NCBI RefSeq assembly: GCF_014926385.1
Contig: NZ_CP053291.1
Coordinates: 930,001 to 994,000, forward strand
Direction: 5' to 3'
DNA from: Trueperella pecoris
GTDB taxonomy: Bacteria; Actinomycetota; Actinomycetes; Actinomycetales; Actinomycetaceae
DNA: 64,000 nt
Positions within the stretch are counted from its first letter, which is position 1, and every line of letters starts with the position of its first letter. This document shows positions 1-64,000 of the stretch, piece after piece. A program made the translations under genes and the position numbers. The notes beneath the pieces are model-generated. The model saw only the letters and a program-made list of their open reading frames with translations, had not been told where the DNA came from and made no database searches.

Positions 1-1
1 T

Positions 2-232
2 CAGGGTGCTCTTCTTTTGGGGCGGGGTTGGGTACATGCCTCACTCAACGTCGAATGTCAGCTGGTGGGGATGCATGGCGTGACGAAGGGCCGAGGCCAT
101 ATTCGAGCGGCTGACTATCAGATACTCACGCCTTGGGGACAAGCGCGTGTGCGTTACTCGGACGGCGGAAGCCAGATGGTCGCCGTGGAGCCAACGGGGC
201 TGAGCCTCGTGGGAGGGCAGGCAGCATGTTAA
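2..232 (+). CDS. ImuA-like SOS mutasome protein, C-terminal end (partial)
   Basis: The frame is open from the left edge and ends at the TAA at 230-232, leaving about 76 C-terminal residues. The visible part has a Gly/Arg-rich stretch (HGVTKGRGHIRAADYQI) followed by short beta-like segments. I recognise this only loosely as the end of the actinobacterial RecA-like protein encoded just upstream of imuB. Its last 7 bases overlap the start of imuB, which fits the classic imuA-imuB-dnaE2 operon. The identification therefore rests mainly on context. The ATPase part and any LexA operator would lie left of the window. Confidence 0.5.
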   Translation, partial: QGALLLGRGWVHASLNVECQLVGMHGVTKGRGHIRAADYQILTPWGQARVRYSDGGSQMVAVEPTGLSLVGGQAAC

Positions 233-1791
233 GGGGAAGCGTGTGGATCCCTGATTGGCCGGTGGCGGCAGTGGTCCTGGCCGGGCAAGCTCGTGCCGAT
301 GAGCCCATTGCCTTGTATGATCAGCGTGTTATCGCGCTCAATGGGTTGGCCCATGTGGAGGGCGTGCGGGTAGGAATGAGACGTAGGCAGGCCCAATCGC
401 TCGTCCCGAATCTGCGCCTGATGAGGCATGTGCCTGACGTGGACGTCATTCATTTTGAGCGGGTCGTGAGGGCGTGTGAGGAGCATATCGCCTATATCAG
501 CGTGTTGGAGCCAGGCCTTATCACCTTCCTCGCCAAGGGGCCGGTGGCATCGGCGGGCAGCATGCGGCAGCTGTCGGAAAATCTGGTGGGTGACATCGCC
601 GAGGAAGGGCTAGAGGCCCATGTCGGTTTTGGTGAAGGGCTCCTGACGAGTATTCTGGCGGCCCGTCAAGACGCCCACGTTCGTCATGCACGTACTTTTC
701 TTGACTCCCATCCGGTGGGGGATCTCATCCACGCCACTTTCACGGCGAAATCACGCGAGAACATGCGTCATTTCATCAGCGCGATGGAGGATTTAGGTGT
801 GCATCGGATTGGCGATCTGCGACTGCTCGATCGCCATGCGTTGGCCACACGCTTTGGGCAAACGGGGCACCACGTAGGTGCGCTCATTGATGGCGGGGAC
901 ATCGACTATGAGGGGCGTGCCTACGATGCCCACGAACTTGTGGCCGAGCGTAACGCGGATCCGCCGCTAGAGAATTTCGACCAGGCTGCTTTCCTTGCAC
1001 GCGATATGGCGGAGGAATTGGCGGGCGAGCTTGTGCATAGAGGCCTCATCGCACAGGAAATCACGATCACTACCCGTGGTGAATCGGGAAGTTGGCAACG
1101 GGTGTGGACACTGGATGCCGCCAGCGCACGCGACATCACGGATCGCGTGCGCTGGCAGCTAGCGGCATGGATGACTGACCGAGATGACGCCTCCTGTGAT
1201 GCTGTGTCAGCCATCCCCCATATCTCGGTAGCCGCAAGCGTTGTCGCGCCAGCCGGGCATGCCCAAGGCAAACTGTGGGGAACGGACCGCGCCAGCCGGG
1301 ACGCGGCTGCCCGGGCAGTGAGTCGGATTCAGGGTCTCTTGGGTGACCAGGCTGTCACTGTGCCGGAATATGTGGGTGGGCGTCATCCGTTGGAGGCGTA
1401 TCGCATGCGTTTATGGGACCAGGCCGCGGGCATCCGGCGTCGTGAAGATCCTTGGCCGGGGGCGGTGCCGTTACCTTGGCCGCCCCGCGTGAAAAACCCT
1501 CCGGAGCAGGCGGAAATCCTTGACTCGGGTGGGCATGCATGCATGCTGGATGCGCTTGGTGTCTTCTCCTGTCAGCAGGGGTGCGGCGATCCACGCCCGG
1601 CGAGCTTACGTGCGGCAGGGCGGGCCGTCGTGGTCAAGGAAATCGCCGGACCTTGGCTACAGATGACGGGCTGGTGGGATCCATCCGCCTATCAGCGTCA
1701 GGCCTGGCTGGAGATCGTCGATAACGAATTGTGCGGCTATCTTCTGTGCCGCGAGGGGCAGCGCTGGTGGCTGGTGGGGGTCTATCAATGA
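226..1791 (+). CDS. imuB: ImuB, inactive Y-family polymerase-like mutasome protein
   Basis: This 521-aa Y-family (DinB/UmuC-like) protein is the adaptor of the damage-inducible mutasome, linking ImuA and DnaE2 to the replisome. I start it at ATG 226, preceded by GGGAGGG at 211-217; the frame is open further upstream but that part is not family-like. The N-terminus reads VWIPDWPVAAVV where active enzymes have the first catalytic Asp cluster. SVLEPGLITF stands where active enzymes have the Ser-Ile-Asp-Glu motif. The catalytic acids are therefore gone, as is typical of ImuB. The stop overlaps the dnaE2 start (ATGA at 1788-1791), so translation is probably coupled. I did not find a clear beta-clamp motif in the Pro-rich C-terminal third. 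Confidence 0.88.
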   Translation: MLRGSVWIPDWPVAAVVLAGQARADEPIALYDQRVIALNGLAHVEGVRVGMRRRQAQSLVPNLRLMRHVPDVDVIHFERVVRACEEHIAYISVLEPGLITFLAKGPVASAGSMRQLSENLVGDIAEEGLEAHVGFGEGLLTSILAARQDAHVRHARTFLDSHPVGDLIHATFTAKSRENMRHFISAMEDLGVHRIGDLRLLDRHALATRFGQTGHHVGALIDGGDIDYEGRAYDAHELVAERNADPPLENFDQAAFLARDMAEELAGELVHRGLIAQEITITTRGESGSWQRVWTLDAASARDITDRVRWQLAAWMTDRDDASCDAVSAIPHISVAASVVAPAGHAQGKLWGTDRASRDAAARAVSRIQGLLGDQAVTVPEYVGGRHPLEAYRMRLWDQAAGIRRREDPWPGAVPLPWPPRVKNPPEQAEILDSGGHACMLDALGVFSCQQGCGDPRPASLRAAGRAVVVKEIAGPWLQMTGWWDPSAYQRQAWLEIVDNELCGYLLCREGQRWWLVGVYQ

Positions 1792-4700
1792 TTCCCTATG
1801 CCGAACTCCACGTTCACTCGGCTTACAGCTTCCTCGACGGAGCATGCATGCCCTCTGACCTCGTTGAACGCGCGGTCGAACTCGAGCTGACCGCCTTGGC
1901 GCTCACCGACCATGATGGGTTTGCCGGCGTCGTTCAACTTGCGACGGCGGCGCGCCGCTATGGCCTGCCCACGGTCATCGGGACGGAGGTGACGATCGGC
2001 GGCCTGCCCCGGTTGGGGCAGAAAGATCCTGACGGCGAACACCTGCTCATCCTCGCCCGCGATGCGCAGGGATACCGCGCGCTTTCGCAGACTATCGGTG
2101 AAGCGATGCTGGCTTCAGGCGTGAAGGGCTATGCCAACCACAGCTTGGAAAGCCTCTCGAGCGCGGCCAAGAACTGGCAAATTTTGACGGGGTGCCGCAA
2201 GGGTGGCCTGCGCCGGGCTTTGGAAACTGCCCCGGGAGTGTGGGCGTTGGATGAGGCTAGAGCCTACTTGGATCGCCTGAGTGCGCTCTTCGGGCGCGAA
2301 AATGTGGCTGTAGAAATCGTCAACTCCTGCCAGCCCTATGATCGCGAGCGCAACCATCACCTCGTCGAGTTAGCACGAGAGGCGGGTCTGCGGGCGGTCG
2401 CAACAGGCAACGTTCATAGTGCGCGGCCGCGGGACGCGGTGGTTGCCGACGTCATGGCGGCAACGCGTGCGAATCAATCGTTGGAGGACTATCGAAGCTG
2501 GCTGGCGGCGTGGCCGTCCTACTTGAAATCAGGGGAGCAGATGCTTCAGCTCCACGAGGATCATCCGTATGCGGTGGAGGTAGCTGACAGGATTGGGCGG
2601 GAATGCTCATTTGACCTCGCCCTCGTCGCCCCGCAGCTACCTCCGTTCCCAGCACCAGCTGGGCATACCGAAGCCACGTGGTTGCGTCACCTAGCGGAGG
2701 AGGGAGCCTTGCGCCGTTATGGAAGCCGTGCCTCCCACCCGCGCGCTTGGAAACAAATCGACCACGAGCTCGAGGTGATTGAGCAGCTGAACTTTCCCGG
2801 GTACTTTTTGATCATCCACGAGATTGTTGACTTTTGTGCGAGGCGGGGCATCTGGTGCCAGGGGCGTGGCTCGGCCGCGAATTCGGCGGTGTGTTTTGCC
2901 CTCGGGATTACGGCGGTTGATGCGGTTCGGCATCGTATGCTGTTTGAGCGTTTCCTCTCGCCGGGGCGTTCTGGACCGCCCGATATTGACATGGATATTG
3001 AGGCTTCTCGCCGCGAGGAAGTGATTCAGCACGTGTATGAAAGGTATGGGCGGCGCCATGCGGCCCAGGTTGCCAATGTCATCACGTATCGTCCGCGTTC
3101 GGCCATCCGGGACGCCGCCCGTGCCCTCGGGTATGAGCCCGGTCAGGCAGACGCGTGGGCGAAGTCGGTTGAACGGCGGCTGACTGGCACGGTCTCGGAG
3201 CAGACTCCAGCCGGCGCGTTCGCTCAACGCTGGGGTATTGACGAAGACGTCCCCGCCGCGGTGGCCGATATTGCGGCACGCTTGCAACGTCTACCTCGCC
3301 ATCTTGGTATCCACTCCGGTGGAATGGTGATTTGTGACCGTCCGGTGATTGAGGTGTGCCCCGTTGGTTGGGCGCGCATGGAGGGGCGCACGGTCCTCCA
3401 ATGGGATAAGGACGATTGTGCTCAGGCAGGTCTTGTGAAGTTTGACCTGCTGGGATTGGGAATGCTCAGCGCGCTTCGGATTGCTTTTAGCGAGCTCACA
3501 GAGCGTGGGATCAGGGCGAGTAATGGACAGCCGCTGGACCTGCACAACATTGACCAGGACGATGGGCGCGTATATGACCTACTGTGTGCCGCGGACACGA
3601 TCGGCGTTTTCCAGGTTGAATCGCGGGCGCAGATGGCCACGCTTCCTCGCATTCGGCCTCGGACGTTCTATGACATCGTTATCGAAGTGGCATTGATTCG
3701 TCCTGGGCCGATCCAGGGAGATTCGGTCAACCCGTACATCAATCGGCGGCGTGGGCGCGAGCCCGTCACCTACTCGCATCCGCTCCTCGAAAACGCGTTA
3801 GAGAAGACGCTCGGTGTCCCGCTTTTTCAAGAGCAGCTGATGCAGATCGCCATCGATGCCGCGGGCTTTACCCCCGCCCAGGCTGACCAGTTACGTAAGG
3901 CGATGAGCGCGAAGCGTAGCCACGAGCGTATGCGCGATTTACGTGATGAGCTCATGGAAGGCATGGCCCGGCGTGGCATTGGCCCTGCAGTGCGCGAAGA
4001 GATCTACAACAAGCTAGAAGCGTTTTCGGAGTTTGGTTTTCCCGAGTCTCATTCGTTTTCATTTGCGTATTTGGTATATGCGAGCGCGTGGCTCAAGGTG
4101 CATTATCCGGAGAATTTTTATGCAGGGATATTGGCCGCCCAGCCGATGGGATTTTATTCGCCTCAGACGCTGGTCGCCGATGCTCGCCGTCACGGTGTGC
4201 TCGTCTTGCCGGTTGACGTGTGCTTCTCGCATGAGCATTCGCACGTGGAGACGACGCCGTGGCGCAAGGCGCGTACGCATCCTCTGGTTGACGCCGATCC
4301 GTGTCGGGGCGTGCGCCTTGGCCTGTCGAATATCAAGGGACTACACGGCGCTGTCGGCAGAATCTTGGCGGCCCGGGATGAACGCCAGTTCGACTCCGTT
4401 GCCGATTTGGCCCGTCGCGCTCAACTTTCCACTGCTGATCTTGAAAAGCTCGCCGCAGCGGGGGCACTCTCTAGCCTCGGAATGGGGCGACGCGAGGGAA
4501 TTTGGGCGGCCGAAGCGTTGTCGTACGTCGCCACGAGGAACAGGCAATCAGTCCAGCTGACTATTCCGGGCCTTTACGTTGGTGCCAAGGCTCCTCAACT
4601 TGCGCCGATGAGCCCCGTGGAGGAGAACATGGCGGATTTGCGGTCGACGGGCCTGTCGGTGAGCGCCCATCCGATGGAGTTCTTGCGCAGCAGGCTGGAC

Positions 4701-5021
4701 AGTGAAGGAGTGGTGAGCATCGGTGCGCTGGCTGAGTGCCGGCCAGGGCGCCGAGTCAAGGTGGCGGGGGTGGTTACGCATCGGCAACGTCCGCACACGG
4801 CGTCGGGAATTACTTTCTTGTCGCTGGAAGACGAGAGCGGCTTACTGAACGTTGTCTGCTCGGTGGGGCTGTGGGAGAGATATCGAAAGGTGCTGCGCAC
4901 GTCCCAAGGGCTGATCGTCCGTGGCGTTGTTGAGCGAGCTGATGGGGTGACGAACCTTGTTGCCGACGCCGCGGAGAAGCTCGACCTGTCCGTGCCGTTG
5001 GCATCGAGGGACTTTCGCTGA
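1788..5021 (+). CDS. dnaE2: Error-prone DNA polymerase III alpha subunit DnaE2
   Basis: This is the 1077-aa catalytic polymerase of the SOS mutasome, responsible for translesion synthesis and induced mutagenesis. It starts at ATG 1788, overlapping the imuB stop by 4 nt. It opens with a PHP domain (HVHSAYSFLDG at residues 8-18, TDHDG near 40-45). The C-family palm follows, with catalytic acids in PDIDMDIE at residues 398-405 and the conserved IRPGPIQGD motif in the central third. The C-terminus carries an OB-fold (GRRVKVAGVV... FLSLEDESG... VVCSVG). Length matches DnaE2 (about 1,080) rather than the longer replicative DnaE1 (about 1,180). Confidence 0.95.
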   Translation: MIPYAELHVHSAYSFLDGACMPSDLVERAVELELTALALTDHDGFAGVVQLATAARRYGLPTVIGTEVTIGGLPRLGQKDPDGEHLLILARDAQGYRALSQTIGEAMLASGVKGYANHSLESLSSAAKNWQILTGCRKGGLRRALETAPGVWALDEARAYLDRLSALFGRENVAVEIVNSCQPYDRERNHHLVELAREAGLRAVATGNVHSARPRDAVVADVMAATRANQSLEDYRSWLAAWPSYLKSGEQMLQLHEDHPYAVEVADRIGRECSFDLALVAPQLPPFPAPAGHTEATWLRHLAEEGALRRYGSRASHPRAWKQIDHELEVIEQLNFPGYFLIIHEIVDFCARRGIWCQGRGSAANSAVCFALGITAVDAVRHRMLFERFLSPGRSGPPDIDMDIEASRREEVIQHVYERYGRRHAAQVANVITYRPRSAIRDAARALGYEPGQADAWAKSVERRLTGTVSEQTPAGAFAQRWGIDEDVPAAVADIAARLQRLPRHLGIHSGGMVICDRPVIEVCPVGWARMEGRTVLQWDKDDCAQAGLVKFDLLGLGMLSALRIAFSELTERGIRASNGQPLDLHNIDQDDGRVYDLLCAADTIGVFQVESRAQMATLPRIRPRTFYDIVIEVALIRPGPIQGDSVNPYINRRRGREPVTYSHPLLENALEKTLGVPLFQEQLMQIAIDAAGFTPAQADQLRKAMSAKRSHERMRDLRDELMEGMARRGIGPAVREEIYNKLEAFSEFGFPESHSFSFAYLVYASAWLKVHYPENFYAGILAAQPMGFYSPQTLVADARRHGVLVLPVDVCFSHEHSHVETTPWRKARTHPLVDADPCRGVRLGLSNIKGLHGAVGRILAARDERQFDSVADLARRAQLSTADLEKLAAAGALSSLGMGRREGIWAAEALSYVATRNRQSVQLTIPGLYVGAKAPQLAPMSPVEENMADLRSTGLSVSAHPMEFLRSRLDSEGVVSIGALAECRPGRRVKVAGVVTHRQRPHTASGITFLSLEDESGLLNVVCSVGLWERYRKVLRTSQGLIVRGVVERADGVTNLVADAAEKLDLSVPLASRDFR

Positions 5022-5078
5022 CCCGCCGCCATCCGCAGGAGGTGTAAAGGCCTGCGTGGGTGTTGCCGGGATTTCACA

Positions 5079-5108
5079 CTGCCACGGCGCTTGGTGCGAA
5101 GCTAAGAT
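5079..5108 (+). promoter_or_regulatory. Putative promoter of the 5136 hypothetical gene
   Basis: CTGCCA (5079-5084) and TAAGAT (5103-5108) are separated by 18 bases, giving a plausible sigma-70-type -35/-10 pair. A short leader and a purine-rich ribosome binding site (GGAAGGGG, 5122-5129) follow before the start at 5136. Confidence 0.45.
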
Positions 5109-5135
5109 GAAAGGAAAGAATGGAAGGGGCCTACG

Positions 5136-5591
5136 TTGGGCAAAATGAAAGTTCTCCTGCGCATCGCGACGACCGCAGGGCCAGCCATCTATAGCATCGT
5201 GCGCACATATGGGCCGCAGATTCGCAAGGTGATGAATGACAACCCGGAGCTGTACGAGGCCTTCAAGGGCCGGGTTAGCGCGTTGGCTGGCGCCGGAAAG
5301 TCCAAGCGCGGCACCGCGGCGTTGAAGAGCCGGATCGGTGTTTTGCGAGAGCAGACGACCTACCTTTACGGCACGGCCAACAACACGTCGGTGGCCGAGC
5401 GCGCCACGGCGTGGCGGAAGGAACTCGACACGATCGAGAACGCCCTGCCGATTGTGGACTCGATGAATGGCAGAAATCGCAAGGAAAAAATGAAGGAGTT
5501 CGAGGGACGTATCGACGATCTCGCTGCCAAGGTTCTTGCGCTGACGTTGAAGGATGAGATCGAGGACGCCGAGATCGTGGACGAGGACTGA
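5136..5591 (+). CDS. Conserved actinobacterial hypothetical protein (151 aa)
   Basis: No function is recognised. The product is a 151-aa Lys/Glu-rich, mostly helical protein. Its N-terminus is mildly hydrophobic (LLRIATTAGPAIYSIVRTYGPQ), and the C-terminal tail is acidic and ends EDAEIVDED. There is no clear transmembrane helix and no Cys. I chose TTG 5136 because the ribosome binding site GGAAGGGG ends 6 nt before it; ATG 5145, three codons in, is the alternative. It stands alone between dnaE2 and a convergent MazG-like gene and has its own promoter. Confidence 0.72.
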   Translation: MGKMKVLLRIATTAGPAIYSIVRTYGPQIRKVMNDNPELYEAFKGRVSALAGAGKSKRGTAALKSRIGVLREQTTYLYGTANNTSVAERATAWRKELDTIENALPIVDSMNGRNRKEKMKEFEGRIDDLAAKVLALTLKDEIEDAEIVDED

Positions 5592-5626
5592 GCACTGCGT
5601 GGGGGTCCGCCGTTGTGGGCCCAGCC

Positions 5627-6097
5627 TCACTCCAGGCCGAGTGCTCCGGCGATGTCCGGCTGAAAGAATCCTGGCCCCTTGAGGACTTTTCCGTCTTCAC
5701 GATAGATCGGTTTGCCATCGGCGCCGAGCTTGGACATGTTGGAGGCTTGGACCTCGCGCAAGACGTCGGCGAGGGGGATTCCGAGTTCGAGCGCCATGCC
5801 GTAGACGACGTAGGTCAGGTCGGCGAGGGCATCTGCCACTTCGACGGTGTCGCGTGTGCCGTCGTCTGAGCTTCGCGCAGCCGTGTAGGCGTCTTCGATT
5901 GTTGCGCGCGCCTGGCGTCCGTAGACGGCGCCGACAAGTTCGGCGAATTCTTCGGCGACGAGGCTCATGCGCATGTGGACGCGTTCTCGGTCAGCATTGG
6001 GGGAGTCTGTGGCGATGGGAAGCCCGTAGGTCTCGTGGAATTGGCGGACCAAGTCTTCCGGCCGGTTCGGATCGGGAAGAAAATCATGAGAACTCAT
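5627..6097 (-). CDS. MazG/HisE-superfamily nucleotide pyrophosphohydrolase-like protein
   Basis: This 156-aa all-alpha NTP pyrophosphohydrolase-like protein probably hydrolyses a nucleotide or phosphoribosyl-nucleotide to the monophosphate and PPi. The metal-binding signature is visible as EEFAELVGAVYG followed by EVADALADLTYVVYG (EExxE ... ExxD). The C-terminal segment (ASNMSKLGADGKPIYREDGKV) is typical of the phage/actinobacterial branch with HisE-like architecture. The start is ATG at 6097, with a -10-like TACATT 7 nt upstream, so the mRNA may be leaderless; GGAGGG lies too close to act as a normal ribosome binding site. The substrate is unknown. Confidence 0.8.
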   Translation of the reverse strand: MSSHDFLPDPNRPEDLVRQFHETYGLPIATDSPNADRERVHMRMSLVAEEFAELVGAVYGRQARATIEDAYTAARSSDDGTRDTVEVADALADLTYVVYGMALELGIPLADVLREVQASNMSKLGADGKPIYREDGKVLKGPGFFQPDIAGALGLE

Positions 6098-6104
6098 ACC
6101 CTCC

Positions 6105-6110
6105 AATGTA
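6105..6110 (-). promoter_or_regulatory. Leaderless -10 box of the MazG-like gene
   Basis: On the minus strand TACATT ends 7 nt before the ATG at 6097. This matches the TAnnnT + 6-7 nt + start pattern repeated across the window. Confidence 0.5.
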
Positions 6111-6172
6111 CCTGCTCGTGAATCTTGCTGGAGATGTTGTCGCAGATCACACCTCAAACCATGGCTGCGATT

Positions 6173-6200
6173 TTGGCAAAGGTGGGGGTGTGGTGATAAG
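6173..6200 (+). promoter_or_regulatory. Putative promoter of tRNA-Leu(GAG)
   Basis: TTGGCA (6173-6178) and GATAAG (6195-6200) are separated by 16 bases and lie about 30 bases upstream of the mature tRNA 5' end. Confidence 0.5.
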
Positions 6201-6229
6201 TTCTTACCTGTTGCGAACGCAGCAGACCT

Positions 6230-6314
6230 GCGCGGGTGGCGGAATAGGCAGACGCGCTAGCTTGAGGTGCTAGTCCACGTATAGTGGGTGGGGGTTCAAG
6301 TCCCCCTCCGCGCA
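6230..6314 (+). tRNA. tRNA-Leu (anticodon GAG)
   Basis: The 7-bp acceptor stem pairs GCGCGGG (6230-6236) with TCCGCGC (6307-6313), with one G-T wobble, followed by discriminator A at 6314. The D arm is GCGGAATAGGCAGACGC. The anticodon stem CTAGC/GCTAG holds the loop TTGAGGT, giving anticodon GAG (reads CUC/CUU). A class II variable arm and a T arm with GGTTCAAGTCC follow. CCA is not encoded, as usual in Actinobacteria. A strong terminator lies directly downstream. Confidence 0.96.
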
Positions 6315-6317
6315 CAG

Positions 6318-6353
6318 GTGAAAAGAGCCGGTAGAGATACCGGCTCTTTTCAC
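6318..6353 (+). terminator. Intrinsic terminator after tRNA-Leu(GAG)
   Basis: A perfect inverted repeat, GTGAAAAGAGCCGGTA - GAGA - TACCGGCTCTTTTCAC, has a GAGA tetraloop and an A-rich/T-rich stem base. It can act in either direction and closes the tRNA transcript before aroE. Confidence 0.85.
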
Positions 6354-6389
6354 ATCTTGCTCTCTCGCGCGTGGGCGGCCCGCGGCGGC

Positions 6390-6395
6390 TAGAGT
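6390..6395 (+). promoter_or_regulatory. Leaderless -10 box of aroE
   Basis: TAGAGT ends 6 nt before ATG 6402 and no ribosome binding site is present, consistent with transcription starting at or next to the start codon. Confidence 0.55.
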
Positions 6396-6401
6396 GATGG
6401 C

Positions 6402-7256
6402 ATGAGTTTTCCTCGGGCCACGACGGCCGTTTATGCGCTTCTCGGACGGCCCGTGCAACATTCGAAGTCTCCCCAGTTGCACAACGCTGTCTTTGACCAC
6501 CTAGGAATTGATGCGGTCTATGTCGCCCACGAGATTGACAAGATCGGGCCCGCGGTCGCCGCGCTACGGCAGCTGGGATACGCCGGGGCGAACGTCACGA
6601 TGCCGTTCAAGACTGAGGTGGTTGACCATGTCGATGTTCTGGGCGATGCCGCACGCGAGATGAGGGCCGTTAACACGCTGACTTTCCGCGACGGACTGAT
6701 CATGGGTGACAACACGGATGGAGCCGGCCTGTTCAACGAGATCCGCAGGGCCGGAACGCGCGTGGCAGGGGCCAAGGTTGTTTTGCTGGGAACCGGGGGA
6801 GCGGCCGCCGCGATTTGGACGCAGGCCGCACTCGACGGCGTCGCGAGTGTCAAAGTCTTCAACCGCGCCAAGCCTGGCTTGGACGAAATTGCTCACCGGC
6901 TCGCCTCGCTCTCCGAACGGAGCGGATGCGACCTTACGCTCGGCGACCTCGCTGAACGCGAAGTGCTGGCGGCCGCCGTCGACGAGGCCGACATCGTTGT
7001 CAACGCCACCGCCGTGGGTATGGGTGAACTCGCAGGGCAATCCCTCATTGAGCGGGATTGGATCTCGCCACACCACACGATCGCAGACGCGGTCTACCAT
7101 CCTCGCCTGACCAAGCTCCTTGAGGACGCACGCGAGGCCGGCGCGAGGACTGTCGAGGGCATCCGGATGCTCCTCGGGCAGGCCGCCGTGTGCGAGAAAA
7201 TCTGGCTCGGCATCGATATGCCTTTCGAGGTTGCTTCGGCGGCGGTCAATTCTTAA
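6402..7256 (+). CDS. aroE: Shikimate dehydrogenase
   Basis: This 284-aa enzyme reduces 3-dehydroshikimate to shikimate with NADPH in the chorismate pathway. The substrate-binding N-terminal domain shows SKSPQLHN and the catalytic-Lys motif NVTMPFK, and NTDGAG follows near residue 105. The Rossmann domain has VLLGTGGAAAA and the late motif VNATAVGMG. Length and motif order fit the family. It has a putative leaderless promoter. The next gene starts about 30 nt downstream from its own -10 box, so aroE is probably monocistronic. Confidence 0.93.
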   Translation: MSFPRATTAVYALLGRPVQHSKSPQLHNAVFDHLGIDAVYVAHEIDKIGPAVAALRQLGYAGANVTMPFKTEVVDHVDVLGDAAREMRAVNTLTFRDGLIMGDNTDGAGLFNEIRRAGTRVAGAKVVLLGTGGAAAAIWTQAALDGVASVKVFNRAKPGLDEIAHRLASLSERSGCDLTLGDLAEREVLAAAVDEADIVVNATAVGMGELAGQSLIERDWISPHHTIADAVYHPRLTKLLEDAREAGARTVEGIRMLLGQAAVCEKIWLGIDMPFEVASAAVNS

Positions 7257-7274
7257 CCGGAGGGCGTTCTTCGG

Positions 7275-7280
7275 TAGGCT
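7275..7280 (+). promoter_or_regulatory. Leaderless -10 box of the amidotransferase operon
   Basis: TAGGCT ends 6 nt before ATG 7287, with no ribosome binding site between them. It is the likely promoter of the three-gene operon 7287-10573. Confidence 0.55.
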
Positions 7281-7286
7281 GTGCCT

Positions 7287-8012
7287 ATGCCGTTCGCATT
7301 TCTTGCCGCCCGACCAGCAGGCGCACGCATCATCAGAGACGACGAATACGCGGCCGTCCTGCGCGAGGGCAAGCTGAGCCGTGACGCTCTCGTGTATTTT
7401 TCCCTCGAAGATCGGCCACGCATCGACCCCACCGAATACTCTGGCATCATCGTTTCGGGATCGGTCTACAGCTACCTCGAGGAACACGAGTCGAAGACCG
7501 CCGAGCAGATTGCCGTTGAAGAGGTGCTCGACGAGCTCAACGCGGTGGTCCTCGAGCGTGACCTTCCCTATCTTGGTCTGTGCTACGGGTTGCAGTCCTT
7601 CGCCGTCTCGCTCGGGGCCAGGTTGACGAGGGACTACGGCGAAGAGATTCAGGCCGTGACGATCGAATTGACGGAAGAAGGCAAGCGGGACGCCATCTTC
7701 GGCTCGCTCCCGGAGGCTTTTCCGGCCGTCGTCGGCCACACGGAGGCCATCGTTGAAGCACCCGCCGGCACGGTGGTGCTGGCCTCCTCCGAGCTGTGCC
7801 CGATCCAGGCACTCCGATACGGAGAAAATGTCTACGGCACGCAGTTCCACCCTGAGATCGGCGAGGAGTCGGTCAAGATTCGCATCGACTACTACAACGG
7901 CAGCAAGTACTTCGCTCCGGGGCAGGTCGACGCCGTTCGCGCACGATCGCTCGGCTACGACTACTCCTTCAGCGCCGCAGTCATTTCCCATTTCATCAAT
8001 CGCTATTGCTAG
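7287..8012 (+). CDS. Class I glutamine amidotransferase-like protein
   Basis: This 241-aa stand-alone triad-type glutamine amidotransferase or gamma-glutamyl hydrolase-like protein resembles the GMP-synthase glutaminase domain. The nucleophile is Cys99 in LGLCYGLQ; the His and Glu are H188 and E190 in GTQFHPEIG. ATG 7287 is preferred over GTG 7281 because the -10 box TAGGCT lies 6 nt before it. It heads an operon with a GCS2-type ligase (10-nt gap) and an M20 peptidase, so its substrate may be a gamma-glutamyl compound rather than a purine precursor. That role is inference. Confidence 0.82.
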   Translation: MPFAFLAARPAGARIIRDDEYAAVLREGKLSRDALVYFSLEDRPRIDPTEYSGIIVSGSVYSYLEEHESKTAEQIAVEEVLDELNAVVLERDLPYLGLCYGLQSFAVSLGARLTRDYGEEIQAVTIELTEEGKRDAIFGSLPEAFPAVVGHTEAIVEAPAGTVVLASSELCPIQALRYGENVYGTQFHPEIGEESVKIRIDYYNGSKYFAPGQVDAVRARSLGYDYSFSAAVISHFINRYC

Positions 8013-8021
8013 GAGTGACCC

Positions 8022-9245
8022 ATGAAATTCGCATCCTCGCCACGATCGACCGTGGGCATCGAATGGGAACTTCAGCTGATCGACCGCGACTCAAACGACC
8101 TGCGTCAGGCGGCGGACACGATCCTCACCCAGGCGCGCGCGCTCGATCGAGACACCTCGATGATTCATGGCGAGATGCTCCTGAACACCATTGAGCTGGT
8201 CACCCGCCCGCATTCGACGATCCGGGAGTGCATGGATGACCTTCAGGAGGGGCTTGACACGTTGGCGCCGGTGCTTGAGCCGATGCGCATCGTCCTCGCC
8301 TCCTCGGGCACTCATCCCTTCGCCAATCCGGTCTACCAGCGGGTGACGGACACCGAACGCTATGCCGAGTTGGTCAACCGAACGCGGTATTGGGGGCGGC
8401 AAATGCTCCTTTTCGGCACGCACGTGCATGTGGGCATCGAGGATCGGGCGAAGGTGTTACCTATTCTCAAGGCTGTTCTGACCCGCTTCGCCCACCTCCA
8501 AGCCTTGACTGCGTCGTCGCCGTTTTGGGACGGGAAGAGCACGGGGTACGCCGATAACCGGGCGATGGTCTTCCAGCAGTTGCCCACCGCCGGGGTTCCC
8601 CACCAGTTCAGCTGCTGGGAGGAGCTGGAGGAATACCATTGCGGGATGGCCAAGACGGGGATTATCTCCAGCTTCGACGAGGTGCGATGGGATGTTCGGC
8701 CGTCGCTGAAGTTCGGCACGCTCGAGTTCCGGGTGGCCGACGCCGCCACCAACTTAGCGGAGGTGGGCATGATCGCCGCGCTTTCGCAGTGTTTGGTGGA
8801 GTATTTCTCCAGAGAGTACGACGCCGGCCGGGAGCTTCCCACCTTGCCGCAGTGGTTTGTGATCGAGAACAAGTGGCGGGCGGCGCGCTACGGCATGGAC
8901 GCTACCCTCATCCTTGATGCCGCGGGCAACGAGGAGCCGGTGAGCCAGACGCTTGCCCGCATGGTCGACAAGCTGCGGCCCATCGCTGAGGAACTTGGTT
9001 GCCTTGAGGAACTCATGACGGTTCACACGGTCTTGCGCATCGGCGCTCCCTACCGGCGTCTTCTGCGCGCAGGTGCGTACTATGGCCAATCGCGCGAAGC
9101 GGTGGTGGACTTTATGATCGCGGAAATGGCGGCCGGCCATCCGCTAGATCCGGACCATTTCAAAACCGAAGGCATCGCCGCAACCGACGAGGCTCATGCC
9201 CCCGCATATGCGCCCAACGAGAGCGCGCCGTCGAAGGAGAAATAA
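8022..9245 (+). CDS. Carboxylate-amine ligase / glutamate-cysteine ligase-like (GCS2, YbdK family)
   Basis: This 407-aa member of the GCS2 family typically joins glutamate to an amine or cysteine using ATP. The N-terminus shows the family signature [12 protein letters not shown], and the central region has the metal/ATP motifs [14 protein letters not shown] and [13 protein letters not shown]. The start ATG 8022 follows AGGAG with good spacing. The stop overlaps the next gene's start by one base (TAATG). Actinobacteria generally use mycothiol rather than glutathione, so the product may be another gamma-glutamyl amide; this cannot be settled from sequence. Confidence 0.88.
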
Positions 9246-10573
9246 TGGCCGAGCTATACGCCGAGGCGCTTGACATCGCTCAGCAGCTCATCCGCTTCGA
9301 TACGTCGAATGACGGTCGGGATATCATTGAGAAGCCCGCAGCGGACTACATCATGGACCTTCTCCACGAGGTCGGGCTTGAACCGGACTACCTTGGCCCG
9401 ACGCCGGGCCGGCCGTCCGTCGTCGTGCGGATCCCGGGCAAGAAGCGTGAGGTTGAGGTTGATCCGGAGACGGGCGAGCGCCGCGGAGGCGTTGTCATTC
9501 ACGGGCATACTGACGTGGTGCCGGCGGTGGCTGAAGACTGGTCGGTTGATCCGTTCGGGGCGCAGATCAAGGACGGCTATCTCTGGGGCCGCGGCGCAGT
9601 GGACATGAAGAACATGGACGCGATGATCCTGGCCGTCGTGCGCGAGATCGCCCGGACGGGATACGTGCCCCCGCGCGACCTCATCGTCGCCATGTTTGCC
9701 GACGAGGAGGCCGGCGGACACATGGGATGCCAGTGGCTGGTGTCGCAACACCCGCACCTGTTTGACGGCGCCACCCATGCGATCTCAGAGGTGGGCGGTT
9801 ACAACACCTACGTCGACGGCAAGCGGGTTTACCTGTTACAGACGGGCGAAAAGTCGCTCACGTGGTACACCTTGCGCGCGGAAGGAAAGGCGGGGCACGG
9901 TTCGCAGGTCAACGACGACAACGCCGTGGCCAAGCTTGCCCGCGCGATGGCGGCGATCGCGGATGAGCCCTGGCCCCTGGCACTCACCGAAACGGTGACG
10001 AAGCTCTTGAACGGGACGGCGCAACTATCCGGTTTGCCGTTTGACCCGCAGGACGAAAAGACGTTGCGGGCGTTGGTTGATGCGCTCGGCCCTGCCCGCG
10101 CCTACGTCGGGGCCACCTTACGCACGGGAGCAAACCTGACGTCGATGAACGGCGGGTACATGGCGAACGTCATTCCCTCGGCGGCGCAGGGAAGCGTGGA
10201 TGTGCGCGCCATCCCCGGCACGGAGCGAGAGGTGGGGGCGCGCATCGCCGAGCTCACCGAAGGGCTAACGGTGGGCATGCTTCACGACGCCGATGGCTAC
10301 GAGTGCTCGACGGAGGGAAGTTTCGTCGATGCCATGGTCGGTGCCCTCAAGGAGAAAGACCCGCAGGCTTACGTGTTGCCCTACCTGCTGTCGGCGGGCA
10401 CAGATAACAAAGCGCTCGGCTCTCTCGGAATCGCCGGATACGGGTATTCTCCGGTCCGGGTGCCGGAGGGGTTCGATTTTCCGGCGATGTTCCACGGCGT
10501 CGACGAGCGAGTTCCGGTGGATTCCCTGTCCTTCGGCTCCCAGGTGCTGCGCGAATTCATCGATCGGCTTTAG
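9245..10573 (+). CDS. M20 family metallopeptidase
   Basis: This is a 442-aa zinc-dependent dipeptidase/deacylase-type hydrolase. Metal and catalytic motifs are present in order: [10 protein letters not shown] (His, Asp), [12 protein letters not shown] (bridging Asp), [10 protein letters not shown] (catalytic and metal Glu pair), AISEVGG, and a C-terminal His in MFHGVDERV. The dimerisation domain occupies the middle third. The ATG at 9245 overlaps the upstream TAA, so expression is probably coupled to the GCS2-type ligase, a pairing that suggests making and hydrolysing the same amide bond. There is no signal peptide, so it is cytosolic. Confidence 0.9.
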
Positions 10574-10600
10574 GGGTACGTAAATGTGGGCGGAGTGGGC

Positions 10601-10606
10601 TAGGCT
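10601..10606 (+). promoter_or_regulatory. Leaderless -10 box of the acidic-tail gene
   Basis: TAGGCT ends 6 nt before ATG 10613 and there is no ribosome binding site. Confidence 0.55.
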
Positions 10607-10612
10607 TCTTTC

Positions 10613-10966
10613 ATGGCTAAAGAAACTCAAGCAGCATGTGATCGACTGATCTTCGCACTTCAGGAGTTCAACGCGACCGCTATGGCGGCCCGTGATCCGC
10701 AAGACCCATCCATTTTGGCCGCGGCCGATGCACTTGCGGATGCCTTCACACTCTACGACGACGCGCTCTACACGCAGTACGGCGTCGAAACGCCCCTCGA
10801 TACCTATGACGAGTACGAGGAAGACTATTTCGACGACGAGGACGTTGACGACGAGGACCTCGAGGATGACGACCTCGAAGACGACGAGGACCTCGAGGAT
10901 GACAATGATTTCGATTTCGACGACCTCGACGACGAGGATCTCGACGAGTTCGATCTTGACGACTAG
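10613..10966 (+). CDS. Small protein with an extreme Asp/Glu tail
   Basis: This 117-aa protein has a helical N-terminal half (residues 1-65, Ala-rich) and a tail of 52 residues (66-117) of which 38 are Asp or Glu, broken by regularly spaced Leu, Phe and Tyr. The DNA of the tail is a GAC/GAG repeat (about 10810-10965). Similar actinobacterial proteins are often labelled 'primosomal protein' without strong support. A polyanionic tail could mimic DNA or bind a basic partner or metal. I assign no function. Confidence 0.78.
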   Translation: MAKETQAACDRLIFALQEFNATAMAARDPQDPSILAAADALADAFTLYDDALYTQYGVETPLDTYDEYEEDYFDDEDVDDEDLEDDDLEDDEDLEDDNDFDFDDLDDEDLDEFDLDD

Positions 10967-11008
10967 CCGCGGCTGGGCTCGCCACGGCGAGTGACACGCT
11001 CAGAACGA

Positions 11009-11944
11009 TCAGATCTCGGAAATTGCTTGGGCGACGGGACCCGGCAACGGCGCGATATCCAGCGATAACACTTGTTCAAACTGTGCGTTGGTTCGGGCGC
11101 CAATGAGCGCGCACGTCACCTGGGGTTGCCCCAACAGCCACGCGAGGGAAACGTCTGCTGGTGTGCGTCCGAGACCGTCTGCTGCCTTGACGACTGCTTC
11201 GACTGTGCGGCGCGGCTTGTCGGTGAGGTAGTGATCCACGGTGGCTGACAGGTGATCGGTCGCGGCCCGCGATGTGGCGGGAATCGTGTGGCGGTACTTG
11301 CCGGTGAGGACGCCCCCCGCGAGCGGAGCCTGGGCGATGATTCCCAAGTTAAATTCGCGCGCGACGGCGGTGAGGTCCCCGGCCGGCTTGCGCTGAAGGA
11401 CCGAGTAGTCGGCTCCGATCGATCCGAGTGCGGTGAGGTGGCGATCGTCGAGGTATTGAGCGGCGCGCGCCACGCGCCAGGCGGGGTGGTTTGCCAGGCC
11501 AATGTATCGGGCTGCGCCACTGGCCACGATGGCGGACAGCGTGCCCAGCTGTTCGTCCACGGGAACGCGCGGATCTGGAGCGGCCAGTTGAAGGACGTCC
11601 ACGTACGTGGTTCCGAGCTGGGAAAGCGTGGTGTGAAGCGAATCCATGATGGCGCTGCGTCCGCCGTTAAAGCGCACGCCCGATTCGTGATAGAAGTTTC
11701 CTGCATGGGCAACCACGACGACGTCGCTGCGGTCAATTCCTCCATCGAAGACGGCGCCGAGCACGTGCTGGGCGAGACCCTCGCCGTAGACGGGGGAGAT
11801 GTCGATGGTGGTGCCGCCGTGGTCCAGTAGTGTGGCGACCATCTTCGATGCGTCCTCGAGTTCCGTGTCTCGTCCCCAGGTCAGCGTGCCGAGGCCGAGC
11901 TGGCCCATGCGCAGGCCGGTGCCTCCTAAAAAGGTGTGCTTCAT
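11009..11944 (-). CDS. Aldo/keto reductase family protein with degenerate active site
   Basis: This 311-aa TIM-barrel protein of the aldo/keto reductase family starts at ATG 11944 (FLGGTGLRMGQLGLGTLTWG). The active-site Asp and Tyr motif is present (DISPVYGEG). The usual Thr-Lys-x-Gly strand reads VVVVAHAG, and the usual catalytic His site reads LQLAAPDP, so both the catalytic Lys and His appear replaced. It may be a non-reductase scaffold or have altered chemistry. It is transcribed divergently from uppP with only 52 bases between the starts, each with its own TAGGCT -10 box. Confidence 0.82.
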   Translation of the reverse strand: MKHTFLGGTGLRMGQLGLGTLTWGRDTELEDASKMVATLLDHGGTTIDISPVYGEGLAQHVLGAVFDGGIDRSDVVVVAHAGNFYHESGVRFNGGRSAIMDSLHTTLSQLGTTYVDVLQLAAPDPRVPVDEQLGTLSAIVASGAARYIGLANHPAWRVARAAQYLDDRHLTALGSIGADYSVLQRKPAGDLTAVAREFNLGIIAQAPLAGGVLTGKYRHTIPATSRAATDHLSATVDHYLTDKPRRTVEAVVKAADGLGRTPADVSLAWLLGQPQVTCALIGARTNAQFEQVLSLDIAPLPGPVAQAISEI

Positions 11945-11951
11945 ATCCCAG

Positions 11952-11957
11952 AGCCTA
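11952..11957 (-). promoter_or_regulatory. Leaderless -10 box of the aldo/keto reductase gene
   Basis: On the minus strand TAGGCT ends 7 nt before ATG 11944. Confidence 0.55.
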
Positions 11958-11983
11958 ACGTACGGTGAGCCCAGATGAGGGTT

Positions 11984-11989
11984 TAGGCT
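11984..11989 (+). promoter_or_regulatory. Leaderless -10 box of uppP
   Basis: TAGGCT ends 7 nt before GTG 11997, back to back with the divergent box at 11952-11957. Confidence 0.55.
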
Positions 11990-11996
11990 TGGGCGC

Positions 11997-12839
11997 GTGG
12001 GTATTATTGAAGCCATTGTCTTGGGAATCGTCCAGGGGCTGACGGAGTTTCTTCCGATTTCGTCCTCCGCACATTTGCGCATTGTGGGTGAGCTTTTCCC
12101 CTCGCTCGGAGATCCGGGCGTGACCTTCACCGCTGTGACTCAGATTGGCACGGAGATCGCCGTCGTCCTGTATTTCTGGAAGGACATCGTGCGAATCATC
12201 GCGCAGTGGTTCAAGTCCCTGCCGGTGGGGCCGTGGAAAAACCAGGTGCCCGCCTCAGATCCCAACGCGCGGATGGGCTGGATCGTCATCCTCGGTTCGA
12301 TTCCGATCGTCGTACTCGGCTTGCTACTGGAAAACTGGATCGACACCGTCTTCCGCAACCTTTACCTGACGGCGCTCATGCTTGCACTCTTCGCCATCCT
12401 GCTCGGCTTGGCGGATCGCATGGGCAAGCGTGCGAAGGACTTGGATCGGATGTCGATTCGCGACGGCGTCGTCCTGGGTTTCGCTCAGGCGATGGCGCTC
12501 ATTCCGGGCGTGTCGCGATCGGGCGGCACGATCACGGTCGGACTGGCGCTCGGGTATACGCGCTCGGCGGCGGCACGAATCTCCTTCTTTTTGGCAATCC
12601 CGGCCGTGTTGGGATCCGGCTTTTACCGACTCCTCAGCGACGATGGGACGGGCCCGCAGGCGGGTGCCGTAGCGACCCTCGCCGCTACTGTTACGGCGTT
12701 CGTGGTCGGCTATGCGGTGATCGTGGGCTTCCTCAAGCTTGTGGAGACGAAGAACTATCTTCCCTTCGTCGTTTACCGTCTGCTTCTTGCCGGGCTGCTC
12801 GTCTACTTGCTGGGCAGCGGCCTGATGAGCACATACTAG
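11997..12839 (+). CDS. uppP: Undecaprenyl-diphosphatase UppP/BacA
   Basis: This 280-aa integral membrane phosphatase recycles undecaprenyl pyrophosphate to the monophosphate lipid carrier of cell-wall synthesis, and its overproduction gives bacitracin resistance. The N-terminal catalytic motif is clear (VQGLTEFLPISSSAHL), as is the second motif PGVSRSGGTI. About seven to eight hydrophobic segments are spread along the chain. The GTG start has a -10 box but no ribosome binding site. A HAD phosphatase gene starts 8 nt downstream, probably co-transcribed. Confidence 0.95.
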   Translation: MGIIEAIVLGIVQGLTEFLPISSSAHLRIVGELFPSLGDPGVTFTAVTQIGTEIAVVLYFWKDIVRIIAQWFKSLPVGPWKNQVPASDPNARMGWIVILGSIPIVVLGLLLENWIDTVFRNLYLTALMLALFAILLGLADRMGKRAKDLDRMSIRDGVVLGFAQAMALIPGVSRSGGTITVGLALGYTRSAAARISFFLAIPAVLGSGFYRLLSDDGTGPQAGAVATLAATVTAFVVGYAVIVGFLKLVETKNYLPFVVYRLLLAGLLVYLLGSGLMSTY

Positions 12840-12847
12840 GAGCGTCG

Positions 12848-13507
12848 ATGCGCGCATCTTTGCCAGCCGCCGTCTTGTTCGATATGGACGGGACCTTGAC
12901 GGACACCGAGGCCCTGTGGTTTCGGGCCGAGACGGAGATCCTCGCAGACTTGGGGCGGCAATGGCGGCCCGGTGATGAGATGGCCGTCGTCGGCCTCAAC
13001 CTGCTCGATGCCTGCAGGTACCTGGTGTCCCATCTGGAGCTCTCTGTCAGCGCCGAGTTTCTAGCCGACGCGCTGACTGACCGAGTGGTGGAGCTCGGCG
13101 AAGAACACGGCATGCCGTGGCGCCCCGGAGCCTTCGATCTCCTTGAGCGGGTGACTGCTCTTGGCATACCGAGTGCACTGGTCACGGCTTCGCGGATGTC
13201 TTTTGCTCGCCTCACCCTTGATCAGGCTCCGCCAGGATCCCTCGAGGTGGCCATCACAGGCGACCAAGTGACGAACGGCAAACCAGATCCGGAGCCATAC
13301 ACGAAAGCGATCGAGCGGTTTGGCGTCTCACCCGGCAGCACGCTGGCTTTTGAAGATTCGGTCTATGGGCTTGCCTCTGCGCGCGCCGCGGGCGCGGTCA
13401 CAGTGGGCGTTCCGCTCAAGATGGACCTCAGCGGCCGCGAGGACGTCATTATTATTGGCTCCCTTGCTGAGGCCGATGAGGACTTCCTCCGCGCGGTCAT
13501 GGCTTAG
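12848..13507 (+). CDS. HAD-superfamily phosphatase (beta-phosphoglucomutase-like)
   Basis: This 219-aa haloacid dehalogenase-type phosphohydrolase has all four motifs: FDMDGTLTDTE (nucleophile Asp), a Thr/Ser site in LVTASRM, Lys in NGKPDPEPY, and FEDS. The helical cap between motifs I and II is of subfamily I. The start at ATG 12848 is set by motif I lying about 10 residues in and by the end of uppP; the frame is open further upstream, but inside uppP. The 3' end overlaps the convergent RecB-like gene by 11 bases. The substrate is unknown. Confidence 0.86.
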   Translation: MRASLPAAVLFDMDGTLTDTEALWFRAETEILADLGRQWRPGDEMAVVGLNLLDACRYLVSHLELSVSAEFLADALTDRVVELGEEHGMPWRPGAFDLLERVTALGIPSALVTASRMSFARLTLDQAPPGSLEVAITGDQVTNGKPDPEPYTKAIERFGVSPGSTLAFEDSVYGLASARAAGAVTVGVPLKMDLSGREDVIIIGSLAEADEDFLRAVMA

Positions 13508-14330
13508 CGCCGACCTGGGCCGTCAATAGCTGGGCTGCGCCTTCCCCGTCCATCTCGGGCGCCTTGTTGCCGAAAGCTGGGCAGATGCTCTGAAAATGAC
13601 ACCATTGGCACAGCGGGCTCTTCTTCGCCTCGAAGGCACCTGAATCAATACGCGAACGAATCGCCGACCACAGGGCATCGAGCTCCATCGTGAGCCCATC
13701 GACGTCAAGAGGAACCGGATCGTAGGTCAGCACCCGCCCGTCCTTGAGATAGATGAGCTGAGTGCGCGCCGGAAGCGTATCTTCGGCGTAGTACAGCGCG
13801 GCGGCATAAAACCGCATCTGGAAAATTGCCTCGTTTTGGAAACGCGGGGAAGGGGACTTGCCCGTCTTGTAATCGACCACACGAAGTTGCCCGTTCGGCG
13901 CCCGATCCAAGCGATCGATGATGCCTCGAATCGCCAGGCCAGAGGGGAGAACGGCGTTGACGAACTCCTCACGCGCGGCAGGCTGTAGGAAGGCAGGGTT
14001 TTCCAGTTTGAAATAGTTCGCAATGAGCGTGCGCGCGGAGCCGAGCCACTCGGCTATGGCTAGCTCCGATTCGAAGAGGCCCTCCGTCTCGGGGGCCTTG
14101 TCCACATGGGCCCGCCAGCGCGGCTCAAGCAGATCCTGGGCGTGATCCGGGGTGCGATCGAGCGGCGGCGCGTCAAAGAGGTGTTCAAGCACGGAGTGGA
14201 CCAGTGTGCCACGAAGAGCCTCAAGCGAGGGAGGCTCCTCCATCTTGTCAATGGTGCGAAAGCGGAATTTCAGCGGGCAGGACTTAAAATCGTTGGCCCG
14301 CGAGGGGGAGAGAGCAGCGTGACGTTTCAT
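13497..14330 (-). CDS. RecB-family PD-(D/E)XK exonuclease with Fe-S cysteines
   Basis: This 277-aa stand-alone RecB/Cas4-like nuclease has the catalytic core IIDRLDRAPNGQLRVVDYKTGKSP (Asp ... Asp-Tyr-Lys-Thr). An N-terminal Cys (FKSCPLKF) and three C-terminal Cys (LCQWCHFQSICP) would hold a 4Fe-4S cluster, as in AddB and Cas4. The start ATG 14330 follows GGGAG with good spacing. No helicase is encoded next to it. It is common in Actinobacteria as a single protein; a DNA-processing role is expected, but the partner is unknown. Confidence 0.86.
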   Translation of the reverse strand: MKRHAALSPSRANDFKSCPLKFRFRTIDKMEEPPSLEALRGTLVHSVLEHLFDAPPLDRTPDHAQDLLEPRWRAHVDKAPETEGLFESELAIAEWLGSARTLIANYFKLENPAFLQPAAREEFVNAVLPSGLAIRGIIDRLDRAPNGQLRVVDYKTGKSPSPRFQNEAIFQMRFYAAALYYAEDTLPARTQLIYLKDGRVLTYDPVPLDVDGLTMELDALWSAIRSRIDSGAFEAKKSPLCQWCHFQSICPAFGNKAPEMDGEGAAQLLTAQVGAKP

Positions 14331-14367
14331 GCTCCCTACCGTAGTGACTGCGTCCGACAATTTTCCG

Positions 14368-14373
14368 TAAGAT
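14368..14373 (+). promoter_or_regulatory. Leaderless -10 box of the trmI-pup cluster
   Basis: TAAGAT ends 7 nt before ATG 14381 with no ribosome binding site. It is probably the promoter of the trmI-arc-dop operon. Confidence 0.55.
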
Positions 14374-14380
14374 AGCTTCA

Positions 14381-15496
14381 ATGAGTAACTATCCACATCC
14401 GCTTGGCGCAGAGCGCCGCCGTGGTCCTTTTCGTGCGGGCGAACGAGTTCAGCTCACCGACACCAAGGGCCGCAAATACACGACGCTCCTGACCCACGAT
14501 GGCTACTTCCAGTCCCAGCGTGGCAACTTCCGCCACCGCGAGCTGATCGGCAAGCCCGAGGGCACCGTCTTTGAAACCGAGACGGGGCACGTCCTTCAGG
14601 CCCTGCGCCCTCTCGTGGCGGACTACGTGCTGTCCATGCCGCGCGGCGCCACGCCGGTCTATCCCAAAGATTCCGGCCAGATCATTCAGCAGGGTGATAT
14701 TTTCCCCGGCGCCAAGGTCTTCGAGGCGGGCGTCGGTTCTGGCGGTCTATCGTTGTCGCTCCTGGCGGCGATCGGGCCCGAGGGCCACCTGACCTCATGC
14801 GAGCGCCGGTACGAGTTTGCCGAGATTGCCCAAGCGAACGTCGAGTCGTGGTACGGGCCGGCGGTACCCCCGTGGGACTTGTACGTGGGGGACGCCAACG
14901 ACGCGCTGGACGAGATGGAGGCCGAGGCGCTCGATCACGTCGTCCTCGACATGCTCGCGCCGTGGGAGATCATCAGCCATGCGGCTCGCGCGTTGCGCTC
15001 GGGCGGCGTGATCGTCGGATACGTCACGACCACGACCCAGCTGTCTCGCTTCGTCGAAAAGCTACGCGACAGCGAATGCTTCACGGAGCCGGAAGCCTTC
15101 GAAACCATGCTCCGCACCTGGCACCTCGATGGGCTGGCCGTCCGCCCCAACCATTCGATGGTGGGCCATACAGGCTTCCTCGTCGTCGCACGCCGTATTG
15201 CCCGCGGCAGCCAGCCGCTGATTCCCAAACGTCGTCCGGCGCCCGCGGCACGGCCGGATCTTCCGGAGTGGGAAAATTGGGATCCAGCCGACATGCCCGA
15301 TCGAGTCATGTCGGATAAGAAGCTGCGCAAGGTGCGCCGCGACGTGGCCCACCGTGCCGACGTCGAGCAATCGGGCACATCGGAATCCGGACAGAACGCC
15401 GCGCTGATGCGGGCCAAGCTCGATCAGGAGTCGACCGATCGCAATCGTCGTCGGCTTCAGGAACGGCGCCAGGTGCGCACCGAGGAGGAATCGTGA
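14381..15496 (+). CDS. trmI: tRNA (adenine-58-N1)-methyltransferase TrmI
   Basis: This 371-aa SAM-dependent enzyme makes m1A58 in the T loop of tRNAs. The small N-terminal beta domain (RVQLTDTKGRKYTTLLT) is followed by the Rossmann domain with VFEAGVGSGGLSLSL as the SAM loop and HVVLDMLAPWE as motif IV. The C-terminal 90 residues are a charged tail. The stop overlaps the arc GTG start (GTGA at 15493-15496), the standard actinobacterial arrangement in which trmI leads the pupylation/proteasome cluster. Confidence 0.94.
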   Translation: MSNYPHPLGAERRRGPFRAGERVQLTDTKGRKYTTLLTHDGYFQSQRGNFRHRELIGKPEGTVFETETGHVLQALRPLVADYVLSMPRGATPVYPKDSGQIIQQGDIFPGAKVFEAGVGSGGLSLSLLAAIGPEGHLTSCERRYEFAEIAQANVESWYGPAVPPWDLYVGDANDALDEMEAEALDHVVLDMLAPWEIISHAARALRSGGVIVGYVTTTTQLSRFVEKLRDSECFTEPEAFETMLRTWHLDGLAVRPNHSMVGHTGFLVVARRIARGSQPLIPKRRPAPAARPDLPEWENWDPADMPDRVMSDKKLRKVRRDVAHRADVEQSGTSESGQNAALMRAKLDQESTDRNRRRLQERRQVRTEEES

Positions 15497-17160
15497 GCGA
15501 TCAGGGAGAGATCTTCGGGCTACAGAGCGCGCTGGCCTCGCTCGAGGAGAAAAACGACCGGCTCGCGCAGGCCCTCCAAAAGGCCCGTCAACGCATCCAA
15601 GACCTTTCCGGCCAGGTCGAAAAGCTCTCCTCGCCACCGGGATCGACGGCGACTTTTCTCAGTGCCGACCACGCCCGTCATGAGGTCACGGCGCTGGTCA
15701 ACGGCCGAAAGATGATTCTGTCGGCCGCCACCCTCGTCGAGCTGGGGGCTATCCGGCCGGGCCAGGAGCTTCTGCTCAACGAAGCCCTCGTGGTGGTGGG
15801 CACCTCAACGTATGAGCGCACGGGCGAAATCGTCACCGTCAAACTCGTCATTGACCCCGAACGCGCACTCGTCCAAGTTCACGCCGACGACGAACGAGTC
15901 CTTCGCATCGGCGGGCGCCTGCAGGATCAGCGTGTCCAGGTCGGAGACACGGTTCTGGCTGACCTTAAGTCCGGGTTCATCCTTGAACATGTCGAGCGCC
16001 CCGACGTCGAGCACCTGTTGCTCGAAGAGATCCCGAACGTCTCCTATGAGGATATCGGCGGGCTTGACGCCCAGATCGTCCACATTAAGGATTCGGTTGA
16101 ACTCCCGTTCGAACAGCCGGAGCTCTACCGCGAGCACGGACTCAAGCCGCCCAAGGGCGTCCTCTTGTACGGTCCGCCTGGAACGGGAAAGACGCTCATT
16201 GCACGCGCGGTGGCAACCTCGCTCGCCCACAAGATCTCCCGCCGTGACGGGCACGAGAAGTCCCGTTCCTACTTCCTCAACATCAAGGGCCCGCAGCTGC
16301 TCGATAAATACGTGGGCGAAACGGAGAGGCAGATCCGGGAGATTTTCTCGCGTGCACGCGACCGGGCGGCGTCGGGAATCCCCGTTGTCATCTTCTTCGA
16401 CGAGATGGAGGCTTTGTTCCGCACGCGCGGATCGGGCGTGTCCTCAGACGTCGAAACCACCGTCGTTCCGCAACTTCTGGCCGAGATTGACGGTGTCGAG
16501 CAGCTTGACAACGTCATCGTTATCGGCGCCTCGAATCGGGAGGACATGATCGATCCGGCCATCTTGCGCCCGGGCCGCCTCGACGTCAAGATTCGCATTG
16601 AACGGCCCAACCAATACGGTTCGTGGGACATTCTGCTCAAATATCTGACGCCCGATCTGCCCATTCACGCCGACGAAATCGCAGCCCATGGCAGTGCCGA
16701 GACCGCGGTACGGGCAATGGCTCGTGCCACGGTCGATCGCCTCTTCACGCGCGATTCGGCCAACGAGTTCGTTGAACTTACCTACACGGACGGGGCCAAG
16801 GAGATCCTTTATGTCAGCGACTTCGTGTCCGGCGCAATGCTGGCGGCGATCGTGGACCGTGCCAAGAAGCTGGCCATCAAGGATCTCCTCTCCCGAGGCG
16901 AACGCGGAATTCGCACGGAGCACATGCTTGCCGCCCTCGCCGAGGAGACGGCGGAAAACGAGGACCTTACGCAGATGACCAACCCCGATGAGTGGGCTCG
17001 CGTGCACGGGCGCAGTTCGGGTAAGCGCATTAGCTTCGTCAAGCCGCTGACCGCGAGCAAGGTCGACGCGCCGAGCGAGGAAGCAGAACAGACGCCGGCC
17101 GTCGGCGATGACCGGCCGATTAACGTGTGGGACGACGTCGTACGGAAGGGACTGATATGA
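15493..17160 (+). CDS. arc: Pup-dependent AAA+ ATPase ARC/Mpa (no proteasome-docking tail)
   Basis: This 555-aa hexameric AAA+ unfoldase recognises Pup through its N-terminal coiled coil (residues 1-45). Interdomain OB folds follow, then the AAA module with Walker A GPPGTGKT at residues 227-234 and Walker B IFFDEME with D303-E304. Orthologues that feed the 20S proteasome end in a conserved QYL tail; this one ends VWDDVVRKGLI, so the docking tail is absent. No prcB or prcA follows. It probably unfolds or remodels pupylated targets without degrading them itself. The stop overlaps the dop start (ATGA). Confidence 0.94.
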   Translation: MSDQGEIFGLQSALASLEEKNDRLAQALQKARQRIQDLSGQVEKLSSPPGSTATFLSADHARHEVTALVNGRKMILSAATLVELGAIRPGQELLLNEALVVVGTSTYERTGEIVTVKLVIDPERALVQVHADDERVLRIGGRLQDQRVQVGDTVLADLKSGFILEHVERPDVEHLLLEEIPNVSYEDIGGLDAQIVHIKDSVELPFEQPELYREHGLKPPKGVLLYGPPGTGKTLIARAVATSLAHKISRRDGHEKSRSYFLNIKGPQLLDKYVGETERQIREIFSRARDRAASGIPVVIFFDEMEALFRTRGSGVSSDVETTVVPQLLAEIDGVEQLDNVIVIGASNREDMIDPAILRPGRLDVKIRIERPNQYGSWDILLKYLTPDLPIHADEIAAHGSAETAVRAMARATVDRLFTRDSANEFVELTYTDGAKEILYVSDFVSGAMLAAIVDRAKKLAIKDLLSRGERGIRTEHMLAALAEETAENEDLTQMTNPDEWARVHGRSSGKRISFVKPLTASKVDAPSEEAEQTPAVGDDRPINVWDDVVRKGLI

Positions 17161-18746
17161 GCGTACGCCGCGCTATCGGGCTAGAGACGGAATTCGGTAT
17201 CACCGACGCATCTAACCCGCAAGCCAACCCCATCGTGCTCTCGACGGAGGTCGTCGATGCCTTTGGCGGGCGTGGAAGCGCCTCCGGGGGAGCGGGTGCG
17301 ATCCGGTGGGACTACCACGGCGAGGATCCCCTCAACGACGCCCGCGGATACCGCCTCGATCGTGCTGCGGCGCATCCCTCGCTGCTCACGGACGATCCCG
17401 AGTTGCCTGCACCCTCCGGGGACGCGTGTCTCGAACACGTGCGACGCCCCTCGGAGGCTGAGCTGGCCCTGCCGCGCGCGGCGAACGCCGTGCTGACCAA
17501 CGGCGCTCGATACTACGTTGACCACGCGCACCCAGAATACTCGGCCCCCGAGGTGATAAATCCGCGCGAGGCCATCTTGTGGGACCGCGCGGGTGAATTG
17601 ATCGCGATCGAGTCGATGGACCTGCTCAAAGAGGCCGGGCGCTCGGTGGTGATGTATAAGAACAACGTTGATGGCAAGGGCGCCGCCTACGGCACACACG
17701 AGAATTACTCGGTCGATCGACGCGTCGATTTCACTGACATTATCCGTTATATGACGCCCTTTTTCGTCACCCGGCCGATCATCTGCGGGGCCGGGAGGCT
17801 CGGCCTTGGCCAAAAATCGCAGCATCCGGGATTCCAGATTTCCCAGCGCGCCGACTACGTGGAAAACGACGTCGGCCTAGAGACGACCTTTAACCGGCCC
17901 ATCATCAATACGCGCGACGAGCCGCACGCGGACGCCGAACGCTACCGGCGCCTCCACGTCATTGGCGGAGACGCCAACCAGTTCGACGTGTCGAACCTGC
18001 TTAAGGTTGGCGCCACCTCGCTCGTTTTGTGGATGATCGAACAGGACGCGATGCCCCTGGGCATGGATTCGCTCATGTTCTTCGAGCCGATCCGGGCAAC
18101 CTGGGAGGTATCCCATGATCCCACGCTGACGCGGAGGATTGACATGCAGGACGGCTCCCAGCGCACGGCTATCGAGATTCAGCAGATTTATCTCGACGCC
18201 GTCCGCTCGGCCCTCGACGAGCGCGGAAAAATCGACTACGACACCCGAGAGGTGCTCGATACATGGCAGGAAGTGCTCGACCTGCTCCGCACCGACATGT
18301 TCGCCGCCTCGGGCAAGGTCGAATGGGTGGCGAAGTATCAGATGCTCCAGTCGATGCGTCAGCGCACGGGCGGTTCCTGGGATAACGATAAGTTGCGCGC
18401 CTTTGACCTGCAGTGGCACGATTTGCGGCCCGAGCGTTCGATCGTCAACCGGCTTGATCAGGCGGGCCGCGTTGAGCGGCTCTTCCATCCTGAGCAGGTC
18501 ATGTGGGCGACTCGCCATGCCCCGCAGTCGACCCGCGCCTACCTTCGCGGCGGCCTGATCCGCAGGTTCGCCGACAAGGTCATGTCGGCTGGGTGGGACG
18601 GTGTCACGCTTGACGTGCCCGGTTACGAGTCGCTGGTGCGCATTCCACTGATGTATCCGGAGCGGGCGCGGCACGATCTGGTGGGCGACATGCTCGAGGA
18701 AGCGACGTCGATCGAAGACTTCCTCGTGCGCCTGACGTCGGCTTAG
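17157..18746 (+). CDS. dop: Depupylase/Pup deamidase Dop
   Basis: This 529-aa carboxylate-amine ligase-fold enzyme deamidates the C-terminal Gln of Pup to Glu and removes Pup from substrates. The start is ATG 17157, overlapping arc by 4 nt. The N-terminus is RRAIGLETEFGI, with metal-binding Glu residues. The sequence that follows (NPQANPIVLSTEVVDAF, then GAIRWDYHGEDPLNDARG) is characteristic of Dop rather than PafA. Later motifs are NGARYYVDHAHPEYSAPE, GTHENY and NTRDEPHAD. A separate promoter lies between dop and pup. Confidence 0.93.
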   Translation: MSVRRAIGLETEFGITDASNPQANPIVLSTEVVDAFGGRGSASGGAGAIRWDYHGEDPLNDARGYRLDRAAAHPSLLTDDPELPAPSGDACLEHVRRPSEAELALPRAANAVLTNGARYYVDHAHPEYSAPEVINPREAILWDRAGELIAIESMDLLKEAGRSVVMYKNNVDGKGAAYGTHENYSVDRRVDFTDIIRYMTPFFVTRPIICGAGRLGLGQKSQHPGFQISQRADYVENDVGLETTFNRPIINTRDEPHADAERYRRLHVIGGDANQFDVSNLLKVGATSLVLWMIEQDAMPLGMDSLMFFEPIRATWEVSHDPTLTRRIDMQDGSQRTAIEIQQIYLDAVRSALDERGKIDYDTREVLDTWQEVLDLLRTDMFAASGKVEWVAKYQMLQSMRQRTGGSWDNDKLRAFDLQWHDLRPERSIVNRLDQAGRVERLFHPEQVMWATRHAPQSTRAYLRGGLIRRFADKVMSAGWDGVTLDVPGYESLVRIPLMYPERARHDLVGDMLEEATSIEDFLVRLTSA

Positions 18747-18757
18747 GTGGCGGCTCG

Positions 18758-18786
18758 CTGATCGTGCCCGTGCGGCGAACTATGAT
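18758..18786 (+). promoter_or_regulatory. Putative promoter of pup-pafA
   Basis: CTGATC (18758-18763) and TATGAT (18781-18786) are 17 bases apart. A short leader with AAGGAAAGG precedes the pup ATG. It could make Pup in excess over ARC and Dop. Confidence 0.5.
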
Positions 18787-18808
18787 GGAGAAGAAGGAAA
18801 GGTAGTTC

Positions 18809-18991
18809 ATGTCAGAACAAGAATTTATGCAGCCTCGTCGCCGCGAGGAGAGCCAGAGCCAGGAGTTGCCGCAGGTAACGGCCTCGCAGGCCGATTTCGA
18901 TGTCGATGATCTTTTGGATGATATCGATTCGATCCTCGAAGAAAATGCGACCTCCTTCGTCCAGGGTTTTGTGCAAAAGGGTGGCCAGTGA
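18809..18991 (+). CDS. pup: Prokaryotic ubiquitin-like protein Pup
   Basis: This 60-aa intrinsically disordered modifier has the acidic central helix FDVDDLLDDIDSILEEN that binds ARC. The C-terminus is KGGQ, so Dop must deamidate the Gln before ligation. Only one Lys is present (K57). The N-terminus is Gln/Glu/Arg-rich. The ATG is preceded by AAGGAAAGG. The stop overlaps the pafA GTG (GTGA at 18988-18991), coupling synthesis of Pup and its ligase. Confidence 0.96.
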   Translation: MSEQEFMQPRRREESQSQELPQVTASQADFDVDDLLDDIDSILEENATSFVQGFVQKGGQ

Positions 18992-20370
18992 TTCCCCAGC
19001 GGATTATGGGCATTGAGACCGAGTACGGTCTCTTGTGTGCCTCGACGAACGGCGGGGAGCCTCCGATGGACGCGGAGGCGGCTGCCCATCACCTGTTTGA
19101 GCCCTTGCTCCGCAAGACGCGCTCGACGAGCACGTTCCTGGCCAACGGCGCCCGCTTGTACCTCGATGTTGGGGCGCATCCGGAATATGCCACCGCGGAG
19201 TGCGACTACCTCGGCGACCTGCTGGCCAACGATCGCGCCGGCGATCAGCTGTATGCCCAGTTGGCCGGCGATGCGAATGAGAAGCTGGCGGCGTCGGGTG
19301 CCCGTATTCATCTGTTCAAGAACAACCGTGATTCCTACGGTAACTCCTTCGGTTGCCACGAGAACTACCTCGTGCGGCGCCGGCGCGACTTTCGCCAGCG
19401 CATCGACGGCCTGATTCCCTATTTCGTCACGCGTCAGATCATGGTGGGGGCCGGCTTCCTCGAGGTCGACGGCGGCGAGGTTCGCTTCAAGCTTTCCCAA
19501 CGTGCGGACAGGATGAACGACGCCGTCTCGGCGGCCACCACCCGCTCCCGCCCGATGATCAACACACGCGATGAGCCCCACGGCGACGCCGAGCTTTACC
19601 GGCGCATGCACGTCATCGTGGGCGATTCGAACATGTCGGATTCGACGTCCGCGCTGAAGGTGGGCGCGACGCAGGCGGTGCTCGACGCGATCGAGGACGG
19701 GCTGCGTCTTCCGGATCGAACCCTGGCCGAGCCCGTGCGCGCTATCCGCGAGGTGTCGGCCGACACCTCGTGCCGCGCCGTGTTGGAATTGGCGGACGGG
19801 TCGAGGATGACGGCGCTGGAGATTCAGCGCGAGGTCCACGATCTCGTTCGGTCACGATTCGAGGACAACGGGTGGCTGGCCGAACTCGACCCGATGCGTC
19901 GCTACGTCTTTGACCTGTGGGAACGCACGCTGGAGGCCCTCGAGCGCGGGGAGCTCGTGGCGATATCGAGCGAGATTGATTGGGTGGCCAAGCGTCAGCT
20001 TCTCACCCGCTACGCCGAGAGGCTCGGGACTGACCTTGGAGATCCGCGTATCCTCAGGCTCGATCTTGCCTGGCATGACATCACCGGGGCCGGTTTGCGC
20101 CCCAAGCTCGAGGCGAGTGGCGGGCTGAAGAAACTCGTGAGTGAGGCAGATGTCGCTCGGGCTACGGGCATCCCACCGCAGACGACTCGCGCGAAACTGC
20201 GTGGCGACTTCGTTGCGCTGGCGATGGAAAATCGCCGCGACTACATGGTGGATTGGATGAACATTCGCCTGCTCGAGGACGGTGGTGCTCGCCAGGTGCT
20301 GCTCAAGGACCCGTTCGCACCGGTCAATGTCGAGGTCGCCGAACTGATGGAGCTCATCGAAAGTGAGTAA
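18988..20370 (+). CDS. pafA: Pup ligase PafA
   Basis: This 460-aa ATP-dependent ligase forms an isopeptide bond between the C-terminal Glu of Pup and substrate lysines. It has the GCS-like fold with IMGIETEYGLLC at the N-terminus, NGARLYLDVGAHPEYATAE, NNRDSYGNSFGCHENYLV and NTRDEPHGDAELYRR, matching PafA rather than Dop. Length fits the family (about 450-480). The GTG start overlaps pup. The downstream FKBP gene overlaps the 3' end by 8 bases, as in other actinobacterial clusters. Confidence 0.95.
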   Translation: MIPQRIMGIETEYGLLCASTNGGEPPMDAEAAAHHLFEPLLRKTRSTSTFLANGARLYLDVGAHPEYATAECDYLGDLLANDRAGDQLYAQLAGDANEKLAASGARIHLFKNNRDSYGNSFGCHENYLVRRRRDFRQRIDGLIPYFVTRQIMVGAGFLEVDGGEVRFKLSQRADRMNDAVSAATTRSRPMINTRDEPHGDAELYRRMHVIVGDSNMSDSTSALKVGATQAVLDAIEDGLRLPDRTLAEPVRAIREVSADTSCRAVLELADGSRMTALEIQREVHDLVRSRFEDNGWLAELDPMRRYVFDLWERTLEALERGELVAISSEIDWVAKRQLLTRYAERLGTDLGDPRILRLDLAWHDITGAGLRPKLEASGGLKKLVSEADVARATGIPPQTTRAKLRGDFVALAMENRRDYMVDWMNIRLLEDGGARQVLLKDPFAPVNVEVAELMELIESE

Positions 20371-21238
20371 GCTTCGCCGCATCGGCCTCGTCGTGTTCAT
20401 CATCGTCCTGGGACTGGTGATGGGCTTTGCCGCATCCGCGGCGCAATACCGCATGGGTGCGGTCTCCGCGCCGATGACGGTCCACGTGGGTGGATCCTTC
20501 GGCGCGCCGGTTGGAGTCACGGTTGAGGGCAGGGCCGATTTTGAGGCCGATGACGGGCTCGTCCCCGAATTTAGCCGGGTGGACGAGGACGGCCAGGGCC
20601 GCGTCGTCGATGCCGGCACCCAGGTGCTGGCAAGGGCCACCTCCTTCTACCTGCGCGAGGACGGGCTGACGGCGGAGACGGGCTCGCAGTACCTGACCGG
20701 CGCCGCGGGCGAGGACTCGCTCGGGGGCTACGCCGCGCATGTGGTGGGCAAGCACGAAGGCAGCCGGATTGTCCTCGTCCAGCCAGAGACCCGCAGGGCC
20801 GGAACGGTGACCGTGATCGACCTCTTGTACACCGTCCTGCCCGGTCAGCACGGGGCGACCGAGCCGTCAAACGGCCTGCCCGGGGTGGCGATCGGTGCCG
20901 ACGGCTTTCCGACGATCACGGCCGGCGGCGGGGCGGTCGGAGGCTACCAGGAAAATCAGCTGATTACCGGAGGCGGTCAGCAGGTCAAGGCGGGCGATAC
21001 CGTCGTCGTGAACTACCTCCTTGTATCGGGGGAGGGCAAGGTTCTTGAGAACACCTGGACGTCCAAGGCTCCTGTGGTGATGACGGTTGACGACGTCTTC
21101 GACGGCTTGCAGTCCGGGCTCAAGGATACGCGCGTCGGTTCGCGTCTCGTGTTGGCTGTGCCGGCGGCGCAAGCTCAGGGCGAGGCGGACGTTGCGATTG
21201 TGATGGACGTGCTGGCTAAGCTTCCGAAAGAAGGGTGA
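20363..21238 (+). CDS. Membrane-anchored or exported FKBP-type peptidyl-prolyl isomerase
   Basis: This 291-aa protein starts at GTG 20363. One hydrophobic segment (about residues 8-28, IGLVVFIIVLGLVMGFAASAA) acts as a signal peptide or anchor; no lipobox Cys is visible. The middle is an unassigned beta-rich region. The C-terminal 95 residues are an FKBP domain (VKAGDTVVVNYLL ... GLKDTRVGSRLVLAVP). A role in extracytoplasmic folding is expected. Its position after pafA is conserved in Actinobacteria, but a functional link to pupylation is unproven. The 3' end overlaps the convergent kinase gene by 23 bases. Confidence 0.85.
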   Translation: MSKLRRIGLVVFIIVLGLVMGFAASAAQYRMGAVSAPMTVHVGGSFGAPVGVTVEGRADFEADDGLVPEFSRVDEDGQGRVVDAGTQVLARATSFYLREDGLTAETGSQYLTGAAGEDSLGGYAAHVVGKHEGSRIVLVQPETRRAGTVTVIDLLYTVLPGQHGATEPSNGLPGVAIGADGFPTITAGGGAVGGYQENQLITGGGQQVKAGDTVVVNYLLVSGEGKVLENTWTSKAPVVMTVDDVFDGLQSGLKDTRVGSRLVLAVPAAQAQGEADVAIVMDVLAKLPKEG

Positions 21239-21785
21239 AGGTCGCTTTCTCGTTCGAAGGGAATTCTGCTAGCAGCGCTTCCTCCTGCGCGGCCCAGCCC
21301 GGCCAGTGCTCGGACCAGTCGTAAGGGTCTCTCGCCCGGACGCGCTTGAGCCGCAGCTCGGCGTCGGCCTCGAGCCATACGGTGAGATCGAGGTATGGCC
21401 GGACGGAGGCCGAGGTTGATCCGCACCCGACGAGGATGACGACGTCGGCTTGGCCTGCTCGCGGAATGCGAACGGGCTCCGCCCAGTGTTCCTTCGCCCA
21501 GTCCCACGGCGTTGCCTGCGTTGAACCACGCTGAGAAAGCTCGCCTGCCATGCGCGCGAGCTTTCCGATGTCGTCGACGAGCGAGCCCCACCCGCCAATG
21601 TACGCCTCGACCTCGACTGTGCTCACGCGGCGTCCCGCCGCCTCGAGGCGCGCGGCAAGCGCGTTCGCCAGGGTGGTTTTTCCTGCGCCGGACCGCCCGT
21701 CGATGCCCACCAAGGCGGGGGCGGGCAGGGCGAGGAGCGCGTCGCAGATGTCGGCGATTGCGATGTTCGATAGATGGCCATTCAT
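21216..21785 (-). CDS. P-loop uridine kinase-like protein
   Basis: This 189-aa P-loop kinase of the uridine kinase/phosphoribulokinase type has Walker A GIDGRSGAGKTTLA near residues 27-40, a Walker B-like strand (ADVVILVG), and a lid with RLKRVRARDPYDW. The start ATG 21785 lies 7 nt after a TAGGCT -10 box on the minus strand. The substrate is not evident; such small actinobacterial kinases are often called 'uridine kinase' only by similarity. Confidence 0.8.
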   Translation of the reverse strand: MNGHLSNIAIADICDALLALPAPALVGIDGRSGAGKTTLANALAARLEAAGRRVSTVEVEAYIGGWGSLVDDIGKLARMAGELSQRGSTQATPWDWAKEHWAEPVRIPRAGQADVVILVGCGSTSASVRPYLDLTVWLEADAELRLKRVRARDPYDWSEHWPGWAAQEEALLAEFPSNEKATFTLLSEA

Positions 21786-21792
21786 GGGTGAG

Positions 21793-21798
21793 AGCCTA
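21793..21798 (-). promoter_or_regulatory. Leaderless -10 box of the P-loop kinase gene
   Basis: On the minus strand TAGGCT ends 7 nt before ATG 21785. It lies close to the divergent hisF leader. Confidence 0.55.
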
Positions 21799-21836
21799 AT
21801 TCGCGTTACGATGGGGCATCAAGGTAAAGGAGAAGC

Positions 21837-22601
21837 ATGGGCGTAAGCGTCAGGGTTATTCCCTGTTTGGACGTCTCCCACGGCCGCGTGGTCAAGGGCG
21901 TCAATTTCGACAATCTCAAAGATGCGGGCGATCCGGTTGAACTTGCCGCTCGATATTCTGCGATGGGAGCCGACGAGATCACTTTCCTCGACGTCTCGGC
22001 CTCGGTTGAGAATCGCGGGACGATGCTTGACGTCGTGCGGCAAAGTGCCAGGGAAGTGTTCGTTCCTCTCACCGTGGGAGGCGGCGTGCGATCCGTGGAC
22101 GATGTGCGCCTCCTCCTCGACGCGGGGTGCGACAAGGTCGGTATTAATACGGCGGCATTGGCGCGGCCCGAACTACTGACGGAGGTCGCTTCGGAGTTTG
22201 GAAACCAAGTCATCACGCTGTCGGTTGATGCGCGCAGGGCGTCGGGCATGCCCTCGGGTTTTGAGGTGACGACGCACGGCGGGCGCCGTAGCGCGGGTGT
22301 TGACGCCATCGAGTGGGCGATTCGGTCGGCCGATCTTGGCGCGGGGGAGATCCTGCTGAACTCGATGGATGCCGACGGAACCACCGACGGCTTCGACATT
22401 GAGCTCATTGACAAGGTTCGCTGCGAGGTGTCCGTTCCGCTCATCGCCTCCGGCGGCGCCGGCAGGGCAGAGCACTTCGTCGAGGCTGTGCGCGCGGGTG
22501 CCGACGCCGTCCTCGCGGCTTCCGTCTTCCACTTCGGCACGTTGACGGTGGGCGAGGTTAAGACCGCCTTGGCCGAGGCGGGCATCGAGGTGCGGCTATG
22601 A
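21837..22601 (+). CDS. hisF: Imidazole glycerol phosphate synthase subunit HisF
   Basis: This 254-aa (beta/alpha)8 cyclase subunit uses ammonia from HisH to close the imidazole ring in histidine synthesis, releasing AICAR. Catalytic Asp residues are visible in RVIPCLDV (N-terminus) and in [13 protein letters not shown]. Phosphate-binding motifs [10 protein letters not shown] and LIASGGAG are present. The ATG follows AAAGGAG with good spacing. The stop overlaps hisI (ATGA at 22598-22601). hisH, hisA and the rest of the his genes are outside the window. Confidence 0.97.
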
Positions 22602-22969
22602 GTGCCCTACCTGACGACGTCGCCGCGCGGGTCACGTTCGATACGAATGGCCTCGTGCCGGCCATCATCCAAGAGGCCGCCACCGGCGAGGTCCTCATGC
22701 TCGGTTACATGAACGACGTCGCCCTGCAACGAACCTTGACGACGGGCCGCGTTTGGTTTTGGTCGCGTTCTCGGCAAGAGTATTGGCGCAAGGGCGACAC
22801 CTCGGGGGCCATCCAGCTGGTTCACTCCGTGGAGGTAGATTGCGACGGGGACACGTTGCTCGTCTGCGTCACGCAGCGCGGGGCTGCCTGTCACACCGGA
22901 GAGCGCACGTGCTTCCTGCAAGGCGGGCACTTGCCCGTCACCATCCCGGACGTGGTGGCGGGGGCGTAA
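22598..22969 (+). CDS. hisI: Phosphoribosyl-AMP cyclohydrolase
   Basis: This 123-aa zinc enzyme of histidine synthesis opens the purine ring of phosphoribosyl-AMP. The metal site is complete: [14 protein letters not shown] (Asp, Cys, Asp) and [10 protein letters not shown] (Cys, His, Cys). [17 protein letters not shown] is the conserved substrate loop. No fused HisE domain is present. In many Actinobacteria trpE follows; here trpC comes next after 56 bases. Confidence 0.96.
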
Positions 22970-23025
22970 CGCTTTCGTCTTGGCCGGGACCCTGCGTAGA
23001 GTGAGACGTAGCGGAAGGAAAAGCA

Positions 23026-23859
23026 ATGTCGGTTTTGGATGACATCATCGCCGGTGTCCGCGCGGACCTCGCCTCGCGTCAGGCCCGGGTGAGCCTCGAT
23101 GACCTCAAAGCGCGGGCCGCGAAGATGCACAGCCCGCTCAACGTGATCGATGTGCTTAAACCAGCCGACCATCGCCGCGTGCAGGTCATCGCCGAGGTTA
23201 AGCGAAGGTCGCCGTCGAAGGGCGGGCTGTCGCTGATTCCAGACCCGGCCGAACTCGCCGAGATATACGAGGCGGGCGGGGCCGCGGCCGTTTCTGTACT
23301 GACGAAAGGGCGGCGTTTCGGCGGCTCGCTGGCTGACCTTGACGCGGTTCGTGCCCGGGTGGACATTCCCGTCCTTCGCAAGGATTTCATCGTCACTCCC
23401 TACCAGATCTGGGAGGCTCGCGCGCATGGGGCGGACATGGTCCTCGTCATTGTCGCCGCGCTTTCAGACACGGTCCTGACATCGCTGATTGAGCGTGTGC
23501 ACTCGCTGGGCATGACGGCCCTCGTCGAGGTACACAACCGCCACGATGCCTGGCGTGCGCTCGACGCCGGGGCTCGCGTGATCGGTGTCAACGCACGAAA
23601 CCTCAAGACCCTTAAGGTCGATGCGCGCGTCTTTGACGACGTCGTCGCCATGCTTCCCGATTCGGTGGTCCGGGTTGCCGAATCGGCTGTGAAGTCCACT
23701 CAAGACATGCTCAATTACGCCCGCTCGGGGGCAGACGCGGTTCTCATGGGAGAGGTGCTCGTAACGAGTAGCAACCCGCTCCAGGTGGTCCGCGATATGG
23801 TTGCGGCGGGCCAGCACCCCTCCCTCGATTCCATGAAGGATGATCATGAGATTGGCTGA
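23026..23859 (+). CDS. trpC: Indole-3-glycerol phosphate synthase
   Basis: This 277-aa TIM-barrel enzyme makes indole-3-glycerol phosphate for tryptophan synthesis. The catalytic Lys/Glu segment [16 protein letters not shown], the strand [24 protein letters not shown], and [14 protein letters not shown] and VAESAVKS are intact. The start ATG 23026 follows GGAAGGAAAAG. The 3' end overlaps trpB. No defect is visible, in contrast to trpA two genes on. Confidence 0.95.
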
Positions 23860-25066
23860 TGCACAAGGACCATACTTCGACGAGTTCGGTGGGCGATTCA
23901 TCCCCGAAGCTCTCATGACCGCATTGACTGATCTTGAGCAGGGCTGGATGAGGCTCAAGGATGATCCGGCGTTCATCGAGGAACTCGATCATCTGCACCG
24001 CACCTATTCGGGGCGCCCGTCCATCATCACCGAAGCACACCGTTTCGGTGAACAACACTGCGGCGGGGCGAGGATTATTCTCAAACGCGAAGATCTCAAC
24101 CATACGGGGTCACACAAGGTCAACCACGTTCTCGGCCAGGCGCTCTTGACGCGCGCGCTGGGTAAGAAACGCATCATCGCAGAGACGGGTGCGGGCCAAC
24201 ACGGGGTAGCGACCGCCACTGCCGCGGCGCTGCTGGGCCTAGACTGCACGATTTACATGGGGGCGAAGGACGCCCAGCGTCGAGCCCTCAACGTCGCTCG
24301 CATGCGCCTGTTGGGTGCGCAGGTGGTCGCGGTCGATAGCGGTGCACGCACGCTCAAGGATGCAATCAACGAAGCGTTTCGGGATTGGGTGACGAACATT
24401 GATTCAACCAACTATCTTTTCGGCACCGCCGCCGGGCCCCACCCGTTCCCGACTCTCGTACGGGACCTGCAAAAGATCATCGGCGAGGAAGCCCGGGCGC
24501 AGATCCTCGACTTGACGGGGGAGTTGCCCGACGCCGTCGTGGCCTGCGTGGGAGGCGGCTCGAACGCGATCGGAATGTTCAACGCCTTTCTCGACGACCC
24601 GACCGTGCGCCTCATCGGAGCAGAAGCCGGCGGCGATGGATTCGAGACCGGTCGGCACGCCGCTTCGATCACGCAAGGCGAGGTGGGCGTGCTCCACGGG
24701 TCGAAGACGTACGTTCTCCAAAACGAGGAGGGCCAAACGCTCGATTCCACCTCGATCTCACCCGGCCTCGACTATCCGGGAGTCGGCCCGGAACACGCCT
24801 GGCTGGCACGCACCGGGCGGGCCGAATACTGGCCGATCGCGAACGCGCCGGCGATGGAGGCATTCCGTGCCCTTGCCCGGACGGAGGGCATCATCCCGGC
24901 CATTGAATCGGCCCATGCGTTGGCGGCCGCGATGCGACTGGGCCGCGAGGCGGGCGAACGCGGAGAAAAGATGACGATTGCCGTCTCGCTCTCGGGCCGC
25001 GGTGATAAGGACATGGAGACGGCGATGTCATACTTCAACCTTGCCTTGGGCGAGGAGGCGAAATGA
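23846..25066 (+). CDS. trpB: Tryptophan synthase beta subunit
   Basis: This 406-aa PLP enzyme condenses indole with serine. The PLP lysine lies in [15 protein letters not shown], the phosphate-binding loop is [10 protein letters not shown], and the alpha-interface region [12 protein letters not shown] is intact. ATG 23846 is chosen because AAGGA lies 5 nt before it; ATG 23840 is possible. It appears fully functional. With a defective TrpA, it could still make tryptophan from scavenged indole. The stop overlaps the trpA start (ATGA). Confidence 0.95.
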
Positions 25067-25728
25067 ATATTTTATCCGCGGACAAGATCGAACAGGCCCG
25101 GGCGAACAACCACGCGGCGTTCATCGCTTACCTCTCGGCGGGTTACCCCGACGTCGACTTCTCTATCGACGTGGCCAGGGCGGTCGTGGAGGCGGCCGCC
25201 GTCGTCATGTCCTACTACAATCCGGTATTCCGCTACGGCGTGGATAATTTTGCGCGCGACCTTGCCAACGCGGGCGGGGCCGGCCTGATCATTGCCGACA
25301 TCGTCCCCGAAGAATGTGGCGAATGGATCGAAGCCTCGGATAACTACGGCCTCGAACGAATCTTCCTCGTGGCCCCGACGACGTCCGATGAGTGGCTCAC
25401 GATCACGGCCAAGGCCACGCGCGGATTCGTCTACGCCGCCTCGCGGATGGGGGTCACGGGTATGCAAAAGGAGATCGCGCCCTCGACGGCCTCGCTCGTG
25501 GAACGAACTCGCGCTGCTGGGGTGCGCAACGTATGCGTGGGCATCGGCGTGTCGGACCGGGAACAGGCCTACGAGGTGGGCCAATACGCTGATGGCGTGA
25601 TCGTGGGTTCGGCAATTATTCGTGGCCTGATCGATAATGAAGGGGACCGCGCGGGAAGCCTGCGTCAGGTGCGCAGTCTCACCACAGATATCGCCTCGGG
25701 CGCGCATTCTCCAAAGGAGCGTTCTTGA
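25063..25728 (+). CDS. trpA: Tryptophan synthase alpha subunit with internal deletion of catalytic block
   Basis: This 221-aa TrpA is clearly short (usual 255-275). The N-terminus ([29 protein letters not shown]) runs directly into [20 protein letters not shown]. It lacks the roughly 45-50 residues that normally lie between, which include Glu-Val-Gly-x-Pro-x-Ser-Asp-Pro and Asp-Gly-Pro, the homologues of E. coli Glu49 and Asp60. The junction maps to about 25191-25203. Everything downstream is normal ([48 protein letters not shown]) and the frame is kept. It is probably unable to cleave indole-3-glycerol phosphate. It overlaps both trpB and lgt by 4 nt. Confidence 0.9.
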
Positions 25729-26687
25729 TTACGTCAATCCCATCGCCGTCCATCAACGCCATACCGCTGGGTCCGTTGACGATCCATTTCTATGCGTTGT
25801 GCATCCTGACGGGCATCATCGTGGCCTGGAAGATCGCCGACCGCCGGTACACGCGCTGGGGCGGCCCGCGCGACGTCTCACTCGATGTCGCCGTATGGAT
25901 GGTGCTGGTGGGTATCGTTGGCGCGCGCCTGTACCACGTCATCACCACTCCAGATCCGTATTGGGGGCCCAACGGCGATCCCTGGAAGGCGTTGCGCGTC
26001 TGGGAAGGCGGGCTCGGCATTTGGGGCGGCATCGCGGCCGGAGCGCTGGGGGGCTGGTATTCCCTGCACCGCCGCGGCCTGCGTTTTGCCCCGTTCGCCG
26101 ACGCCGTCGCGCCGGGTGTGTTGATCGGTCAGGCTATCGGCCGCTTCGGAAACTACTTCAATCAGGAACTGTTCGGTGGCCCCACCACCCTTCCTTGGGG
26201 CCTTGAGATTGACGACGCCCACCTTCCCGCTGGGTATGCCTCCGGTACGCTTTTCCACCCGACCTTCCTCTATGAGGCGCTGTGGTGCGTGGCCATGGCG
26301 ATCATCCTCGTGTGGTTGGAAAAGCGCCTGAAGCTGCGCGGCGGGCAGACGGCCGTCATATACGTGATCTTGTACGTTCTTGGCCGGGTATGGATTGAGA
26401 ACATGCGAATCGACACCGCCCAAATGATTATGGGCTTGCGCCTCAACGTCTGGACGTCAATCATCGTCCTCGCCGGCGCCGTCGTCGTTCTTCTGGCGCT
26501 GACACTCTATCTGCGAAGCCACCTTCAGCTGGCCGACATCTATCTCGACGGCCGCCCACGCGGCGAGCAGATCGGCGACGGGCCGGGGCTCGATGGCGTG
26601 GCAGAGCGCAGCGACCCGGCGGTGGAGCCGCAGACAGAAGAGCCGGCGAGCGCCGTCGTCGTGATCAACCCATCAGAAAGTCAGTGA
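25725..26687 (+). CDS. lgt: Prolipoprotein diacylglyceryl transferase
   Basis: This 320-aa integral membrane enzyme transfers diacylglycerol from phosphatidylglycerol to the lipobox Cys of prolipoproteins. The Lgt signature GQAIGRFGNYFNQELFG is present, as is VWEGGLGIWGG. About seven transmembrane segments are followed by a hydrophilic C-terminal tail of about 55 residues, typical of Actinobacteria. The start is TTG 25725, overlapping the trpA stop (TTGA) and preceded by AAAGGAGC. The trp-lgt linkage is conserved in actinomycetes. Confidence 0.95.
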   Translation: MITSIPSPSINAIPLGPLTIHFYALCILTGIIVAWKIADRRYTRWGGPRDVSLDVAVWMVLVGIVGARLYHVITTPDPYWGPNGDPWKALRVWEGGLGIWGGIAAGALGGWYSLHRRGLRFAPFADAVAPGVLIGQAIGRFGNYFNQELFGGPTTLPWGLEIDDAHLPAGYASGTLFHPTFLYEALWCVAMAIILVWLEKRLKLRGGQTAVIYVILYVLGRVWIENMRIDTAQMIMGLRLNVWTSIIVLAGAVVVLLALTLYLRSHLQLADIYLDGRPRGEQIGDGPGLDGVAERSDPAVEPQTEEPASAVVVINPSESQ

Positions 26688-26717
26688 CGTCGGGGTCGGC
26701 GCCATCATTTCATCAGG

Positions 26718-26723
26718 TAAGAT
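26718..26723 (+). promoter_or_regulatory. Leaderless -10 box of pyk
   Basis: TAAGAT ends 6 nt before ATG 26730 with no ribosome binding site. Confidence 0.55.
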
Positions 26724-26729
26724 AGAAAC

Positions 26730-28148
26730 ATGCGCAGAGCGAAGATTGTTTGTACCCTCGGTCCGGCCACTGACACCAAAGAGCGAATTGTCGAGCTCGT
26801 CAAGGCTGGCATGAATGTTGCCCGAATTAACGCCTCCCACGGCTCTCATGCCGAACACGAGCAGCGAATCGACATGGTTCGCGAGGCTGCGGAGGAGCTC
26901 GGTGAGGCTGTGGCTATTCTCGTCGATCTCCAGGGCCCCAAGATTCGTTTGGGAACCTTCGAATCGGGTCCCGTTCTCCTTGAGCAGGGTGATATTTTCA
27001 CGATCACCACTGAGGACGTCCCCGGTGACAAGGATCTTGTCTCGACTACCTTTAAAGGGTTGCCAGGTGACTGCAAGCCCGGCGACCTCATCCTCATTGA
27101 CGACGGAAAGGTGCAGGTACGCGTCGTTTCCGTCGAGGGTCCCGAGGTTAAGACCGAGGTTCTTATCGGTGGTACTGTTTCCAACAACAAGGGTGTGAAC
27201 CTTCCCGGAGTGGCCGTCTCGGTGCCGGCGCTGTCGGAAAAAGACAAGATCGATCTCGAATGGGCGCTCAACTACGGCGCGGATATCTGCGCGCTTTCTT
27301 TCGTGCGTTCGGCCGAGGATGTCAAGGATGTTCACCAGATCATGGATATGGTCGGAAGGCGCATCCCCGTCATCGCCAAGATTGAAAAGCCCCAGGCGGT
27401 CACTGCCCTCGAAGAGATCGTCTCGGTCTTCGATGGCATCATGGTCGCCCGTGGTGACCTCGGCGTTGAGCTTCCGCTTCAGCAGGTGCCGATCGTCCAG
27501 AAGCGCGCCATCAGCATCGCTCGCCGAAATGCTAAGCCGGTCATCGTCGCGACCCAGGTGCTTGAGTCCATGATTACCTCTCCGACCCCGACCCGCGCTG
27601 AGACCTCGGACTGCGCGAACGCCATTCTCGACGGCGCGGATGCGGTTATGCTCTCTGGCGAGACGTCGGTGGGCAAGTACCCGATCGTCTGCGTCCAGAC
27701 GATGGCATCTATCATCCAGTTCACGGAGGAGCACGGGCTCGAGTCGATCCCGAAGATCGGTAACCTCCACCGGACCCGTAACGGCGTAATCACACGTTCG
27801 GCTATGGACATCGGCGAGGCCCTTGGCGTGAAGTACCTGGCGGTCTTCACTGCCTCTGGACAGACGGCTCGTCGTATGGCCCGCCTGCGTGCTCGCATTC
27901 CGCTCCTCGTCTTTACCCCGTCCCGTGACATCCGTCAGCGCCTGGCGCTGACCTGGGGTGTACAGACGATCATCACACCCGAGGTCGAGGACACGGACCA
28001 CATGGTTGAGCAGGTCGATCAGGCGTTGCGCGACCGCGGCTTCGCCGTCGATGGCGACCGCGTGGTGGTCGTCTCGGGTATGCCTCCGGGGAAGGTTGGA
28101 TCGACGAACACGATTCGTGTTCACAAGATGGGCGAAACTTTTGCCTAG
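26730..28148 (+). CDS. pyk: Pyruvate kinase
   Basis: This 472-aa glycolytic enzyme converts phosphoenolpyruvate and ADP to pyruvate and ATP. It starts RRAKIVCTLGPATDTKE. The active-site signature IPVIAKIEKPQAV carries the catalytic Lys, MVARGDLGVELP is the Mg-binding loop, and ATQVLESMI and SGETSVGKYP follow. The C-terminal domain is full length. Codon usage is strongly biased, suggesting high expression. It probably starts leaderless from TAAGAT. Confidence 0.97.
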   Translation: MRRAKIVCTLGPATDTKERIVELVKAGMNVARINASHGSHAEHEQRIDMVREAAEELGEAVAILVDLQGPKIRLGTFESGPVLLEQGDIFTITTEDVPGDKDLVSTTFKGLPGDCKPGDLILIDDGKVQVRVVSVEGPEVKTEVLIGGTVSNNKGVNLPGVAVSVPALSEKDKIDLEWALNYGADICALSFVRSAEDVKDVHQIMDMVGRRIPVIAKIEKPQAVTALEEIVSVFDGIMVARGDLGVELPLQQVPIVQKRAISIARRNAKPVIVATQVLESMITSPTPTRAETSDCANAILDGADAVMLSGETSVGKYPIVCVQTMASIIQFTEEHGLESIPKIGNLHRTRNGVITRSAMDIGEALGVKYLAVFTASGQTARRMARLRARIPLLVFTPSRDIRQRLALTWGVQTIITPEVEDTDHMVEQVDQALRDRGFAVDGDRVVVVSGMPPGKVGSTNTIRVHKMGETFA

Positions 28149-28200
28149 AGCTGTGATCTTTCTCCAGTTTCGGCTGAGATAATCACGCAGGACCTTCCTG

Positions 28201-28206
28201 TATGAT
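28201..28206 (+). promoter_or_regulatory. -10 box of tRNA-Leu(CAA)
   Basis: TATGAT lies 14 bases before the mature tRNA 5' end. No convincing -35 element is seen at 16-18 bp. Confidence 0.45.
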
Positions 28207-28220
28207 CAGTTAGGTCTCAC

Positions 28221-28302
28221 GCTCCTGTGGTGGAATTGGCAGACACACTGCACTCAAAATGCAGCGCTGAAAGGCGTGCGGGTTCGAGTCCCGCCGGGAG
28301 CA
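28221..28302 (+). tRNA. tRNA-Leu (anticodon CAA)
   Basis: Acceptor strands GCTCCTG (28221-28227) and CGGGAGC (28295-28301) pair with one T-G wobble, and discriminator A follows. The D arm is GGTGGAATTGGCAGACAC. The anticodon stem CTGCA/TGCAG holds the loop CTCAAAA, giving CAA (reads UUG). There is a class II variable arm, and the T arm has GGTTCGAGTCC. CCA is not encoded. Confidence 0.96.
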
Positions 28303-28414
28303 CTTGGTTGGCGATGTTGCCCTAATGGCACACATGTCATCTTGCCAGTTTGTAAAATTAAGCATGTAGGAAACTTATTTCTCGCATGGAACCAAACAGC
28401 GATCGGAGGAAGAC

Positions 28415-29047
28415 GTGAGTGATGCAGTCGCGGGCGCACGGGTAGAAAAGATCAACGATGATACTGATCCTGCAACCGTCAAGGCTCTCGTCGTCGAAGA
28501 TGAGACGTTAATTCGTCTAGATATTGTCGAAACGCTTCAGGACGCGGGCTACACCGTTGTGGCTGAGGGCGCTTCGGGTGACGAAGCGATCGAGCTGGCC
28601 CAGGAGCACGATCCCGATCTCATCGTTATGGATGTGAAGATGCCGGGCATGGATGGGCTCACGGCCGCGGAGCGGATCCTCTCGGACCACCAGGTCGCCA
28701 TCGTCATGTTGACCGCGTTTTCGCAGAAGGAGCTCGTCGAGCGTGCTCGTGACGCCGGCGCGATGGCTTATGTCGTCAAGCCCTTCACCCCGGAGCACCT
28801 GATTCCGGCTGTCGAAATCGCCCTGTCCCGTTCGCGTGAGATCGCCTCGCTCGAGAACGAGGTTTCCTCGTTGACCGAGAAGTTTGAGACGCGCAAGCGG
28901 GTTGATCAGGCGAAGGGTCTGCTCCAGGAGAAGATGGGGCTGACGGAGCCTGAGGCCTTCCGTTGGATTCAGAAGACCTCGATGGATCGCCGTCTGACGA
29001 TGCGTGAGGTGGCGGACGCCGTCGTCGAGCAGGTTGGTGACAACTAA
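28415..29047 (+). CDS. pdtaR: ANTAR-domain response regulator (PdtaR-like)
   Basis: This 210-aa two-domain regulator has a receiver domain with acidic pair EDE near residues 28-30, phospho-acceptor Asp in LIVMDVKMPGMDG, Thr in VMLTAFS and Lys in VVKPF. A coiled linker leads to a C-terminal ANTAR domain (KRVDQAKGLLQEKMGLTEPEAFRWIQKTSMD). ANTAR domains bind paired hairpins in RNA and cause antitermination. The GTG start follows CGGAGGAAG. The cognate PdtaS-type histidine kinase is not in the window. It overlaps the convergent thioesterase gene by 4 nt. Confidence 0.92.
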   Translation: MSDAVAGARVEKINDDTDPATVKALVVEDETLIRLDIVETLQDAGYTVVAEGASGDEAIELAQEHDPDLIVMDVKMPGMDGLTAAERILSDHQVAIVMLTAFSQKELVERARDAGAMAYVVKPFTPEHLIPAVEIALSRSREIASLENEVSSLTEKFETRKRVDQAKGLLQEKMGLTEPEAFRWIQKTSMDRRLTMREVADAVVEQVGDN

Positions 29048-29412
29048 CGCTTGACGAAGACGCAGGTCATTCGGCCTGCGGCTGTGGTTGTGCCGTGTTC
29101 GTCGGTCACGATGACCTGGCAGGTTGCTGACGAGCGCCCGAGGTGGACAAGCGTGGCTGTAGCTTGTGCCAGTCCGGTGGCGTTGGGGACAAAGTGAGAA
29201 ACCGAGAGTTCGGTACCTACCGCGACCTTGCCGTCGGGGGCGTTGGCAAGGGCCAAGAGCGATCCTGCGTGCTCGATGAGTATCGCGTTGATGCCGCCGT
29301 GCACGACGCCGTATGGCTGGCGGGCGTGGTCGGTCGGCATGCTCACGGTGCAGCATTCTCTTGTGTTGGTCTCGACGCTGATGTTGAGCGTTTCGTCTAG
29401 AGTGGTCCACAT
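29044..29412 (-). CDS. PaaI/YdiI-type hotdog-fold thioesterase
   Basis: This 122-aa hotdog thioesterase probably hydrolyses an acyl-CoA. The family motif is PYGVVHGGINAILIEHAGSLLA (His-Gly-Gly followed by the catalytic acid), and the later strands (VGTELSVSHF, GRSSATCQVIV) fit. I start at ATG 29412, 7 nt downstream of a TATTCT -10 box; GTG 29433 is a longer alternative without a ribosome binding site. The substrate is not known; relatives act on menaquinone precursors or phenylacetyl-CoA. Confidence 0.83.
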   Translation of the reverse strand: MWTTLDETLNISVETNTRECCTVSMPTDHARQPYGVVHGGINAILIEHAGSLLALANAPDGKVAVGTELSVSHFVPNATGLAQATATLVHLGRSSATCQVIVTDEHGTTTAAGRMTCVFVKR

Positions 29413-29419
29413 ATGGCAA

Positions 29420-29425
29420 AGAATA
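29420..29425 (-). promoter_or_regulatory. Leaderless -10 box of the thioesterase gene
   Basis: On the minus strand TATTCT ends 7 nt before ATG 29412. Confidence 0.45.
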
Positions 29426-29472
29426 CCAATCACGTTCGATTGCTCGGCGATGTGAGTGTCGGCGCTAGGCGC

Positions 29473-29478
29473 TAGGCT
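29473..29478 (+). promoter_or_regulatory. Leaderless -10 box of polA
   Basis: TAGGCT ends 6 nt before GTG 29485. A partial copy, CTAGGC, occurs 8 bases upstream. Confidence 0.55.
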
Positions 29479-29484
29479 GGGGGA

Positions 29485-32184
29485 GTGAATAAAGAAACTC
29501 TCCTCGTCCTTGATGGTCATTCGCTGGCGTTCAGGTCCTTTTTCGCCTTGCCCGCAGATTCTTTCGTGACGGCTCAGGGCCAATACACGAACGCTGTCCA
29601 CGGCTTTGTTTCGACGTTGCTCAAGCTCGTGGCCGATTACTCGCCCACGCACGTCGCCGTGGCATTCGATCTGCCGGGCGGCACGTTCCGCACCCGCGAA
29701 TACGCCGATTACAAGGGCGGGCGTGCGGCTACGCCGGAGGAGTTTAAGGGGCAGATTTCTGTCATTCAGCAGGTGCTGGACGTCCTGGGCATCGCATGGG
29801 TGACGGTTGAGGATTTTGAGGCGGATGACATCGTGGCGACCCTCGCCACGCGCGCTGAGAGCCGGGGCATGAGGGTCTACGTTTCCTCGGGTGACAAGGA
29901 TACCTATCAGCTCGTGGATGAGAACATCACGCTGCTTTATCCGATGCCTCGATCACAGATGGCGGTGCTTGACCCGGCGGCTATCGTCGCCAAGGCTGGT
30001 GTGGAGCCGGCGTTGTATTCGGATCTCGCGGCGCTGGTGGGTGAGGGCGCGGATAACATCCCGGGCGTACCGCTGTGGGGGCCGAAGACCGCCGCGAAGT
30101 GGCTGAATCACTATGGCGGGCTCGAGGCCCTGCTCGAGCACGCTGACGAGATTAAGGGCAAGGCGGGCGAGAATCTGCGTGCCAATATCGAGCTGGTGCG
30201 CCGCAACCGCCGGTTGAATAATCTCGTGCGTGATCTGCCGGTCGCTGAGGATTTCGATGCGCTGATCCCGCTCGGGGTGGATCGCGAGGCATTGCACGCG
30301 CTTTTTGACACCTTGGATTTCACGCGCATGCGCGAACGGGTCTTGAAGGAACTTCCGATGCGCTCGGGCTCAGACCAGGTTGAGGCACTCACCGAGGATC
30401 GTGAGATGGTTGCCATTGAGGCCGGCAGCGTGCCACTGGCGGACTTCGTCACTGAGCACAACGGACCATGGGGTGTGGACATCGAGGGCGATCGCAGGCC
30501 CGGCTACGGAGACGTGACGATGTTCGCGATCGCGAGTGCGGACGCGGTGTTTTATGGTGACCGCGCTGCGCTCGATGTCGCCGACGAGCGCGCACTGGTC
30601 GCCTTCCTCGAAAGCGAGGAGCACAAGAAGATCGGGCACGGAATGAAGGGCATCACCCACGCCTGGCACGGCGTCGGCATCGAGATGGTCGGGATCGCCT
30701 CGGATACCGAGATCGAGGCCTATCTCCTTCACCCTGATCAACGAAACTATGATCTTGACGATCTCGTTCAGCGATATCTCGCGCGGGATCTGCCACTTTC
30801 CGCAGGGGATCAGGACACGCTGGGAATCAGTGCTGATGGTGAACTAGTCACAACCCTTACCCCGCGGGCTGGAGTCTTGAAGGATCTGAGCGAGGCGTTC
30901 GAGGCGGCGCTCACGGACGTCGATCCGACGGGCGCGCTCATCGACCTGGAAATGGCCGTGTCGGGCATTCTTTTCGACATGGAGAATCTCGGAATCGCGG
31001 TTAACACCGAGCTACTCGACATCCTCTACCACGATTTCAACACGCGAGTTGAGGACGCGCTCGAGCGTGCCCACGCCGCCATCGGGGACACGTCGGTCAA
31101 CCTTTCGAGCCCAAAGCAGCTACAAGAAGTTCTCTTTGACAGGCTCAAGCTTCCTAAGACGAAGAAGACGAAGTCGGGATACACCACGAATGCGGATGCT
31201 TTGGCTGAGCTCCTGGCCAAGATCGCCTTGCGCGAGGACGAATCGGCGCTTGCCGCCCAGCAGTTTTTGTCGGCGTTGCTCGATTATCGCGACGCGCTTA
31301 AGCTTCGCCAATCGGTGGAGGGTCTGCAACGCTCGGTGCAAGAGGACGGGCGAATTCACACGACGTATCAACAGACGGTGGCAGCCACCGGCCGGCTGTC
31401 CTCCACGGATCCCAACCTTCAAAACATCCATGCGCGCACGCAGGAGGGACAACAGATCCGGGAGATCTTCGTTCCGGGCGAGGGGTATGACTACCTCATG
31501 ACGGCGGACTACTCGCAGATTGAGATGCGTCTCATGGCTCATCTATCGGGCGATCAGGCGCTCATTGATGCCTTCAACAAGGGTGCCGATCTGCACAACT
31601 TCGTGGCCGGGCGCGTGTTTGGCGTGTCCGAAGACGCCGTAACGGGCGAGCAACGCTCTAAGATCAAAGCGATGAGCTATGGGCTGGCGTACGGGCTGTC
31701 CTCCTATGGGCTTTCTCAGCAGCTTCACATCTCCGTGGGCGAGGCAGAACGCCTCATGCAGGATTACTTTGCACGCTTTGGGGGCGTGCGTGACTACCTG
31801 AAATCGGTTGTTGAACAGGCGCGCAAGGATGGCTACACGTCGACGATCATGGGCCGGCGTCGTTACCTTCCCGGTCTGACCAGTATGAACCGACAGCTTC
31901 GGGAGGCCGCCGAGCGTATGGCGCTCAATGCCCCGATCCAGGGATCAGCAGCTGACATCATCAAGTACGCCATGGTTCTGGTCAACGATGCGATCGCCTC
32001 CGCCGGCCTCGAGTCGCGCGTCCTTCTTCAGGTTCATGACGAACTTGTTCTGGAGGTCAAGGCGAGCGAAGCCGAACAGCTCGAGGCGCTCGTCCGCGAA
32101 CAGATGGGGCGCGCTGCCGATCTGTCGGTGCCACTTTCGGTGGGCGTGGGCATTGGCAGGAACTGGCGCGAAGCCGCACACTGA
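29485..32184 (+). CDS. polA: DNA polymerase I
   Basis: This 899-aa repair polymerase has a 5'-3' nuclease domain (residues 1-300; LLVLDGHSLAFRSFFAL, VEDFEADDIVATLA, GEGADNIPGVP) and a C-terminal family A polymerase domain (TADYSQIEMRLMAHLSGD, KAMSYGLAYGLSSYGLS, LLQVHDELVLEV). The middle 3'-5' exonuclease fold keeps only a DIE pair (WGVDIEGD); the second and third acid motifs are not recognisable, so proofreading is probably lost, as in other actinobacterial enzymes. The start is GTG, apparently leaderless. Confidence 0.97.
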   Translation: MNKETLLVLDGHSLAFRSFFALPADSFVTAQGQYTNAVHGFVSTLLKLVADYSPTHVAVAFDLPGGTFRTREYADYKGGRAATPEEFKGQISVIQQVLDVLGIAWVTVEDFEADDIVATLATRAESRGMRVYVSSGDKDTYQLVDENITLLYPMPRSQMAVLDPAAIVAKAGVEPALYSDLAALVGEGADNIPGVPLWGPKTAAKWLNHYGGLEALLEHADEIKGKAGENLRANIELVRRNRRLNNLVRDLPVAEDFDALIPLGVDREALHALFDTLDFTRMRERVLKELPMRSGSDQVEALTEDREMVAIEAGSVPLADFVTEHNGPWGVDIEGDRRPGYGDVTMFAIASADAVFYGDRAALDVADERALVAFLESEEHKKIGHGMKGITHAWHGVGIEMVGIASDTEIEAYLLHPDQRNYDLDDLVQRYLARDLPLSAGDQDTLGISADGELVTTLTPRAGVLKDLSEAFEAALTDVDPTGALIDLEMAVSGILFDMENLGIAVNTELLDILYHDFNTRVEDALERAHAAIGDTSVNLSSPKQLQEVLFDRLKLPKTKKTKSGYTTNADALAELLAKIALREDESALAAQQFLSALLDYRDALKLRQSVEGLQRSVQEDGRIHTTYQQTVAATGRLSSTDPNLQNIHARTQEGQQIREIFVPGEGYDYLMTADYSQIEMRLMAHLSGDQALIDAFNKGADLHNFVAGRVFGVSEDAVTGEQRSKIKAMSYGLAYGLSSYGLSQQLHISVGEAERLMQDYFARFGGVRDYLKSVVEQARKDGYTSTIMGRRRYLPGLTSMNRQLREAAERMALNAPIQGSAADIIKYAMVLVNDAIASAGLESRVLLQVHDELVLEVKASEAEQLEALVREQMGRAADLSVPLSVGVGIGRNWREAAH

Positions 32185-32194
32185 TCGGACGCGG

Positions 32195-32989
32195 TCAGCG
32201 AGCTCGGGTTGCGAAGATGATCGTTCCGGGGATTCGCGAAGAGCGCACGGGTCCCCACGCGCCCCAGACCGTCGTCCGGCCGGCTGGCCACGTGGGCTCG
32301 ATCATTTCTTCGATCGTGAAGCCGAATTCGGCCAACGCGTTGACGTGATCTGCGAGCGTGTGGTGGAAGTTGACGTACTCGAGGTCACCCGATTCGGTGC
32401 GTTCGACGTAGGGCGTGCGATCCCAGTACGAGCGCTTGACGCGGAAGGAATTGGCGTCATCGGCAAACACCCACTTAAGGGGGTGTGAGGCGGAAAAGAC
32501 CCAACGACCGCCCGGCGCGAGGACGCGGCGGACTTCTCGATGAAGCTCGGCGAGGTTCTCGATGAAGTCGATTGCTCCGAAGGAGGTGAAGACGACATCG
32601 AAGCTCTCGTTTTCGTAGGGCAGGCGCCGTGCGTCTGCCACGGCGAGCGGAAACGTAAGGTGAGCATCGGCGTTGAGGCGAGCCGCGGCCGCGATCATGC
32701 CCGGGGAGATGTCGCAGGCTGTGACGTCCAGGCCCAGGCCCGCGAGATAGCGAGAACATTGCGCGGCGCCAGAACCAATTTCGAGAATCCTTAAGCCTTG
32801 GAGGCAGGACGGGGATCCGAGTACCTGTGCTTCTTCCTCGCGTAGCCCCTCGGGGCCCCACACGAAGTCGGCCTCTCCCAGAACCTCGCCATGCTCAGCC
32901 AGATACTCATCTGAATTCTCCGTCCACCACTGGGCGTTGGCGGCTCCATCGTCGTCGTGGGGCTGTAGCGGCATGAAACCGGCACTCAT
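32195..32989 (-). CDS. Class I SAM-dependent methyltransferase
   Basis: This 264-aa methyltransferase has SAM motif I ILEIGSGAAQCSRYLAGLG, motif II VTACDISPGMIAAA, and post-motifs SFDVVFTSFGAIDF and EVRRVLAPGGRWVFSASHP. The start ATG 32989 is preceded by AAGG with good spacing. It converges on polA with 10 bases between the stops. Its substrate is unknown; the sequence resembles small-molecule (UbiE/Type 11) enzymes. Confidence 0.87.
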   Translation of the reverse strand: MSAGFMPLQPHDDDGAANAQWWTENSDEYLAEHGEVLGEADFVWGPEGLREEEAQVLGSPSCLQGLRILEIGSGAAQCSRYLAGLGLDVTACDISPGMIAAAARLNADAHLTFPLAVADARRLPYENESFDVVFTSFGAIDFIENLAELHREVRRVLAPGGRWVFSASHPLKWVFADDANSFRVKRSYWDRTPYVERTESGDLEYVNFHHTLADHVNALAEFGFTIEEMIEPTWPAGRTTVWGAWGPVRSSRIPGTIIFATRAR

Positions 32990-33038
32990 GTCTGACCTTC
33001 TTATGTGTGCTATCCGGCAGAATCGCGGGGTTTGGCGC

Positions 33039-33068
33039 TTGAATCAAATGCGCTTATGCCCGTAAACT
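33039..33068 (+). promoter_or_regulatory. Putative promoter of rpsA
   Basis: TTGAAT (33039-33044) and TAAACT (33063-33068) are separated by 18 bases. A leader of about 60 nt would precede the rpsA start, which could host autoregulation by S1; no defined structure is evident. Confidence 0.5.
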
Positions 33069-33137
33069 TGGCTGTTGGCGCCAACTGGAGCCATGACCAT
33101 TGTCCATACTAGTAATTTATCCGGAGTCACCAACTCT

Positions 33138-34604
33138 ATGACAAACAACAATAAGACCTTCACGGAGGTCGCAATCAACGACATCGGCACCGAAGAAGAG
33201 CTCATCGCCGCTGTCGACGAAACCATCAAGTACTTCAACGACGGTGACATCGTTGAAGGCACCGTAGTCAAGGTCGACCGCGACGAAGTCCTGCTCGATA
33301 TCGGCTACAAGACCGAGGGTGTTATCCCCTCCAAGGAACTTTCCATCAAGCACGACATCGATCCCGATGATGTTGTCGAAGTTGGTGACCAGATCGAGGC
33401 TCTCGTTCTCCAGAAGGAGGACAAGGAGGGTCGTCTTCTCCTGTCGAAGAAGCGTGCACAGTACGAGCGCGCCTGGGACAAGATCGAAGAAGTCAAGGAA
33501 GCAGACGGCGTCGTTACCGGTACCGTCATCGAGGTCGTCAAGGGCGGCCTGATCCTCGACATCGGCCTGCGCGGCTTCCTGCCGGCGTCGCTCGTCGAAA
33601 TGCGTCGCGTGCGCGATCTCCAGCCCTACATTGGCCGCGAGATCCAGGCCAAGATCATTGAGCTGGACAAGAACCGCAACAACGTTGTTCTTTCCCGCCG
33701 TGCATGGCTCGAGCAGTCGCAGTCCGAGATCCGCGCCCACTTCCTCGACACCCTCCAGAAGGGCCAGGTTCGTGAAGGCGTCGTCTCTTCGATCGTCAAC
33801 TTCGGTGCGTTCGTTGACCTCGGTGGCGTTGACGGGCTCGTGCACGTCTCCGAGCTGTCTTGGAAGCACATCGACCACCCGTCCGAGGTTGTCGAAGTGG
33901 GTACCCCGGTCACGGTCGAGGTTCTCGACGTCGACATGGATCGCGAGCGCGTATCCCTCTCGCTGAAGGCCACCCAGGAAGATCCGTGGCAGACCTTCGC
34001 CCGCACTCACCGCATCGGCCAGGTTGTGCCGGGTCGCGTGACCAAGCTCGTTCCGTTCGGCGCGTTTGTCCGCGTCGAGGACGGCATCGAGGGTCTCGTC
34101 CACATCTCCGAGCTCGCCCAGCGCCACATCGATCTTCCGGAGCAGGTTGCCAAGGTGGGCGACGAGGTCTTCGTCAAGGTCATCGACATCGATCTCGAGC
34201 GTCGTCGGATCTCCCTCTCGCTCAAGCAGGCCAATGAGGGCGTGGATCCGCACTCGGAGGACTTCGATCCGTCGCTGTACGGCATGACCGCCGAATACGA
34301 CGACGAGGGCAACTACAAGTACCCGGAGGGCTTCGACCCCGAGGCGAACGAGTGGCTTGAGGGCTTCGAGGAGAACCAGGCTGCGTGGGAGGCCGAGTAC
34401 GCGAAGGCCGAGGAGCGCTGGACCGCACACAAGAAGCAGGTTTTGGCTCACATGGAGGCAGACGCCGAGGCCGCCGCAGCGGGCGATACTTCCGCTCCGG
34501 CCGAACCGGCACCGGCTTCCTACTCGTCGGGCAACGACGCCGCCGGCACGCTTGCGTCCGACGAGGCACTTGCCGCCCTTCGTGAGAAGCTCACTGGCAA
34601 CTAA
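33138..34604 (+). CDS. rpsA: 30S ribosomal protein S1
   Basis: This 488-aa protein has four S1 RNA-binding domains: DIVEGTVVKVDRDEVLLDIGYKTEGVIP, VVTGTVIEVVKGGLILDIG, VREGVVSSIVNFGAFVDLGG and VVPGRVTKLVPFGAFVRVEDG. An acidic region and an Ala/Pro-rich tail end LREKLTGN. Four domains is the actinobacterial form (E. coli has six). ATG 33138 places VAINDIG about 8 residues in, as in relatives; ATG 33093 would add 15 residues. Strong codon bias is seen. Two hairpins follow the stop. Confidence 0.95.
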   Translation: MTNNNKTFTEVAINDIGTEEELIAAVDETIKYFNDGDIVEGTVVKVDRDEVLLDIGYKTEGVIPSKELSIKHDIDPDDVVEVGDQIEALVLQKEDKEGRLLLSKKRAQYERAWDKIEEVKEADGVVTGTVIEVVKGGLILDIGLRGFLPASLVEMRRVRDLQPYIGREIQAKIIELDKNRNNVVLSRRAWLEQSQSEIRAHFLDTLQKGQVREGVVSSIVNFGAFVDLGGVDGLVHVSELSWKHIDHPSEVVEVGTPVTVEVLDVDMDRERVSLSLKATQEDPWQTFARTHRIGQVVPGRVTKLVPFGAFVRVEDGIEGLVHISELAQRHIDLPEQVAKVGDEVFVKVIDIDLERRRISLSLKQANEGVDPHSEDFDPSLYGMTAEYDDEGNYKYPEGFDPEANEWLEGFEENQAAWEAEYAKAEERWTAHKKQVLAHMEADAEAAAAGDTSAPAEPAPASYSSGNDAAGTLASDEALAALREKLTGN

Positions 34605-34613
34605 TCGCTTGCT

Positions 34614-34635
34614 GTGCGCGTCGACCGACGCGCAC
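34614..34635 (+). terminator. Hairpin 1 downstream of rpsA
   Basis: A perfect 9-bp stem, GTGCGCGTC/GACGCGCAC, with a GACC loop sits 10 bases after the rpsA stop. There is no T-tract, so it is more likely an mRNA-stabilising or pausing hairpin. Confidence 0.5.
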
Positions 34636-34650
34636 GGTGAGTAACTCTGG

Positions 34651-34687
34651 CGTTCGCCCCGCTCCCTATAGGTGAGTGGGGCGAACG
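34651..34687 (+). terminator. Hairpin 2 / likely terminator of rpsA
   Basis: A 10-bp stem CGTTCGCCCC/GGGGCGAACG, with further CTC/GAG pairing inside the loop, is followed by a weak T-rich stretch. Confidence 0.6.
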
Positions 34688-34821
34688 TCGTTATTGGTGG
34701 AGCCGCGTGGCTACGTCAAGAATGACAAATTCGATGTGAGAGTTTCTCATTTTCCGTACCTATGGCGAGGGCAGGACAGGAGATGCCGGCAGTCAAGTGG
34801 TCATGAGTGGGGCCAGACCCA

Positions 34822-34827
34822 TAGGGT
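34822..34827 (+). promoter_or_regulatory. Leaderless -10 box of the pyroglutamyl-peptidase gene
   Basis: TAGGGT ends 6 nt before GTG 34834. Confidence 0.5.
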
Positions 34828-34833
34828 GGGTAC

Positions 34834-35391
34834 GTGCGTATCTTGTTAACGGCCTTTGGCCCTTTCGGTTCCCATTCCTACAATCCGACTGAGCATGTTG
34901 CTCGGCTTGTGGAGGAGCGGTGGTCCCACCCGACCCAGCTTTCGGTGGAGATTTTACCCGTCGAATACGCCACCGCACGGGAGCGCGTTTTTGCTTTGGG
35001 CCCTTTCGACGTCCACCTCGCCCTCGGGCTCGCCGCCGACCGGGACGTGCCCACGTTGGAGCGCTTTGCGATGAACCGGCAAGAGGCTGCGGCACCCGAC
35101 AACGCTGGGTACGTGGCGGCGGGGGAGAGTATCGACGAGTCAGCGCCGCTTGCCTTCGAGACGACGCTGCCTTTCCGCCGCCTGATCGAGCACGCCAATG
35201 CCTCGGGCTACCGCGTGAGGGAATCTCGTACAGCAGGGCTGTATGTGTGCAACACTGTCATGTTCAGTGCCATCCAGACGTCACAGTGCGCCGGCTTTCT
35301 CCACCTTCCACCGGCGGAGGCTTTCTCTGTAGAAGATGGCGCCGGGCTCGTTGAGTTCCTGCTGACAGAGATGGTCGACCGCCTATGCTGA
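34834..35391 (+). CDS. Pyroglutamyl-peptidase I-like cysteine peptidase (C15)
   Basis: This 185-aa protein removes N-terminal pyroglutamate from peptides if active. The N-terminal signature is ILLTAFGPFGSHSYNPTE. The catalytic triad is plausible: Glu in TLERFAMN, Cys in AGLYVCNTVMFSA and His in GFLHLPP. It is shorter than the usual 200-215 aa, with a compressed middle. The GTG start is likely leaderless. The 3' end overlaps coaE by 7 bases, an unusual partner. Confidence 0.85.
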   Translation: MRILLTAFGPFGSHSYNPTEHVARLVEERWSHPTQLSVEILPVEYATARERVFALGPFDVHLALGLAADRDVPTLERFAMNRQEAAAPDNAGYVAAGESIDESAPLAFETTLPFRRLIEHANASGYRVRESRTAGLYVCNTVMFSAIQTSQCAGFLHLPPAEAFSVEDGAGLVEFLLTEMVDRLC

Positions 35392-36245
35392 CCATCGCGC
35401 TGACGGGAGGGATCGGCTCGGGCAAGTCGCATGTGGCCGCGATCTGGGCCGGTCTTGGTGCCCACGTCGTCGACGCCGATCGGACGGCTCGCACCGTGCT
35501 CGGCCCGGGTGGGAGCGCGCTTGAGCAGGTCAAGCAGCGGTGGGGCGACGGCGTCGTCAAAGCCGATGGGACGCTCGACCGCGAGGCGCTTTCGGCTATC
35601 GTTTTTGACAATCCCCGCGAGAGGGAAGCGCTAGATGTCATCACGCACCCAGCGATTTGGGACGCGGTCAAGGGCAAAATCGACGCGGCTCTTAGCGAGG
35701 ATCCTGCCGCCGTCATCGTCTACGACGTTCCACTGCTCTTCGGTTATGGACGCGAGTTCGAGATGATGGCGAACGTGTCGATCGTGGCTGACGAGGAGAT
35801 TCGGATCGAGCGCTTAACGCGCAGTCGGGGGATGAGCAGGCAGGCTGCGCGGGCACGCATTGATTCGCAAGCTACCGACGCGGAACGCGGGCGTATCTGC
35901 GACCTCGTGATATCCAACGACGCCGATCGGGCCGATGTTCGCGCCGCTGCCGAGACTGCGTGGCATGAGTGGATTGTCCCATTTAATGACGCCTTGATGA
36001 ACAAGGCGTGGAAGGCGGGCACACTTTCCCATGCGGCGCTACGCGTCAATGACGACGTTGGCGTGCACCTGGAGCGATTGCGCTACCGCGGCCTGCACGC
36101 CGAGCATAGAGTCGGCGGGTTGATAGTTGATGGGCCGGAAGAGAGCCTTTTGACCGCTGGATGGTTCGAAGAGGGCGGCCGGTGGCGGCTCGCCAACCCG
36201 GCGCTAGATATGACGGCGCAGCGGCGAGATTCCCTGTCGGCATAG
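35385..36245 (+). CDS. coaE: Dephospho-CoA kinase with unassigned C-terminal extension
   Basis: This 286-aa protein has residues 1-195 as dephospho-CoA kinase, the last step of CoA synthesis: Walker A LTGGIGSGKSHVA, VVDADRTAR, YDVPLLFGYG and the lid RLTRSRGMSRQAARARIDSQ. The remaining 90 residues (NDDVGVHLERLRYRGLHAEHRVGG ... GRWRLANPALD) are not part of the kinase. Many actinobacterial CoaE proteins carry a GrpB/UPF0157 domain here; this segment is shorter and I cannot match it confidently. It overlaps the upstream peptidase gene. Confidence 0.92.
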   Translation: MLTIALTGGIGSGKSHVAAIWAGLGAHVVDADRTARTVLGPGGSALEQVKQRWGDGVVKADGTLDREALSAIVFDNPREREALDVITHPAIWDAVKGKIDAALSEDPAAVIVYDVPLLFGYGREFEMMANVSIVADEEIRIERLTRSRGMSRQAARARIDSQATDAERGRICDLVISNDADRADVRAAAETAWHEWIVPFNDALMNKAWKAGTLSHAALRVNDDVGVHLERLRYRGLHAEHRVGGLIVDGPEESLLTAGWFEEGGRWRLANPALDMTAQRRDSLSA

Positions 36246-36273
36246 TCTTTGCAGAAATGTCGGAGGGAGGAAC

Positions 36274-36279
36274 TAGCCT
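36274..36279 (+). promoter_or_regulatory. Leaderless -10 box of uvrB
   Basis: TAGCCT ends 6 nt before ATG 36286. GGAGGGAGG at 36262-36270 lies upstream of the predicted transcript start, so it would not serve as a ribosome binding site. Confidence 0.5.
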
Positions 36280-36285
36280 TTAAGC

Positions 36286-38334
36286 ATGCGACCTATCAGT
36301 GACATCATTCGCCAAGAAGCGCCCTTCGAGGTTATCTCCGAGTATTCGCCCTCGGGCGATCAGCCGCAGGCTATTGCGGAACTGGCCGAGCGGATCAATA
36401 ACGGCGAATCGGACATCGTGCTCCTCGGTGCCACCGGTACGGGAAAATCAGCCACCACCGCCTGGCTTATCGAACAGATCCAGCGGCCCACGCTCATCTT
36501 GGAACCGAACAAGACCTTGGCGGCGCAGATGGCCGCAGAGTTTCGTGAGTTGCTACCGAACAACGCGGTCGAATACTTTGTCTCCTACTACGACTACTAC
36601 CAGCCGGAAGCCTACGTTCCGCAGTCGGATACCTTCATTGAGAAGGATTCCTCCATTAATGACGAGGTGGAGAGGCTTCGTCACTCCGCCACGAACTCGC
36701 TGCTGACGCGGAGGGACGTGGTGGTGGTCGCCTCGGTGTCGTGTATTTATGGCTTGGGCACGCCGCAGGAGTACGTCGATCGCATGGTGCAAGTGCGAGT
36801 GGGGGATCGCCTAGAACGCGATCAGCTCCTGAAAAAATTCGTCACGATGCAGTACACGCGAAACGATATGGCCTTCACACGCGGCACGTTTCGGGTGCGT
36901 GGGGACACGGTGGAGATTATCCCCGTCTACGAGGAACTGGCGGTACGCATTGAGTTTTTCGGCGACGAGATCGACTCAATTTCACTCCTTCATCCGCTGA
37001 CGGGCAAGGTCATCCGTGAATCGGATCACGCCCACATTTTCCCCGCCTCCCACTACGTGGCGGGTCCGGAGCGCATGGAGCGCGCGATGGCGTCGATCAA
37101 GGTTGAACTCGACGAGCGCCTCGAGGAGCTACGGGAACAGAACAAGCTCCTGGAGGCCCAGCGCCTCGAGATGCGTACGACCTTCGATCTCGAAATGATG
37201 CGGAACCTGGGCTCGTGTGCGGGCATTGAGAACTATTCACGCCACATTGATGGGCGTGGGCCGGGCACCGCGCCTAACACACTCTTGGACTACTTCCCAG
37301 ATGATTTTGTGCTGGTCATTGACGAATCCCACGTCACCGTTCCGCAGATCGGCGCGATGTACGAAGGAGACATGTCGAGAAAGCGCACCCTCGTCGAATA
37401 TGGCTTCCGCCTACCTTCAGCGATGGACAACCGCCCGCTGAAGTGGGACGAGTTCCTTGAACGCATTGGGCAGACGGTGTACCTGTCGGCAACGCCGGGC
37501 AAGTATGAGCTGGAGAAGTCCGATGGGTGGGTTGAACAGATTATTCGCCCCACTGGCCTTGTCGATCCCGAGGTGATCGTCAAGCCAACCAAGGGCCAGA
37601 TTGACGACCTGCTCGAAGAAGTACGCCTGCGCACGGAGCGTGACGAGCGTGTCCTCGTGACCACACTGACGAAGAAAATGGCTGAGGACCTCACTGACTA
37701 TCTTGCCGAACGCGGTGTTAAGGTCGAATACCTGCATTCCGACGTCGACACGCTGCGACGCGTCGAACTCTTACGCGAGCTGCGGATGGGCAAGTTTGAC
37801 GTGCTGGTGGGCATCAACCTCCTTCGCGAGGGCCTGGACCTTCCCGAAGTCTCGCTCGTTGCCATTCTCGACGCCGATAAGCAGGGCTTCTTGCGCTCCA
37901 CGACGTCCCTCATTCAGACAATCGGGCGAGCCGCGCGAAATGTGTCCGGCCAGGTGCACATGTACGCCGACTCGGTCACGCCAAATATGCGCGAGGCGAT
38001 TGACGAGACCAATCGTCGTCGTGAAAAGCAGATCGCATACAACACAGAGCACGGGATCGATCCGCAGCCGCTTCGTAAGAAGATCTCGGACGTGACGGAC
38101 ATGCTCGCGCGCGAAGACATCGACACGGAGGCACTGCTGGAGGGCGGCTACCGCCACGAGAGCTCCATCGCGGAGCGCCTGCCGCAAGACGGCCGAGAGA
38201 TCCGCCAACTGCTCGAGGACCTAACCGAACAGATGCATGTTGCGGCAGAGCAGTTGCAGTTCGAACTGGCCGCCCGGCTGAGAGACGAGATTTTGGACGT
38301 GAAGAAGGAGCTACGCCAGATCGAGAACGCATGA
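36286..38334 (+). CDS. uvrB: Excinuclease ABC subunit B
   Basis: This 682-aa DNA helicase-like damage verifier of nucleotide excision repair has Walker [16 protein letters not shown]. The beta-hairpin region is [21 protein letters not shown], followed by [35 protein letters not shown] and the RAARN helicase motif VI. The C-terminal UVR motif ([27 protein letters not shown]) contacts UvrC. Full length. No LexA box is obvious upstream, unlike uvrA. Confidence 0.98.
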
Positions 38335-38398
38335 TGTAGCCCATTGCACGGGCGGGAGGGAAGGAATAAAACCGCCCGTACACTAAAATTAATATCAG

Positions 38399-38510
38399 CG
38401 GAGGGGAGTACTCCCACTCAATATCGACTCGTCAGTACGGCGTTAGCCCGGGTCGTGGCCTGGTTCAGGCGGGAAGAGACCTCCGGTACTTGTTCGTCGT
38501 ACCGGAAAGG
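38399..38510 (+). ncRNA. yybP-ykoY-like manganese riboswitch
   Basis: The aptamer spans 38399-38485. P1 pairs CGGAGG (38399-38404) with CCTCCG (38480-38485). The first conserved loop strand is GGGGAGTA, and the middle has CGTCAGTACG. The partner strand is GGGAAGAGACC, a variant of the family consensus AAGACC. Immediately after, CCGGTAC - loop - GTACCGG (38483-38505) forms a hairpin whose 5' arm shares CCG with P1 and whose 3' arm abuts the ribosome binding site GGAAAGG (38504-38510). The location before a TerC-family gene is the classic context for Mn2+ sensing. Confidence 0.78.
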
Positions 38511-38518
38511 CACATACC

Positions 38519-39610
38519 TTGTCCACTCTTGGAATTTATACAGCTCCCGTTGGGTCAGTGATGCACGTTGACCCCTGGGAGTGGATACTGCTAGGCGCCA
38601 TCGTCGTCGGTCTTATTGCTGTGGACCTCGTGGGCCACGTACGAAACGCTCATGAACCTACACTCGGGGAGGCAGCACGATGGACCACATTCTACGTGTC
38701 GCTTGCCATCGTGTTCGGGGTCCTGACCTATGTTCGCCACGGGGGCCAATTCGCCACCGAGTATTTTGCGGGCTACCTAACCGAATATTCATTGTCGCTG
38801 GACAACATCTTCGTCTTCATCATCATCATCGCGGCCTTCCGAGTTCCACGGATCTACCAGCAGAAGGTGCTCCTCTATGGAATTGTGATCGCGCTAATCT
38901 TGCGCCTGATCTTCATCCTCATTGGCGCCAAGCTCATCGAGCAGTTTATCGCGGTGTTCTTTGTATTCGGAGCCTGGATGCTCTACACCGCGGTAAAGCA
39001 GGTCATCGACGGCATCCAAGAGGGACGTAAACGCAAGACGAACGAGCTTGACGACGACGAATACTCGCCGACCTTCGTCACCCGCCTCATCTCTCGCGTC
39101 GCCAACGTCACCGATGGGTACGTGGGAGACCGCCTGGTCCTGCGCCGTCAGGGTAAGACCTGGATCACGCCGCTAATGCTGTGCATCGTCTCCATCGGCA
39201 CGATCGACCTGATGTTCGCCCTCGATTCGATTCCGGCGATCTTTGGCCTGACGAAGGAGCCTTTCATTGTCTTCGCTGCGAACGCGTTTGCCCTGTTGGG
39301 CTTGCGTCAGCTGTTCTTTCTCGTCGACGGCCTGCTCGAGCGTCTGATCTACCTCCACTATGGGTTGGCCGTCATCCTCGGCTTCATCGCGCTCAAGCTC
39401 CTTGTCCACGCCTTCCATGGCTACGACATGCTCATGTTCATCCCCGAACCCTCGATCGGCGTCTCTGTCGGGGTGATTCTCGGTACGATCCTCATCACGG
39501 TCGCCGCATCGGTTTATGGCTCGCGCAAGTATGAGAATTTGAAAACGCCTGCGGACCGTGTGGCGAAGATCGAACCCCTCGAGGAACACAAGCCGAGTAT
39601 CGGCGACTAG
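38519..39610 (+). CDS. TerC-family membrane protein, probable Mn2+ exporter (Alx/MntX-like)
   Basis: This 363-aa integral membrane protein of the TerC/Alx family has about nine hydrophobic segments. The conserved acidic helix motifs are LTEYSLSLDNIFVFIIII and IGTIDLMFALDSIPAIFGLT; the Asp residues probably bind the cation. A charged cytosolic loop (EGRKRKTNELDDDEYSP) splits the two halves. The start is TTG 38519 with GGAAAGG 8 nt upstream; ATG 38561 is possible. The riboswitch upstream suggests expression rises with Mn2+, so export of excess Mn2+ is the likely role. Confidence 0.9.
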   Translation: MSTLGIYTAPVGSVMHVDPWEWILLGAIVVGLIAVDLVGHVRNAHEPTLGEAARWTTFYVSLAIVFGVLTYVRHGGQFATEYFAGYLTEYSLSLDNIFVFIIIIAAFRVPRIYQQKVLLYGIVIALILRLIFILIGAKLIEQFIAVFFVFGAWMLYTAVKQVIDGIQEGRKRKTNELDDDEYSPTFVTRLISRVANVTDGYVGDRLVLRRQGKTWITPLMLCIVSIGTIDLMFALDSIPAIFGLTKEPFIVFAANAFALLGLRQLFFLVDGLLERLIYLHYGLAVILGFIALKLLVHAFHGYDMLMFIPEPSIGVSVGVILGTILITVAASVYGSRKYENLKTPADRVAKIEPLEEHKPSIGD

Positions 39611-40548
39611 TCGGCGAGTCTGCGCGCGATAACTGCGCAGGCCATCAGCTGAACCTGATGGAAAATAATGACGGGCACGGCCACGGCCCCAACGATTGTA
39701 GGATCGAAGAGCGCTTTCGCCATTGGTAGCCCCGTGGCGAGCGACTTCTTCGACCCGCACATGAGTAGCACGATTCGCTGAGCGCGGGCAAACCCCAGGC
39801 GCCCGCTGGCATGCCAGGTCAGTGACAACATGATGGCGAGGAAGATCATCAGCACGACGAGCAGAAGGATGAAACTCCCAAGCGTCACCGAGCTCCACGC
39901 GCCCTCGCTTGTGGCCTTCTCGACGGCAACGAAGACCACCAAGATGATGGCAGCATTGTCTGTGTACTTGGTGATGGCTCGATGTGCCCTGACCCAGTTC
40001 TCGACCACGGGTTGCAACAATTGCCCGACGACGAACGGCAACAGCAATTTGAGAAGCACCGATTGAACGCCGCCGGTGTGGGCGTCGTCGAGATTCATGA
40101 AGGCCAGCACGAGGGCAGGGGTGATGAACATGCCCACGATGTTGGAGATCGTGGCGGAGCAGACCGCGGCTGCGACGTCTCCGCGTGCGATCGAGACGAA
40201 TGTGACCGAGGACTGAACCGTGGAAGGCAGCAGGCTCAGGTAGAGGAGACCGGTGGCGAAGGCAGAGCCAATCAGCGGGCCCGCTGACCAGTAGAAAAAG
40301 AGGCCGAGGAGCGGAAAGATGACGTACGTGGCCGCCAGAACCGAGGCTTGCAAACTGATGTTGCGCAGGCCATCGAGTACGTCGCTTGTACGCAGGCGCA
40401 TTCCATAGACGAGGAAGACCATGCCCACGCCGATGTCGGCGATTCTCGAGAGAGTCTCTAGTCGGCCCGGCTGCACGGGCACCGTGAGTCCCAAGATGAG
40501 GGCCAGGACGATGCCCGTGAGCAGGAAGTCCGGCCGAAACCGCCTCAT
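39607..40548 (-). CDS. Bile acid:sodium symporter (SBF) family transporter
   Basis: This 313-aa membrane protein with about ten hydrophobic segments belongs to the SBF-like/P7 type (LLTGIVLALILGL, GVGMVFLVYGMRL, YVIFPLLGLFFYW, GLLYLSLLPSTVQSSVTF, RIVLLMCGSKKSLATGLPMA). The substrate in bacteria is usually an organic anion with Na+, but it is not defined here. The ATG at 40548 follows the YciI stop by one base (TAGGATG), so it is translated by coupling. The 3' end overlaps the convergent TerC gene by 4 nt. Confidence 0.86.
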   Translation of the reverse strand: MRRFRPDFLLTGIVLALILGLTVPVQPGRLETLSRIADIGVGMVFLVYGMRLRTSDVLDGLRNISLQASVLAATYVIFPLLGLFFYWSAGPLIGSAFATGLLYLSLLPSTVQSSVTFVSIARGDVAAAVCSATISNIVGMFITPALVLAFMNLDDAHTGGVQSVLLKLLLPFVVGQLLQPVVENWVRAHRAITKYTDNAAIILVVFVAVEKATSEGAWSSVTLGSFILLLVVLMIFLAIMLSLTWHASGRLGFARAQRIVLLMCGSKKSLATGLPMAKALFDPTIVGAVAVPVIIFHQVQLMACAVIARRLAD

Positions 40549-40549
40549 C

Positions 40550-40825
40550 CTATGCCCAGGGGCCGTAGACGGCAGTCCATTGAAGCGCCTCGCGTGAATC
40601 AATGAGCGACTCGGTGTTCATGGGATCGCCTTCGAGGATGCCAAGGGCGGCGACGGCGTCGTCAGCCCTGATGATGATGAGCGCCTGGCCGCCTTCGAGC
40701 GGACCCGAGGCAAGGAGGACTCCTTCGTCCAGGAGGGTCTTGAGGAAGACGCGGTGGGCCGGGCGAACCTCGGCTTGGCGCTCGGTTTCGTGATTGTAGG
40801 TGTATCGAACTGCGTAAATAGCCAT
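40550..40825 (-). CDS. YciI-like protein
   Basis: This 91-aa ferredoxin-like alpha/beta barrel protein of the YciI/YCII family has the N-terminal strand IYAVRYTYNH, His in RPAHRVFLKTLLDEG, and LLASGPLEGGQALIIIRADD. The conserved His/Asp pair may form an active site, but no reaction is established for most members. It is expressed from a leaderless -10 box (TAGAAT) and is followed after one base by an SBF transporter, suggesting a shared small-molecule substrate. Confidence 0.86.
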   Translation of the reverse strand: MAIYAVRYTYNHETERQAEVRPAHRVFLKTLLDEGVLLASGPLEGGQALIIIRADDAVAALGILEGDPMNTESLIDSREALQWTAVYGPWA

Positions 40826-40831
40826 GAGCCC

Positions 40832-40837
40832 ATTCTA
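40832..40837 (-). promoter_or_regulatory. Leaderless -10 box of the YciI gene
   Basis: On the minus strand TAGAAT ends 6 nt before ATG 40825. Confidence 0.5.
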
Positions 40838-40861
40838 GTTCATCGGCCTGTGGCTGAAACG

Positions 40862-40877
40862 TCAAACAAGCGTTCGA
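40862..40877 (+). promoter_or_regulatory. Putative LexA (SOS) box upstream of uvrA
   Basis: TCAAAC-AAGC-GTTCGA matches the Gram-positive/actinobacterial LexA palindrome TCGAACnnnnGTTCGA at 11 of 12 fixed positions. It ends 20 bases before the uvrA -10 box, over the expected -35 region, which suits repression. Confidence 0.6.
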
Positions 40878-40897
40878 TTTGTGTTCGCGCCATTGTC

Positions 40898-40903
40898 TAG
40901 ACT
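40898..40903 (+). promoter_or_regulatory. Leaderless -10 box of uvrA
   Basis: TAGACT ends 6 nt before GTG 40910. Confidence 0.55.
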
Positions 40904-40909
40904 GTCCCC

Positions 40910-43777
40910 GTGCACGAACAGATACATATTCAGGGCGCCCGCGAACACAACCTCCGCAACGTCACGCTCGATATTCCGCGTGACAAGATGGCGGTCTTTA
41001 CGGGGCTGTCGGGCTCGGGCAAGTCATCCCTTGCCTTTGACACGATCTTCGCAGAGGGCCAACGCCGATACGTCGAGTCGCTGTCGGCGTATGCCCGCCA
41101 GTTCCTCGGACAAATGGACAAGCCCGATGTGGACTTCATCGAAGGACTCTCGCCCGCGGTCTCCATCGACCAAAAGTCGACGAACCGTAACCCGCGCTCG
41201 ACAGTGGGCACGATTACCGAAGTCTACGACTACTTGCGTCTTCTGTTTGCGCGAGCAGGCACGCAGTACTGTCCTGTCTGCGGCGAGCGCATCGAGGCCC
41301 AGAGCGCCGAAAAGATCGTCGATCGGCTCATCCAGCTCGAGGAGGGGACGCGTTTCCAGATACTTGCGCCGGTTATTCGCGGACGCAAGGGCGAGCACAC
41401 CGACGTTTTGCGCACGCTGAGCGCCGATGGATATTCGCGTGCGCGGGTCGACGGCGAACTCGTGCGTCTGAGCGAGCCCCCGGCCCTTGCCAAGACGAAG
41501 AAGCACGACATCGACGTCGTCGTTGACCGCCTTGCGATACGCGACGGCATTCGCTCACGCCTCAACGATTCGGTGGAGACCGCGTTGCGCCTCGCCGACG
41601 GGCGTCTCATCGTCGATTTCGTCGATCTGGACGCCGACGATCCGGTCCGCGAGCGCAAGTTCTCCGAATTCCGCTCCTGCCCGAACGAACACGAGCTTGA
41701 AATCGAAGAGATTGAGCCGCGCACATTCTCTTTCAACGCGCCCTACGGCTCGTGCCCGGATTGCGACGGCATCGGATACACCGTGCAGGTCTCAGAGGAC
41801 CTCGTAATTGGGGACGAGGAGCTCACCATTGACGAGGGCGCCATCATCCCGTGGTCGACCACCGCATCGGGCCCGGCGCGTGACTATCACATGCGTCAGC
41901 TGGAGGGACTAGGCGAGGAGCTCGGCTTTGACATCCACACCCAGTGGAAGGACCTGCCGCAGAATGTTCGCGAAGCGATCCTGCACGGCATGGATTACAA
42001 GGTCAAGATGAAGTACCGCAACCGGTGGGGCCGGGAGAAGGTCTATTCGACGGGCTTTGAGGGCGTTTTGCATTTCGTCAAGCGTAAGCATGACGAGACG
42101 AGCTCGGAATGGTCGCGGGAACGCTATCAGGGCTTCATGCGCGAAGTGACGTGCCAGACGTGTGGGGGAGCCAGGCTCCGCCCCGAGGTCCTAGCGGTCC
42201 GTGTCGGTGATCTCAACATCTTCGAGCTGACCGAGCTCTCGATCGGTGACGCGCTTGAGTACCTGAAGAATCTTGAGCTCGGCGAGCGGGAAAAGAAGAT
42301 TGCCGACGCCGTGCTCAAGGAGATCATCGAACGCCTGACCTTCCTCGTCACCGTCGGCCTCGACTATCTGACGATGGCACGTTCTGCCGGTTCGCTCTCC
42401 GGTGGAGAGGCGCAGCGCATTCGCCTGGCCACCCAAATCGGTGCCGGGCTCGTCGGTGTTCTCTACGTGCTCGACGAGCCGTCCATCGGCCTTCACCAGC
42501 GTGATAATGAGAAGCTGCTCTCGGCGCTGCTGCGCCTGCGCGATCTGGGCAATACCCTCATCGTCGTCGAGCACGATGAGGATACAATCCGTGCCGCGGA
42601 CTGGGTGGTGGACATCGGGCCGCGTGCTGGCGAGCACGGTGGCAATGTCGTCTATTCGGGCGAGCCTGCCGGCCTGCTCGAGTGCGAGGAGTCGCTGACG
42701 GGTGCCTACCTACAGGGCCGGGAGAAGATCGAGGTACCGGCGCGGCGTCGTCGTGTGTATAAGACGAAGCAAATCGAGGTGACCGGTGCGCGCGAAAACA
42801 ACCTGAAGGACATTGACGTCAAGTTTCCGATCGGCGTCATGACAGCGGTGACGGGCGTGTCCGGTTCGGGCAAGTCCTCGCTGGTCAACACGATCCTTTA
42901 CCGGGTGCTGGCCAACAAACTCAACCGCGCACAATCCTTGCCGGGCAAGCACACGAAGGTGAAAGGACTCGACGAGCTGGACAAGGTGGTGCACGTCGAT
43001 CAGTCGCCCATCGGGCGCACGCCGCGCTCAAACCCCGCCACGTACACCGGGATGTGGGACCCGATTCGTAAGCTGTTTGCGGAAACCGAAGAAGCCAAGG
43101 TACGCGGCTACGGCCCCGGGCGTTTCTCCTTCAACGTTAAGGGCGGACGGTGCGAATCGTGTTCTGGCGACGGCACGCTCAAGATCGAGATGAACTTCCT
43201 TCCGGATGTGTACGTTCCCTGCGAGGTCTGCCACGGAACCCGGTACAACAGGGAAACCCTTGAGGTCCATTACAAAGGCAAAAACGTGGCCGAGGTTCTC
43301 GATATGACGATCTCCCAGGCACGGGAGTTCTTCGGCTCGGTTAGGCGCATTACCAAGTATCTCGAGGTCTTGGAAAATGTCGGGCTAGGCTACATCAAGC
43401 TTGGTCAACCCGCCACGACGCTGTCCGGCGGCGAGGCCCAGCGCGTCAAGCTCGCCTCCGAGCTACACCGGCGTTCGACCGGCCGGACCGTGTACATGCT
43501 CGACGAGCCCACTACCGGCCTCCACTTCGAAGACGTACGCAAGCTTCTCGGCGTCTTGCAAGAGCTCGCCGACAAGGGAAACACGATCATCGTCATTGAG
43601 CACAACCTCGATGTCATCAAGTCGGCCGACTGGGTGATCGATCTTGGCCCCGAAGGCGGTAAAGGCGGGGGCACGCTCGTCGCGGAGGGCACCCCCGAGG
43701 ATGTCGCCCGCGTCGAGGAGTCCTACACAGGTCGGTACCTCAAGCCGATTTTGGAAAAGGCGGGAACGCTGAAATAA
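40910..43777 (+). CDS. uvrA: Excinuclease ABC subunit A
   Basis: This 955-aa damage-recognition ATPase is of the ABC type. Two Walker A motifs ([15 protein letters not shown] and [14 protein letters not shown]) and two signature/Walker B pairs ([10 protein letters not shown]...LDEPS and [13 protein letters not shown]...LDEPT) are present. Zinc modules are [11 protein letters not shown] and [13 protein letters not shown] ... CEVCHG. The motif at the first zinc site is CPNEHELEI, a Cys-His variant seen in Actinobacteria. The GTG start is likely leaderless and under a LexA-like box. uvrC follows without a gap (TAAATG). Confidence 0.98.
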
Positions 43778-45775
43778 ATGGCCAATCCGGAGAGCTATCG
43801 TCCCAAGACAGGCGACATTCCCACCGACCCGGGCGTCTACCGGTTTATTGACCCTGACGAGCGGGTCATCTATGTGGGCAAGGCAAAGAACCTACGCCAG
43901 CGCCTACAGAACTACTTCCAGGATCCGGTCTTGTTGCATCCGCGAACCCGGCAGATGGTGTTCACGGCGGCGCGTGTCCAATGGGTCGTGGTCGGATCGG
44001 AGATCGAGGCTCTCACGCTGGAGTACTCGTGGATCAAGGAGTTCGCGCCGCGGTTCAACGTCATGTACCGCGACGACAAGTCCTATCCCTACCTCGCCGT
44101 AACCTTGACGGAGAAGTTTCCGCGCGCGATGGTCACGCGCAACGCACATCGCCGGGGAAACCGCTATTACGGGCCCTACACCAAGGTGTGGGCGGTGCGT
44201 GATTCGCTCGATCAGCTTCTTCGGGTCTTTCCCATGCGTTCGTGCACGGCGGGGGTCTTCCGCAACGCCGAGCGCTCCGGTCGGGCTTGCCTGCTGGGGT
44301 ACATCGACAAGTGCTCTGCGCCGTGTATCGGAAGGGTGAGCGAGGACGAGCATCGGGACATCGCGCGGGCTCTGGTTCGCTTCCTCGACGGTAGCGGCGA
44401 AGAACTCATTCGGGAAAAGAAGCGCGAGATGGCCGCCGCCTCGGCCGATCTGGATTTCGAGCGCGCGGCGCGGTTGCGCGACGACATTCACGCCCTCGAG
44501 GTCGTGGCCGAACGGAACACGGTGGTGCTTGATTCTGACGTGGACGCCGACGTCTTCGGACTCACCTTCGACGAATTGGAGGCCTCGGTGCAGGTGTTTT
44601 ACGTCCGCGGTGGCCGTATCCGTGGTCAGCAGGGCTGGATTTCGACGATCGAGGACGAAGGCGCCACCGGCCTCATGAACCAGCTCTTGGTACAGGTCTA
44701 TGGCCGTTTTTCGGACAAGGAGCGTGCCGGTGGGAAATCGGCGAAGACACGCGCCACCTCAGTCGACGACGTCGAGCACACATCCGCGGGCGCGCTTCCG
44801 CGAGAGATTTGGGTGCCAACGCTGCCCGACGACGCCGACACGCTCCGGTCCTGGCTGGCGGGGCTGCGCGGGGCGAAGGTGTCCATCAAGGTGCCTCAAC
44901 GCGGCGCGAAGGCGGCGCTGATGGAGACGGTCGAGACCAACGCAAAGCAAGCCCTGCAGCGCCATAAGCTGGCGCGCGCGGGGGATATCACTGAGCGTTC
45001 GCAGGCTCTCGAGGAGCTTCGCGAGGGCCTTGGCCTTGAACGTGCTCCGCTTCGCATCGAAGGGTACGACATTTCGCATACCCAAGGAACGAACCAGGTC
45101 GGTTCCATGGTGGTTTTCGAAGACGGCCTAGCGAAGAAGTCAGACTATCGTCACTTCATCGTCCGGGGCGAGGACGGCCAGGGCGCGCGTGACGACACGG
45201 CCGCCATGGATGAGGTGCTTCGGCGTCGTTTATCCAGACTCGCTCAAACAGCGAACGCCGCCGACGCCTCCGACGACGACCCCTCCGAGCCCCCGCCGGG
45301 CAAGACTAAGCCGCGCTTTGCCTACCGGCCGGATCTTATCGTCGTCGACGGGGGATTGCCGCAGGTCAACGCTGCCCAGCGTGTCGTCGAGGAACTGGGG
45401 GCGCACGTGCAGATCATCGGGCTCGCTAAACGCTTGGAGGAGGTATGGGTTCCGGGTGAGCCTTTCCCTCTCATCCTCTCGCGGTCCTCACCAGCGCTAC
45501 GCCTGCTCCAACATCTGCGCGACGAGTCCCATCGCTTCGCCATCACCTTCCATCGCAAGAAGCGTTCGCGGGCGATGACCCGCTCGGCACTCGACGAGAT
45601 CGCGGGGCTCGGCCCGGCCAAGCAGGCAGCGCTCATCAAACACTTCAAATCAGTCGCCTGTATCAAGGCTGCCAGCGAGGAAGAACTGCAGGCCGCCCCG
45701 GGAATCGGCCCCGCCTTGGCGCGTACGATCCGCGAACACTTTGCAGGAAAGTTAGACGAAAAACTGGCACCATAG
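43778..45775 (+). CDS. uvrC: Excinuclease ABC subunit C
   Basis: This is the 665-aa dual-incision nuclease of excision repair. The N-terminal GIY-YIG domain has PGVYRFIDPDERVIYVGKAK. A UVR motif (AAASADLDFERAARLRDDI) binds UvrB, the RNase H-like 5' nuclease has IEGYDISHTQGTNQVGSMVV, and a tandem helix-hairpin-helix lies at the end (IAGLGPAKQAALI, APGIGPALARTI). It immediately follows the uvrA stop, so the two are co-translated. Confidence 0.97.
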   Translation: MANPESYRPKTGDIPTDPGVYRFIDPDERVIYVGKAKNLRQRLQNYFQDPVLLHPRTRQMVFTAARVQWVVVGSEIEALTLEYSWIKEFAPRFNVMYRDDKSYPYLAVTLTEKFPRAMVTRNAHRRGNRYYGPYTKVWAVRDSLDQLLRVFPMRSCTAGVFRNAERSGRACLLGYIDKCSAPCIGRVSEDEHRDIARALVRFLDGSGEELIREKKREMAAASADLDFERAARLRDDIHALEVVAERNTVVLDSDVDADVFGLTFDELEASVQVFYVRGGRIRGQQGWISTIEDEGATGLMNQLLVQVYGRFSDKERAGGKSAKTRATSVDDVEHTSAGALPREIWVPTLPDDADTLRSWLAGLRGAKVSIKVPQRGAKAALMETVETNAKQALQRHKLARAGDITERSQALEELREGLGLERAPLRIEGYDISHTQGTNQVGSMVVFEDGLAKKSDYRHFIVRGEDGQGARDDTAAMDEVLRRRLSRLAQTANAADASDDDPSEPPPGKTKPRFAYRPDLIVVDGGLPQVNAAQRVVEELGAHVQIIGLAKRLEEVWVPGEPFPLILSRSSPALRLLQHLRDESHRFAITFHRKKRSRAMTRSALDEIAGLGPAKQAALIKHFKSVACIKAASEEELQAAPGIGPALARTIREHFAGKLDEKLAP

Positions 45776-45780
45776 ATCAC

Positions 45781-46737
45781 ATGGAAAAGATCTCGCACGA
45801 GAACATCAACGACACTGGTAAGATCCCCTCGATCGTGCCCGAACTGGATCGTGAGGCGGAGCTTCCGAGCACGCAGGTCCCGGAAATCCTCATCATCACG
45901 GGCATGTCAGGTGCTGGCCGCTCTCGCGCCGCGGCGACCTTAGAAGATATCGGCTGGTACGTCGTCGACAATCTTCCTCCCCGGTTGCTCAGCGCCCTTG
46001 CCGGGCTCATGTCACCCATCGACGGGCAGTCTGTGCGGCGCTTGGCGGCTGTCGTGGACGTGCGTTCGCGTGAGTATTTCCAAGAGTTCGTCCAGATTCT
46101 CGATCAACTCCAGGAACGCAAGCTCGATTACCGCATCATGTTCCTCGACGCCTCGGATGAGGTGCTGGTGCGCCGCTACGAATCGGTGCGCCGCCCACAT
46201 CCGCTTCAGGGCGATGGGCGTTTGCTCGAGGGCATCCGGCTCGAACGCGAGGTGTTGTCCCAGCTTCGCAGGCGCGCGGATATCTATATCGATACCTCGA
46301 CGCTCTCCGTCCACGACCTCTCGCGTAAGATTCGCCAGAATCTGCAAAAGGCGGGGGAGGACGATCTGCACCTGACGACCATGTCCTTCGGTTTCAAGTA
46401 CGGCTTGCCTCTCGACGCCGACCATGTGGCCGACGTGCGGTTCCTGCCGAACCCGTACTGGGTCACGGAGCTTCGCCATTTGACCGGCAAGGACAAGCCG
46501 GTATCAGACTTTGTTTTGAATATCGATGGCGCGGAGGAGTTCATCGAGGGGTATGCGGCGCTCCTTGATCCGATCCTCGAGGGCTATAAGCACGAGCTCA
46601 AGCCGTATGTCACGATTGCTATTGGCTGCACGGGTGGCAAACACCGTTCCGTGGCGATGGCCGAAAAGCTTGCGGAACTCATGCGCGGGCGCGGCCACTC
46701 GGTGCGCGTCTACCATCGCGATTTAGGGCGAGAATGA
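45781..46737 (+). CDS. rapZ: RNase adaptor / nucleotide-binding protein RapZ (YvcJ)
   Basis: This 318-aa P-loop protein has Walker A ITGMSGAGRSRAAATLED and the conserved WYVVDNLPP. The middle has LDASDEVLVRRYESVRRPHPL, and the C-terminal domain carries FGFKYGLPLDADHVADVRFLPNPYW and TIAIGCTGGKHRSVA. In E. coli it controls GlmS mRNA decay, linking it to amino-sugar precursors; in Gram-positives the exact role is less clear. It begins 5 bases after uvrC and overlaps yvcK by 4 nt (ATGA). Confidence 0.95.
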   Translation: MEKISHENINDTGKIPSIVPELDREAELPSTQVPEILIITGMSGAGRSRAAATLEDIGWYVVDNLPPRLLSALAGLMSPIDGQSVRRLAAVVDVRSREYFQEFVQILDQLQERKLDYRIMFLDASDEVLVRRYESVRRPHPLQGDGRLLEGIRLEREVLSQLRRRADIYIDTSTLSVHDLSRKIRQNLQKAGEDDLHLTTMSFGFKYGLPLDADHVADVRFLPNPYWVTELRHLTGKDKPVSDFVLNIDGAEEFIEGYAALLDPILEGYKHELKPYVTIAIGCTGGKHRSVAMAEKLAELMRGRGHSVRVYHRDLGRE

Positions 46738-47681
46738 TTGCCGGTGAAGGTGGCGCGCGTGGTCGTAAAGTCGTTGCGCTTGGCGGCGGGCACGGCCTGT
46801 ACGCCACGTTAAGCGCTTTGCGTCTGCTGACGCGCAATATTACCGCGATTGTCACTGTTGCCGACGACGGCGGTAGCTCGGGGCGCCTGCGTCAAGAGTT
46901 CGATATCCTCCCGCCCGGCGATCTGAGGATGGCCCTGTCCGCCCTGTGCGACGACGGCGAGTGGGGCCTGACCTGGCGAGACGTGCTTCAGTATCGCTTT
47001 TCCTCCGACGGGCCGCTCAATGGGCACTCGCTGGGCAACCTCTTAATGACGGGCGTGTGGGATCTGCTTGGGGATTCAGTGGGCGGGCTTGACCTTGTCG
47101 GGCGTCTGCTCGACACGAAGGGCCGGGTCCTGCCGATGGCCGCTACGCCGCTGCGTATCGAGGCCGACGTCGTCGACAGTGTGGGGGAGCACACGATCTC
47201 GGGCCAGGTCGGGGTTGCCACCTGCCATGCCGATATCAAGCAGGTGCGCATCATTCCGTCCAATCCGCCGGCGGTTCCGCAGGCTATCGACGCGATCAAC
47301 GACGCCGACTGGGTAATCTTCGGGCCCGGATCCTGGTTTACCTCGGTCATTCCGCATTTGTTGGTTCCCGAGCTGTATGAGGCGCTGATTTCGACGCGGG
47401 CCAAGCGCGCGCTTGCAATCAATCTTGTTCCCGACGCCGAGACGCGCACCCTTTCGCCCAGTGACCACGTCCGCTCCTTCCATGAGCATGCGCCGAGTCT
47501 CACACTCGACTCGATTCTGATCGACGAAAACTCGCCTGCCGATTGGGAGGATCTGCAGGTAGCGGCGCGAGAATGCGGAGCTGAGGTGTTGGCACGCCCC
47601 TTGGCGGACCGCTCGGATCCTGCCCTTCACGACGCCCTTTTCCTTGCCTCAGCGCTTCGTGAGATGCTCAGTTCCCGCTAA
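46734..47681 (+). CDS. yvcK: YvcK/CuvA-type gluconeogenesis and envelope factor
   Basis: This 315-aa protein of the YvcK/CofD-like family binds UDP-GlcNAc in B. subtilis and is needed for normal growth and peptidoglycan on gluconeogenic carbon. Motifs are VVALGGGHGLYATLSALR, TVADDGGSSGRLRQEF, PPGDLRMALSAL, GHSLGNLLMTG and VIFGPGSWFTSVIPHLL. It lies in the standard rapZ-yvcK-whiA cluster. Confidence 0.94.
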   Translation: MIAGEGGARGRKVVALGGGHGLYATLSALRLLTRNITAIVTVADDGGSSGRLRQEFDILPPGDLRMALSALCDDGEWGLTWRDVLQYRFSSDGPLNGHSLGNLLMTGVWDLLGDSVGGLDLVGRLLDTKGRVLPMAATPLRIEADVVDSVGEHTISGQVGVATCHADIKQVRIIPSNPPAVPQAIDAINDADWVIFGPGSWFTSVIPHLLVPELYEALISTRAKRALAINLVPDAETRTLSPSDHVRSFHEHAPSLTLDSILIDENSPADWEDLQVAARECGAEVLARPLADRSDPALHDALFLASALREMLSSR

Positions 47682-47694
47682 GCTCGAAACGCGG

Positions 47695-47700
47695 TAGGCT
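47695..47700 (+). promoter_or_regulatory. -10 box of whiA
   Basis: TAGGCT occurs 45 bases before the whiA ATG. Here a leader with GGAGGAAAC precedes the start, so this transcript is not leaderless. Confidence 0.4.
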
Positions 47701-47745
47701 TGCTTGCCGCAGCACTTGCTGGACACATCTGCCATTGGAGGAAAC

Positions 47746-48726
47746 ATGCCCGCCCTGACCAAAACGGTAAAAGACGAGCTTTCTGCGGTGTACCCGCGGG
47801 TGGCGTCGTCAATGACCGCCGAGGTCTCTGTAATGTTCCGCTTCGGTGGCGGATTGCAGATCAATGGAGGCCTGGTCAGTCTTCAGTCTGAGCTTGACCA
47901 CCCGGGCGCGGCGCGTCACCTGTGCGAGCTCATCAAGCGCCTCTTTTCTGTGGACGCCGATTTAGTTGTGGTCAAGAATCCTGGGCGTGCGGGCAACACC
48001 TATGTTGTGCGGATCAGTCAAAACGGCGAGCGTATCGCTCGGCGAATTGGCCTGCTTGACCCGCATGGGCGGCCCGTGCGCGGCCTGCCGCCCCAGATTG
48101 TGGGCGGAACGAAGGCCGATGCGGCCGCAGCGTGGCGGGGAGCTTTTCTGGCTCGGGGTACGCTCATGGAGCCGGGCCGTAACGCCTCGCTGGAGCTGAC
48201 GTGCCCGTCGCTGGAGGCCGCGTACGGCATCGGTGGCTTGGCGCGCCGGATGGAGATTCCTTATCGCGCCCGCGAGGCGCGCGGCGCTTTCCGTGTTGAC
48301 ATTCGCGAGGGTGACGGCATTTCTGACATGCTTACGCGCATGGGCGCCAATGATGCGGTGTTGCGGTGGGAGGATCTGCGCACCGAGCGCGAGGTCCACG
48401 GCCAGGCCAATCGGCTGGCGAACTTTGATGACGCCAATATGCGGCGCTCGGCGGATGCGGCGGTCGTGGCCGTCATCCGTGTCAGGCGCGCCTTTGAGAT
48501 TTTGGGTGAGGATGTTCCTGCAAATCTTCGCGAGGTTGGAAGCTTCCGTATCCAGTATCCGGAGGATTCGCTCAATATGCTCGGAGACCGTTTGAACCCT
48601 CCCGCGACGAAGGACGCCGTGGCGGGTCGTTTGCGTCGGCTCAACACGATGGCCGATAAGCGCGCGGCTGAACTGCGCATTCCCGACACCATGGATGCGG
48701 TCGCGGACGCTCAGCGGCGTTCCTAA
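47746..48726 (+). CDS. whiA: WhiA sporulation/cell-division transcription factor
   Basis: This 326-aa protein has an N-terminal degenerate LAGLIDADG homing-endonuclease-like domain (WRGAFLARGTLMEPGRNASLEL) and a C-terminal helix-turn-helix (ANLREVGSFRIQYPEDSLNMLGDRL). In Streptomyces it activates ftsZ and other division genes. The ATG at 47746 follows GGAGGAAAC with ideal spacing; the frame extends 14 codons upstream, but without family similarity. It precedes the glycolytic operon. Confidence 0.95.
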   Translation: MPALTKTVKDELSAVYPRVASSMTAEVSVMFRFGGGLQINGGLVSLQSELDHPGAARHLCELIKRLFSVDADLVVVKNPGRAGNTYVVRISQNGERIARRIGLLDPHGRPVRGLPPQIVGGTKADAAAAWRGAFLARGTLMEPGRNASLELTCPSLEAAYGIGGLARRMEIPYRAREARGAFRVDIREGDGISDMLTRMGANDAVLRWEDLRTEREVHGQANRLANFDDANMRRSADAAVVAVIRVRRAFEILGEDVPANLREVGSFRIQYPEDSLNMLGDRLNPPATKDAVAGRLRRLNTMADKRAAELRIPDTMDAVADAQRRS

Positions 48727-48828
48727 GTTACCCGCAGGTCTGGGCGAAACTCGTGACGACGGCGTCGTGGACACGCGCCACTTTGTCAGCTCAGTGTGAA
48801 AGAGGAAACTGAAAACGTCTTTGGTCCC

Positions 48829-48857
48829 TGACTGTGAGCGTCATTTCGTTGTAGAAT
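48829..48857 (+). promoter_or_regulatory. Putative promoter of the gap operon
   Basis: TGACTG (48829-48834) and TAGAAT (48852-48857) are 17 bases apart, leaving a leader of about 100 nt before gap. The rest of 48727-48965 shows no gene. Confidence 0.5.
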
Positions 48858-48872
48858 CTGAAGGAAACGTGA

Positions 48873-49970
<1,098 letters not shown>

Positions 49971-50005
49971 GCCTTCCGACGCGCTCGTAGAGCACCAGTG
50001 AATTG

Positions 50006-50038
50006 AGTGCCCGCACATGCGTGACATGTGCGGGCACT
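50006..50038 (+). terminator. Terminator between gap and pgk
   Basis: A perfect 14-bp stem, AGTGCCCGCACATG/CATGTGCGGGCACT, with a 5-base loop (CGTGA) is followed by TTTC. Confidence 0.8.
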
Positions 50039-50125
50039 TTCACCAGAAAAGTCGTATCGCGCGTGAGCCTTCCGAGCACTTGCGTGGATGACGACTGTTG
50101 TCTTAAAAATCTATGAGGAGATTTT

Positions 50126-51319
50126 ATGAGGACCATTGATTCGCTCGGCGATCTCGCCGGCAAGAAGGTTTTTGTTCGTTCGGACTTTAACGTTCCGCTC
50201 GACAAGGAAAAGAACATCACCGACGACGGCCGTATCCGTGCCGCTCTTCCGACTCTCACGCGCCTCATCGACGCCGGCGCGAAGGTCATCGTCTCTGCAC
50301 ACCTTGGTCGCCCCAAGGGTCAGGTCAATCCTGAATTCTCTCTTGCGCCCGTGGCGGCGCGTCTTGGCGAGCTGCTTGGCAAGGACGTCAAGCTCGCCGA
50401 GGATACCGTCGGTGAGTCTGCCAAGGCCCTGACCTCCGAGATGGCCGATGGCGACGTCGTCCTGCTCGAGAACGTCCGTTTCGATCCGCGCGAGTCTTCG
50501 AAGGTGGACGCCGAGCGCGAGGAGCTGGCCAAGGAATATGCGGCTCTGGCAGACGCCTTTGTGTCTGACGGCTTCGGAGTTGTACACCGCAAGCAGGCCT
50601 CCGTCTACGACATCGCCAAGGAGCTTCCGAGTGCCGCAGGTGAGCTGGTCTTCAAGGAGATCGACTCCCTGTCGAAGGCGACGAAGAATCCCGCGCGTCC
50701 CTACACCGTGATCTTGGGTGGATCGAAGGTCTCGGATAAGCTCGGCGTCATCGATAACCTCCTCGACAAGGCAGACCGCCTGCTCATCGGCGGCGGCATG
50801 GCTTACACCTTCCTCAAGGCAATGGGCAACGAGGTTGGCACCTCGCTCCTCGAAGAGGACTTCGTCGAGAAGGCTGCCGAGTATCTGAAGAAGGCAAAGG
50901 AAGCCGGCGTCGAGATGCTGGTTCCGGTCGATAACGTCACCGCTCCCGAATTCAACGCGGACGCTCCGGCCTCCATCTACGACACGGGCGCCATGCCCGA
51001 AGGCGAGATGGGCCTTGACATCGGCCCGCAGACCCGCAAGCTTTACGCCGATGCGATCGCCGACTCGAAGACGATCGTCTGGAATGGCCCGATGGGCGTC
51101 TTCGAGTTCCCGGCATTCGCCAACGGCACGAAGGCTATCGCGGAGGCGATGGAGAACGCCGAGGGCTTCACCATCGTCGGCGGCGGCGATTCGGCCGCGG
51201 CTGTCCGCAACCTTGGTTTCGACGAAGCAAAGTTTGATCACATTTCCACCGGTGGCGGCGCCTCCCTCGAGTACCTCGAGGGTAAGGAGCTTCCCGGTAT
51301 TGCAGTTCTGGAGGACTAA
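50126..51319 (+). CDS. pgk: Phosphoglycerate kinase
   Basis: This 397-aa enzyme makes ATP from 1,3-bisphosphoglycerate. Motifs are [61 protein letters not shown] and the nucleotide loop GGGDSAAAV. The ATG follows GAGGAG. tpiA begins at the base after the stop (TAAATG), showing tight coupling. Confidence 0.98.
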
Positions 51320-52096
51320 ATGACCCGCACCCCGCTGATGGCAGGCAACTGGAAGATGAACCTCGATCACCTCGAGGCCATCTCCCTCGTTCAGAAGCTT
51401 GCCCTGACACTCAAGGATCTCAAGCACGACTTCGCGACCACGCAGGCCGCGGTCATCGTTCCGTTCACGGACATCCGTTCTGTTCAGACCCTCGTTGACG
51501 GCGAAGAATTCGAGATCGCCTACGGCGCACAGGATGTTTCCATCCACGACAAGGGCGCATACACGGGTGAGATTTCCACCGCGATGTTGACCAAGCTTGG
51601 TTGCACCTACGTCGTCGTCGGTCACTCCGAGCGTCGTGAGTACCACGGCGAGACCTCCGAGCTCGTGGGTCAGAAAGCAAAGAAGGTGCTTGACGCCGGC
51701 ATGACTCCGATTATGTGCTGCGGCGAGGCACTCGACGTGCGCAAGGAAGGCCGTCAGGTCGAATACGTCCTCGGCCAGATCGAGGACATGCTCGCTGGCC
51801 TCAGCGCCGACGAGGTAGCAACCTCCGTTATCGCCTACGAGCCCATCTGGGCCATCGGCACGGGCGAGGTCGCTACCCCGGAGGATGCTCAGGAAGTCTG
51901 TGGCGCTATCCGTGGCAAGGTCGCCGAGCTGTACAATGAGGCAACTGCACAAGCCGTGCGTATCCAGTACGGCGGCTCGGTGAAATCGTCCAACGTCAAG
52001 GACATCATGGCTCAGCCTGACGTTGATGGTGCCCTGGTCGGTGGTGCCTCGCTCGACGCCGAGGAGTTCGCCAAGATCGTGACCTTCCTCGCTTAA
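51320..52096 (+). CDS. tpiA: Triose-phosphate isomerase
   Basis: This 258-aa TIM barrel has substrate Lys in AGNWKMN, catalytic His in [13 protein letters not shown] and catalytic Glu in [14 protein letters not shown], and phosphate loop YGGSVKSSN. It starts directly after pgk and ends at a strong hairpin, though secG beyond may be reached by readthrough. Confidence 0.98.
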
Positions 52097-52107
52097 GCGA
52101 TATCACA

Positions 52108-52147
52108 CACGGGAGGGGAGCGGCATTCACGCCGTTCCCCTCCCGTG
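52108..52147 (+). terminator. Terminator after tpiA
   Basis: A long inverted repeat, CACGGGAGGGGA...TCCCCTCCCGTG, with inner GCGGC/GCCGT pairing and loop ATTCAC. There is no run of T, so termination may be partial. Confidence 0.7.
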
Positions 52148-52207
52148 CTATACACTAGAACGGTACTTTGACGCTCAGCGTCCTCCCCGAATGAAAGAGT
52201 TTCTATC

Positions 52208-52453
52208 GTGCAGGCACTCCTTGTCATCTGCATTGTTCTGCTCGTCCTGTCGAGCCTGCTTCTCATCGGCTCGATCCTGCTTCACAAGGGCCGTGGCGGA
52301 GGCATTTCCGACGTGTTCGGTGGCGGTATCTCGACCTCGATGCGCTCCTCAGGTGTCGCAGAACGCAACTTGAACCGCATCACGATCGGCGTCGCGATCG
52401 TCTGGGCACTGTCCGTCGTCTTCATTGGGTTGATCACGAAGATTCAGTCCTAG
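52208..52453 (+). CDS. secG: Protein translocase subunit SecG
   Basis: This 81-aa inner-membrane subunit of the SecYEG channel has two hydrophobic segments (LLVICIVLLVLSSLLLIGSILL near residues 3-24 and ITIGVAIVWALSVVFIGLI near 57-75). They are separated by the conserved Gly-rich loop HKGRGGGISDVFGGG. The GTG start has GAAAGAG upstream. The gap-pgk-tpiA-secG order is the standard actinobacterial arrangement. Confidence 0.95.
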   Translation: MQALLVICIVLLVLSSLLLIGSILLHKGRGGGISDVFGGGISTSMRSSGVAERNLNRITIGVAIVWALSVVFIGLITKIQS

Positions 52454-52465
52454 AGTGAGAGTGTG

Positions 52466-52494
52466 AAAAATGCGCCCGAGAGGGCGCGTTTTTT
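52466..52494. terminator. Bidirectional terminator between secG and opcA
   Basis: The stem AAAAATGCGCCC/GGGCGCGTTTTTT with a GAGA loop has an A-run on one side and a T-run on the other. It can end both the secG transcript and the convergent pentose-phosphate transcript. Confidence 0.88.
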
Positions 52495-52518
52495 CGTGCG
52501 ACCGTTGTGGCCTTGGGC

Positions 52519-53433
52519 TTACTGAATGAGCCCGAGGCCCTCGCTGATCACCGCCGCAAACTCGCTGTCATCACCGACGGTTCGAAGCTCTTCAATGAGC
52601 TGGGCCTGGAGGGTCCGCATGGGCATCGAGATCTGCAGATCGGAGCGGCCGGGGCGGGAGAGAACGGCGATGTCGCCGTCCTTGGGCCTCTTGATGGTCA
52701 ACGGCCCCGACGCGCGATGGAGGATGACTGAGTCGATTCCTGCGGCGTCCGTGTGGACGAGCTTGACCTGCACCCCGAGCCGGAGCGCGAGCCACGCGGC
52801 CAGCATGTTGGAGCCAGCTCGATTCGTGTTGCCGCCGACCTCGGCGCGGGTAACCTCCTCGTGTGGCGCCTCGTTGAGGAGCGCCGCCAGCTGCGAGCGC
52901 CAGATGGTAATGCCAGCCCAGGTGATATCCGTGTCTCCAGGCTGTCGGTGCTGGGCGAGTTGCGTCAACGTGGCCACGGGATTCCGGGTCGAGTTGGCGT
53001 TGGTGATGCGGCGGGAGGAAATCTGTCCCAGGCCGTTGTCGGAAGGATTGCGCGGAGCTTCCTGCACCCACCACGTGAACACGGGCGCGTCGGGGAGCAG
53101 TAGCGGAATGACGAGGGAGACCTGGTTGGTGCCCGCGCCGTTGTATGGGCGCAGGATGATGACCTCGGCTGAGCCGACGTCCTCGTGATCCATGATTTCG
53201 GCGTCAAGGTGTGGTTCGGCCTCGTCGGAGGCCTCAGGCAGGACGACGATGATGCGAAGCGGATGAGCCTGAGCCACGTCGAGGGCCGATTCGACGACGG
53301 AGCGGACGCCGTCCTCGTCCTTCACGACGGCGATGAGGTTGAGTACCTTGCCTAGCGCTGACCCGCCCTCGCCGCGGTTGTCGTTGAGCTTGCGCGCCAG
53401 CCGCGCTGAGGTGGTGTTCGAAATGATCTGCAT
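52519..53433 (-). CDS. opcA: OpcA, glucose-6-phosphate dehydrogenase assembly factor
   Basis: This 304-aa OpcA allosterically activates or assembles G6PDH. The start is ATG 53433 after AGGAG, 7 bases downstream of the zwf stop. It shows the recognisable HPLRIIVVLP, VFTWWVQEAP and WAGITIWRSQLAALL segments. It is the last gene of the tkt-tal-zwf-opcA operon. pgl (6-phosphogluconolactonase), which often follows opcA in Actinobacteria, is missing here. Confidence 0.93.
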   Translation of the reverse strand: MQIISNTTSARLARKLNDNRGEGGSALGKVLNLIAVVKDEDGVRSVVESALDVAQAHPLRIIVVLPEASDEAEPHLDAEIMDHEDVGSAEVIILRPYNGAGTNQVSLVIPLLLPDAPVFTWWVQEAPRNPSDNGLGQISSRRITNANSTRNPVATLTQLAQHRQPGDTDITWAGITIWRSQLAALLNEAPHEEVTRAEVGGNTNRAGSNMLAAWLALRLGVQVKLVHTDAAGIDSVILHRASGPLTIKRPKDGDIAVLSRPGRSDLQISMPMRTLQAQLIEELRTVGDDSEFAAVISEGLGLIQ

Positions 53434-53440
53434 GATTCTC

Positions 53441-54970
53441 CTAGGGTCGGCGCCAGGTGCGTCCGTCTTGCCCGAGCATGGCGTCTGAGGCGAGAGGCCC
53501 CCACGAGCCCGGCTCATAGGTTTCAAGGGGACGTGACGAATTCTCCCAATATTTCGTGACTTGGTCGACGAGCTTCCAACTCAGCTCCACCTCCGTTTGA
53601 CGAGGGAAGAGCGGCGGCTCACCGAGGAGGACGTCGAGGATGAGTCGCTCGTAGGCCTCGGGAGCGTATTCGGTAAAGGCGTGCCCGTAGCCGAAATCCA
53701 TCGTGACATCGCGCAGCAGCATCTGCGCTCCCGGCACTTTCGAGGCGAAACGGAAGGTCACGCCCTCGTCGGGCTGGATGCGGATCACCAGCGTATTCGA
53801 GCCCATTCCCGCTGCCTGTTCATCCGTAAACGGGAGGAAGGGCGGGCGGCGAAACTCGAGGGCGACCTCGGTCACGCGGCGACCGAGGCGCTTGCCTGCG
53901 CGCAGGTAGAACGGCACGCCCGCCCACCGCCGGGTATCAATTCCGAGCCGTAGTGCGGCGTATGTGTCCGTCCGCGAATCGGGAGAGACGCCGTCCTCAT
54001 CGAGATACGAGCGGACGTTTTCCCCGCCCTGCCACCCGGAAGCATACTGGGCAAAGACGGAGGAATTACCAGCGTTGCCGAAAAGATGCGTGGCCGTGAG
54101 AACCTTTTCTTTCTCGCGTCGCAGCGCATCGGCCTCAAAGCTCGTGGGTTCTTCCATCGCGATGAGCGCCAAGAGCTGGAGAAGGTGGTTCTGGATCACG
54201 TCGCGTGCCGCGCCAACGCCGTCGTAGTAGCCCGCGCGTGAGCCGATGCCAATGTCTTCGGCCATCGTAATCTGGACGTGGTCGACGTGGGCGTTGTTCC
54301 AGATAGGCTCGAAGAGCTCGTTGGCAAAGCGCAGGGCGAGGATATTTTGAACCGTTTCCTTGCCAAGATAGTGATCGATGCGGAAGATGGAGGACTCGTC
54401 GAAGACGTCGGTGACGATGCGGTCGAGCTCCTGGGCCGAACGCAAATCGTTTCCGAAGGGCTTCTCGATCACCACGCGACGCCAGCCGTGGTCGTGATTG
54501 TCGAGGTCGGCCTCCTTGAGCTCGGTGAGCACCTGCGGAAAGAGCGTGGGCGGGATCGCGAGGTAGAAGGCATAATTCCCGCCCGTCCCGCGCTCCTTTT
54601 CGGCGGCCGAGAGCGCGGCGTTGAGCTGGCAAAACGTCTCGGGGGAGTCATAGTCTCCCTCAACGACGCGGAAACCCGCCATTAGCTGACTCAGAGCGGT
54701 CTCGTCGATGCCCGTCTTCGCGCCGTCCCGGATCGCGTCTTCCACCCAGGCGGCGAGGTTGGGGATGGACGCCTTTGGCCGCGCGACGCCGATGAGCGTG
54801 AACGAAGCTGGAAGCAATCCTCGATGCGAAAGATCGTAGATCGCCGGAAGAATCTTGTTTTTCGACAGGTCGCCGGTGATGCCGAAAAGGACCAAGCCAC
54901 ATGGGCTAGCAACGCGCAACATACGCGTGTCCGAGTCGGACAGGAGAGGATTGACCCACTCTTTTTCCAT
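53441..54970 (-). CDS. zwf: Glucose-6-phosphate 1-dehydrogenase
   Basis: This 509-aa enzyme oxidises glucose 6-phosphate with NADP to open the oxidative pentose phosphate route. The coenzyme loop is FGITGDLSKNKILPA, the active-site signature is RIDHYLGKETVQNIL, and VVIEKPFGNDL is conserved. The start ATG 54970 follows AAGGG. A hairpin separates it from the upstream tal. Confidence 0.97.
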   Translation of the reverse strand: MEKEWVNPLLSDSDTRMLRVASPCGLVLFGITGDLSKNKILPAIYDLSHRGLLPASFTLIGVARPKASIPNLAAWVEDAIRDGAKTGIDETALSQLMAGFRVVEGDYDSPETFCQLNAALSAAEKERGTGGNYAFYLAIPPTLFPQVLTELKEADLDNHDHGWRRVVIEKPFGNDLRSAQELDRIVTDVFDESSIFRIDHYLGKETVQNILALRFANELFEPIWNNAHVDHVQITMAEDIGIGSRAGYYDGVGAARDVIQNHLLQLLALIAMEEPTSFEADALRREKEKVLTATHLFGNAGNSSVFAQYASGWQGGENVRSYLDEDGVSPDSRTDTYAALRLGIDTRRWAGVPFYLRAGKRLGRRVTEVALEFRRPPFLPFTDEQAAGMGSNTLVIRIQPDEGVTFRFASKVPGAQMLLRDVTMDFGYGHAFTEYAPEAYERLILDVLLGEPPLFPRQTEVELSWKLVDQVTKYWENSSRPLETYEPGSWGPLASDAMLGQDGRTWRRP

Positions 54971-54987
54971 ATTTCACCCTTCTACAA

Positions 54988-55024
54988 CAGGTGCAGGGTG
55001 ACTCAACGAGCCACCCTGCACCTG
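54988..55024 (-). terminator. Attenuating hairpin between tal and zwf
   Basis: A 13-bp perfect stem, CAGGTGCAGGGTG/CACCCTGCACCTG, around an 11-base loop lies between the tal stop and the zwf start. It has only a weak T-rich tail, so partial termination or RNA-processing is likely. Confidence 0.65.
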
Positions 55025-55035
55025 AATTGTACTAC

Positions 55036-56133
55036 CTAGTTCATCGCGTCACTCACTGTGTCAATGAGCTCCTCCCAGGCGGCTTCGAACTTCTCCACAC
55101 CTTCTTCCTCGAGCTGGGCCGCAACCTGCGGCAGGTCGATGCCGAGTAGGACGAGGTGATCCATCGTGTTCTTCGCGCTATCAAGACTGGGGCGAACCGT
55201 GTCCCCATCGAACTGCGCCGAATCCTTAACAGCCCACAACGTTGCCTCGGGCATCGTGTTGACGACGAACTTGGTCGCAAGCTGGTCGACATACATGGTG
55301 GGGGAGTAGTCGGGATTCTTCACCCCGGTGGATGCCCACAGCGGCCGCTGAAGGTTCGCACCTTCTTCCTCGAGGTCGCGGAAACGATCGGATTCTTCGA
55401 AGTGCTTGACGAAGGCGGCGTAGGCGTTGCGCGCGTTCGCCACTCCCGCCTTGCCGCGCATGCACAGCGCGGACTGGCCACCGATCTTTTCCAGACGCTT
55501 GTCGATTTCCGTATCCACGCGGGAAACGAAGAAAGACGCGACGGAGTGGATCTTGGACAGGTCCTTGCCGTTCTTTAGCGCCTTTTCGAGGCCGGTGAGG
55601 TAGGCATCGATGACCGCTTCGTAACGTTCAACGGAGAAGATGAGCGTAACGTTGACGGAGATCCCCTCAGCAATAGCTTCGCGGATAGCCGGAAGCCCGG
55701 CGGCCGTGGCGGGAATCTTGATCATGGCGTTGGGTCGATCAACCTTGGCCCACAACTCCTTGGCCTGGGCCAAGGTCGGAGCGGGATTGTGTGCGAGGCG
55801 CGGATCGACCTCGATCGAGACACGCCCGTCGTAACCCGAGCTCGCTGCGAAGGTGTCGGCGAAGACATCGCAGGCGCGGCGGACGTCGTCCGTGGTCAGT
55901 TCCGTAATGATCTGCTCGGCGGTCAAGCCCTTGTCTGCGAGGCGCTTGACGTCTTCTCGGTAATCGTCAGAGCCCGAGATCGAGGCCTGGAAGATCGCCG
56001 GATTGGTTGTGACGCCAACGACGTTGTGCTCCGCGATGAGCTGGGCGAGGTTGCCGCTTGTGAGGCGGCCACGCGAGAGGTCGTCGAGCCAGATCGAGAC
56101 GCCCAGATCGGACAGTCGTGCAAGATTGGTCAT
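55036..56133 (-). CDS. tal: Transaldolase
   Basis: This 365-aa enzyme of the non-oxidative pentose phosphate pathway transfers a dihydroxyacetone unit. The N-terminus is [17 protein letters not shown] and [15 protein letters not shown] is conserved. The Schiff-base Lys lies in [12 protein letters not shown]. The length fits the actinobacterial class. ATG 56133 follows AAGGAG, 10 bases after the tkt stop. Confidence 0.97.
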
Positions 56134-56143
56134 GAAAGTCTCC

Positions 56144-58237
56144 TTACTTCGCTGCCGCGATAGATTCCTTGGCGGCCCGTGCGACATTGGCGGCGTTTAT
56201 GCCGTACTTGTCGAGGAGCAGATCGCCTGCGGCGGATTCGCCAAAGTGGTCAATGCCCACCATGCGTCCGGCGTCGCCGACGAAGGTGCGCCAACCAAAG
56301 GTAGAACCGGCCTCGACGGAGACACGCGCCTTGATCGACGAAGGAATGACCGACTCGCGGTAGTCCTCGTCCTGTTCGGTGAACCACTCGATACACGGCA
56401 TGGAAACGACGCGAGCACCGATGCCTTCCTTGGCGAGCTCCTGACGAGCCTCGAGGGCAACCGCGACCTCCGAGCCGGTGGCGATGAGGACGACGTCGAC
56501 TCTCTCGGCGTCCGCTAGGACGTAACCGCCCTTGAGAACGCCCTCGGCGGAGGCAAGCGTGTCGGCTGTTGCCTCGCCCTCGCCACGTGCGGGCACGGGA
56601 AGGTTCTGGCGGGAGAGGATGATGCCTGCCGGGCGGTCGGTGCGCTCGAGGATGCCGCGCCACGCGTAGGAGACCTCGTTGGCGTCGGCGGGGCGAACAA
56701 TATCGAGGCCTGGAATCGCACGGTAGGCCCACAGATGCTCGATGGGCTGGTGGGTCGGACCATCTTCGCCAACGCCCACCGAATCGTGGGTCCAGACGAA
56801 GATGGATGGGGTCTTCATGATCGCTGCCAGGCGTACGGCCGGACGCATGTAGTCGGCGAATACGAAGAAGGTGCCGCCGTACGGGCGGGTCAAACCGTGA
56901 AGGCTGATTCCGTTGACGATCGCTCCCATTCCATGCTCGCGAACTCCGAAGTGAAGGTTACGGCCGAAAGCATTGCCGGGGAACATCGACGAGGAGCGGT
57001 CTTCGGGGAAGAAGGACGGCTCGCCCTTGAGGAGAGTGTTGTTCGATCCGGCCAGATCGGACGAACCGCCCCACAGCTCTGGCAGAACATCCTTCACGGC
57101 GTTCAGGACGACGCCCGATGCGGCGCGAGTGGCAACCGCCTTGCCGGCCTCGAACGTGGGGAAGGCGTCTTCGAAGGCCTCGGGCAGTTCGCGTGCCTGG
57201 AGGCGCTCGAGCAGGTTCTTCTGCTCCGGGTTCGCTGCCGCCCACTCGTCGAACTTGGCCTGCCATTCTTCGCGGGCAGCCTTGGCCTTCGCTGCGGCCT
57301 GGGAACGGGTGTGCTCAAGAACCTCGGGGGCGATGAAGAAGGACTTGTCCGGATCCAGGCCGAGGATCTCCTTCGTCTGACGGATCTCGTCTTCGCCCAG
57401 TGCGGCGCCGTGTGCGGCGCCGGTTCCCTGCTTGGTTGGCGTCGGCCACGCGATGATGGTGGACAGCTTGATGATCGAGGGCTTGTCCGTGACTTTCTTG
57501 GCTTCCTCGATGGCGTTGAAGAGGGCCTCGACGTCCTCGTGGTAATCGCCACCGTTGAGCCAATCCACGTGCTGGGTGTGCCAGCCGTAAGCCGCGTAAC
57601 GAGCTAGGACGTCCTCGGAGAAGGCGATCGATGTGTCGTCTTCAATGGAAATGCGGTTATCGTCGTAAATGAGGATGAGGTTGCCCAGCTTCTGGGTGCC
57701 CGCGAGCGAGGAAGCCTCGGAGGTTATCCCCTCCTCGAGACAGCCATCGCCGGAAATGACGTACACGAAGTGATCGAAGATGGACTCGCCCTCGGGGGCG
57801 TCGGGGTCGAGGAGGCCGTGCGCGCGGCGGGCGGCCATGGCCATGCCGACGGCGGAGGACAGCCCCTGGCCGAGCGGACCGGTGGTGATCTCGACGCCCT
57901 TGGTGTGCCCATACTCAGGGTGTCCCGGAGTGAGGGAGCCCTCGGTGCGCAAAGCCGCGAGATCGTCCATCTCGAGGCCGTAGCCTGCGAGGAAGAGCTG
58001 GACGTACTGGGTGAGGGAGGAATGCCCTGCCGACATGACGAAGCGATCGCGGCCGAGCCACTGGTCATCGTGAGGGTCATGGCGCATGACCTTCTGGAAG
58101 AGGACGTAGGCGGCAGGGGAAAGCGACATTGCAGTTCCCGGGTGGCCATTGCCGACCTTCTGGACAGCGTCTGCGGCGAGAACTCGGCCGGTATCAACGG
58201 CCTTCTGGTCGAGATCGCTCCATTCAAACGTCGTCAT
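56144..58237 (-). CDS. tkt: Transketolase
   Basis: This 697-aa thiamine-diphosphate enzyme has the N-terminal signature [17 protein letters not shown] and ThDP-binding motif [31 protein letters not shown] is conserved, and the pyrimidine domain has [16 protein letters not shown] with the catalytic Glu. ATG 58237 is preceded by AAGGAG. It is the first gene of the operon running tkt-tal-zwf-opcA, and divergent from xerD. Confidence 0.98.
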
Positions 58238-58323
58238 GAATATTCTCCTTACTATTGGGGCACGTAGTCCGAGTGCCGATAGCATTAATCCTACGTGTAT
58301 TTCTCACAAAGGGAGGAAGGGAC

Positions 58324-59268
58324 ATGAGTAGACGCGCAGAAGTGCATAGTGACACGTTTGACGCCGATATCCGCCAATATCTCGCCCACCTCAGTGTCGA
58401 ACGTTCGCTGTCCGAGCACACGATCGCCGCCTACCGCCGGGACATTGACCACTACGTCGCGCATCTGCGCACCCGCGGCGTTTCGGCCTTCACGGACGCA
58501 ACCGCTGAGGACGCCGTCTCCTTCGTCGACTACCTGCGTGAGGGGCGTTCCGGAAAGGCTTTCGCCACATCGTCCGTGGCCCGAATGACGACGGCCATTC
58601 GCCGCCTCCACGAGTTTCTTCTCCTCGAAGGGCGCACGACGTCGGACCCCACAGCCGACCTTCACCCTCCGAAGCTTGGGGGCAGACTCCCGAAGGCCAT
58701 CACCGTTGAAGAAATGAATAGGCTCATTGAGGCGGCGTCGTTCGGGGACGGGACCGTCGCGCTTCGCGATCGCGCCCTTGTCGAAATCCTCTACGGCACG
58801 GGCGCGCGCATCTCCGAGGCCGTGGGGCTCACGGCCGGCGATATCGACCTCGATTCGGCGACTATTCGCCTCTTCGGCAAGGGGCGTAAAGAACGCCTCC
58901 TGCCACTCGGGCGCTACGCGGTCGAGGCGCTTGAGGCCTACCTGGTTCGGGGCCGGCCAGCGCTGGCTGCGAAGGGCACGGGGACGGCGTCGTTATTCTT
59001 GAACAAGCGCGGAAAGCCGCTGACGAGGCAATCGGCGTGGAACGCGATCGCCGAGATAGCCCAACGAGCCCGGATCGAGGGCGTCTCGCCGCACACGTTC
59101 CGTCATTCGTTTGCCACCCACCTGCTCCAGGGCGGGGCAGACGTTCGTATCGTCCAGGAAATGCTCGGGCACTCGTCGGTGACAACCACGCAGATCTACA
59201 CGAAGGTGACGGGAACGACCCTCCGTGAAATGTATGCCAGTTCCCACCCGCGTGCCTTGCACACGTAA
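58324..59268 (+). CDS. xerD: Tyrosine recombinase XerD
   Basis: This 314-aa site-specific recombinase resolves chromosome dimers at dif. The N-terminal SAM-like domain binds DNA. Catalytic residues are visible as Arg in GTGARISEAVGL, Lys in GKGRKERLLPL, His-Arg in HTFRHSFATH, His in LGHSSVTTT and nucleophile Tyr in QIYTKV. ATG 58324 follows GGGAGGAAGGG. The position before parA-scpA-scpB is standard in Actinobacteria. Confidence 0.95.
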   Translation: MSRRAEVHSDTFDADIRQYLAHLSVERSLSEHTIAAYRRDIDHYVAHLRTRGVSAFTDATAEDAVSFVDYLREGRSGKAFATSSVARMTTAIRRLHEFLLLEGRTTSDPTADLHPPKLGGRLPKAITVEEMNRLIEAASFGDGTVALRDRALVEILYGTGARISEAVGLTAGDIDLDSATIRLFGKGRKERLLPLGRYAVEALEAYLVRGRPALAAKGTGTASLFLNKRGKPLTRQSAWNAIAEIAQRARIEGVSPHTFRHSFATHLLQGGADVRIVQEMLGHSSVTTTQIYTKVTGTTLREMYASSHPRALHT

Positions 59269-59286
59269 GAAACATGATGGATCGGG

Positions 59287-59292
59287 TAGATT
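59287..59292 (+). promoter_or_regulatory. Leaderless -10 box of the parA-scpAB operon
   Basis: TAGATT ends 6 nt before GTG 59299. Confidence 0.55.
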
Positions 59293-59298
59293 AGTGTC

Positions 59299-60156
59299 GT
59301 GACTCCTGTACAGACTGATCTTCTCAACGAACTGGATCCGGACCGCGATTTCCCATTGCCTCCGGATCTTGATTCCCACGGCCCGGCGCGCATCATCGCG
59401 ATGTGTAATCAGAAGGGCGGCGTGGGCAAAACGACGACGTCGATCAACCTCGCCGCGGCGCTTGCTGAATACGGTCGGAAGGTGTTGATTGTGGACTTCG
59501 ATCCGCAGGGCGCGGCGTCGGCGGGCGTGGGCATCAACGCGATGATGCTCGAGCGTACCCTCTACGACGAGATGCTCTCGGCCAAGCCTGACATCACGCG
59601 TATCATCCATCACACGTCCACCGAGAACCTGGATATTGTGCCAGCCAATATCGAGCTGTCCGCCGCCGAAATCCAGCTCATCAATGAGGTGGCCCGCGAG
59701 CAATCGCTCATGAGGGTCTTGCGGCCCGTGGTTGGCAAGTACGACGTCATCATCGTCGACTGCCAGCCTTCGCTCGGCCTCCTCACGATCAATGCGCTGA
59801 CCGCGGCACACGGAGTCATGATCCCGCTCGAGGCGGAGTTCTTCGCCATGCGCGGCGTGGCGCTCCTCATCGACCAGATCGAGCGCGTCCAGGATCGGCT
59901 CAACCCGCAGCTGACCGTTGACGGCGTGTTGTTGACGATGGTCGACACCCGCACGCTGCACGCGCGCGAGGTCATCTCGACGATTCGCCAGCAGTTTGCT
60001 GACAAAGTATTCGACACCCAGATTCCGCGCACCGTGCGCTTCCCCGACGCGACGATCGCCGCCGAACCGATCACCGCCTACGACCCGAAATCCAAGGGAG
60101 CGGAGGCGTACCGCCGCCTGGCGCGCGAGCTCATTTCCCGCGGCGGCGCGCCGTAG
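59299..60156 (+). CDS. ParA-family ATPase
   Basis: This 285-aa deviant Walker ATPase has the motif CNQKGGVGKTTTSINLA after a 35-residue N-terminal extension. VDFDPQGAAS, VIIVDCQPSLGLLTINAL and the C-terminal VRFPDATIAAEPI follow. It has no adjacent parB, so it is the scpAB-linked paralogue rather than the oriC ParA. The GTG is probably leaderless. It overlaps scpA by one base (TAGTG). Confidence 0.93.
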   Translation: MTPVQTDLLNELDPDRDFPLPPDLDSHGPARIIAMCNQKGGVGKTTTSINLAAALAEYGRKVLIVDFDPQGAASAGVGINAMMLERTLYDEMLSAKPDITRIIHHTSTENLDIVPANIELSAAEIQLINEVAREQSLMRVLRPVVGKYDVIIVDCQPSLGLLTINALTAAHGVMIPLEAEFFAMRGVALLIDQIERVQDRLNPQLTVDGVLLTMVDTRTLHAREVISTIRQQFADKVFDTQIPRTVRFPDATIAAEPITAYDPKSKGAEAYRRLARELISRGGAP

Positions 60157-61004
60157 TGAGTCAGGGCGAGGACCTCTTTAGCTCCGACGGATTCGCGGTT
60201 GATCTCGACGTGTTCTCGGGGCCGTTTGAGGTCCTCCTTTCCCTAATTTCCCGCAAAAAGCTTGATATTACCGAGGTGTCGCTCGCCGAGGTAACCGACG
60301 AATTCGTGGCCTTCGTCCGAGCCCAAGACGAGGCAGACCTATCACAAATGTCTGAGTTTGTCCTCGTGGCTGCGACCTTGCTCGATATGAAAGCCGCCAG
60401 GTTGCTACCGCACGACGATTCGGAGGACGAGGATCTCGAACTCTTGGGGGCCCGGGATTTACTGTTCGCCAAGCTCCTTCAATACAAAGCATTCAAGGAC
60501 GTGGCGGCCGACCTCGCCGCGACGCTTGGTGTGCAGTCCTTGTCCCATCCGCGTGACGTGCCGATGGAGGATCGTTTCCGGCGGTTGTTGCCCGAGGTCG
60601 ACCTTCGGATCAACCTCGACGATCTGGCGCGCATGGCTGCCCGCGCGTTCACCCGCACACCCCATGAGGTGACACTTGATCACCTTCATGATCCCCTCAT
60701 TCCCGTGGAGAGCCAGGTAGCTTACCTTCGCGAGCGGCTCATCGTCGGCGATAGGGTGTCGTTTCGGGAGCTGTGCCGGGAGGCACACTCAGTCTCGCTG
60801 CTCGTCTCCCGATTTCTCGCGGTGCTCGAGATGCTGAGAAACCGAGAGGTCGACGTCGCTCAAGAGGGGCCGCTCGCCGCGCTGTACGTCACCCGATTGA
60901 CGAAGGAGATTCCCTCCCGCGACGTCGACGAATCCGAGTGGGGGAGCGCAGAACCCAATCCTGGTACAGAACAGCACGTGGAAAGTGAGCAACGCAATGA
61001 GTGA
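60156..61004 (+). CDS. scpA: Segregation and condensation protein A
   Basis: This 282-aa kleisin subunit of the SMC condensin complex has the N-terminal VDLDVFSGPFEVLLSLISRKKLDITEVSLAEVTDEF, which contacts the SMC neck. The middle is acidic (DDSEDEDLELLGARDLL), and the C-terminal winged helix is VSLLVSRFLAVLEMLRNREVDVAQE. The GTG start overlaps parA. The 3' end overlaps scpB. Confidence 0.95.
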   Translation: MSQGEDLFSSDGFAVDLDVFSGPFEVLLSLISRKKLDITEVSLAEVTDEFVAFVRAQDEADLSQMSEFVLVAATLLDMKAARLLPHDDSEDEDLELLGARDLLFAKLLQYKAFKDVAADLAATLGVQSLSHPRDVPMEDRFRRLLPEVDLRINLDDLARMAARAFTRTPHEVTLDHLHDPLIPVESQVAYLRERLIVGDRVSFRELCREAHSVSLLVSRFLAVLEMLRNREVDVAQEGPLAALYVTRLTKEIPSRDVDESEWGSAEPNPGTEQHVESEQRNE

Positions 61005-61551
61005 GGAATTCCAGAGAGGAGCACTTGAGGCAATCCTCATGGTCGCACCTGATCCGGTGCCGCTTGGCAGGCTCGCCCAAACAATCGAGCTGGAGGAGGC
61101 TGAAACGTTGAGGCTTCTGCGCAAACTCGCCGCTGAATATGCCGGTGACCAGCGCGGATTCCTTCTCAGGGAGGTCGGAGGCGGGTGGCGTCTGTACTCC
61201 CATCCGCGCTACAGCGAGGTCGTAGGCGAGTTCATCACGGCCGGCCAATCAACACGCCTTTCGGTCCAAGCGCTCGAAACGCTCGCGGTGATCGCCTACC
61301 GTCAGCCGACCACCCGCGCTCAAATCGCGTCAATTCGCGGTGTTGAGGTAGACTCTGTTGTTCGAACTTTGGTGACGAGAGGTCTCGTCGAGCAGGTCGG
61401 TACGACGGCCGCAACCGGGGCGTCCCTCTATGGCACTACGCCACTCTTTCTTGAGAAGATGGGAATGAATTCCCTGGATGACCTTGCCCCCTTGGCACCC
61501 TACCTACCAGATGACGCCGATCTTGACGACGTCGAAAAGGAGCTACGATGA
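60997..61551 (+). CDS. scpB: Segregation and condensation protein B
   Basis: This 184-aa dimeric winged-helix partner of ScpA has RGALEAILMVAPDPVPLGRLAQ, GFLLREVGGGWRLYSHP, LSVQALETLAVIAYRQPTTRAQIASIRGVEVDSVVRTL and YGTTPLFLEKMGM. I prefer ATG 60997, inside the end of scpA; GTG 60985 would add four residues. It overlaps rluB by 4 nt. Confidence 0.95.
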   Translation: MSEEFQRGALEAILMVAPDPVPLGRLAQTIELEEAETLRLLRKLAAEYAGDQRGFLLREVGGGWRLYSHPRYSEVVGEFITAGQSTRLSVQALETLAVIAYRQPTTRAQIASIRGVEVDSVVRTLVTRGLVEQVGTTAATGASLYGTTPLFLEKMGMNSLDDLAPLAPYLPDDADLDDVEKELR

Positions 61552-62303
61552 GCCGCCGCGTACAGGACCTGCATGATGCCAACGGCGAGCGTCTGCAAAA
61601 GGTGCTCGCTCACGCGGGCGTCGGCTCGAGGCGAGCATGCGAGGCGCTCATTGAAGAAGGACGCGTGTGTGTGGACGGCGTCGTTGTTCGTCAGCTCGGA
61701 ATTCGAGTCAACCCGGAAACCGCGGTCATTCACGTTGATGGCAACCGGGTCCAGCTCGACGAAACGAAGGTCACCCTCGTGTGCTACAAGGAGCGCGGCG
61801 TCGTCTCCACCATGAGCGACGACCAGGGCCGCGCGACCCTCGCCGACTATGTGGCTGAGCGAACGGAGCGCCTCTACCACGTCGGCCGGCTCGACGCGGA
61901 GACCGAGGGCATCATCCTTTTGACCAACGATGGCGAACTCGCCCACCGTCTTACCCACCCCTCCTACGAAGTGCCCAAGACGTACATCGCTCGGGTGGAG
62001 GGTACGGTAACCCGTGGGCTGACGAAGGTGCTCGAAAAGGGCATCACGCTCGACGACGGCCCGGTCAAGGTCGATCGGTTCGTCATTCGTGAGGCGGGCA
62101 AGAGGCACTCCATCGTCGAGGTCACCCTGCACTCCGGGCGTAACCGGATCGTTCGTCGAATGATGGAGGAGGTCGGCTTCCCCGTGATCGATCTCGTCCG
62201 TACGCAGTTTGCCAACATCGCCATCGGGCGGCTCAAGCCCGGTCAGGTGCGCACGGTCGCAGGCTCCGAGCTGGGTGCGCTCATGAGCATGGTGGATCTG
62301 TGA
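61548..62303 (+). CDS. rluB: 23S rRNA pseudouridine synthase (RluB family)
   Basis: This 251-aa enzyme has an N-terminal S4 RNA-binding domain (RLQKVLAHAGVGSRRACEALIEEGRVCVDG) and a catalytic domain with YHVGRLDAETEGIILLTNDG, whose Asp is catalytic. TLHSGRNRIVRRMMEEVGFPV is the late motif. It overlaps scpB (ATGA) and the tyrA-cmk gene (GTGA). Confidence 0.95.
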   Translation: MSRRVQDLHDANGERLQKVLAHAGVGSRRACEALIEEGRVCVDGVVVRQLGIRVNPETAVIHVDGNRVQLDETKVTLVCYKERGVVSTMSDDQGRATLADYVAERTERLYHVGRLDAETEGIILLTNDGELAHRLTHPSYEVPKTYIARVEGTVTRGLTKVLEKGITLDDGPVKVDRFVIREAGKRHSIVEVTLHSGRNRIVRRMMEEVGFPVIDLVRTQFANIAIGRLKPGQVRTVAGSELGALMSMVDL

Positions 62304-64000
62304 AAGACACCGTGCTGACCCAATCTCCGGTGCTGATCATCGGCACCGGCCTTTTGGGGACCTCGATCGCCTTGCGGCTTCGCCGTGCGGGGGTCAGCGT
62401 GCACCTCGAGGATGCCTCTCCGGTGGCGGCCGCCTTAGCTCGGGACCTCGGCGCGGGCTCGTTGGATCCCGTGGCGGATCCCAAACTCGTCATCGTGGCG
62501 ATCCCGCCTGACGTGACGGCGCCGGCCGTGCGATCCGCCTTGGAGCGTTTCCCCAACGCCGTCGTCTCCGATGTTGCCTCCGTTAAGGACCAGATTCGCC
62601 TCGAGCTTGAGGGTCATCCCGGCTTCGAGCGCTGGGTCGGTTCCCATCCGATGGCGGGCAAGGAACGGTCCGGTGCTATTGCGGCGGACGCGGATCTGTT
62701 CGTTGGCCGTCCGTGGGTGATCGCGGCCAATGAGCGCACCTCGGCTGCGGCGATCGGCACCGTCCGCACGCTCGCCGTCGACATGGGCGGGGCCGTGGTG
62801 ATGCTCGATTCCGCCGAGCACGATCACGCGGTTGCTCTCGTGTCCCATATGCCCCAAGTCATGAGTTCGCTCGTCGCCAGCGCGCTTCGCGATGCTCCCG
62901 CACAAGCGCTCGATCTGGCCGGCCAGGGCCTGCGCGACGTGACGCGTATTGCCGAGTCGGACCCGCTTCTGTGGACGTCGATCATTAGCGGCAACCGCCA
63001 GCAGATCGCGGGCGTCCTGCGGGGCATTTCTGCCCGCTTGGGAGCACTCGTGTCGGCGCTCGATCGTCAAGGTGGCGGACTCGACCGCATCTCGTCCGTG
63101 ATTGCCGATGGCAACAGGGGAGTGGCACGTATTCCCGGCAAACATGGCGGGGCTCGCGCCTCGTATGCGGAAGTGATCGTTTTGATCCCGGACGAGCCCG
63201 GCATGCTGGGTAAGCTTTTCGCCGAGATCGGCGACATCGGTGTAAATATTGAAGACCTCGAGATGGAACATTCTGCCAAGCAGCAGGTGGGCAGGGTTAT
63301 CTTGAAGGTCAATCCGCAACAGGGCCTGCCGTTGGAGCGCGGGCTCGAAGAGAGGGGATGGAGAGTCGTGAGGACTGAGAATCGCCAGCCGCTAGTGATT
63401 GCTATTGATGGCCCGTCGGGTTCCGGCAAGTCGACGGTCGCTCGACGCGTGGCGGACGAGCTCGGCCTGTCTTACCTCGATACGGGCGCGATGTATCGCG
63501 CGGCCACCTGGTGGGCTCTGCACGAGGGCATCGATCTTGACGATGAAGAGAGCGTCCTGCGCGCCACCCAGAACATGCCGCTGTCGATCGATCTGGATCC
63601 GCGCGACCAGCGCTTCGTCTGCGCCGACAGCGATATCACGGGCGCCATCCGTACGTCGGACCTGGCCAAGGTCGTGTCGAAGGTTGCGGTTAACCTTGCC
63701 GTGCGCGCCGAGCTGGTGGGCATGCAGCAGGCGATTATCGCCGAGGAGACGACGCCGTCGGGCCACTCGCAAGGCCGCGGGATCGTCGTGGAGGGGCGTG
63801 ACATCACCACCGTTGTGGCCCCCGATGCTCCCGTTCGCGTCCTACTGACCGCCTCGGAGGAGGCGCGCCTGGCTCGCCGGGCGAAGGAAAACCTCGGAAA
63901 TGCGGACCGCCAGGCGATCGAGGCCACGCGTGACGAGGTTCTTCGCCGTGACCGCGACGATTCGACCGTGTCGAACTTTACGGTCGCCGAGGACGGCGTG
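62300..64000 (+). CDS. Prephenate dehydrogenase-cytidylate kinase fusion (partial at window edge)
   Basis: One frame starts at GTG 62300 and remains open to the end, at least 567 residues. Residues 1-355 are TyrA: the NAD loop IIGTGLLGTSIA at 13-24, GSHPMAGKERSG with H116, SHMPQVMSSLVA, then a C-terminal ACT domain from about 290 (VIVLIPDEPGMLGKLFAEIG). With almost no linker, residues 363 onward are cytidylate kinase (VIAIDGPSGSGKSTVA with Lys377, YLDTGAMYRA, GIVVEGRDITTVVAPDA, LRRDRDDS). The products would make 4-hydroxyphenylpyruvate and phosphorylate CMP. An internal GTG at 63368 (codon 357) could also start Cmk alone. The end lies outside the window; in relatives Cmk may be joined to the GTPase Der. 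Confidence 0.9.
   Translation, partial: MKDTVLTQSPVLIIGTGLLGTSIALRLRRAGVSVHLEDASPVAAALARDLGAGSLDPVADPKLVIVAIPPDVTAPAVRSALERFPNAVVSDVASVKDQIRLELEGHPGFERWVGSHPMAGKERSGAIAADADLFVGRPWVIAANERTSAAAIGTVRTLAVDMGGAVVMLDSAEHDHAVALVSHMPQVMSSLVASALRDAPAQALDLAGQGLRDVTRIAESDPLLWTSIISGNRQQIAGVLRGISARLGALVSALDRQGGGLDRISSVIADGNRGVARIPGKHGGARASYAEVIVLIPDEPGMLGKLFAEIGDIGVNIEDLEMEHSAKQQVGRVILKVNPQQGLPLERGLEERGWRVVRTENRQPLVIAIDGPSGSGKSTVARRVADELGLSYLDTGAMYRAATWWALHEGIDLDDEESVLRATQNMPLSIDLDPRDQRFVCADSDITGAIRTSDLAKVVSKVAVNLAVRAELVGMQQAIIAEETTPSGHSQGRGIVVEGRDITTVVAPDAPVRVLLTASEEARLARRAKENLGNADRQAIEATRDEVLRRDRDDSTVSNFTVAEDGV

Follow-up and report, generated by a model that had tools for sequence, protein, structure and literature searches.

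The closest described systems to the leader reported here are the yybP-ykoY (RF00080) riboswitches of Xanthomonas oryzae yebN (6N2V), Lactococcus lactis yoaB (4Y1I), and Escherichia coli alx, and the leader of Corynebacterium glutamicum cg2157. In the X. oryzae and L. lactis crystals, the RNA forms a four-way junction (PMC6754395, PMC11087558) and P1.1 is the switching helix (for X. oryzae, PMC11087558). For X. oryzae, the switch has been reported to act on transcription (PMC6754395, PMC11087558). In E. coli, mntP and alx are activated by Mn2+, mntP at translation initiation (PMC9603457). In actinobacteria, the leader of Corynebacterium glutamicum cg2157 (terC) was listed as RF00080 with 49.1 bits and was detected in 2013 by RNA-seq (PMC3890552). 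Neither the class, nor the target, nor the type of mechanism is new, and an actinobacterial terC leader had already been assigned to RF00080. The novelty lies in the member itself, which has a three-helix junction and comes from a lineage in which the present Rfam model finds almost nothing. This leader occupies positions 38399–38521 of the window, the 64,000-nucleotide stretch of Trueperella pecoris DNA that was analysed, ahead of an alx-type terC gene.

Structure of the terC leader

The gene upstream, uvrB, ends at 38334. The gene downstream had been taken for a TerC gene in the initial annotation, and profile searches agree, with 158 bits for Pfam PF03741 and 344 bits for NCBIfam TIGR03718 (cut-off 246). 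Judged by TerC, the closest named relatives are Trueperella and Arcanobacterium. One report (PMC10550928) raises the possibility that TerC is a metal chaperone or metalation factor and not an exporter alone. An SBF-like (DUF4137) transporter gene on the minus strand (39610–40602) converges on terC and lies between it and uvrA. The features of the leader are as follows.

38384..38389, + strand, probable −10 box TAAAAT
38399..38404, + strand, P1.1 5′ strand CGGAGG; pairs with 38480–38485; covaries
38405..38410, + strand, L1 5′ strand GGAGTA; invariant in the alignments (residue roles from PMC6754395)
38411..38415, + strand, P1.2 5′ strand CTCCC; pairs with 38471–38475
38416..38424, + strand, unpaired linker ACTCAATAT (9 nt), replacing helix P2
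38425..38429, + strand, P3.1 5′ strand CGACT; pairs with 38451–38455; covaries
38430..38438, + strand, L3 5′ strand CGTCAGTAC, like CGTCATTACG of E. coli alx
38439..38448, + strand, P3.2 hairpin GGC-GTTA-GCC; covaries in 24 and in 96 sequences
38449..38450, + strand, L3 3′ strand CG, within the conserved CCGG
38451..38455, + strand, P3.1 3′ strand GGTCG; covaries
38458..38470, + strand, P4 hairpin GCCTG-GTT-CAGGC; covaries
38471..38475, + strand, P1.2 3′ strand GGGAA; covaries
38476..38479, + strand, L1 3′ strand GAGA; the same in E. coli alx and mntP
38480..38485, + strand, P1.1 3′ strand CCTCCG, the switch strand; pairs with 38399–38404 or with the ribosome-site hairpin strand
38504..38510, + strand, Shine-Dalgarno region GGAAAGG, 8 nt ahead of TTG; its position equals that of GGAGG/GAAGG in relatives
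38519..39610, + strand, terC/alx-family gene, 363 aa, TTG start at 38519

From the TAAAAT box, transcription probably starts at about 38395–38398, the 5′ edge of P1.1, and 36 of 49 terC leaders have a TAnnnT hexamer at about this place before P1.1. A consensus scan of the leader for a −35 box gave no match, and no intrinsic terminator was found in it.

All of the core elements of the Mn2+ (yybP-ykoY) riboswitch are present: L1, L3, P1.1, P1.2, P3, and P4. The elements GGGGAGTA (38403–38410), CGTCAGTACG (38430–38439), and AAGAGACC (38474–38481), together with P1, the hairpin, GGAAAGG, and the TTG codon, lie exactly where they had been annotated. L1 is GGAGUA/GAGA, and L3 is CGUCAGUAC/CG. As is typical of the class, the GGAGUA of L1 lies opposite (A/G)AGA and is enclosed by P1.1 and P1.2, the L3 adenosine lies inside (U/A)CA, opposite CCG, and the leader precedes a Mn2+ homeostasis gene (TerC/Alx here; TerC, GDT1, or a Na/Ca exchanger in relatives). 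The class feature absent from the leader is the four-way junction with P2. The covariation structure has no hairpin at 38416–38424, where an A-rich linker conserved in Actinomycetaceae stands instead, so that the leader would form a three-helix junction, in contrast to the crystallised RNAs. We treat P2 as a variable and not a defining element, since the Rfam consensus gives it just 3 bp. P1.2 contains one mismatch in the window, C38411 × A38475, where most Actinomycetaceae relatives have U-A.

When the leader is aligned to the numbering of the X. oryzae crystal, G38405, G38406, and A38407 correspond to G8, G9, and A10, and G38478 and A38479 to G93 and A94 (PMC6754395). A38434, within a CGTCA that is invariant across 40 aligned leaders, is the counterpart of the invariant Mn2+-contacting adenosine (A41 in L. 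lactis, A48 in X. oryzae; PMC6754395). In the alignment, all the metal-site residues are kept, and the core loops equal those of validated Mn2+ riboswitches, namely E. coli alx and the X. oryzae and L. lactis crystal cores (PMC6754395).

The leader has in common with RF00080 the GGAGUA/GAGA L1, the CGUCA..AC/CCG L3, the order P1.1-P1.2-P3-P4, and the placement before Mn2+ transporter-type genes; it differs in having no score at any threshold, no P2 hairpin, and a very short P3.2. With E. coli alx it shares the L1 and L3 sequences GGGGAGTA/CGTCATTACG/CCGG/GAGACC and the gene family, and in both leaders the strand after P1.1 is able to pair with a downstream G-rich strand. The alx leader is, however, longer, with a long P4 and an extra hairpin before the gene, whereas the start codon in the window is 33 nt past P1.1. 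The likeness to C. glutamicum cg2157, also an actinobacterial terC leader, is by listing and not base by base.

The AAGAGACC strand had been annotated as unusual, in comparison with AAGACC, but it is in fact the family form. It is no departure because GGGA(A) pairs in P1.2 with (Y)UCCC, leaving GAGA-CC as the loop strand, and this strand is identical in E. coli alx (GUGAGACC) and mntP (GCGAGACC). With GAGACC present in alx and mntP, AAGAGACC was no longer taken as the sign of a variant metal pocket.

Conservation and distribution

The ordered motif GGGGAGTA - TCCC - CGTCAnnACG - CCGG - GGG(A)AGAGACC recurs in the 450 nt before terC of relatives. It is found in Trueperella, Arcanobacterium, Ancrocorticia, Flaviflexus, Actinobaculum, Actinotignum, and Neoactinobaculum, and also in Cellulomonas, in Blastococcus, Modestobacter, and Geodermatophilus (Geodermatophilaceae), and in Nonomuraea. 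Judged from these sequences, its occurrence before terC across genera far exceeds chance. The invariant alignment columns include GGGGAGTA, CGTCA, and AGACC.

In 24 Actinomycetaceae sequences, pairs are kept in 95.5% of cells, and compensatory double changes are seen in 12 of 24 pairs. The covariation score is 0.336, against 0.173 for shuffled alignments (none of 500 shuffles as high) and at most 0.115 when the structure was slid. With 96 sequences, 95.9% of cells are paired, 22 of the 24 pairs show compensatory changes, and the score rises to 0.637 (shuffled 0.195, slid at most 0.112), although this larger alignment was made by covariance model and leans toward that model. The proposed yybP-ykoY Mn2+ aptamer class and the TerC target are supported by the comparative evidence. 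The single-sequence free-energy fold of the leader gives only z = −0.96, so fold energy alone would not reveal the riboswitch. A first MAFFT alignment was rejected, as P3.2 and P4 of Geodermatophilaceae were out of place in it and the RNAalifold consensus derived from it gave a local GG/CC hairpin and not P1.2; the Actinomycetaceae alignment and a model-based realignment were used instead.

RF00080 gave no match in the window at the gathering score, none at 38300–38620 with E up to 10, and none over the cut-off in the 2.28-Mb single-contig genome. The curated cut-off (Rfam 15) is 45 bits, which is a detection threshold and not a structural feature. In control searches, the E. coli alx leader was unmatched at E up to 0.1, as was a larger alx locus at E up to 1, and mntP scored 41.6 bits, under the cut-off. 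This negative result says little because the model misses alx and puts mntP below its cut-off. Thus, the search that had been proposed as a refuting test returned nothing, but given these controls the class is not refuted. The printed alignments show P1 unpaired in the RF00080 consensus, which may be the cause of the model's misses.

A covariance model built from the 24 Actinomycetaceae leaders finds a single match in the genome that holds the window, the window leader, at 99.9 bits. It matches 114 of 198 Actinomycetes genomes at E up to 0.01, whereas RF00080, on a same-size draw, gave 7 at E up to 0.01 and none over its cut-off; no C. glutamicum match over the cut-off was obtained with the current RF00080 in that control draw. 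E. coli alx is picked up by the relatives' model too, with a weak score (20.5 bits, E 0.014–0.024 in the locus set). The standard annotation source therefore misses the actinobacterial form, with 0 of 198 genomes over its cut-off against 114 of 198, and genome annotation probably under-reports Mn2+ riboswitches across the whole class Actinomycetes.

The genes downstream of 96 matches encode TerC (62), GDT1 (23), and a Na/Ca exchanger (1), the rest being unclassified by the search used; the regulated genes of relatives are thus TerC, GDT1 cation/proton antiporters, Na/Ca-type exchangers, and a few others. This gene content and the core sequence support Mn2+ as the likely ligand. Some riboswitch-like leaders precede other genes: a GreA/GreB-type protein at L159 (Pfam match) and L129 (by eye), a small PGPGW transmembrane protein at L160, and mutually related proteins at L151 and L189, that of L151 having no Pfam match. 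In Blastococcus saxobsidens the riboswitch is present twice (L058:2830–2932 and 4137–4243), at a distance of about 1.3 kb, with the second copy following the matched terC.

The competing hairpin

How could this aptamer control terC? The 3′ strand of P1.1 can also take part in a hairpin that reaches the ribosome-binding site.

38482..38506, + strand, alternative hairpin TCCGGTAC / GTACCGGA, 8 bp; arms 38482–38489 and 38499–38506, loop 38490–38498

CC at 38480–38481 could extend this hairpin with GG at 38509–38510 across an AA bulge. Since the hairpin has 8 bp, it shares TCCG with P1, and its 3′ end enters the first bases of GGAAAGG. The overlap had been correctly recognised, but as CCG, three bases instead of four. 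When the downstream stretch is shuffled, 0.5% of the shuffles give a stem as good or better. The aptamer strand and the ribosome-site stem are mutually exclusive, a feature of translational ON switches.

A competing stem was sought in 82 leaders by matching the P1.1 3′ strand to the next 45 nt. In many relatives, the ribosome-site partner is the Shine-Dalgarno sequence itself, as in these four.

L057, CCTCCGGTAC/GTACCGGAGG
L149, CCTTCGGTC/GACCGAAGG
L138, CCTCAAGC/GCTTGAGG
L140, CCTTGTG/CACAAGG

A convincing competing stem was not found in L007, L008, L014, L026, L028, L141, L145, and L146. The switch strand varies among relatives (CCTCCG, CCTTCG, CCTCAA, CCTTGT, CCTTGA), with P1.1 partners CGGAGG, CGAAGG, CTGAGG, ACAAGG, and TTAAGG and ribosome-site partners ACCGGAGG, ACCGAAGG, GCTTGAGG, CACAAGG, and GTCAAGG; in most variants both partners match the switch strand. 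In 58 terC-type leaders, the leaders' own downstream strands pair better than permuted ones (283.5 against a mean of 266.2, with none of 2000 permutations as high), a result inflated by the relatedness of the leaders. These strand changes, tracked across relatives, bear out the annotated competition between P1 and the ribosome-site hairpin, and such alternative pairing supports what would be a translational ON switch.

The hairpin state is computed to be favoured over P1.1 without ligand, by 5.9 kcal/mol in the window and by a median of 8.1 kcal/mol over 73 leaders. Forcing P1.1 in silico leaves the ribosome site more open in 63 of the 73. In the window taken by itself, the site is predicted to open modestly in the P1.1 state, from 0.12 to 0.35 unpaired, and AAGG of the ribosome site is predicted to be able to pair with CCTT near the start codon. 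The window hairpin ends just short of the AAGG core, and therefore the sequestration is partial here and is clearer in relatives.

Proposed mechanism

The analysis shows that the aptamer architecture is conserved, that the alternative pairing competes and co-evolves, and that the leader is associated with the gene. These results are best read, by analogy with X. oryzae P1.1 and E. coli mntP, in terms of the logic known for the class. We suggest, with a probability of about 0.9, that the leader is a Mn2+-sensing yybP-ykoY riboswitch that turns on the translation of a TerC/Alx-family manganese protein. At low Mn2+, the switch strand CCTCCGGTAC would be held in the hairpin covering or abutting the ribosome-binding site. 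Mn2+ would bridge L1 and L3, allowing P1.1 to form; P1.1 would then take CCTCCG from the hairpin, exposing the ribosome-binding site, and TerC would be made. We infer from this that Mn2+ is the ligand, that the ligand-bound state is ON, and that control is at translation, unlike the transcriptional switch described for X. oryzae. Mn2+-responsive control of TerC is predicted, with testable bases, for the animal-associated Trueperella and Arcanobacterium and for much of Actinomycetes.

A real aptamer could act mainly through mRNA decay or Rho-dependent termination and not by occlusion of the ribosome site. The incomplete occlusion in the window leader is in keeping with this, and combined Rho and riboswitch control is described for E. 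coli mntP (PMC11647493). We nevertheless consider it improbable, as in almost all relatives the competing strand sits at the ribosome-binding site, and often is that site, and the leader has no intrinsic terminator. It is less probable still that the same fold senses a different divalent metal, or pH, instead of Mn2+. Altered metal specificity has been suggested for some yybP variants in a review from the Breaker group (PMC7266159), and alkaline pH also triggers alx and mntP in E. coli (PMC9603457). However, the reported metal-site residues (G8, G9, A10, G93, A94, and the invariant L3 adenosine) are all kept, the loops equal those found ahead of E. coli alx, and the genes under control, TerC and GDT1, are those usual for Mn2+.

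That the region between uvrB and terC holds just conserved DNA or chance hairpins, with no riboswitch function, is hardly credible. The RF00080 result and the weak single-sequence z would fit such an explanation, but the compensatory changes in both alignments already contradict it, as does the wide conservation before two unrelated transporter families. The Mn2+ riboswitch remains the preferred reading of the leader.

L3 subtype and the downstream gene

L3 of the form UCAnnAC precedes TerC in all 62 classified cases (L122–L210 and the window), and L3 of the form GACAnnCU precedes GDT1 or a Na/Ca exchanger in all 24 classified cases, with two more by eye. Several genomes contain both subtypes, and the split seen in the actinobacterial leaders also holds for E. 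coli alx and mntP. A rather speculative explanation is that Actinomycetes have two Mn2+ riboswitch subtypes matched to the exporter, whose loops could sense different Mn2+ levels or kinetics and so give a graded response. Plain co-inheritance of leader and gene could also be the source of the split. We judge the L3 split the part most worth following; it opens a simple comparative experiment.

The expression platform of the GDT1 leaders (L124, L126, L143, and similar) would be unlike that of the terC leaders. In them, all of the L1 3′ strand would be paired within a long anti-aptamer helix, GCGAGACCUUCGACCC/GGGUCGGAGUCUCGC, after which comes a separate hairpin over the ribosome site.

Follow-up and report, generated by a model that had tools for sequence, protein, structure and literature searches.

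A single-frame fusion of prephenate dehydrogenase and cytidylate kinase in Trueperella pecoris and related Actinomycetaceae

Results

The fused frame and its neighbours

Prephenate dehydrogenase (TyrA) and cytidylate kinase (Cmk) are encoded in Trueperella pecoris by one open frame, and we consider it very probable that this locus yields a bifunctional TyrA(ACT)-Cmk protein which would have arisen from overlapping genes, would be accompanied in most species by some free Cmk and would owe its benefit to co-production. The window, that is, the whole stretch of 64,000 nucleotides that was analysed, covers positions 930001-994000 of a complete 2,282,684-bp genome. The tyrA-cmk frame opens with GTG 62300 (window numbering, as below), is uninterrupted to the end of the window and, when read beyond position 64000 as an earlier note on this DNA had advised, stays open to the stop codon of Cmk itself at 64082-64084 (genome 994082-994084), giving a product of 594 amino acids [Table 1]. 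The in-frame TyrA-ACT-Cmk arrangement described in that note is thereby borne out, with a linker of seven residues where about eight had been estimated and with both domains scoring above curated cut-offs. Its further suggestion of a three-enzyme product that would include Der does not hold, as cmk has its own stop and der begins in another frame at 64077, its first 8 nt being shared with the end of cmk. Upstream, the stop of rluB and the start of tyrA-cmk overlap by 4 nt as GTGA. We note that a longer chain of genes (parA-like, scpA, scpB, rluB, tyrA-cmk, der; window 59299-62303 onward) is joined by successive overlaps of 1, 20, 4, 4 and 8 nt, and that the tyrA/cmk junction is the sole one in this chain to have turned into a fusion.

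Table 1. Coordinates, in window numbering, of the features of the tyrA-cmk locus
Feature	Position	Strand	Basis
rluB-type 23S rRNA pseudouridine synthase gene	61548..62303	+	order rluB-tyrA-cmk-der kept in relatives
tyrA-cmk fusion ORF of 594 aa, extending beyond the window	62300..64000	+	open reading frame
PDH_N, prephenate dehydrogenase NAD-binding domain	62366..62800	+	Pfam; HPMAG aligns with the A. aeolicus TyrA histidine region
PDH_C, prephenate dehydrogenase dimerisation domain	62810..63064	+	Pfam
ACT-type regulatory domain, residues about 288-356	63161..63367	+	sub-threshold Pfam match, NF005111 to residue 357, predicted fold, Foldseek
SD-like GAGAGGGGATGGAG and, after it, the in-frame GTG (63368-63370) as candidate start of free Cmk	63350..63370	+	duplex energy, synonymous shuffle
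Inter-domain linker RTENRQP, residues 358-364	63371..63391	+	domain borders, relatives, predicted structure
Cytidylate (CMP/dCMP) kinase domain up to its residue 203; a further 27 residues and the stop lie past the window	63392..64000	+	TIGR00017, Pfam, alignment
Cmk P-loop GPSGSGKST	63410..63436	+	sequence motif

Both halves have the hallmarks of complete enzymes

Judged by its profile matches and motifs, the predicted prephenate dehydrogenase half is complete. NCBIfam model NF005111 (TyrA with ACT domain, PRK06545) matches residues 4-357 with 459.5 bits against a cut-off of 344, and Pfam places PDH_N at residues 23-167, PDH_C at 171-255 and Cytidylate_kin at 367-588 of the fusion. Alignment with 3GGG and 2G5C finds GTGLLGTS, GSHPMAGKE and DVTRIAESDP all conserved, which we take to be the NAD-binding glycine motif, the SHPMAG histidine region and the TRIAxSDP motif, respectively. 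A C-terminal ACT domain is indicated by the coverage of NF005111 and by an ACT-like order of strands and helices in the predicted fold, the Pfam ACT match near residues 292-325 being below cut-off. The top Foldseek match of the model of the T. bernardiae orthologue is an ACT-containing TyrA, 5UYY, the B. anthracis enzyme in complex with tyrosine, which is also the closest full-length structural match.

The predicted CMP/dCMP kinase half is likewise complete, its motifs being conserved. TIGR00017 ((d)CMP kinase) matches residues 365-586 with 181.2 bits (cut-off 135.55); the P-loop, DTGAMYR, EGRDxxTVV and RRDxxDST motifs align with 3R8C, 1Q3T and 3R20; and the Cmk part of the orthologue model matches 4DIE with a TM-score of 0.88 by target length. 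In each of the 26 fused genomes described below, the Cmk part is about 220-232 residues long. The model of the T. bernardiae orthologue, with a mean pLDDT of 86.8, shows the TyrA part, the part with the ACT domain and a whole Cmk fold set apart by a short coil, and the pTM of 0.58 goes with no firm packing of the domains against each other. The linker varies by genus (RTENRQP, NMSRKDIMP, EGREKQMG), and its pN/pS among Trueperella species is 0.41 versus about 0.2 in Cmk, an indication of purifying selection on the linker that would also be expected if its codons were used solely by an internally started Cmk. A link of the fusion to defence systems was considered and rejected, a marginal P-loop match being all that pointed to it.

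Distribution of the fusion

Our survey of the family covered 213 genomes in 36 genera and found the uninterrupted fusion in 26 of them, representing 26 species and eight genus-level groups: all nine genomes of the Trueperella-group genus, one of group g7, four of g8 (the Arcanobacterium group), and the remainder in g6, g9, g13, g29 and g30. Named fused matches in g8 include Arcanobacterium bovis, A. ihumii and A. pluranimalium; the closest named relatives of the analysed genome belong to Trueperella, T. bernardiae matching at 85% in the junction region. The order rluB-tyrA-cmk-der persists in most of the unfused family members examined, tyrA and cmk being parted by a stop or a change of frame, in line with the earlier statement that the two are separate neighbours in most Actinobacteria, as indeed they are in most of those examined.

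No TyrA-Cmk fusion was found outside the family among the matches listed from 361 genomes of the order, where such a fusion, scoring with both halves, should stand near the head of the list. Across the phylum there was none among the matches listed from about 400 genomes (~396), a sample whose distant members may have a TyrA half too diverged for a match. Seven genomes of the phylum were inspected: G784, in which one stop lies at the tyrA/cmk junction, and six whose Cmk lies in a frame that is long or uncertain. The long Cmk frames in this sample were rejected as fusions and read as high-GC noise, a TyrA half not being recognisable in them by eye. In four loci of distant actinobacteria (L156, L157, L159 and L161), Cmk lies in a frame of 590-740 codons whose upstream part resembles an out-of-frame GC-rich neighbour; frame length by itself would falsely suggest Cmk fusions there.

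In every fused genome (26/26, that of T. pecoris included), neither TyrA nor Cmk has a match above the Pfam cut-off other than the fused gene, no second copy of either reaching it. Of the 25 fused genomes tested, none lacks the prephenate dehydratase gene (PDT/pheA) and only G197, a fragmented MAG, lacks chorismate synthase; with both kept, TyrA is not vestigial and is part of an intact pathway. One genome has, besides its intact pheA, a further prephenate dehydratase-like stretch that is broken by three internal stops (G093:C1:1711003-1711326).

TyrA is missing from 13 genomes of the family (most of g7, and G072, G077, G078, G125 and G136). The same 13 all lack pheA and retain a Cmk that is not fused to TyrA and usually lies directly behind rluB, from which it follows that Cmk does not need TyrA. 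Chorismate synthase is mostly kept in the genomes of these TyrA-less loci (L113-L121, L124, L125, L129 and L147). Nor is the fusion indispensable, since it was lost or never gained in G073, G074, G076, G182 and groups g2 and g4. Some g8 species (G073, G074, G076 and G077; loci L097, L122, L123 and L124) have a Cmk-Der fusion instead of TyrA-Cmk. Cmk thus seems to switch partners within one operon, and none of the genomes examined carries both fusions.

Origin of the junction

A fusion born of two overlapping genes, not of a shared pathway, is the most likely origin. In the unfused genomes G001 and G057, tyrA and cmk overlap as ATGA (GAGAAATGAGC), and junctions of the GTGA/ATGA type occur in many Cellulomonas. 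A 4-nt overlap of this kind is the commonest arrangement of translationally coupled gene pairs (PMC10666635). From such an overlap between coupled tyrA and cmk, a small indel with a net shift of +1 (mod 3) would produce the fusion. An example from the fused g6/g9/g13/g29/g30 group, GAAGGAAGAGAGAAGAAGATGGGC, has the old SD and ATG persisting within the tyrA frame.

The spacing from TyrA to Cmk is 18, 21, 24 or 27 nt in fused species, always a multiple of three, versus 30, 31 and 32 nt in the close trio G073, G074 and G076, in which TyrA has its own stop and Cmk is joined to Der; the frame therefore drifts once a stop exists. The 24-nt spacing, the main one in six of the eight fused genus groups, fits a common origin. 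A quick tree of RluB and Der gives support of 80 to a clade that holds all fused taxa, and parsimony on it requires a minimum of four changes of state, a count in which gains and losses are not separated.

A candidate internal start for free Cmk

The in-frame GTG at 63368, to which the earlier note had drawn attention together with a GGAG just upstream (63360-63363), is present, and its SD duplex is predicted to be at least as strong as those of the neighbouring starts (-11.1 kcal/mol, including a GTG penalty of 0.5, compared with -6.0 and -9.5 kcal/mol for the tyrA and der starts of the same operon). Synonymous shuffling gave p = 0.069 at this site and 0.007-0.41 in sister species, related species not being independent of one another, and p was mostly about 0.1 to 0.6 in the second group (g6/g9/g13/g29/g30). 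As a sign of selection for an internal start, these values are suggestive for Trueperella and fall short of significance in most species. GTG accounts for 44% of Val codons here and position 63368 falls within a conserved GWRVV strand, so its retention for the sake of initiation is no more than suggestive.

In 22 of the 25 fused loci examined, the position of the old Cmk start or its vicinity has an in-frame start codon and an SD-like site. Among the 12 cases of the g6/g9/g13/g29/g30 group, eight have ATG in the place of the old Met codon, three have GTG and one has a serine codon, a pattern that would be compatible with upkeep of the start. G198 and G181 lack a usable internal start, and that of G075 is weak. 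Each of the three has a single Cmk, and in G198 and G181, with neither an internal start nor another Cmk, Cmk must therefore be made, and must work, in fused form.

Relation to known fusions

Other fusions of Cmk and of TyrA are represented by curated models. The nearest in context is Cmk-Der (NF007071, PRK09518), in which Cmk is likewise joined to a neighbour from the rluB-tyrA-cmk-der operon in the same bacterial family; there, Cmk is N-terminal and followed by Der, whereas in T. pecoris it is C-terminal and preceded by TyrA. The fusion scores 215 bits with this model against a cut-off of 953 and has its own stop after Cmk. AroA-Cmk (NF008816, PRK11860) likewise places an enzyme of the aromatic pathway before Cmk in one frame and joins unrelated pathways, but its N-terminal partner is EPSP synthase instead of TyrA; the T. 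pecoris protein reaches 139 bits (cut-off 943), through its Cmk part only. In TyrA-AroA (NF011381, PRK14806), TyrA is also fused to a syntenic neighbour, the partner there being an aromatic-pathway gene, and the score is 112.8 bits (cut-off 902), from the TyrA part only. PanC-Cmk (NF010004, PRK13477) shares a C-terminal Cmk in a protein of two enzymes from unrelated pathways, with pantoate-beta-alanine ligase in the position that TyrA has here. No NCBIfam model for TyrA-Cmk was among the best 25 of 35 matches.

In the relevant passages of Song et al. 2005 (PMC1173090), TyrA is described as fused to aroQ, hisHb and aroF, partners from the aromatic pathway, and cmk > rpsA is placed near tyrA and aroF, with cmk treated there as a neighbour and not as a fusion partner. 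Searches of the open-access literature, outside which many journals lie, found no TyrA-Cmk fusion, no Trueperella TyrA and no T. pyogenes proteome naming cytidylate kinase, which agrees with the earlier remark that this fusion is not known to be an established one. TyrA-Cmk is apparently a new, undescribed partner pair among the fusions of TyrA and of Cmk.

Discussion

In the proposed scheme, ribosomes reading the whole frame would give every TyrA molecule a Cmk tail, and a TyrA dimer would carry one tethered kinase on each of its subunits. Translation of the full frame is indirectly favoured by the spacings in multiples of three, by the pN/pS of the linker and by the two species that have no usable internal start. 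In most species, T. pecoris included, some free Cmk would be added from the internal SD and GTG or ATG. Fused TyrA-Cmk together with some free Cmk is the likeliest output, given that, in most fused species, an SD and a start codon have been kept close to where Cmk used to begin. The genes of the rluB, tyrA, cmk, der operon would already have been coupled through overlaps when one stop was lost, and the result would have been kept as both enzymes tolerate fusion. Prephenate dehydrogenation and CMP phosphorylation have no common intermediate, which makes channelling unlikely, and the benefit most likely lies in co-production and a fixed dosage inherited from the operon.

That the open frame is itself an artefact, a sequencing error at 63340-63400 masking a stop or a frameshift as the earlier note had cautioned, has a negligible probability: nothing was found in its favour, the junction is free of stops in relatives of the same genus, and the frame is uninterrupted in 26 separately assembled species, the nine Trueperella-group genomes among them. 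A more serious competitor, which we regard as possible though doubtful, holds that the fusion is a nearly neutral by-product in which the full frame serves TyrA, the Cmk that matters is the free, internally started one, and the tether has no role. The in-frame starts and SD-like sites of the 22 fused loci, whose duplex energies resemble those of the other starts in the operon, would agree with it, as would the retention of ATG or GTG at the old Met position in all but one of the 12 cases and the persistence of free Cmk in lineages devoid of TyrA. It is harder to reconcile with G198, G181 and G075, whose only Cmk has no internal start or a weak one; moreover, conserved GW and EG(R/K)E residues force much of the SD-like signal, which shuffled sequences of the second group often reach.

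At the opposite extreme, the tether might be functional, with Cmk activity altered by the TyrA dimer or by tyrosine bound at the ACT domain, or the reverse, such that aromatic amino-acid status would be coupled to CMP/dCMP phosphorylation. Cmk begins only seven residues past the ACT domain, the closest full-length structural match is a tyrosine complex, and the frame has been maintained across wide divergence; yet many sister species have Cmk without TyrA and others TyrA without Cmk, and the predicted packing between domains (pTM 0.58) is not firm. We consider such a role unlikely, and there is an equally slim chance for its more specific form, in which the ACT domain would act as a tyrosine sensor tuning the fused Cmk and the internal start would supply an unregulated Cmk fraction. 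Slightly less probable still, and purely speculative, is that proteolysis in an exposed linker would separate the two enzymes in the cell after synthesis; the short coil predicted between the domains would suit this, but a conserved cleavage motif is absent and the linkers differ among genera. The reading that we favour thus remains a bifunctional protein derived from overlapping genes and supplemented in most species with free Cmk.

The fusion ties together two enzymes from separate reactions, and annotation that names one half may overlook the other in Trueperella and Arcanobacterium. Within a single operon, the family offers a natural series that runs from an ATGA overlap, through fusion with the old start and fusion without a start, to the switch of Cmk to Der and the loss of TyrA along with pheA. 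This series lets one test whether the fusion of enzymes is a by-product of translational coupling or brings a metabolic benefit.
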